IMG/VR virus record: IMGVR_UViG_3300027621_000426
Span: 1-20,580 of that record
Direction: 5' to 3' (one strand)
DNA: 20,580 bases
Origin: a virus
Part shown: positions 1-20,580 of the stretch, one piece after another
How positions within the stretch are numbered: the first letter of the stretch is position 1
Layout of the letters: the number at the start of each line of letters is the position of its first letter
Notes under the pieces: model-generated
The model's database searches: none
What the model saw: the letters and a program-made list of their open reading frames with translations, nothing else
What the model was told of the DNA's origin: nothing
Made by a program: the position numbers and the translations under genes

Positions 1-56
1 GACGCAACTGGATTTGGCAGACTGACCTCAAGGTCTACAAGCCGAAGGCACGATGA
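1..56 (+). CDS. C-terminal end of an unidentified upstream gene (partial)
   Basis: Reading from base 3 gives 17 residues (RNWIWQTDLKVYKPKAR) and a TGA at 54-56 that overlaps the next gene's ATG at 53-55 as ATGA. This overlap is the same junction type seen elsewhere in the window, and the other two forward frames stop at 23-25 and 64-66 without such a junction. The peptide is aromatic and basic, compatible with a DNA-associated protein, but it is too short to identify. The call rests on the overlap geometry only. Confidence 0.5.
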   Translation, partial: RNWIWQTDLKVYKPKAR

Positions 57-499
57 AGCCGTTTGACGCTCGCGGCTTAGTCGACGCGCTTCGTGGCTCG
101 ACTGGCGAAGACCTCGACGGCTGGATCAGAACCAAAGACCTGCTGCCCCTTATCGGCGTAACGACCTTAGCTGGCATTCGCACGCCCCTTGAACGCATCG
201 TCAAGGCTGGCTTCGCGGAGGTTAAACTTATTACAAAGACAAACCTAGCCTTCCGTCTGTCGCCCAAGTTTAAGACCTGGAGCGATGCCCACGTTGCAGC
301 CAAAGCCCTTAAACGTTTTAAGGCTCCCGCTGGCTGGGTCACGCTCACGCAGTACGCCCTCAAGCAGCACCGCACCGTCCGTGGCATTCAATACCGAATC
401 GACGGCATGGACATCCCGACCCGCGTCTACAAGACGCCCCGCCCTGTCCCTCACTACCGACGCACCGACCTCGACCGCCTCCTCCGCAAAGTATCTTGA
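53..499 (+). CDS. Small basic protein with two winged-helix/HTH-like halves
   Basis: 148 residues, unidentified. Residues about 24-70 read like a winged helix (a TKDLLPLIGV helix, a second helix around RTPLERIVKAG, then a beta-hairpin ending in LAFRLSP). Residues about 94-146 look like a second HTH, beginning GWVTLTQYALKQH and ending in the basic helix RRTDLDRLLRK. A DNA-binding role, as regulator or replication accessory, is inferred from this and from its place directly before the replicative helicase gene. The ATG overlaps the stop of the preceding frame (ATGA), so translational coupling is likely. There is no catalytic motif that I can see. The gap to the helicase gene is 39 nt. Confidence 0.7.
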   Translation: MKPFDARGLVDALRGSTGEDLDGWIRTKDLLPLIGVTTLAGIRTPLERIVKAGFAEVKLITKTNLAFRLSPKFKTWSDAHVAAKALKRFKAPAGWVTLTQYALKQHRTVRGIQYRIDGMDIPTRVYKTPRPVPHYRRTDLDRLLRKVS

Positions 500-538
500 C
501 CACGGGCACCCACGCCCACAAACCCCAACCCTTCTTCC

Positions 539-1846
539 ATGACTCCTCCGAACAACGTGCCGGCGGAACGCCACCTCCTCGGCGTCCTCCTCCGTGATGC
601 GCTCCCTCTCCCTAGTGATCTCAAGCCCTCCGACTTCTTCGAGCCTGTCCACCAAGACATCTTCGCCGCGGCATTGTCCCTGGCTGTCGATGGTGTCCCT
701 GCCGACGAGCTCACCGTCTCACAACGCTTACGCGAGGCCCGCTCCCCTGTGGACGCTGCCACCGTCTCACTTCTGGTCAGCGATGCCGGTGCGTCGACAT
801 ATCGCCCCGAGCACGTCGACCTCATTACCGACGCCGCCCTCCTCCGTGAGGCATCTAACGCGGCAAACAACGCCACCGACCCGGATACACTGCTCGACCA
901 CTATGCTCGTCTGGCAGATAAGCGCAAGGGGGCCAAGACCCGACACGGCCCGCAGCGCATGGACTTCGACTACCTGCTCACCGCTGACCGTAAGAATGAC
1001 CCGAACAACATCCTCGGGAACCGCTGGCTGTGCAAAGGTGGGTCGCTCCTGATCGTCGGCCAGTCAGGCACTGGCAAGTCTTCGCTGATGATGCAGGCCG
1101 CCGTGCACTGGGCGCTAGGCCGTGACTTCTTCGGCATCAAACCAGTCAAGCCCCTACGCTCAATCATCCTGCAAGCGGAGAACGACGCCCTCGACTGCGG
1201 CGAGAGTCTGCAAGACGTGGTGGCAGGTGCCTACCTCGACTCAGCCGAGATCGCACAGCTCAAGGAACACCTCGCCATCTACCGCGACACCGTCAGCACC
1301 GGCACGACCTTCACTGCGGCACTCAAGGCACTCATCATCGAGCACAAGGCTGACATCGTCTTCGTCGACCCTCTGCTGTCCTTCGCTGGCATCGACGTCT
1401 CTGACCAGGAGCAAGCGTCCAAGTTCCTGCGCCATGACCTTGCCCCGATCCTGCTAGAGACAGGCGCCGTCCTAGTAGCCATGCACCACACCGGGAAGCC
1501 TAAGACCTCAGCCGACAAGGAAGGCCACACCGTCGCCGACCTAGCCTACGCTGGCCTAGGCTCCTCCGAGTTCACCAACTACTTCCGCGAGGTCGCCGTG
1601 CTCTTCCGCTGCCAAGGCGAGGAGCCCATCTATAAGTTTGGCCTGACCAAGCGCCGTGGCCGTGCCGACCTCAAGGACCATACCGGGCAGTTCAAGTCAG
1701 AGATTTACATCCGCCACGCCGCCCAGAAGGGGGTCATCCGCTGGGAGTACAGCCAACCCCCCTCCCAGAGTGCCACCGACCCAGCCCCAAGGCATAGCGA
1801 TTCCCGCCCCGCTAAGGGGTCTACAGGGCGTTTGAACATCAACTGA
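539..1846 (+). CDS. Replicative DNA helicase: DnaB-N-like domain plus RepA-type AAA ATPase
   Basis: 435 residues. Residues about 5-125 resemble the DnaB N-terminal helical domain (AERHLLGVLLRD, then FFEPVHQDIFAAALSL, and a later TVSQRLRE). Residues about 150-400 form a RecA/RepA-like ATPase core: Walker A GQSGTGKS at 174-181, Walker B ADIVFVDP with Asp277, and an MHHTGK segment at 315-320 followed by the YAGLGSSEFTNYFR segment (337-350) typical of RepA-like hexameric helicases. The C-terminal 40 residues are polar and probably disordered. The expected role is ATP-driven unwinding at the phage replication fork. The ATG is preceded by a G-free leader (515-540) with no Shine-Dalgarno sequence. 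Domain family assignment is strong; whether it acts as a true DnaB replacement is inferred. Confidence 0.88.
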   Translation: MTPPNNVPAERHLLGVLLRDALPLPSDLKPSDFFEPVHQDIFAAALSLAVDGVPADELTVSQRLREARSPVDAATVSLLVSDAGASTYRPEHVDLITDAALLREASNAANNATDPDTLLDHYARLADKRKGAKTRHGPQRMDFDYLLTADRKNDPNNILGNRWLCKGGSLLIVGQSGTGKSSLMMQAAVHWALGRDFFGIKPVKPLRSIILQAENDALDCGESLQDVVAGAYLDSAEIAQLKEHLAIYRDTVSTGTTFTAALKALIIEHKADIVFVDPLLSFAGIDVSDQEQASKFLRHDLAPILLETGAVLVAMHHTGKPKTSADKEGHTVADLAYAGLGSSEFTNYFREVAVLFRCQGEEPIYKFGLTKRRGRADLKDHTGQFKSEIYIRHAAQKGVIRWEYSQPPSQSATDPAPRHSDSRPAKGSTGRLNIN

Positions 1847-1998
1847 GGGTAAGTCACCCAACCCCTACCTATGACCCCCCTCGTCCCACCCGCTCAACAT
1901 CCCACTCAACATCCGTCCTTACCTAAAGGTAAGGGTACTACGGGCTTACCCCCTGCGCTTACGCTAGGGGACGCCCTTGTGTGGGAGGCATCAGTGAC
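1847..1998 (+). other. Inter-gene stretch with direct repeat and hairpins; possible regulatory or origin patch
   Basis: This stretch lies immediately after the helicase gene and no long reading frame crosses it. It holds a 10-bp direct repeat CTCAACATCC at 1893-1902 and 1905-1914 (12-bp period), a small inverted repeat GGGT/ACCC at 1847-1859, CTTACC/GGTAAG around 1919-1934, and a larger hairpin CCCCTGCG-CTTA-CGC(T)AGGGG at 1950-1970. The last has no T-run, so it is not a clear terminator. A candidate 43-codon ORF (1871-2002) also covers most of this stretch. Confidence 0.45.
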
Positions 1999-2002
1999 AT
2001 GA
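1871..2002 (+). CDS. Candidate micro-ORF, 43 aa, coupled to the next gene
   Basis: ATG at 1871 opens a frame of 43 residues (starts MTPLVPPAQHP, contains a QHPTQHPS repeat, ends LVWEASVT) and stops with TGA at 2000-2002, overlapping the ATG of the next gene (1999) as ATGA. Pro/Thr-rich, with no recognisable family. Support is the coupling geometry and a start after CCCTACCT, close to the leader preceding the capsid gene. Against it: wobble positions are less GC-biased than in the helicase gene, and the same bases carry hairpins and a direct repeat that could be a regulatory site. It is in the helicase frame but separated by two stops. Confidence 0.35.
   Translation: MTPLVPPAQHPTQHPSLPKGKGTTGLPPALTLGDALVWEASVT
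1983..1988 (+). promoter_or_regulatory. Shine-Dalgarno site GGGAGG for the 1999 gene
   Basis: GGGAGG ends 10 nt before the ATG at 1999 and is the only convincing Shine-Dalgarno sequence I found in the window. It decides the start: the in-frame GTG at 1981 would overlap the site itself. Confidence 0.6.
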
Positions 2003-2349
2003 AAAGGAACCTCACACCCAGTCAGCTGAACTACCTAGCCAAGAAGCGCTGGTGGACTAAGGTCCGCCTGAACGCCTGGAGAACTATGCCGGAGAAGATG
2101 GAGGCTATCCGCAAGGAGGCCACCGCGGTAGCAAAGACAGTCAAGGATGAGAAGAACGACAGGATCAGGGAGGCCATGAGTGCTTGGCCTGGCACGATGA
2201 ACACCAGCCAACTAAGGGAACACATCCTCAAGGACTTTACGTATGACGGTAAGGTGTCATCCCTCATATGGCGGATGCGTCGTCATGGCATGATGGAGTT
2301 CAAGGTCGACGGCCTGTGGCATAACCTTTGCCACTTGCCCGCTGAGTAA
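1999..2349 (+). CDS. Small basic protein with C-terminal winged-helix-like region
   Basis: 116 residues from the ATG at 1999, chosen over the GTG at 1981 because GGGAGG lies upstream of it. The N-terminal half is a long, highly charged helix (residues 1-62, rich in Lys/Arg with a WWTK patch near 18-21). Residues about 63-110 (NTSQLREHILKDF, then KVSSLIWRMRRHGMM and FKVDGLWH) read like a winged helix with recognition helix and wing. A DNA-binding regulator or replication accessory is inferred; no specific family is recognised. It is followed after 20 nt by the next gene. Confidence 0.7.
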   Translation: MKRNLTPSQLNYLAKKRWWTKVRLNAWRTMPEKMEAIRKEATAVAKTVKDEKNDRIREAMSAWPGTMNTSQLREHILKDFTYDGKVSSLIWRMRRHGMMEFKVDGLWHNLCHLPAE

Positions 2350-2369
2350 CATCCTTTCCAAATGAGCGC

Positions 2370-2882
2370 GTGACCAAGGCCGCAAGTATCAACGACCTGA
2401 CGGCGCCGCACAGTGAAGCCAAGTCGTTTGACGCATGGTTCTTTGCACAGCCCAAGAAGGTGCAGGATAAGATGCGCGAGTCCGGCGTGCTGCCCTACCG
2501 CGAGATGGTACAGTCTAGGCACGTGTTCTGCATCGACGCTAATCATCCCAAGTGGGCGTTTAATCCTACAGCTGATGAGCACCGCACTGAGGTCGACGCG
2601 TTTATCTCTCGCGATCATGTCGGCGTCATGCTCAAGGCGTTCATGGATGCGCTGGCCTGCTCATCGTCGCTCAAGTTCAGGCGCCACGTGGAGATGATCC
2701 GTTGGGCGCTGTCTCTCCCTGGCTGTCTCGACTCACGCACCATCGCCCGGATGTATGGACGCTCTCACATCTGGGCACAGAAGCGGGCGCGTCAGATTCG
2801 TTCGACAGTGAACGGTGACGCGTGCGGATTGTTCCCGCACATCAATTCCAGACGCGACAAACATAAGATGCCACGCCGATGA
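2370..2882 (+). CDS. Hypothetical protein with C-terminal helix-turn-helix
   Basis: 170 residues from a GTG start. In-frame upstream codons end at a TGA (2343), and the nearby ATG at 2362 reads only three codons before a stop, so GTG at 2370 is the best choice. Residues about 118-144 (GCLDSRTIARMYGRSHIWAQKRARQIR) look like a sigma-region-4 or transposase-type HTH. The N-terminal half has no motif I can name. Such HTH proteins just before terminase genes are often phage regulators, but function is not shown. The stop TGA overlaps an ATG at 2879 (ATGA) that opens a micro-ORF. Confidence 0.68.
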   Translation: MTKAASINDLTAPHSEAKSFDAWFFAQPKKVQDKMRESGVLPYREMVQSRHVFCIDANHPKWAFNPTADEHRTEVDAFISRDHVGVMLKAFMDALACSSSLKFRRHVEMIRWALSLPGCLDSRTIARMYGRSHIWAQKRARQIRSTVNGDACGLFPHINSRRDKHKMPRR

Positions 2883-3010
2883 ATAACGCCCAGAAGCCCC
2901 GGCTAGGTAGTCTTCTAAGCCCCCCCGGTACCTGCTCGTGGCCCGACACCACGACCCAGAAGTGCATGGTCACTTCATCAAAACACCCTGTTGACAATGG
3001 GACCCTGTGA
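2879..3010 (+). CDS. Candidate micro-ORF, 43 aa, ATGA-coupled
   Basis: ATG at 2879-2881 overlaps the preceding stop (2880-2882). The frame runs 43 codons to TGA at 3008-3010, overlapping the start of the nuclease gene (2997) by 14 nt, so it exactly bridges an otherwise empty gap of more than 100 nt. The product starts MNNAQKPRLGSLL, contains two Cys and one His in its second half (Cys19, Cys29, His36), and ends HPVDNGTL. No family is recognised. Coupling at one end and overlap at the other are the only support; it could be chance. Confidence 0.38.
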   Translation: MNNAQKPRLGSLLSPPGTCSWPDTTTQKCMVTSSKHPVDNGTL

Positions 3011-3644
3011 TTTGAAAACCCGGCAGCTTGGAGAACTTGCTCGCCTTGAAAAAGCAAAGCGAGACGCGGCAATCGTCGAGGCCTACAGACTTTGTGGCAC
3101 GATCCATGGAACCCGTAAGGCTTTTGAGTTTATGCATTCACGTTGCGTCGTACGAAAGGTTATCAGCAAGGCCGGACTTTATGACAAATGTAAGCGCGAG
3201 CGCATGCAGATTAAGCGATTTAAAGCCTCTCCAAAGAAGTCCAAGTGGGCAGACAGGACCTATTCTAAAACACACGGGTCAGAACTTGAGATGCAAACTC
3301 AAGCGGTACAAATGCTTAAAGATGCCTGCGTCTCATATCCTCGACACATTGAAAGAGAAGTTCAGGTTCCCGGTTGCCAGATGCGTGCAGACCTAGTCGG
3401 CTACAACTGGGCGATTGAGACAAAGAAAGAATGCAGCTCACAAGGTATGCTTACGGCAATGGCCCAATGCCAAGTTTATCGAAAGCACTTAAGCCGGCGC
3501 CACGTCTGCATCCTTTTGCCCGACGATATTGAGCCCGCTGCCTTTTACGTCAGTGAGTGCCTGTCCTACGGCATCCCAGTCATTAAGATGTCTCAGCTTA
3601 TCTGGTGGGTGAACACCGTCCAAAACGATGCCCAGCCAAACTGA
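2997..3644 (+). CDS. HTH plus PD-(D/E)XK nuclease-like protein
   Basis: 215 residues from ATG 2997 (a TTG at 2991 is two codons earlier). Residues about 20-62 look like an HTH (AAIVEAYRLCGTIHGTRKAF, then CVVRKVISKAGLY). Residues about 95-205 carry a PD-(D/E)XK core: a conserved-looking Glu in helix or strand 1 (Glu98 or Glu119/121), MRADLV with Asp132, the AIETKK strand with Glu141 and Lys143, and a QxxxY motif at Gln157-Tyr161 as in RecB-like nucleases. It is expected to bind and cut DNA; homing endonuclease, resolvase or packaging-associated nuclease are all possible. It overlaps the small terminase gene by 17 nt, a slot where phages often carry an HNH nuclease. The gene is AT-richer than its neighbours (26 of 60 bases G/C at 3181-3240), hinting at separate acquisition. 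Confidence 0.72.
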   Translation: MGPCDLKTRQLGELARLEKAKRDAAIVEAYRLCGTIHGTRKAFEFMHSRCVVRKVISKAGLYDKCKRERMQIKRFKASPKKSKWADRTYSKTHGSELEMQTQAVQMLKDACVSYPRHIEREVQVPGCQMRADLVGYNWAIETKKECSSQGMLTAMAQCQVYRKHLSRRHVCILLPDDIEPAAFYVSECLSYGIPVIKMSQLIWWVNTVQNDAQPN

Positions 3645-4179
3645 AATCGCCGAGGCCCTTGGCCTAACGCGTCAGCGCGTTTCTATCCTCGTCAAGAAGG
3701 GTATGCCCATCGACTCGGTCGAAGCCGCCACCGCTTGGAGGCAAAGCCAAGAGGACGCCCGGGTAAGGCGTGCGCCGACGGCACCTGAGCAGCTCGACGA
3801 CGGCTCCCTGGCTGACACGATCAGCGAGCACCGTGCCCTAGTCGGTCGGGCCCGCGGCGTCTGGCAAGCGGCCATGGAGCAGGGCGACCCGCATCAAGGC
3901 AAATACCAGTCAGCCTACAACGCCTCGCTCAAATCGCTTGTGCAGTTGGAGGCCGAACAGGAGAGGCGCATCATTCTCACGAAGGATTTTATCAGTGCCA
4001 AGGAAGCCGGCGAAGCCATGCGGGAACTTGCCTCGGGCGTGGTCAACCGTCTCGACAAACTCGCCCTCGACGTGGCCGAAGGGTGCAACCCCGAGAACCC
4101 TGCCAAGGCCGTCAAGGTGCTCGAGGCTTGGGTGCGCCGCGTGAAGGCCGAACTCTCCGCCGTCGATGAACAAGAGTGA
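3628..4179 (+). CDS. Terminase small subunit, Nu1-like
   Basis: 183 residues. The N-terminal segment SQTEIAEALGLTRQRVSILVKKGMPI (residues 3-28), followed by VEAATAWRQ, is the winged-helix DNA-recognition domain typical of lambda Nu1-type small terminases. The rest is mostly helical with a coiled-coil-like stretch at about 95-130 and a C-terminal helical part (KVLEAWVRRVKAELS) suited to contacting the large subunit. Role: recognition of the packaging site and assembly of the terminase complex. The ATG lies inside the nuclease gene (17-nt overlap) and the stop lies 14 nt inside the large terminase gene, so these three genes form a tightly coupled block. Confidence 0.82.
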   Translation: MPSQTEIAEALGLTRQRVSILVKKGMPIDSVEAATAWRQSQEDARVRRAPTAPEQLDDGSLADTISEHRALVGRARGVWQAAMEQGDPHQGKYQSAYNASLKSLVQLEAEQERRIILTKDFISAKEAGEAMRELASGVVNRLDKLALDVAEGCNPENPAKAVKVLEAWVRRVKAELSAVDEQE

Positions 4180-5959
4180 CCTGCTCCGCATCGGGCGGGA
4201 CGTGCTCAAGCCTTCGGACTCGGGCGACATCGTCGACTGGCTGGAGGACAACGTGCACGCCATCCCTGACTCACCGATGCCCGGGCCGTTCCGATCAGAG
4301 CGGACGCCGTGGATTGCCGAGGCCCTGCGCATTGCCGCCGACCCCGAGACGAAACTACTGACCATCCTCGCCAGCATCCAGTCAGGCAAATCTCTCTTCG
4401 CTCGTCTGTTCACCTGCCACATCATCGCCAACGCTCCAGGCCCGTGCCTCCTTGCCCAGGCTACGGACCCCGAGGCGCGTGACTTCAGCCTACGCTACCT
4501 TCGACCTCTCTGGGCCAACTGCCCGCCGGTGAAAGACCGCATCTCGCTCGACGACATGGACCGCTCGACGACGACGGACTTCGACCGCATGACGCTTTAC
4601 TGTCGCGGCATCTGGAACGAAGCCAACCTTCAGCGCCTGTCGCTACGGTACACGATTGCCGACGAGTGCTGGATGAGCCCGCCCGGTCACTTGGCCGAAC
4701 TTAGCGCGCGCGTCACGGCCTTCGGCTGGATGGGCAAACGCATCTTCATGTCGCAGGGTGGCAAAGCGGGTCAGGAGTTTCATCAGCTGCACGAGACGAC
4801 CGACCAACGTGACTGGAACTTCCGTTGCCCGAAGTGCGACCACCTTCAGCCCTGGGTGTGGGAGCAGATCAGGTTTCCCGAGGACGCAAAGGTCAGCGGG
4901 TCATGGGACTTGCACAAGGTCAACGCCGGCACGACCTACGAGTGCGCGTCCTGCCGCACCTTGCTCCCTGACACGAACGCCACGCGTATCGAGGCCAACG
5001 CCCGCGGAACGTTTATCGCCACCGCCGCATCGGTCAACGCTGGTCATATCGGCCTGCACTGGAACGCCCTTGCGACGATGAGCTGGGGCGAGCTGGGTGT
5101 GCTCATGCTCAAGGCCAAGGAGTCGGTCGACCAATACGGCGACGACAACGCCAGGATGCAATTTAAGCAGAAGCGGCTGGCCATGCCCTGGTCAGAAGAG
5201 GGTGGCGAGATGGTGAGCACCGCCGAGTCTGCCAACTACAAGATGGGCGACGCGTGGGACGCCGAGGCCATGATCTCGCCGAAGGGCCGCGTCATCGAGC
5301 AGACGGACGCACCGCAAGGTAGCATCGCCTTCCGCACGATGGGCGTCGACGTTCAGCGTGGTCACTTCTGGGTGGTCGTTCGGCGCTGGGCTAAGACCGG
5401 GCATAGTCGGCTGCTGGCCTTTGCCCGCATCGAGTCATGGGGCGACATCGAGGCATACGCCAAACAATGGGCGGTCCATCCGGCGCTAGTTTTTGTGGAC
5501 TCAGGAGATTCGACTTCTGAAGTCTACCGCGAGTGCGCCAAGCGTAACTGGAAAACGGCCAAGGGGTCGGGCTCCGAGGACTTCGCGGTAACCGATCGGG
5601 ACGGAAAGACCAGCCGTCGCTACTACTCCGAGAAGCAGGCCGTCGTCGTCCCTGGCATACCTCAGCGGGCCATCCTCGTCTCTCACTCCAATCTCGCCGG
5701 CAAAGACCTCCTGCACGGCCTCCGAGCCCGCAAGGTCTGGACCTACGCCCTAGACGCCGACCCCGAGTATGTCTCGCAGCTGAACTCCGAGGTCCGAGTC
5801 AAAGACCGCCGCACGGGCAAGGCGCACTGGATACTCCCCCAGGGCAAGAAGGACAATCACGCCCTCGACTGTGAAATCCTCGCCCTGCTGGCCGCCGTCC
5901 GCTGGGGCATCGCCGGCAGAGAAACCACCGAAACCGACTTGCCTCAGAGCGGAACATGA
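4166..5959 (+). CDS. Terminase large subunit, GpA family
   Basis: 597 residues, close to the family's usual size. The ATPase part has a variant Walker A, ASIQSGKS at 69-76, and a Walker B TIADE with Asp166/Glu167. A Zn-ribbon-like pair of CxxC motifs follows (Cys221/224 and Cys260/263). The RNase H-like nuclease has GVDVQ (Asp395), LVFVDSGD (Asp445) and NHALDC (Asp568), the expected acidic triad. Role: cutting concatemeric DNA and pumping it into proheads through the portal. All key residues are present, so it should be active. The stop TGA (5957-5959) overlaps an ATG at 5956 (ATGA). Confidence 0.93.
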   Translation: MNKSDLLRIGRDVLKPSDSGDIVDWLEDNVHAIPDSPMPGPFRSERTPWIAEALRIAADPETKLLTILASIQSGKSLFARLFTCHIIANAPGPCLLAQATDPEARDFSLRYLRPLWANCPPVKDRISLDDMDRSTTTDFDRMTLYCRGIWNEANLQRLSLRYTIADECWMSPPGHLAELSARVTAFGWMGKRIFMSQGGKAGQEFHQLHETTDQRDWNFRCPKCDHLQPWVWEQIRFPEDAKVSGSWDLHKVNAGTTYECASCRTLLPDTNATRIEANARGTFIATAASVNAGHIGLHWNALATMSWGELGVLMLKAKESVDQYGDDNARMQFKQKRLAMPWSEEGGEMVSTAESANYKMGDAWDAEAMISPKGRVIEQTDAPQGSIAFRTMGVDVQRGHFWVVVRRWAKTGHSRLLAFARIESWGDIEAYAKQWAVHPALVFVDSGDSTSEVYRECAKRNWKTAKGSGSEDFAVTDRDGKTSRRYYSEKQAVVVPGIPQRAILVSHSNLAGKDLLHGLRARKVWTYALDADPEYVSQLNSEVRVKDRRTGKAHWILPQGKKDNHALDCEILALLAAVRWGIAGRETTETDLPQSGT

Positions 5960-6063
5960 GCACGCTATCTGCAAGGGTGCGCCGGACGGTGTTGCAAGAA
6001 GGAAGAAGCTTGTGGCGTGGGCTGGTCGGCGCACCCCCCTCTTCGTTCCAATCTGGGCAATAA
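5956..6063 (+). CDS. Candidate micro-ORF, 35 aa, between large terminase and gpW-like gene
   Basis: ATG at 5956-5958 overlaps the terminase stop as ATGA. The frame has 35 codons and ends TAA at 6061-6063, three bases before the gpW-like ATG at 6067, so it fills the gap exactly. The product is Arg-rich: it starts MSTLSARVRRTVLQEG, continues RSLWRGLVGAP and ends SSFQSGQ. No family is recognised. A 10-bp inverted repeat (5975-5984 with 6027-6036) lies within it, so the region might instead, or also, act as structured RNA. The two-sided fit makes a real gene more likely than not. Confidence 0.55.
   Translation: MSTLSARVRRTVLQEGRSLWRGLVGAPPSSFQSGQ
5975..6036. repeat. Inverted repeat with 10-bp arms
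   Basis: GGGTGCGCCG at 5975-5984 and CGGCGCACCC at 6027-6036 are perfect reverse complements with a 42-nt loop, inside which GCAAG and CTTGT could pair. No T-run follows. In RNA this would be a stable stem upstream of the gpW-like start. Confidence 0.6.
6048..6060 (+). promoter_or_regulatory. Leader motif CCAAN3GGGCAA, copy 1
   Basis: CCAATCTGGGCAA lies 6 nt before the ATG at 6067. It is one of five copies of this 13-mer placed just upstream of head or tail genes. Function unknown. Confidence 0.55.
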
Positions 6064-6066
6064 CAA

Positions 6067-6321
6067 ATGGCTCAAGGACTCTTCATTGGACTTACGGAGT
6101 GCGAACTCCTCGACCTTAAAGCTAAGGCTCTCGCCCTAATCACTGAAGGTAAGACCTTGATGTCCTACTCCGATTCCGGCTCTTCGGCCTCCAAGCAGTT
6201 CGCTATGCCCCCGAAGGAGATGCTCGCCGAGGCCATGTTTGCCCTAAGCCGCCTAGACCCGGCCACCTACGGACGCAGGACCACGGTCATCTCGACCTCC
6301 TGGTCTACGCGCCGCGACTAA
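6067..6321 (+). CDS. gpW-like head-tail joining protein
   Basis: 84 residues, between large terminase and portal, which is the position of gene W in lambda (gpW is 68 aa). An N-terminal helix (LTECELLDLKAKALALITEGK, residues about 9-29), a polar turn (SYSDSGSSASKQF) and a second helix (PKEMLAEAMFALSRLD, 49-64) match the helix-hairpin-helix pattern of gpW. Role: after packaging, binding at the portal to stabilise the head and create the site for the next connector protein. The identification rests on order and helix layout more than on exact sequence. The start has no Shine-Dalgarno sequence but has the leader motif at 6048-6060. Confidence 0.68.
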   Translation: MAQGLFIGLTECELLDLKAKALALITEGKTLMSYSDSGSSASKQFAMPPKEMLAEAMFALSRLDPATYGRRTTVISTSWSTRRD

Positions 6322-6324
6322 TCT

Positions 6325-7857
6325 ATGGCCCCCCGCAAGACCAAAGTCCCCACTGTCAGCCTCCGTAAGCCCGTCCTCAAGGCGGCTGCTGTTGCGCGTT
6401 CGCTCAAGCCACAGGCCGCCATCATGGACACTGGCACCGGCAGCGGCTTCGGTGGCAGCTACTCCGGTTGGCAGAGCACGATGTTCTCGAACGCTCGCCG
6501 TGCCATCTTCGGCCAAGCACCTGGCGACCTACGCCAAGACCTGACGCCGTGGAACCGCATGGCGATGATCCGCAAGTGCCGATGGGCAGAGCGGAACAGC
6601 GGCCTGTTCAAACAGATTCTTAATGACATGGTGCTCTACTCCGTGGGCGACGGCATCAAGGCTCAGTCCCACGCGTCGACCCCAGAGATGCAAGAAATCT
6701 ACGAGGCTTACTTCGCTGAGAAGGGCAAGCGCATCGACATCACGAACCGCTTTTCGTTCTACAACTGTCAGGCCATCCTTCTCCGCGGCATGATCCGAGA
6801 CGGTGACTCGTTCGCCGCCAAGGTGCGTAACGCTACCGGCGATGCAAAACTCCAGCTGATGGAAGCCCACCGCGTCGGCGACCCGCTCGACGAGAACGTG
6901 GTCATCCCTGGCATCCACGACGGTATCGTCTACGGCGCCTACGGTGAATACACTGCCGTCAACGTCTACAAGTCGGACGGCAGCAACCGCCAGATTCTTG
7001 CTCAGTCCATGATGCACGTCGTCGACCATGAGTACGCCAGCGGGTGCCGCGGCATCCCTCTCCTGCAATCCAGCATCAACTCCATCCAAGACGAGATGGA
7101 GATTCTCGCCCTCGAGAAGCAGGCCGTGAAGGACAACGGTGACGTGGTCCGCACGATTCAGAAGCAGGGCGGCGTCCTCGATCAGGACACGGCCAACGAG
7201 CTCGGCGCACTGAACACCCCTTCGTATACCTCCATCGCAAACACGATGGGCGGCAAACTCCTAGTGCTCGACCAAGGCGAGTCCCTCAACTCCTTCCAGA
7301 GCAACCGCCCCAACAGCACCTTCACCGGCTTCCTTGCAGCGCTTGAACGCGACATCGCTCAGGGCGTCCTGCCTTACGAGTTTGTCGGCGACTCATCCAA
7401 ACTAGGCGGCGCCACGGTTCGCCTCGTGACCGCCAAGGCTGGCCGCGTCTTTGCCAAGTACCAGACCATCGTCATCGAGCAGTTCTGCGTGCCGACTTGG
7501 GGCTACATCATCGGTCAGGGCATCGCCGCCGGCGACATCCCAGACGATCCGAAGTGGACCGAAGTCTCTTGGACGACCCCGAAGTCTGTCACCGTCGACG
7601 CTGGCCGCGAAGCCGCTAATGACCGTGCTGACGTGGAGATGGGCCTGCTGTCCATGTCTGAGCTCTACGCCCAGCGCGGCCTAGACTTCCGCACCGAGAT
7701 GAACAAGCGCGCCGCTGACATGGTGCATATTCAAGACCTTGCCAAGCAGTACGGCATCCCCTTCGAGCTGCTCTTCCGCCCGACCAACACCCCGATCGGT
7801 ACGGTCGAGGCTGTCGACGAAGACGAGCTTGCCGCCACCGACGAACCAAACTCCTAA
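6325..7857 (+). CDS. Portal protein, lambda gpB family
   Basis: 510 residues, typical length. The N-terminal part, with YSGWQSTMFSNARRAIFGQAPGD, then DLTPWNRMAMIRKCRWAERN and LFKQILNDMVLYSVGDGIK, is the usual opening of lambda-type portals; the middle has FYNCQAILLRGMIRDGDSFA followed by LQLMEAHRVGDP. Role: the dodecameric ring at the special vertex, through which DNA enters and leaves and on which terminase and neck dock. The ATG is 3 nt after the gpW-like stop. The C-terminus is acidic (VEAVDEDELAATDEP). Very confident from length, motifs and order. Confidence 0.92.
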   Translation: MAPRKTKVPTVSLRKPVLKAAAVARSLKPQAAIMDTGTGSGFGGSYSGWQSTMFSNARRAIFGQAPGDLRQDLTPWNRMAMIRKCRWAERNSGLFKQILNDMVLYSVGDGIKAQSHASTPEMQEIYEAYFAEKGKRIDITNRFSFYNCQAILLRGMIRDGDSFAAKVRNATGDAKLQLMEAHRVGDPLDENVVIPGIHDGIVYGAYGEYTAVNVYKSDGSNRQILAQSMMHVVDHEYASGCRGIPLLQSSINSIQDEMEILALEKQAVKDNGDVVRTIQKQGGVLDQDTANELGALNTPSYTSIANTMGGKLLVLDQGESLNSFQSNRPNSTFTGFLAALERDIAQGVLPYEFVGDSSKLGGATVRLVTAKAGRVFAKYQTIVIEQFCVPTWGYIIGQGIAAGDIPDDPKWTEVSWTTPKSVTVDAGREAANDRADVEMGLLSMSELYAQRGLDFRTEMNKRAADMVHIQDLAKQYGIPFELLFRPTNTPIGTVEAVDEDELAATDEPNS

Positions 7858-7861
7858 CTTT

Positions 7862-8650
7862 ATGCGCTTCCTCACTAACGGACTTTCTGGCAGAGAGCCA
7901 CTTTTAATCGACCCGGCTAAGGCCAAGGACCACGCTGTCCTGGCTGAGAAGTTCGGCTTCACCGATATGCTTGCGCAGCTCTTCGGAGTTTCCCCCAAGC
8001 CCTACGTCACCGCTGACGGCATCGGCGTCATCCCGGTCTACGGTGTAATCGGCAAAGGTCTGACCCCTATCGAAAAGATGATGGGCGCCGCTGACGTGGA
8101 TGAACTCTCTGCCGCTATCGACGCGTTCGCCATGAACCCCGATGTGACGCGTATTGCCCTGCAAGTATCCTCACCTGGTGGCACGGTCACCGGCATTGAG
8201 GAACTCGCCAACAAGGTCCGCAACCTTGAGAAGCCGACGATGGCCTACACCGACACCGAGATGGCTTCCGCTGCCTACTGGGTCGCCTCCGCCGCTGATC
8301 GCGTCCTTTCCTCCAAGTCTGCCACGGTCGGCAGTATCGGGGTCTACCTCGCTGTGCCTGACTATTCCGAAGCCGCCAAGATGGCTGGTATCAAGATGGT
8401 CGTCATCAAGTCTGGCAAGTACAAGGGCGCCGGCATCGAAGGCACGACCCTTGACGAAGGCCAGATGGCGAACCTTCAAGAGAGCGTGGACGAAATCCAC
8501 TCCGAGTTCAAAGCCGCAGTCCTGATGAAGCGCAAGATGGTCAAGGCCGAAGCCATGGAAGGCCAGACCTTCTCGGGCAAGCAGGCCGCCGCCCAGGGCT
8601 TAGTGACTGGGCTGGCTGACTCCTTCTCCGAAGCCCTGCGGTCCTTCTAA
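7862..8650 (+). CDS. Prohead protease, S49 (SppA/ClpP-like) family
   Basis: 262 residues from the ATG at 7862; the frame is open back to 7739, but that stretch overlaps the portal gene and reads as low-complexity Ser/Pro sequence. The S49 fold is visible: GVIPVYGVIGKG (55-66), VSSPGGTVTG (102-111), MASAAYWVAS with nucleophile Ser136, the ATVGSIGVYL strand, and SGKYKGAG with Lys188. The Ser-Lys spacing of 52 residues equals that of the B. subtilis SppA dyad (Ser147/Lys199). Role: maturation cleavage of portal, scaffold or capsid proteins in the prohead, as lambda gpC. In lambda the scaffold is nested in the protease gene; here it is a separate gene. Confidence 0.9.
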   Translation: MRFLTNGLSGREPLLIDPAKAKDHAVLAEKFGFTDMLAQLFGVSPKPYVTADGIGVIPVYGVIGKGLTPIEKMMGAADVDELSAAIDAFAMNPDVTRIALQVSSPGGTVTGIEELANKVRNLEKPTMAYTDTEMASAAYWVASAADRVLSSKSATVGSIGVYLAVPDYSEAAKMAGIKMVVIKSGKYKGAGIEGTTLDEGQMANLQESVDEIHSEFKAAVLMKRKMVKAEAMEGQTFSGKQAAAQGLVTGLADSFSEALRSF

Positions 8651-8674
8651 GTTTCCATCTCCCGCATTACCAAG

Positions 8675-9112
8675 ATGACCATCGAAGAACAACTGCTCGA
8701 AGCCTCGGCTGCCCTCTCGGGCCTTACCGCCGAACGCGATGACCTCCGTGCCACCGTCGAGAAGCTCACCGTCGGCGCCGCCGCGGAACTCGAAAGCCTG
8801 AAGGTCGAAGCCGCCGTCAAGGACGCTTCCATCGCCAGCCTCACCGAAGTCGTCAAGACCATCGAAGCCGAAGCCGCCGCCCTCAAGGCCGCCGCTGTCG
8901 AAGCTGAAGCCGTCAAGGTCAGCGCCTCCAAAGAGGCCGCTAAGATTGCCGCGTCTGTCGGCGTCACCCCGGTTGCCCTTCCCCAGGGCGACGGTGCTCC
9001 TGCCGAGGCCGTCAACCACTACGTCGCTTTCATGGCCCTGCCTGTCGGGTCCAAGGAACGCAACGCCTACTTTGAGGCCCATCGCTCCGCGATCATCAAG
9101 GCCTCCTTTTAA
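8675..9112 (+). CDS. Capsid assembly scaffold-like protein
   Basis: 145 residues. Residues about 1-95 are an uninterrupted Ala/Glu/Lys-rich coiled coil. A linker with SVGVTPVALPQGDG (94-107) leads to a short C-terminal domain (HYVAFMALPVGSKERNAYFEAH, then a helix ending IIKASF). A coiled coil plus a small capsid-binding tail, placed between protease and major capsid protein, is the layout of a scaffold such as lambda Nu3. Codon use is strongly C-ending, as in the capsid gene. No enzymatic motif. It could alternatively be a decoration protein, but the coiled coil argues against that. Confidence 0.75.
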   Translation: MTIEEQLLEASAALSGLTAERDDLRATVEKLTVGAAAELESLKVEAAVKDASIASLTEVVKTIEAEAAALKAAAVEAEAVKVSASKEAAKIAASVGVTPVALPQGDGAPAEAVNHYVAFMALPVGSKERNAYFEAHRSAIIKASF

Positions 9113-9143
9113 TTTCCCTCAACCCTACCTAATCAAACATCAT
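9102..9143 (+). promoter_or_regulatory. G-free, pyrimidine-rich leader of the capsid gene
   Basis: No G occurs from 9102 to 9143, right up to the last base of the capsid ATG. There is no Shine-Dalgarno sequence. An unstructured leader of this kind can support initiation without one; this is inference. Confidence 0.5.
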
Positions 9144-10014
9144 GGCTAATTCCATCACCGCCGCCCCGTCAGTACTGTCGGCTGGCGTCCTCTCCGCTCT
9201 CGTCAACAAGTTGCCCGTTCTCTCGGGTATCTCGTCTGTCTTCTCCGCCCGTCCCGGCTCCTCCGGCATGAGCATCCAGGTCCCGCTCATCGGCACCTCG
9301 ACCGCTACTGCCTTCGGCTCTGGTGGCTACCTCACCCAGGACGACGCGACGATCACCGCCGCGACTGTCTCGCTCTCGCACTTCAAGATTTCCAGCCGCT
9401 TCACCCCTTCGAACCTGAAGGACTACGGCGCTGACTTCTTCGTGCAGAACTTCGTTCAGACCGCCTCAATCGGTCTCGCCCAGAAGGTCATGGACGTCAT
9501 CAACACTCAGGTCACCAACGCTAACTACAGCGTCTCGACTGTCTCTGGTGCTGCCCTCTCGTACCTCGAACTCGTCGGAGTCCAGAAGACCCTCGACGAC
9601 GCCAAGGCCCCGAGCCCTCGCTACGCCGTGCTGAACAGCACCTACATCTCTGACCTCCGTCAGGATACCACGATCGTTGGCAACAACGTCCTCGGTGCCT
9701 CCATCATCCGCGACGGCGACCTCGGCATCATCGCCGGCGCCCGCATCTACCAGTTCGCCAACCTCGCTACCAACTCCGAGAATCTCGCAGGCTGGGTTGC
9801 TGGTCCTGACGCTATCGCCTTCGCCTCCGCCCTGCCTGACTCCGAAGGCATCCCCGGCTTCGAAGTCTCGAACGCTACGGACGCCGGCACGGGTCTCGGT
9901 GTCCAGGTGCTCGTCGGCATGGAGCAGTCTGGCTTCCTGAACGTTACCGCCACGCTGCTCTTCGGCGCTGCTGTCGGTCGCTCGACCTCCCTCGTCCGCC
10001 TCAAGACCGCCTAA
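9142..10014 (+). CDS. Major capsid protein, HK97-like fold (P22-coat-like)
   Basis: 290 residues. Position after protease and scaffold, a small hydrophobic N-terminal region, and the stretch ISSRFTPSNLKDYGADFFVQ (about 93-112) followed by a spine-like helix (GLAQKVMDVINTQV) fit the HK97-fold coats. SVSTVSGAALSYLELVGVQKTLDDAK and RYAVLNSTYISDLRQD are typical of coat proteins with the 'create index/assign' layout. It lacks a long cleavable N-terminal delta domain because scaffolding is separate. Codon choice is the most biased in the window (nearly all C-ending), consistent with very high expression. It is followed by a strong terminator. Family subtype is less certain than the general role. 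Confidence 0.86.
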   Translation: MANSITAAPSVLSAGVLSALVNKLPVLSGISSVFSARPGSSGMSIQVPLIGTSTATAFGSGGYLTQDDATITAATVSLSHFKISSRFTPSNLKDYGADFFVQNFVQTASIGLAQKVMDVINTQVTNANYSVSTVSGAALSYLELVGVQKTLDDAKAPSPRYAVLNSTYISDLRQDTTIVGNNVLGASIIRDGDLGIIAGARIYQFANLATNSENLAGWVAGPDAIAFASALPDSEGIPGFEVSNATDAGTGLGVQVLVGMEQSGFLNVTATLLFGAAVGRSTSLVRLKTA

Positions 10015-10036
10015 TAGCGGCCAAGGCTACGAACTT

Positions 10037-10064
10037 AAGGGGCTCAGTAATGGGCCCCTTTTTT
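10037..10064 (+). terminator. Rho-independent terminator after the capsid gene
   Basis: AAGGGGC (10037-10043) pairs with GCCCCTT (10054-10060), extendable by one wobble and one C-G pair, and is followed by a T-run to 10064. It is the clearest intrinsic terminator in the window and separates head genes from connector/tail genes. Confidence 0.85.
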
Positions 10065-10075
10065 GTGCCTAGTTG

Positions 10076-10088
10076 CCAAAGCGGGCAA
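10076..10088 (+). promoter_or_regulatory. Leader motif CCAAN3GGGCAA, copy 2 (in a small hairpin)
   Basis: CCAAAGCGGGCAA lies 7 nt before the ATG at 10096. TTGCC (10073-10077) pairs with GGCAA (10084-10088) around a 6-nt loop. Confidence 0.6.
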
Positions 10089-10095
10089 GTATAGG

Positions 10096-10473
10096 ATGAG
10101 CCTCTACGCTGACTTTCTCGCTGACGCCAAAGAGATGATCGCGGACTTCGGCGTGGCCGGAACCGCCAACTCTGGGGCCATCACCTTCCAGTGCCTTATC
10201 TCCGACCCCGCCGTGATGACCGTCCTCGAAGCAGGTGGGTATATGGAGCGGACCCAGTACTCGGTCAGGATGCCTGCTGTAACGGCCTCCTGGACGCTCC
10301 CAGACGGGTCTAATGGGTCATCGGCGGCCCTACTGTCGGCAGGTGTCCCCATCGCCAGCCTAGGCCAGGGCAAGAAAATCGTCGCTAGCGGTAAGACCGT
10401 CCGCATCACGACCCAGACCTACAAGCCCGGGTCGGCATGGATCACGCTCGTCGTCATCGACGATAACCAGTAA
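10096..10473 (+). CDS. Head-closure/head-tail joining protein candidate
   Basis: 125 residues from ATG 10096; the frame is open to 10063, but that part contains the terminator T-run and the leader motif. A short N-terminal helix (YADFLADAKEMIADFG), then mostly beta strands: SVRMPAVTASWTL, a turn region GKKIVASGKTVRITTQTY and a final strand AWITLVVIDD. This layout is like lambda FII or other head-closure barrels, and it is the first gene after the capsid protein. Function is inferred from position and strand pattern, not from a diagnostic motif. Confidence 0.5.
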   Translation: MSLYADFLADAKEMIADFGVAGTANSGAITFQCLISDPAVMTVLEAGGYMERTQYSVRMPAVTASWTLPDGSNGSSAALLSAGVPIASLGQGKKIVASGKTVRITTQTYKPGSAWITLVVIDDNQ

Positions 10474-10481
10474 CCGCTGCC

Positions 10482-11462
10482 GTGGTCGAAATCCGCGTCA
10501 CCCCTAAGTCTCAGGCTGAGTTCATCACGGCCTGTCGCAAGTTTGCGGCGCTGACCGGGCAGACCATGCGAGACGCCTGCCTAGAACAAGCCGCCCTGGC
10601 CTGCCAAGACGCGGCGAACTTTACGCCTCCTATGCCAAAGGGCGGGGTGCCTATGCCTCCGCGAAAGGGCATCGGTCGTGGCCTCTCGAAAGCCGCCCAG
10701 ACAGCTGGCGACGAAGCCATTGCCGGCGACATGAAGAAGATGTTTGTCGCGGCCAACGATCGCAGCTCAACCTCGGCCTCGCCCCTGCTGACCAATCAGC
10801 TGGCCTACGCCACCAAGACCAACGACCTCGGCCTGTTTAATAAAATCATCGGCAAGGGCACGCTCTCTGCGCTCAAGGGACTGTCGCCCATCATGCGCAA
10901 GATTGCCAACGACCGCGACTATGACCGGGCGTTCAAGAAGGCTAAGAACTACTTTAACACGACCAACCCCGTGATGACCGATTATGGCCAGGGCTTCGTC
11001 CAGGACATCCGCTCAATCCACAACCGCATTAAGGGCAAGTTCGGTGGCCGCATCGGCAAGGGCATCCGCCCGACCAAGGTTAAGATGCTTGTCGAGACCA
11101 AGGGCGAACTAAACCAATACATCCTCGACCGCCAGAAGATGGTCGGCATGATCAAGTCCGGATGGGCGTCGGCCCTGCGCTCCCTGCCTAAGCCCGTCAT
11201 CAACGGCATTCCTAAAGACTTTGGGGTCGACCTCCTCAAGGTGGCTTGGATTAACCGGCACACGCAAGTCCTGGGAAGAAACAGCCTTATGGCTAATGAG
11301 AAGGTCGTCGAGCTGAGTGTCACCAACACCGAGGGCAACGTGAACAACATCGCCGTAGACGCGCGCGTCCTTCCCTTGGTGTACGGCAACCGCATCAAAC
11401 AGATGCATCTACGATTCAAAAGGCACTTCGACAAGGCTGTCGAAATCTCCAACCGCCGTTAA
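10482..11462 (+). CDS. Neck/minor head or tail-completion-type protein, unidentified
   Basis: 326 residues from a GTG start, 8 nt after the previous stop. It begins with a short strand plus helix (VEIRVTPKSQAEFITACRKFAAL and EQAALACQDAANFTPPMPKGG), a beginning often seen in HK97 gp10-like tail-completion proteins, but it is about twice their length. A basic middle (KGKFGGRIGKGIRPTKVK) and a C-terminal part with WASALRSLPK, GIPKDFGVDLLKVAWINRHTQ follow. Overall very basic. Its place between head closure and tail terminator suggests a connector or minor structural protein. I cannot name a family with confidence. Confidence 0.55.
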   Translation: MVEIRVTPKSQAEFITACRKFAALTGQTMRDACLEQAALACQDAANFTPPMPKGGVPMPPRKGIGRGLSKAAQTAGDEAIAGDMKKMFVAANDRSSTSASPLLTNQLAYATKTNDLGLFNKIIGKGTLSALKGLSPIMRKIANDRDYDRAFKKAKNYFNTTNPVMTDYGQGFVQDIRSIHNRIKGKFGGRIGKGIRPTKVKMLVETKGELNQYILDRQKMVGMIKSGWASALRSLPKPVINGIPKDFGVDLLKVAWINRHTQVLGRNSLMANEKVVELSVTNTEGNVNNIAVDARVLPLVYGNRIKQMHLRFKRHFDKAVEISNRR

Positions 11463-11468
11463 GCCCCT

Positions 11469-11488
11469 TTCCCTACCAAAGCGGGCAA
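11469..11488 (+). promoter_or_regulatory. Leader motif CCAAN3GGGCAA, copy 3 (11476-11488) with hairpin arm
   Basis: CCAAAGCGGGCAA at 11476-11488 is identical to copy 2 and ends 7 nt before ATG 11496. Upstream CCTTTCCC can pair with GGG(C)AAAGG that overlaps the motif, leaving one bulged C. Confidence 0.58.
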
Positions 11489-11495
11489 AGGTACA

Positions 11496-11927
11496 ATGGG
11501 AACGAAAAGTATCAGGCATATCGTGGAATCCACAGTCGCGACTTACCTCTCGACCCAGACTGGGCTGACCACCGTGTCCTTCCTGACCGGGGACAACAAC
11601 GCCACCCAGACCTTACCCAAGGCCGTGGTCCTTTGCGAAGCCGCCCGGGCACCGTCCGACCTCCCCGAAGGCGAAGGCAACTTCTCCTGCTCGGTCCGCA
11701 TCACCCTGTTCTCGAACGCCGACGACACGACCCTCGCCGATCACCGCCTCCGCTGCGCTGCCCTGTCCGGCAATATGCGTGACCTGGTCTCCATCAAGGC
11801 GGCCTTTACGGCCACTGGGGACGCGTCCTGCTATGACGTTACCATGCAGTCCGAAGACGAAGGGGTCGACGAGCGCTCCTGGGCGACGGCCTTCACCTTT
11901 GACGTCCTGACGGTCTTCCCCGCGTAA
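11496..11927 (+). CDS. Tail terminator/tail completion protein candidate
   Basis: 143 residues. An N-terminal helix (SIRHIVESTVATYLSTQTG), then a strand with LPKAVVLCEAARAPSDLPEGEGNFSCSVRITLFSN, a helical segment (HRLRCAALSGNMRDL) and a final beta part (YDVTMQSEDEGVDERSWATAFTFDVLTVFP). The alpha-beta layout and about 140-residue size suit tail-terminator (gpU-like) proteins that cap the tail tube beneath the neck. It sits directly before the tube candidate, the order expected in siphoviruses. No diagnostic motif. Confidence 0.5.
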   Translation: MGTKSIRHIVESTVATYLSTQTGLTTVSFLTGDNNATQTLPKAVVLCEAARAPSDLPEGEGNFSCSVRITLFSNADDTTLADHRLRCAALSGNMRDLVSIKAAFTATGDASCYDVTMQSEDEGVDERSWATAFTFDVLTVFPA

Positions 11928-11932
11928 GGTTA

Positions 11933-11945
11933 CCAAACCGAGCAA
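11933..11945 (+). promoter_or_regulatory. Leader motif CCAAN3GGGCAA, copy 4
   Basis: CCAAACCGAGCAA, with one change in the GGG block, ends 8 nt before the ATG at 11954. Confidence 0.48.
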
Positions 11946-11953
11946 CTGTATCT

Positions 11954-12331
11954 ATGGCAGCTATCTCAAACGGCACGGTCTGCTTGTACGCAATTTCAGG
12001 TACTGTTACGAATTTATTCGTGCAATCCTACAGCCTGTCCTCCTCGTTCAACGCTGAGGCCACAGTGGTCGACGAAACTGGCCTGACCAAGACCCACCGG
12101 CTGGACGACAGGAAAAGTGAGATTACTATCGAGGGTGTCTGCAAAACGTCATCGGTCCCAGTGCTTGGTGCGACACTCAGCTTCACGCTTAACGCTTTGA
12201 CCGCTTACCCATCTGGCTCGGCCTCGGTTTCGTTTAGCGGAGTCATCACTAAGATTGACGAGAAGGGCTCTAACAAGGGCTTTACCGCAGTCACCGTGAC
12301 GGCCATCGACTACGAAGGCATCACGATGTAA
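11954..12331 (+). CDS. Tail tube (major tail) protein candidate
   Basis: 125 residues, almost wholly beta strand: NGTVCLYAISGTVTNLFVQSY, then a helix-poor middle with ETGLTKTHRLDDRKSEITIEG, then VSFSGVITKIDEKGSNKGFTAVTVTAIDY. The DDRKSEITIEG part resembles the strand before the hairpin in small tail-tube or tube-initiator proteins. Order (terminator candidate before, chaperone candidate after) agrees. It would stack as rings around the tape measure. Small for a tube protein, so a tube-initiator role is the alternative. Confidence 0.5.
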   Translation: MAAISNGTVCLYAISGTVTNLFVQSYSLSSSFNAEATVVDETGLTKTHRLDDRKSEITIEGVCKTSSVPVLGATLSFTLNALTAYPSGSASVSFSGVITKIDEKGSNKGFTAVTVTAIDYEGITM

Positions 12332-12337
12332 CTGCCA

Positions 12338-12363
12338 CTTGCCTTGGCTTCGGCTTAGGCAAG
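12338..12363 (+). promoter_or_regulatory. Hairpin with degenerate leader motif (copy 6) before the chaperone gene
   Basis: CTTGCCT (12338-12344) and AGGCAAG (12357-12363) are perfect complements around a 12-nt loop. The 3' arm holds GGCAA, 11 nt before ATG 12374; the CCAA half of the motif is not conserved. No T-run follows, so it is not an intrinsic terminator. Confidence 0.5.
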
Positions 12364-12373
12364 TATCGGTTGC

Positions 12374-12949
12374 ATGGACAAGCGGTTCCTTTCTGCCTTC
12401 ATCGACCCGGCGCCTCTTCCGAGGTTTTTGGGTCGAACCCTTTACCCGTGGTGCCTCAAGTACCGGGTGCGCCTGATGGCCTTCGACTCCCCGCTGGTGA
12501 CGGGCTCTCGCGGCATCACCCCTGCCGATCTAATCTTCGCCTGTCAGGTGTGCGCTGAAGAACCCCTGGGCGAGATTGGCTGGCGTGACCAGCTGCGGAT
12601 GCTTTCCCTTGCCCGCAACCCTGCCAAGTTTGAAGCCATGCTCGAAGCCTTTGCCGGCTACATCCTCGTGCAGGACTGGCCTAAGTTCTGGGAGCAGACG
12701 GCCAAGAAGAGCAGCGGAGGAAGCAAGGGCGTCCCGTGGCCGCTGTCGATTGTGGCCAACCTAATCACCAACGGCATCGACGAAAAGCGGGCGTGGGAAA
12801 TGCCGGAGTGCCAAGCCATCTGGCTCAACTCCGCCCTGGCTATCGCTAAGGGTGCGGACGTGGCGATCATGTCGCCCGAGGAGGAAGCCTTCATGGCCGA
12901 GGAGGAAGCCAAGGAGGCCGCTTCCAATCCTGCAAAGGAAACCCCCTGA
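12374..12949 (+). CDS. Tail assembly chaperone-like protein
   Basis: 191 residues, predicted mostly alpha-helical. It opens with FLGRTLYPWCLKYRVRLMAFDSPLVTG and continues with an FEAMLEAFAGYILVQDWPKFW helix. A C-terminal part has WPLSIVANLITNGIDEKRAWEMP, then AIWLNSALAIAKG, and a Glu-rich tail (EEEAFMAEEEAKE). This resembles chaperones encoded between tail tube and tape measure that keep the tape measure soluble. No lambda G/GT-type slippery heptamer is obvious; the C5 run before the stop is noted separately. The next gene starts 2 nt after its stop. Confidence 0.5.
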   Translation: MDKRFLSAFIDPAPLPRFLGRTLYPWCLKYRVRLMAFDSPLVTGSRGITPADLIFACQVCAEEPLGEIGWRDQLRMLSLARNPAKFEAMLEAFAGYILVQDWPKFWEQTAKKSSGGSKGVPWPLSIVANLITNGIDEKRAWEMPECQAIWLNSALAIAKGADVAIMSPEEEAFMAEEEAKEAASNPAKETP

Positions 12950-12951
12950 CG

Positions 12952-13728
12952 ATGGCTCAAGAACTAACAGTCAACATCAAGACCACCTCGGATGTCCCGC
13001 AGGCAATGGACAAGGCTAAGACTGCCACGGTATCCTTTGGTAAGCAGGTCGAGGACATCCAGAAGAAGTTTAGCACCGCCTTCAAAGACATCTTCCTCGG
13101 CTTCACTGCCCCGATGATTCTCATCCAGTCGGCTATCAGTTACATTTCTGCCCAGATGGAGCAGGCCCGCCGTGACGCCAAGGAAGGGCTTGACCTAATT
13201 GCCCAGGGCAAGAGCGAGTTTGCTTCTTCGGAGGAGGCCAAGACCGCCGCATTTTTTAAGCGCCGCAAAGAGCTGGAGGAAGAAAGGCGCCTTGTTCAAC
13301 AAGGGCGTGCCAGCCTGACCGAACAGATTTTAACCGATCCAGAGCTCGGCAAGGGCTTTGTCCCTCCTCAGCGTATCATGCAACGCCTAAAGTCCGGCGA
13401 AAGCATCAAGGGCGTATCCACGGACGAAGAGCTGGGACGCATGGCGATGGACTTCCTTAAGCAGACTGAAAAGGGTCGTAAAATCTTGGCTGAAGGTGCC
13501 CCTTTGGATTCAACCAAAAGCACCACCCCAACATCCTTCAAAGGCCCCGAGGGCTTCTCCAACGTCGTTGGCGTCGGCGCTAACCCGGTGCTTCAATACA
13601 TGACACGGCAGACCGACATCCAGCAGGAAATCTTAGAAATCTTAAAGCAGAACCGAAGCAACGAGGGCGAAGGCGTTCCTGCACCGTGGACTGAACGCAT
13701 CAAACTTAACCAAATTGGAATCACCTAA
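12952..13728 (+). CDS. Short tape-measure-like protein
   Basis: 258 residues. The start LTVNIKTTSDVPQAMDKAKTAT, an early amphipathic/hydrophobic segment (DIFLGFTAPMILIQSAISYISAQ, about 46-68), a long charged helical part (RRDAKEGL to EEERRLVQQG), and the GFSNVVGVGANPVLQYMTRQTDIQQEILEIL helix near the end (201-231) all resemble phage tail tape-measure proteins, but these usually exceed 600 residues. At about 1.5 Angstrom per residue a 258-residue ruler would give a tail near 39 nm. Position after the chaperone supports the call. It could alternatively be a tail-internal protein of a short-tailed virion. Confidence 0.5.
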   Translation: MAQELTVNIKTTSDVPQAMDKAKTATVSFGKQVEDIQKKFSTAFKDIFLGFTAPMILIQSAISYISAQMEQARRDAKEGLDLIAQGKSEFASSEEAKTAAFFKRRKELEEERRLVQQGRASLTEQILTDPELGKGFVPPQRIMQRLKSGESIKGVSTDEELGRMAMDFLKQTEKGRKILAEGAPLDSTKSTTPTSFKGPEGFSNVVGVGANPVLQYMTRQTDIQQEILEILKQNRSNEGEGVPAPWTERIKLNQIGIT

Positions 13729-13733
13729 AATTT

Positions 13734-14573
13734 ATGGCAAGAATAGACTCTGGAAACGATTTAGCCACAGCCATCATTCAGCCTGGCTGGACTGTAAGTA
13801 ACGACGGCTTCGGTCTCGTCACATCGACGACTAGGTATAAAGCCGACTGGGGCTTTGACATCGACGCGCTCACTGATCGCGGCACACCTCACCCAGACCC
13901 GACATACTCATTCCTGACGGCTCATAAATATAACGTGTCATGGGACGCCCTTAGCATCGCCACGGTGACGGTCGATTATGTCGGCATCGACCCGGACGTT
14001 AATGGTGGCGAATTTACTCAAGCCAACACTTCGGCTGCCAACGGACTAACCTCCGAGAACATCACGGCGCATCCCAATTTCTTTACCCCGCAAGCTGGTT
14101 TCCTTGGAGCCATTGCCGGCCCTGCCCCGTATACGCAAGACAGCCCGGACAACCTTGCGCCTACGGTAAACGGAAAGCCAGCGTTCCTCGGCCTTAACGG
14201 ATCGTGCTTTGAGAAGGAATCTGGTGGCCGCTTCATCGGCTTTGTTGACCCTTCTTATCCACAGTATTACGGCAAGACTCAGTACCTTGCTCAGACGACT
14301 TCTTACTCGGGCGTCATCTATTTGGTCGATAACGCTTATGTGATGTCGCTGGTCGATAGCCTTATGACCTCATCCCCGACTCAGTCCTGGGGTGGCTTTG
14401 AGCTTCTCCCAGACTGGGCTCCGATTGGCGCTGGTCTTTACGGCAACCCAAGAAACTTGCTTTCCCAAGTTAACGTCGAAGAATTCGGAATCATTTATAA
14501 GGTTATGTACGAAATTCGCTTCTCTGGACCGGGATGGGAACTTGACGTTTATAAACAGACAGCCGCACCCTGA
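13734..14573 (+). CDS. Tail structural protein, unidentified (279 aa)
   Basis: 279 residues, strand-rich, with many aromatic and Gly/Pro residues (YSFLTAHKYNVSWDALS, VTVDYVGIDPDVNGGEF, GGRFIGFVDPSYPQYYG). No signal peptide, no catalytic motif. The sequence style is that of a virion distal-tail or tip protein. The stop TGA overlaps the ATG of the next gene as TGATG (14571-14575), so they are coupled. Its place between the tape measure and the largest structural gene suggests a distal tail or baseplate role; this is inference from order. Confidence 0.55.
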   Translation: MARIDSGNDLATAIIQPGWTVSNDGFGLVTSTTRYKADWGFDIDALTDRGTPHPDPTYSFLTAHKYNVSWDALSIATVTVDYVGIDPDVNGGEFTQANTSAANGLTSENITAHPNFFTPQAGFLGAIAGPAPYTQDSPDNLAPTVNGKPAFLGLNGSCFEKESGGRFIGFVDPSYPQYYGKTQYLAQTTSYSGVIYLVDNAYVMSLVDSLMTSSPTQSWGGFELLPDWAPIGAGLYGNPRNLLSQVNVEEFGIIYKVMYEIRFSGPGWELDVYKQTAAP

Positions 14574-16867
14574 TGAGCCTCCAGCCAGGAACAGGGTTTA
14601 CTTTCTCGTCCTCTGGTAGCGGGACAAACTTCAACGTTCAACAGCCCTGGAGCGAATGGTCGCCTGGTGGAACACTGGAGCAGTTCCAGATTGTCGTCTC
14701 GCCCTACTCATCCGAAGAAGGCCCGCCCACTCAGTCCCTTATCCGCGTCGTCAAAGGCGAAGTCGTCTGGAGCCCTAAGCTACTGCAAGAGAACCCGTTG
14801 ATTCCCATCCCGATTGCGTCTACCTGCGTAGCTCAGACAACGATTACGGAATGGTTCGGAGGTATCCCCTACACCTCCATTGATGACGATAAGGACGAAT
14901 ACATCGGCAACGGCGGTCTGCTGGTTTCAAACGCAGCGGTCAATATCGGCATTTTCATTTTTAAGGCCACAAATCTTCCAGCGGATTATGATCCGATTAT
15001 CGTAGCCGTTCCCGACTTTGCTCCATCCTGCCCGGTAGTATTCCCTCTTACTCCTCCCATTGAAGCCGCCTTCTGGGACTTGGTTAAAATTGGCAGTGTT
15101 ACATATGTGGATGGTGGCTGGGTAATTACCCAGAAGTTCATCGGTTCCATGACCCTGCCCGGTGATGGCAAGGGCAACCAGCCCGTCACTTCTCTGCAGC
15201 TCCCGGCCCAGCTCGTCTACGGTGACGGCTCTGGCGGCATCCCTTCCCCGTTTGAGTGCAAGATTGTCAGCATTAACGGTCAGCGGTTCCTGCAAATCGG
15301 CGTGGGGTCTATCAACTACACTTCAAGCGCTATGCCACTTATCAAGGGCGGCGCCGCGACGCGGATCATGCAAGCCTATGCCAACAAGGTGCAAATCTGC
15401 CCGAGCGGAACCCGTACCTATGGCGACCTTTACCCGCTATACCCTTTTGACCAGCCGAGCTACTCCCTGACGGCATGGATGGAAGACGGTGGGGGCTATG
15501 AGTTATCTGACACAAACGACCCGGTAACCCTGTACGCCTTCAAGTGGGATGTGGCTGTCGGCGTTGAACCTTTTAACGAAAGCGGCGTGGTCAACACTGG
15601 CCTCCCGACGCTGGCCTTGCTTGCTTCGTCTAACAGCTCCGACATTAACAAGGTCGCCGTGGACCCGGGCCCCTCCCTCTACGTCCAGACGATGAACATC
15701 CAGCCGATGACTGGATATAGTAACTTACCCGCGCCGTTCCCGGATAGCGACTGGGGCTACTGTCACACCTCCTGGCTAAACCCGCGTAAGTTAGGCTACA
15801 GTTACAAGGCCATCGCCACCGTCACCCCAGAAGCAAACACCTTTTCCATGGTCGGGTCTATCGAGCGCGTCGGCATTCCGCTTGTTCAGAATCAAGTCCA
15901 GCACATCAGCCTGATCGGCAAGGCGTCGGGCGGCATTGCTTTAATCAGCTGCGGCGGAAGTGTCTCGACTATCCCCTTCCCGGTTACGACCTTCTGGGAC
16001 GCGGTTGCTCCAGTCTACTCGGACGAGTTGACCCTGGCTAACTGCCTAAACTCCATGCCGCCTATCACCTTGACGGTAGCCGGCGAGCCCGTGGTCATCC
16101 CGTTCACTGGGAATGTCGCGGTTAGTAGGACCACCGAGGGCTCTTACTACGTCACTTTCTGCAATCAGTTGCAGGGCCTCAACCCTCCCCAGCTTGTCTT
16201 CAACACTGGGGCCGTTACGGCCTATGCATACGATTTCCAGATTACCCAATACGTCACCGGGAACATCGACCTGACGACGCCGATGCAGACGGGCATGGTG
16301 CAACTGCGGAACGTGCCAGACGAGGACGAAGCGGACGACCCCTATAACGCCAACGAAGAAGCGGAATGGGACCAGATTGTGAACAAGGCCGAGTGCCTGG
16401 CTTGCACTGGCTTCTCTGGGGACGTCACGACCGACGGCATGTTTAACATGACTGGGGCCGACGCCATCCCTGTGGATTACAGCATCGCGAACGCTTGTGG
16501 CGATCCGTGCGCCCATCCGTTCCATGTGCGTAAGTCGGCCGCGGCAAATACCTTCACGGTCTGCACGGGCATGGTCAACAACGAGATTCCGAACAACAAC
16601 GATTCCACCTTCGGAATCGAGAACGGCTTTATCTACCTTGAGGTTCCGTACGACAGCAGCACAAAGGCTTTCCCGAAGGTGGGCGAAGTCATCCTTGCCG
16701 CCGGCGCGGCCGTGCCAGACTCCGACGAAGATTTCTCTTACGTCGCAATCGCCCAGATTGTCGCAGGGGAAGCCAATCAGCTTGTCACCGGATCGCTATG
16801 GGGCGACCGCATCCAAGTCGGCAGCGGGATTACCCTCAACGCCTACTACTATTACGCGCAAGTCTGA
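14573..16867 (+). CDS. Large tail-tip/baseplate-type structural protein (764 aa)
   Basis: 764 residues, almost entirely beta and turn. It begins MSLQPGTGFTFSSSGSGTNFN and has long regions with Gly/Asn/Pro turns. Near residue 582-600 is an acidic stretch (DEDEADDPYN, then NEEAEWD), then a Cys/His-rich patch: Cys608, Cys611, Cys642, Cys646, His648, His651, Cys664. The C-terminal about 115 residues (from HPFHVRKSAA) form a compact-looking domain ending in ITLNAYYYYAQV. This is the longest gene of the tail module and is TGATG-coupled on both sides, consistent with a tail tip or baseplate hub. I cannot assign a named family. Confidence 0.62.
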   Translation: MSLQPGTGFTFSSSGSGTNFNVQQPWSEWSPGGTLEQFQIVVSPYSSEEGPPTQSLIRVVKGEVVWSPKLLQENPLIPIPIASTCVAQTTITEWFGGIPYTSIDDDKDEYIGNGGLLVSNAAVNIGIFIFKATNLPADYDPIIVAVPDFAPSCPVVFPLTPPIEAAFWDLVKIGSVTYVDGGWVITQKFIGSMTLPGDGKGNQPVTSLQLPAQLVYGDGSGGIPSPFECKIVSINGQRFLQIGVGSINYTSSAMPLIKGGAATRIMQAYANKVQICPSGTRTYGDLYPLYPFDQPSYSLTAWMEDGGGYELSDTNDPVTLYAFKWDVAVGVEPFNESGVVNTGLPTLALLASSNSSDINKVAVDPGPSLYVQTMNIQPMTGYSNLPAPFPDSDWGYCHTSWLNPRKLGYSYKAIATVTPEANTFSMVGSIERVGIPLVQNQVQHISLIGKASGGIALISCGGSVSTIPFPVTTFWDAVAPVYSDELTLANCLNSMPPITLTVAGEPVVIPFTGNVAVSRTTEGSYYVTFCNQLQGLNPPQLVFNTGAVTAYAYDFQITQYVTGNIDLTTPMQTGMVQLRNVPDEDEADDPYNANEEAEWDQIVNKAECLACTGFSGDVTTDGMFNMTGADAIPVDYSIANACGDPCAHPFHVRKSAAANTFTVCTGMVNNEIPNNNDSTFGIENGFIYLEVPYDSSTKAFPKVGEVILAAGAAVPDSDEDFSYVAIAQIVAGEANQLVTGSLWGDRIQVGSGITLNAYYYYAQV

Positions 16868-17571
16868 TGCCCGCTTCCGTCGTCAACATCGGTGGCCCTA
16901 CGTCTCAAAACACTTGGGCAGCCGTGCGCTGTCCTTTGTATAAAGGCACTGGATTCAGGGACGAAGTTCTACCTGCAAATAAAAACTGGAGCAGGGCCTA
17001 TCAACCCTATGCTACACAAACTCCATTTAGTTCTGGTTACCCTGATACGGTCACCCCGTTGATGCGGGCCTTTCCATTTATGAAAGGCTTTTCAAACAGC
17101 TCTTCAGGACGTTCTACCTCGATGGGTCTGGGAGTTCGTTATTTTTACATTCAAATTGGTGACGAAACTACTCCGTATATTTTGGAGTTCTTCCTTTGTG
17201 TGGGCGAAGGCTTTGTTACTAAATACTTCCCAGAGCCTACAAAAATTGATGAGGGCGTTTACATGGGTTACGGAGACTTTGGACCAGACCCAGACAGCGG
17301 TCTGGTTGGGTATGACATCAATTCAACTAGAGGTATTATGAAAGACGCCACTGTGTCCGTAAACCTAAAGCCTGGTCCTACTCTCGGCACGGTCAGCGTA
17401 TCTAAAACGCTAAACACGATTAACCTTGAGAAGCTTTTCCCCGATGACGTTTCTGGGGAAAAATATGATGCCACGTCCGGTATATCGCTTGGGCAGTTTA
17501 CTTGGCCCGTTAACCCGACCGAAGATTGGGTGCCGCCGCATTGGAGCATTACCTCGGTCGCGCTGGCTTAA
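16867..17571 (+). CDS. Tail protein of unknown function, AT-richer than neighbours
   Basis: 234 residues from ATG 16867, which overlaps the preceding stop as TGATG; an in-frame start at 16798 would overlap the neighbour by 69 nt. Strand-rich, with aromatic and Gly-rich runs (LEFFLCVGEGFVTKYFPEP, DEGVYMGYGDFGPDPDSG). No motif known to me. Composition differs from neighbours: 26 of 60 bases are G/C in 16981-17040 and in 17161-17220, against 36 of 60 in 17641-17700. That suggests exchange of this gene from another phage, and a role in the variable tail tip. Confidence 0.6.
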   Translation: MPASVVNIGGPTSQNTWAAVRCPLYKGTGFRDEVLPANKNWSRAYQPYATQTPFSSGYPDTVTPLMRAFPFMKGFSNSSSGRSTSMGLGVRYFYIQIGDETTPYILEFFLCVGEGFVTKYFPEPTKIDEGVYMGYGDFGPDPDSGLVGYDINSTRGIMKDATVSVNLKPGPTLGTVSVSKTLNTINLEKLFPDDVSGEKYDATSGISLGQFTWPVNPTEDWVPPHWSITSVALA

Positions 17572-17578
17572 CCCACCA

Positions 17579-17607
17579 CCCCCCCCTGCCCCTTCCAATT
17601 GGGGCAA
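17579..17607 (+). promoter_or_regulatory. C8 tract, hairpin and leader motif copy 5
   Basis: An eight-C run (17579-17586) is followed by TGCCCC (17587-17592) pairing with GGGGCA (17601-17606) around an 8-nt loop. The motif CCAATTGGGGCAA (17595-17607) overlaps the 3' arm and ends 12 nt before ATG 17620. Confidence 0.52.
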
Positions 17608-17619
17608 GATTAAGACCCG

Positions 17620-17937
17620 ATGAGCTGCAACACCGTCACCTTTAAGCGCGGCACGTCCTTTGGGGCGGCTGTTGTCTATACACCTGAAGCGGGCGGCCTT
17701 GCCAACCTGATCGGCGTGACCGTGACCTCGACCATCATCGACGCGGACCGCAACGAGTTTCAGCTAGTGACCGTGGTGGCCGGCAATGGCCTGTCCTTCA
17801 CGGCTGAGTACGACGGCGACACTGGGGACTGGGCGATTGGCACGGCCCGCTGGGACATCAAGTTTACGAACAACGACTCCATCTTTTACTCCGACACGAT
17901 GCGCATCGACGTCATCGGTCAGGTAACCACCGTCTAA
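17620..17937 (+). CDS. Small baseplate/fibre-attachment-type protein (Ig-like, BppU-N-like)
   Basis: 105 residues, wholly beta. Begins with a cysteine and a KRGTSF segment, then GVTVTSTIIDADRNEF, ends with TARWDIKFTNNDSIFYSDTMRIDVIG. This is the pattern of small Ig-like proteins that commonly precede tail fibres (N-terminal domain of BppU-type baseplate proteins, with the KRGDTF and W-DI strands). The fibre gene follows after 4 nt. Likely it links the tip to the fibre. Family match is from memory of the pattern only. Confidence 0.52.
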   Translation: MSCNTVTFKRGTSFGAAVVYTPEAGGLANLIGVTVTSTIIDADRNEFQLVTVVAGNGLSFTAEYDGDTGDWAIGTARWDIKFTNNDSIFYSDTMRIDVIGQVTTV

Positions 17938-17941
17938 TTTC

Positions 17942-20002
17942 ATGGCCCTTACGATTACCATCCCTGGAGCGGTTGAAGCGACCATCGGGGCAACGGCCCC
18001 TGCTATCTTGACGGTCGGCGTCGGCGTTCCAGGTGCTACGGGTGCGACGGGTGCGACTGGGGCTCAAGGCCCGCAGGGTGATCCCGGAGAGGGCGTACCT
18101 GTCGGCGGCAGCGCTGGGCAGGTGCTGGCGAAGATTGACGGGACCAATTACAATACCGAGTGGGTCAATGTCGAGGGCGACTACGTCCCGCTGGCTGGTG
18201 GCACGATGTCGGGAACGCTTAACGTCCCCACGATTGGCAACATCCTAAACACTAACCTGGTCATCGACGCGTATAACGACGACGGCGCCGGTACTCACAA
18301 CTACTTTACCTTTAATCCTTATGGTGGTGGCCTTGAGCTGCCGACTAGTTCGGCTGGCATCACCTTCGGGGACGCAACGGTGCAGACCACGGCGGCAGTC
18401 ACCCCTGACCTTACGCCTTACCGCGAGCTGACGGACTACGACTTTACGAACGTTGCCGACACAAAGTTAATTGGGTTTGGCATGACGCTGACGCCGGATG
18501 AATCGGTTACTTCGACTTACAATTCCTTTCTTACTGCTGACTGGCTTCAACTACAACTGGACGAAAGCAACGGAGGAACGTTAGACGGCGGCCAAAACGT
18601 CAGTTACTTCGGCAATAGCGGCGCGTTTTTAAAGTCTCGGACTTGGACAGACGGAACGGCGAGCGCAGGCACTGGAGTCTTGCTCGACACAACGCAACTC
18701 AGATTCCGAAACTACGCAGGCTCTACCTCTGGATTTACTATATACGGCAATACTTCAATTACCTTCCCGGATACCAGCGTCCAGACCATCGCCTTCCCCG
18801 GCTTCAACAACACGGCGCTAACGGGTTCGCCTACCGCCCCGACCCCGGCGACCTCTGATAATGATACCTCCATCGCTACCACGGCCTACGTCAAGGCCCA
18901 GGCGTTCGGCGACCGCTACCTGACTAGCTCGACGACGAGCAACACCATCGGCAACGGCAACAAGACCTTCACGATCGGCACTGGCCTCTCGTACACGCCG
19001 ACCCAGAACATTACGATTTCTTACGACGCGTCGAACCATATGCACGGCGAAGTGCTGACATACAGCACAAGCACGGGCGTGCTGACGGTGGACATCAATC
19101 ACCACACCGGCTCGGGAACGTACGCGTCGTGGGTGGTTAACGTGGGCGGCGTCACTCCTGCGACCTCCGTAGCCTGGGGCGACATCACCGGGACGCTCAG
19201 CTCGCAGACCGACCTACAGAACGCGCTGGATTTAAAGGCCAACCTCGCCAGCCCGACCTTTACCGGAACGCCCTCCCTGCCGACTGGCACGACGGGCGTC
19301 ACGCAGAGCATCAACGACAACTCGACTAAACTGGTCACCACGGCTGGCCTGCGGGATATGCTTTCGGACTGCACTTGGAGCGTGCCACCCATCTCGACGA
19401 CGACAACTGGGACAAGCGGAACAGGTTCGTCGTATGTCAATATTCCACCCGATACAGGACAACTTGTTGGCCCCAATGTAAATATTGCCGGATACTCTCA
19501 AAAGGGAATGCAGATGTTTGCCCGCAGTAATTCCACTTACGGATTTAATTACACTAAGGAGATGCGCATCGCCTGTAAGATGGCTATAAATTGGACAAGC
19601 TCTTTCACTGGCATCACTTACACGCTCATTCAGCGTTTAGGTAATACTGGCAATGGTGCTTTGGGTGTCGTTGGTTTTGGCATTACAATCAACATGGCGA
19701 CCAAAGTATTAAGCATCGTTGCCCACAACGGCACAACCTTAACCACCAAGACAACCTCGTGGGTGGCCCCGACTTCGGGCATCGCATCGATTGACTTCAT
19801 GGTAAAGTCAGACGGCACAGGAACAGTATCGGCTTACGCTGATGGGGTGTTCATCGACAGCACGACTGGGATGTCTACTACTACAACCTCCGCTAACCCT
19901 TCAATGTTTGCCACCGTAGAAATCAACTCCGTCGGAACCTCTTCAACGGCTAACGCTACCGGCTACATCGCCAACCTCCGCACCTTTGTCGCCCACGGCT
20001 AA
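17942..20002 (+). CDS. Tail fibre with collagen-like segment and modular repeats
   Basis: 686 residues. After a short N-terminal part comes a collagen-like run of eight G-X-Y triplets (28-51), then a GGSAGQVLAKIDGTNYNTEW linker and a GGTMSGTLNVP repeat. Two copies of ITFxDxxVQT (140-149 and 273-282) flank an AT-richer module. Then common fibre repeats: SPTAPTPATSDNDTSIATTAYVKA (296-319), a KTFTIGTGLSYTP to GTYASWVV domain (341-399), and DLKANLASPTFTGTPSLP (430-447). The C-terminal about 200 residues (from 486) are Ser/Thr/Gly-rich strands like a lectin or jelly-roll receptor-binding head. It is expected to form trimers and recognise the host surface. No autocleavage motif seen. Confidence 0.85.
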   Translation: MALTITIPGAVEATIGATAPAILTVGVGVPGATGATGATGAQGPQGDPGEGVPVGGSAGQVLAKIDGTNYNTEWVNVEGDYVPLAGGTMSGTLNVPTIGNILNTNLVIDAYNDDGAGTHNYFTFNPYGGGLELPTSSAGITFGDATVQTTAAVTPDLTPYRELTDYDFTNVADTKLIGFGMTLTPDESVTSTYNSFLTADWLQLQLDESNGGTLDGGQNVSYFGNSGAFLKSRTWTDGTASAGTGVLLDTTQLRFRNYAGSTSGFTIYGNTSITFPDTSVQTIAFPGFNNTALTGSPTAPTPATSDNDTSIATTAYVKAQAFGDRYLTSSTTSNTIGNGNKTFTIGTGLSYTPTQNITISYDASNHMHGEVLTYSTSTGVLTVDINHHTGSGTYASWVVNVGGVTPATSVAWGDITGTLSSQTDLQNALDLKANLASPTFTGTPSLPTGTTGVTQSINDNSTKLVTTAGLRDMLSDCTWSVPPISTTTTGTSGTGSSYVNIPPDTGQLVGPNVNIAGYSQKGMQMFARSNSTYGFNYTKEMRIACKMAINWTSSFTGITYTLIQRLGNTGNGALGVVGFGITINMATKVLSIVAHNGTTLTTKTTSWVAPTSGIASIDFMVKSDGTGTVSAYADGVFIDSTTGMSTTTTSANPSMFATVEINSVGTSSTANATGYIANLRTFVAHG

Positions 20003-20005
20003 CCC

Positions 20006-20200
20006 ATGACCATCACTTACCGCATCACCTCGTCGCTTATAATCGGCGACTACGCTCAACTTCTGGCCACCATCTTCCCGTCATGGAACGGTGAACCTGT
20101 CACCGCCAGTGAGTCGGAAATCACCGTCACCTTCGCCACCCCGCAGACGCCCGTCGACCTCGGCCCCCTCGTCAAAGTCGAACTCATCCCGAACCCATGA
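20006..20200 (+). CDS. Small hypothetical protein after the tail fibre (64 aa)
   Basis: 64 residues, starting 3 nt after the fibre stop. It opens with a strand (TITYRITSSLIIGDY) and has a beta-like second half (SEITVTFATPQTPVDLGPLVKVELIP). No transmembrane span or signal peptide. A fibre-assembly or accessory role is possible but unproven. The TGA at 20198-20200 overlaps the ATG of the following membrane peptide (ATGA). Confidence 0.58.
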   Translation: MTITYRITSSLIIGDYAQLLATIFPSWNGEPVTASESEITVTFATPQTPVDLGPLVKVELIPNP

Positions 20201-20319
20201 TCACCCTGCTCCTGATTGCCGTCGCCTTCGCTGGTGGTTTCTACGCTGGTTACAAGAACGCCAAGTCCGCTAAGGTCGAGAAGGCCGTGGACATCCTCAA
20301 GGCCCTCAAGGGCAAGTAA
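20197..20319 (+). CDS. Single-span membrane peptide, holin-like candidate (40 aa)
   Basis: 40 residues, starting in an ATGA overlap with the previous stop. Residues about 2-18 (ITLLLIAVAFAGGFYAG) are one transmembrane helix with small residues. The rest is Lys-rich (KNAKSAKVEKAVDILKALKGK), so it would sit with the charged tail in the cytoplasm. Next to a lipoprotein gene after the tail fibre, it may be a holin or a holin-accessory peptide. Too short to prove. Confidence 0.5.
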   Translation: MITLLLIAVAFAGGFYAGYKNAKSAKVEKAVDILKALKGK

Positions 20320-20322
20320 GGT

Positions 20323-20580
20323 ATGCGCTCACTCCTGGTCATCGCTCTCCTGATGGCCGGGTGCAGCACATCACTAGACCCGCTGCCGAAACAGCCGGAC
20401 GCCCCGACCAAGGAGTCAGTCGTCACGACCCTAGGCAAAGACCTCGACAAGACGGATCACCGCGTCGGCGCCGCCTTGGTGGCCATCGAGCGTAACGCAT
20501 CCTCCCCGCTCGTCGTCGTCGCTGAGTCCCGCCTAGCCCAGTCCTATCTGCCTGCCCCGCCCGAGGCCGATGTCGCCTTT
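20323..20580 (+). CDS. Lipoprotein, possible spanin component (partial)
   Basis: The frame opens at ATG 20323 and is still open at the end of the window (86 codons seen). It begins MRSLLVIALLMAGCSTS: a lipoprotein signal with lipobox LMAGC (Cys14) and Ser at +2, which in Gram-negative bacteria directs outer-membrane sorting. The mature part is Pro-rich at first, then charged (KESVVTTLGKDLDKTDHRV). It could be an outer-membrane spanin (Rz1-like) or unimolecular spanin, but Pro content and the missing C-terminus do not decide this. It is 3 nt after the membrane-peptide stop. Confidence 0.6.
   Translation, partial: MRSLLVIALLMAGCSTSLDPLPKQPDAPTKESVVTTLGKDLDKTDHRVGAALVAIERNASSPLVVVAESRLAQSYLPAPPEADVAF

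Follow-up and report, generated by a model that had tools for sequence, protein, structure and literature searches.

What does a predicted nuclease do when its gene lies between the cos site of a phage and the start codon of the small terminase (TerS)? We analyzed this question in the window, that is, the whole 20,580-base virus record, where the gene, here called nuc, is placed as follows.

2370–2882, + strand: orf170, a conserved gene at the right genome end, directly before cos, recognized from relatives.
2997–3644 (ATG at 2997, stop included), + strand: nuc, a 215-aa predicted helix-turn-helix (HTH) plus PD-(D/E)XK nuclease gene, from its ORF, homologues and fold model.
3628–4179, + strand: TerS, small terminase (phrog_57), from a PHROG match and comparison of relatives; its first ~390 nt and nuc are inherited together.
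4166–5959, + strand: TerL, GpA type, with ATPase and nuclease domains, from domain matches.

A lambda-type portal gene and an S49 peptidase gene follow TerL. A DnaB-N plus AAA_25 (RecA-like) helicase gene was observed at 539–1846 of the window, on the right-end side of cos, so that the packaged genome ends with replication genes. A sequence-only reading of this DNA had described nuc as an ORF at 2997–3644 that overlaps the terminase operon and is AT-richer than its neighbors, and each of these points was borne out. The ORF encodes 215 aa and shares 17 nt with the start of TerS, and its GC content is 0.50 compared to 0.63 for TerS and TerL (0.49–0.56 for nuc across relatives). Homologues were found in viral contigs, 31 in a first collection and then 42, and dN/dS was ~0.05–0.25 where dS, which is near saturation, could be estimated. 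These relatives in viral contigs and the low dN/dS indicated that nuc is not a chance ORF. As judged from these substitution ratios, nuc is under purifying selection.

The predicted protein was divided into two domains, encoded as follows.

2997–3227, + strand: N-terminal helical domain with HTH-like helices (residues ~1–77; HTH 36–58), from weak fold matches.
3267–3638, + strand: predicted PD-(D/E)XK catalytic domain, residues 91–214 (E96, D132, E141, K143, Q157, Y161), from the predicted fold and alignment.

The AlphaFold model of the protein (pLDDT 85.7) showed secondary-structure elements in the order H96–109, E119–123, E130–134, E138–142, H148–164 and E169–174, which is the alpha-beta-beta-beta-alpha-beta core of the PD-(D/E)XK superfamily. 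The six residues, including E96 as the helix-1 Glu of the nuclease core, were identical in 33 of the 33 distinct homologues having those columns; K144 varied in the alignment. The RecB-like signature that had been read from the letters (D132, E141-x-K143 and QxxxY at 157–161) is thus invariant, and the D...(D/E)-x-K acidic active site of the superfamily is found in all 33 homologues. Comparison of residues ~91–214 with solved folds gave VC1899 (Z 11.1), Can2 (10.9), Cdn1 (10.6), AF1548 (9.6), PspGI (9.4) and NucS (8.6), so the anticipated fold is present at Z 8–11. Foldseek E-values for the model were weak (best 5.5e-3), indicating that a predicted PD-(D/E)XK fold for residues 91–214 is supported, but not any specific family. 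The N-terminal domain modeled alone formed a helical bundle (pLDDT 87; helices 3–33, 36–42 and 49–58), whose closest solved folds were HTH proteins (Fis, Z 5.7, and Tc3 transposase). The HTH-like region of the sequence-only reading therefore stood as a helical domain with HTH proteins as its nearest folds, but more weakly, with all Z <6; on this model, an HTH is plausible.

Searches of Pfam, NCBIfam and PADLOC gave no meaningful match that would name the family of nuc, and the PHROG matches were weak and only to functionally uncharacterized families (phrog_5928, for which other members of the nuc family reached E 5e-9 at best). When PDB sequences were searched with a profile, the helical N-terminus matched designed PPR proteins, which we judged a composition artefact. 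No relatives of nuc were found among 50,697 phage records, and the bacterial genome collection contained one match (L305), in a MAG named Opitutae. The closest TerL among phage records was that of Verrucomicrobia phage P8625, with 25% identity, whose host belongs to the class Opitutae (PMC4642752). Since TerL is nearest to that of P8625 and one nuc carrier lies in an Opitutae-named MAG, an Opitutae host is likely for the window phage.

Some proteins with PD-(D/E)XK folds are resolvases or repair nucleases, and NucS/EndoMS was among the fold matches of nuc. The protein might thus be a structure-specific nuclease resolving branched DNA before packaging, as had been suggested from the sequence. 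However, nuc is missing in close relatives, most of them without a replacement seen at its slot, and the HTH domain suggests sequence-specific binding. No positive sign of debranching before packaging was found, and we consider this role highly improbable.

The ends of the packaged genome were read from the ends of fetched contigs of relatives. Contigs of 32 distinct relatives started exactly at TGGCCCGACACC or a variant of it, 24 relatives stopped exactly at ..CGTGGCCCGACAC, and other end offsets occurred once or twice each. This pile-up of starts and stops at one site indicated a cos with 11-nt cohesive ends. We infer that the 11-nt overlap of left and right ends is a 5′ overhang filled in at library preparation, and that cos lies at 2939–2949 of the window. 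Assembly breaks at a hairpin were ruled out as the origin of these ends, because left and right contig ends each fall on one exact base, with an 11-nt overlap between the two ends; the right end of L254, followed by AGATCGG, which was taken as adapter sequence, also counters such breaks. The resulting features are as follows.

2937–2953, + strand: inverted repeat CGTGG-CCCGACA-CCACG around cosN, from the sequence and conserved in relatives.
2939–2949, + strand: cosN TGGCCCGACAC, inferred 11-nt cohesive end, the left genome end starting at 2939, from relatives' contig ends and sequence identity.
2950–2996, + strand: cos-to-nuc spacer ending in CCTGTTGACA, probable TerS binding region by analogy with HK97.

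At 2897–2924 of the window, and likewise in relatives, the right genome end has another conserved inverted repeat (CTAAGGAGTCTCCTAG-like) and a C-rich run immediately ahead of cos. HK97 TerS binds 15–29 bp downstream of its cos cut (PMC11331095), and by this analogy the spacer at 2950–2996 is a probable TerS site. The length of the spacer is kept in alleles filled with nuc and in most empty alleles. The distance from cos to nuc is 58 nt, and in carriers nuc is hence the first gene of the packaged genome. Pile-ups of metagenomic contig ends can thus give exact genome ends.

The distribution of nuc was analyzed in relatives chosen by TerL alone. Among 66 assessable relatives (14 more were not assessable), 15 carried nuc and 51 did not. 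On a TerL tree of 122 rows, nuc changed state 25 times, 14 of these changes being forced by supported branches, although recombination within TerL would inflate the count. The mean after shuffling was 32.5 changes, indicating that nuc presence is only mildly clustered. One carrier (L016) and one non-carrier (L087) have identical TerL proteins. In a further carrier, L046, TerL is ~46% identical to the others, nuc ~70% and TerS residues 1–32 97%. This discordance and the at least 14 forced changes point to horizontal spread of nuc independently of the host genome, as for free-standing homing genes.

Five empty alleles (L333, L334, L337, L320 and L184) aligned with filled alleles at both borders, and the insert was 586–631 nt. 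With a slash marking each border, filled alleles read ..CCTGTTGACA/ATG[nuc]..AACG/ATGCCCAGCCAAAC.. and empty alleles read ..CCTGTATTTACA/ATGCCCAGCCAAAC... Alleles without nuc of the same TerS type are L333, L334 and L337, and also L184, L320 and L324. The filled L029 and the empty L320 showed 94.7% identity over 1.5 kb from the TerS start; upstream of its last ~18 nt, L320 is unlike cos, and the contig end there may be chimeric. Judged from these alignments, nuc is a clean insertion of ~0.6 kb, placed precisely at the start codon of TerS. The two halves of nuc were discordant among relatives; for example, L021 and L030 are 96% identical in the HTH half and 74% in the nuclease half. The earlier idea of a homing-like element of separate arrival thus gains from the optional presence at this slot, the precise empty sites, the tree changes, the carrier with a distant TerL and the deviant GC content. 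Three findings go beyond that reading: cos lies 58 nt upstream, nuc is polymorphic for presence and absence, and its presence is linked to the TerS allele, as described below.

The type of TerS N-terminus differed with nuc. All first-set carriers had the MPSQ.. type (43/43), and non-carriers mostly had ALTN, RVTN or AIEQ types, which also vary among non-carriers. We compared pairs of phages with TerL ≥96% identical, scoring TerS residues 1–32 as different when <70% identical. They differed in all 196 carrier/non-carrier pairs, compared to 2 of 236 pairs of non-carriers and none of 35 pairs of carriers; the pairs are not independent. In near-identical phages, the DNA difference ran from the TerS start to approximately nt 390 of the gene, where it ended abruptly. 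Similarly, L003 and L101, from one metagenome, showed replacement of the TerS block within ~94% identical flanks. The left side, toward orf170, was variable whether or not nuc was present. A ~390-nt TerS tract is therefore replaced along with nuc, but adjacency alone could hold both together, and the linkage may be plain physical hitch-hiking in an ordinarily recombining region. Alternatively, the nuclease might drive a packaging-specificity cassette by cutting the cos–TerS region of rivals and replacing the TerS DNA-binding/core segment and the cos-proximal spacer, a possibility that we regard as doubtful. If it were true, one homing act would both spread nuc and alter which genomes the terminase recognizes.

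The single TerS N-terminal type of these 43 carriers, together with the position of nuc adjoining cos and overlapping TerS, could also reflect a packaging accessory. Such a protein would work with the terminase at cos, generally or only with the MPSQ-type TerS, as the HK97 HNH protein does in work cited by PMC10448857. However, nuc is absent from most relatives, and four genomes (L324, L333, L334 and L337) have the MPSQ-type TerS without nuc. Two of them, L324 and L334, start exactly at cos, indicating that genomes of this TerS type are cut without nuc. Furthermore, TerL has its own nuclease domain (GpA). A general need of nuc for cos cutting was thus ruled out, since nuc-free phages, some with the same TerS type, keep ends exactly at cos. 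The proposal that the nuclease helps cos cleavage therefore failed as a general requirement, and an accessory role is unlikely.

Other genes were also found around cos and the terminase genes, and by its gene content this region is an insertion hot spot. HNH-type ORFs lie between orf170 and cos in L061 (reverse strand, 2551–3150), L086, L093, L106, L135 and L160; their HNH Pfam matches are below the curated cut-off. These ORFs read through cosN, and cleavage during packaging would therefore sever them close to their 3′ ends. An HNH gene was present in 0/20 nuc carriers and 7/53 non-carriers, numbers too small to indicate whether the two genes exclude each other. The remark that a PD-(D/E)XK nuclease is less usual here than an HNH nuclease was fair, HNH genes occurring at this neighboring slot in some relatives. 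In L166, L173 and L113, which have a third TerS N-terminal type, the interval from cos to TerS holds a 70-aa ORF and a gene combining ParB-N with an N6/N4 methyltransferase. Between TerS and TerL, we observed a DNA methyltransferase gene in the nuc carriers L011, L016 and L036, an SspD-like (PAPS-reductase-like) gene in L121, and a Lys/Pro-rich ORF of 43–47 aa (..KRKPKPRRKPMPKPSRPFK..) in L004, L005, L061 and L211, which is absent from the window. The Opitutae phage isolate P8625 likewise encodes a DNA methyltransferase a short distance upstream of TerL.

Restriction-modification was ruled out, because no methyltransferase is consistently linked to nuc: one lies next to TerS in only 3 carriers, and no cognate methyltransferase was found among the ORFs examined in the window, which is a fragment. 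The same genes bear on another explanation, in which nuc is a competition weapon without homing. It would destroy the DNA of nuc-less relatives that co-infect or superinfect the cell, and its spread would depend only on ordinary recombination and selection. The optional presence, the invariant active site and a diverged, possibly self-protecting carrier allele would suit a weapon. However, no protective partner gene was found, DNA methyltransferases occur with only few carriers, and PADLOC gave no match. Precise insertion at a single site is, moreover, a trait of homing genes, and we consider a weapon quite unlikely.

A homing-type endonuclease is the best reading, because nuc presence is variable and nuc is not needed for cos ends. 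From the sequence comparisons, we consider it moderately probable that nuc is a free-standing, optional homing-type (marker-exclusion) PD-(D/E)XK endonuclease with an HTH-like domain that mobilizes a cos/TerS specificity cassette. In a mixed infection, the enzyme would cut the nuc-less allele in the cos–TerS region, and repair from the carrier would copy nuc with the adjoining TerS DNA-binding segment and the cos-proximal spacer. The diverged TerS segment would keep the enzyme from cutting the carrier's own DNA. Given the 17-nt gene overlap, translation of TerS probably depends on coupling to nuc in carriers. Spacer and TerS alignments inspected by eye revealed no candidate target, meaning a sequence shared by every non-carrier and interrupted in every carrier. 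Free-standing homing genes are defined as optional genes between conserved genes (PMC6083498) and are enriched next to terminases (PMC10448857). In a Skunavirus study, packaging nucleases were present in all relatives and homing nucleases were variable (PMC12724721). Here, nuc is optional (15 carriers, 51 non-carriers) at a fixed site with exact borders between conserved elements. Beside cos, packaging and homing roles can grade into each other (PMC10448857), and the invariant active site and the TerS overlap also fit a domesticated gene. In this poorly known phage group, genomes with and without the nuclease occur naturally at a cos end, and both alleles are defined at single-base precision. 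PMC10448857 asked whether nucleases encoded next to terminases serve packaging or act as selfish homing genes, and this locus makes that question testable.

Among known systems, Can2/Card1/VC1899, PspGI and NucS share the predicted PD-(D/E)XK fold of nuc (Z 8–11 over ~100–116 residues), but at 4–14% identity and with other biology, and nuc lacks a CARF domain. I-Ssp6803I is an intron-encoded PD-(D/E)XK homing endonuclease. Its family belongs to the same catalytic superfamily as nuc, the likeness being one of superfamily; in contrast, nuc is a free-standing gene, and its product has a QxxxY motif and an HTH-like domain. PD-(D/E)XK is one of six homing families (PMC6083498). HK97-type HNH packaging nucleases are similarly small nuclease genes beside the terminase and cos (PMC10448857). 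However, nuc has the PD-(D/E)XK fold and motif instead of the HNH fold, it is missing in most close relatives and hence not part of a conserved packaging module, and genome ends are cut without it. The intronless homing genes of the T4 Seg proteins and F-CphI resemble nuc in being optional nuclease genes between conserved elements with an essential gene adjoining, in their co-inherited divergent flanking tract and in their rapid turnover (PMC6083498). In contrast to these, the catalytic domain of nuc is PD-(D/E)XK, not GIY-YIG, HNH or Endo VII, and nuc, whose homing is putative, is flanked by cos on one side and the start codon of TerS on the other.

Follow-up and report, generated by a model that had tools for sequence, protein, structure and literature searches.

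A conserved leader element at uncoupled late-gene starts in a family of viruses that probably infect Verrucomicrobia

The window analyzed here (the whole stretch of 20,580 nucleotides, positions 1 to 20,580 of IMG/VR virus record IMGVR_UViG_3300027621_000426) carries a short leader element that is real, is conserved among relatives, and is linked to gene starts that are not coupled to the preceding gene. We tentatively favor, at a little under an even chance, the view that it is a phage-specific, start-associated sequence working in the mRNA to initiate translation. A first-pass annotation had associated the element with late genes lacking a Shine-Dalgarno (SD) sequence and had offered translation initiation or a late promoter among its possible roles; the late-gene association, the absence of SD sequences, and the translation option held up, while the promoter was disfavored by geometry.

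The word originally described, CCAAN3GGGCAA, had exact matches at 6048, 10076, 11476, and 17595 plus a one-mismatch copy at 11933, with gaps to the ATG of 6, 7, 7, 12, and 8 nt, respectively, in agreement with the 6 to 12 nt reported before. The copies at 10076-10088 and 11476-11488 were identical (CCAAAGCGGGCAA), the copy at 11933-11945 (CCAAACCGAGCAA) differed from them at two positions, and the degenerate GGCAA at 12358-12362 lay 11 nt upstream of the ATG at 12374. All five copies were on the + strand in gaps between genes, and a search of both strands of the window allowing one mismatch gave no further match and none within genes. Shuffling the whole window gave 0.03 expected exact copies (maximum 1 among 500 shuffles), and shuffling only the gaps (814 nt) gave 0.007, with four or more copies in 0/2000. 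Two diverged copies, before g11 and g18, had been overlooked and were recognizable only through relatives. The features are as follows.

6045..6060, + strand: g08 element, GTTCCAATCTGGGCAA; core at 6048-6060 (CCAATCTGGGCAA) exact; ATG at 6067; present in 16/16 clade-1 relatives tested
8652..8667, + strand: diverged g11 copy, TTTCCATCTCCCGCAT (TTTCCAACTCCCGCAA in relatives); core at 8655-8667 (CCATCTCCCGCAT), 7 nt before the ATG at 8675; at the orthologous position in 37/38 clade-1 relatives
9113..9141, + strand: leader of the MCP gene g12, for contrast; G-poor, without the element
10037..10064, + strand: intrinsic terminator, as seen in the sequence, between g12 and the g13 element
10073..10088, + strand: g13 element, TTGCCAAAGCGGGCAA; exact core; ATG at 10096; 49/49 clade-1 relatives
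11473..11488, + strand: g15 element, CTACCAAAGCGGGCAA; exact core; ATG at 11496
11930..11945, + strand: g16 element, TTACCAAACCGAGCAA; one mismatch to the consensus; ATG at 11954; 37/38 clade-1 relatives
12339..12369, + strand: element-like g17 leader, as seen in the sequence, TTGCC-N14-GGCAAGTATCGG; ATG at 12374
12922..12935, + strand: g18 copy within the end of g17, TTCCAATCCTGCAA; core at 12924-12935 (CCAATCCTGCAA), 16 nt before the ATG at 12952; 30/30 clade-1 relatives
17592..17607, + strand: g22 element, CTTCCAATTGGGGCAA, followed by GATTAAGACCCG; core at 17595-17607 (CCAATTGGGGCAA) exact; ATG at 17620

Pfam and PHROGs assigned no function to the small genes bearing the element, and family searches gave no name to g17, previously called a chaperone.

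Across 80 relatives, the element stood ahead of the same orthologues (g08, g11, g13, g16, g18, and g22), and it never stood before the MCP gene g12 (0/46 clade-1 relatives). Its true form was broader than first described, namely, TTnCCAA-N4/5-GCAA in clade 1, to which the window belongs, with GGG a variable part, and TTGCC-N7-GCAA and TTkACC-N6-CCAAGGTTAAGA in two other clades. Unsupervised expectation-maximization (EM) on all leaders recovered it in the three clades, only upstream of those orthologues. Its internal spacing was fixed (TTG-N10-CAA, with partial dyad symmetry), its distance to the start was, g18 excepted, 4 to 12 nt (4 to 7 nt in most genes), and all copies shifted in concert from one clade to another. 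In the g22 leader of 15 distinct relatives, CCAA, GCAA, and TAAGACCCG were kept and the middle varied. At g11, conservation set in abruptly 25 nt before the ATG, the genes upstream being nonhomologous; therefore, 25 nt suffice. Within g17, 26 distinct sequences agreed at the third base of the codons GCT TCC AAT GCA and AAG but differed in the codons before these, so that the g18 copy freezes synonymous sites of g17 and is under selection at the nucleotide level. Variability at codon position 3 began directly after the start codons of g08, g11, g13, and g16, indicating that these starts are real. Two contrary patterns named in the first-pass annotation, equal frequency within genes and a lack of positional bias among relatives, were both looked for, and neither occurred.

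The element followed the uncoupled starts. At g15, it was present in 12/12 relatives in which a minus-strand ATP-dependent DNA ligase gene (DNA-ligase domain match, E = 2.7e-15) is inserted between g14 and g15, and in 0/28 in which the two genes are close-coupled (gap of 2 to 13 nt). The uncoupled g08, g11, g13, and g16 had it in 139 of 141 cases, and the coupled g09, g10, g14, and g19 to g26 almost never did.

Viruses carrying the element form a family from lake and sea. They probably infect Verrucomicrobia, an assignment that we infer, since a prophage scan of GTDB yielded only three loci, two of them in one Opitutae metagenome-assembled genome (MAG). In a candidate host MAG there was no excess of SD sequences (11% versus a background of 15%), and none of its 282 leaders reached the 10th percentile of the phage element scores (clades 1 and 3). 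A host-wide signal was rejected for this MAG. Among 113 class members, the element occurred at about chance level, as judged against a reversed-pattern control poorly matched in codon content, and one promising match from that search (G143) proved unrelated. Pairing with 16S rRNA was likewise rejected: the Opitutae 16S ends in GGATCACCTCCTTT, and no complement to CCAA-N4-6-GCAA occurred anywhere in the 16S sequences searched.

Our preferred interpretation would work as follows. The late messages of the phage would be long and polycistronic, and its host would do without SD pairing; cistrons starting a few nucleotides past the preceding stop would be translated through coupling. Where coupling is impossible, most cistrons would rely on the element, 16 to 24 nt in all (TTnCCAA-N5-GCAA plus an A-rich stretch) and usually ending 4 to 12 nt ahead of the start codon, to recruit or position the initiating ribosome. 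Because the element is absent from genes of the candidate host and its copies change together between clades, its reader is probably not rRNA but a fast-evolving RNA-binding factor, encoded or recruited by the phage. Going further, a phage RNA-binding protein might read the bipartite word in late mRNAs and bring ribosomes to internal cistrons, word and reader co-evolving between clades as a dedicated SD-independent initiation system; this fuller scheme we regard as unlikely. Several observations run against a role in translation. g18, whose element lies 14 to 21 nt before the ATG, is coupled to g17 in any case and needs no ribosome-positioning site. The uncoupled g12 and g17 lack such an element. 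Furthermore, the fixed spacing and partial dyad would also suit a DNA-binding protein.

The strongest competitor, which we consider possible though on balance rather improbable, is a compact phage-specific late promoter, read as DNA by the RNA polymerase of the host with the help of a phage factor. Transcripts would then begin in the stretch separating element and ATG and so have no leader or a very short one, which seems to be the host's own practice. In the distantly related Verrucomicrobia phage P8625, TTGACA lies exactly 36 nt upstream of four starts, at least two of which (the g08 and g15 positions) coincide with element sites here, and its g13 site has TTGCCA as well. Most clade-1 relatives have a sigma70-like g17 leader (TTGACT-N15-TAnACT-N7-ATG). 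Such promoter-like sequences, 34 to 36 nt before the ATG at corresponding places, suggest that transcription may start at these gene boundaries, and thus also count against the translation interpretation. In the candidate host, -35-like words peaked 33 to 36 nt before the ATG (a single 4-nt bin held 15/131 leaders). There is also a TA-rich box, TTAAGA in clade 3, that kept a constant distance to the element and not to the ATG, and the g13 element lies directly 3' of the intrinsic terminator, which is kept in relatives and in P8625. The geometry, however, argues otherwise. The conserved unit spans at most 25 nt, and most genes have its 3' end 4 to 7 nt ahead of the ATG. At g13, the left box is only 23 nt from the ATG, whereas about 35 nt would be required for a -35/-10 pair; in some relatives only 4 nt separate the end of the element from the ATG, and codons 2 to 9 of g13 evolve as coding sequence. 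The variable middle of the element also speaks against a promoter. A sigma70 promoter was rejected, as a unit of at most 25 nt leaves no room for -35 and -10 boxes that are spaced about 17 bp and precede the transcript start by about 35 nt, and so was a sigma54 promoter (TGGCAC-N5-TTGCW, GG and GC 10 bp apart), the boxes being CCAA and GCAA and GG being missing where it is required. Near-complete relative genomes showed no recognizable gene for an RNA polymerase or sigma factor, and a 28-kb relative that is nearly complete and a MAG contig of 28 kb, in which many proteins have no family, gave no candidate for a single-subunit phage RNA polymerase.

Decidedly less probable is a site, in DNA or RNA, at which a regulator made by the phage, either g04 or another small protein, holds late genes off or sets their timing, in the manner of stoperators or T4 RegA sites. 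The short asymmetric site in a single orientation within short gaps near starts, as for stoperators, its partial dyad, and its concerted change between clades would all fit. The candidate trans-acting factor is

2370..2882, + strand: g04, a conserved protein with a probable helix-turn-helix, just upstream of terS; 148 relatives in viral contigs

g04 had no family match, its AlphaFold model was of low confidence (pLDDT 48.6), and no counterpart was recognizable in clade 3 or P8625. No integrase or immunity repressor was recognized in the near-complete relatives examined, making lysogenic silencing unlikely. The MCP is the most abundant product, yet its gene lacks the site, and a regulator does not predict the link to uncoupled starts. 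Binding of a phage protein may belong to the same mechanism as translation initiation.

A recombination linker, that is, a boundary sequence allowing cassette exchange by homologous recombination, is very improbable: homology at g11 begins exactly at the element, with differing genes upstream, and the element flanks the ligase insertion at g15, but a linker leaves unexplained the fixed close spacing to start codons, the loci without cassette exchange (g16 and g18), the conservation within coding sequence overlapping g18, and the concerted divergence between clades. There is scarcely any chance that an RNA hairpin (TTGCC...GGCAA) controls initiation, since single copies can pair (e.g., TTGCC-N6-GGCAA at g13) but many cannot, arms paired no better than arms re-paired at random in each of the three clades (clade 1, 2.87 versus 2.89 of 5 pairs), this absence of covariation refuting a structured RNA, and Rfam gave no match in the window.

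How ribosomes find internal starts independently of SD sequences is not well understood, and little work has been done on Verrucomicrobia. One word kept at uncoupled late starts, and gained or lost with coupling as at g15, offers a testable handle on such initiation. If it does act in translation, it would mean that sequences of the start-associated kind, so far described in a single mycobacteriophage cluster, also arose in phages of an unrelated lineage.

Among known systems, the stoperators of L5-like (Cluster A) mycobacteriophages are bound by the repressor of temperate phages and stop elongation. The element shares with them sites of about 13 bp that are asymmetric, in one orientation relative to transcription, and in short intergenic gaps (PMC9283540 and related papers); unlike them, it is tied to start codons, and no repressor or integrase family was recognized in the proteins scanned. 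P8625, which together with IMCC8625 is the nearest host/phage pair, also has a repeated leader before several corresponding late genes, in which TTGACA-N17-TATTGG at 36 nt is accompanied by the palindrome GTATCC-N7-GGATAC; these would be leaderless late promoters, whereas for most genes the window element measures 23 to 28 nt up to the ATG and lacks this spacing. The closest likeness is to the start-associated sequences (SAS) of Cluster K mycobacteriophages, 13-bp asymmetric words in many copies and a single orientation, typically 3 to 7 bp before starts, recurring at the same gene families from one related phage to another, all but missing from the genome of the host, and proposed to act in translation initiation (Pope et al. 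2011, PMC3203893; PMC11373665). The earlier statement that no phage leader of this form had been described was thus too strong, although the SAS sequence differs (PMC3203893). In extended SAS (ESAS), a SigA promoter and an inverted repeat lie upstream of the SAS (PMC11373665), so a start-associated word and a promoter can be combined at one leader; the window element has no such inverted repeat with a -35/-10 pair. Like SAS, it is a short asymmetric word in several copies and one orientation a few nucleotides before starts, kept ahead of the same gene families and rare in the genome of what we take to be the host. Unlike SAS (GGGATAGGAGCCC, with the SD core AGGAG, before nonstructural genes), it has an unrelated sequence (TTnCCAA-N5-GCAA) without an SD core in viruses whose likely hosts show no SD signal, precedes late structural genes, differs from clade to clade in a concerted way, and goes with uncoupled cistrons. 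Given this agreement in position and conservation and the disagreement in sequence, the element would work like SAS while not being a Cluster K SAS.

The 20.58-kb viral contig (G000) carries terS, a GpA-type terL, a lambda-type portal gene, an S49 protease gene, an MCP gene, which we assigned from its position and neighbors, and tail genes; a DnaB-like gene lies upstream. The contig's genes are numbered g01 to g26 along the plus strand. Its terL was closest to that of the Verrucomicrobia phage P8625, and in genome collections, MCP relatives sat in MAGs named Opitutae and Verrucomicrobiota. The first-pass annotation had listed five copies of a short word, CCAAN3GGGCAA, before late-gene starts. 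All five were found, with the coordinates and spacings it gave, on one strand and in gaps, and the copy number was far above chance. Two additional diverged copies, before g11 and g18, were recognized with the help of relatives.

An MCP scan yielded 80 loci (about 80 to 100% MCP identity), and the leaders of these relatives were collected by orthology. Unsupervised EM on non-redundant leaders, without a seed from the finding, recovered the element in all three clades, before g08, g11, g13, g16, g18, and g22 and, in some members only, before g15, in the following forms:

Clade 1 (includes the window): TTnCCAA-N5-GCAA
Clade 2: gTTGCC-N7-GCAA
Clade 3: TTkACC-N6-CCAAGGTTAAGA

By EM, the element did not characterize the leaders of g09, g10, g14, g19, g20, g23, or early genes, and in the 28.2-kb unit of a nearly complete relative, every recognized start-linked copy preceded a late gene. 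Across clades, a constant distance separated the TT on the left from the CAA on the right. All copies changed in concert from clade to clade, as expected if one trans-acting reader changes. One relative, G007 (L096 84-9693), had two capsid cassettes in a row; the order g11-MCP-g13-... occurred twice, and the MCPs were diverged. In the 32.85-kb contig G016 (L205/L206), about 4.6 kb at the ends repeats at about 76% identity; this contig is either an assembly composite or a near-complete genome of 28.2 kb to which a related strain is joined.

At g11, the genes 5' of the element differed between loci, and conservation started abruptly at GTTTCC, 25 nt upstream of the ATG. In the g22 leader, CCAA, GCAA, and TAAGACCCG were (nearly) invariant and the intervening bases variable. 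The g18 element lies within the final codons of g17, where, over 26 distinct sequences, the third bases of GCT TCC AAT GCA and AAG were constant and the seven codons before them were variable.

In clade 1, the element stood at the uncoupled genes g08, g11, g13, and g16 in 139/141 cases and was missing from close-coupled genes, with the exception of g18. Where g15 began 2 to 13 nt after g14, no locus had it (0/28); where an insertion of about 970 nt separated the two genes, all 12 relatives did. This insertion carries an ATP-dependent DNA ligase gene directed against the late operon, located, for example, at:

L095:5131-6051 (minus strand)

The window's own g15 has the element and a 33-nt gap without the ligase gene. 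Two clade 1 genes were uncoupled yet lacked the element, namely, the MCP gene (0/46), which has a G-poor leader instead, and g17 (0/32), whose leader in most relatives reads TTGACT-N15-TAnACT-N7-ATG. Within one clade, the g17 leader (window 12339-12373 and relatives) alternated between this sigma70-like type, which includes a GCCC...GGGC palindrome that covaries, and an element-like TTGCC-N14-GGCAAG. Directly 3' of the MCP gene lies an intrinsic terminator (10037-10064; g13 starts about 30 nt further), which, together with its tail TTTTTTGTGCC, is kept in relatives and P8625. In the terL-g08 gap (5975-6036), a conserved core, GGAAGAAGC.TGTGGCGTGGG, is enclosed by the arms of a long inverted repeat, GGGTGCGCCG...CGGCGCACCC. 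The stem varied by clade through base changes that compensate each other, such as that from GGGACGC/GCGTCCC to GGGACAC/GTGTCCC, suggesting a probable structured RNA; there was no Rfam match, and the single-sequence folding energy was not unusual (z -0.04).

The favored interpretation is a start-associated element acting at the level of RNA; ribosomes would use it to initiate at uncoupled late cistrons, and a putative phage-specific factor would read it. The conserved protein g04 is encoded upstream of terS; a probable helix-turn-helix and this position are the only grounds for listing g04 as a candidate reader. The strongest competing reading is a compact promoter whose transcript would start just 3' of the element; it is supported by the positional equivalence of element sites to promoters in P8625 and at g17. 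In P8625 (L082 5412, 10736, 15558, and 22406), TTGACA stood exactly 36 nt upstream of four starts, at least two at positions matching element sites, and several late leaders had a GTATCC-N7-GGATAC type palindrome; judged from sequence, these are probably leaderless late promoters. It thus seems that uncoupled late starts are solved by leaderless promoters in P8625 and by the element in the window's family. Signs of widespread leaderless transcripts also came from a candidate host Opitutae MAG (G001 contigs L103, L105-L124, and L240-L259), in which -35-like words (TTGAC, TTGAA, and TTGCC) peaked 33 to 36 nt before the ATG (15/131 leaders), as expected for such transcripts, without an excess of Shine-Dalgarno words (11% versus 15% in an upstream control window). 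A second Opitutae genome showed neither Shine-Dalgarno excess nor -35-like peak. Against the compact promoter, its geometry is unfavorable and no polymerase or sigma gene was recognized in near-complete relatives. A third possibility is a regulator site. A sigma70 promoter did not fit: codons 2 to 9 of g08, g11, g13, and g16 evolve as coding sequence, so that the transcript must start no later than the ATG, but the element with its spacer takes up only about 23 nt and ends as near as 4 nt to the ATG. Pairing with 16S rRNA was rejected, as the element had no complementarity to Opitutae 16S, which has the usual CCTCC tail; candidate host leaders, when scored, did not carry the element. A hairpin was dismissed because, in every clade, the two arms matched each other just as well as arms re-paired at random.

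Start-associated sequences of 13 bp occur in Cluster K mycobacteriophages, for which translation initiation was proposed by authors who could not name the reader (PMC3203893; PMC11373665). The window's element has the same geometry as these sequences. However, it differs from them in sequence, is without their Shine-Dalgarno core, and serves other genes in another host.
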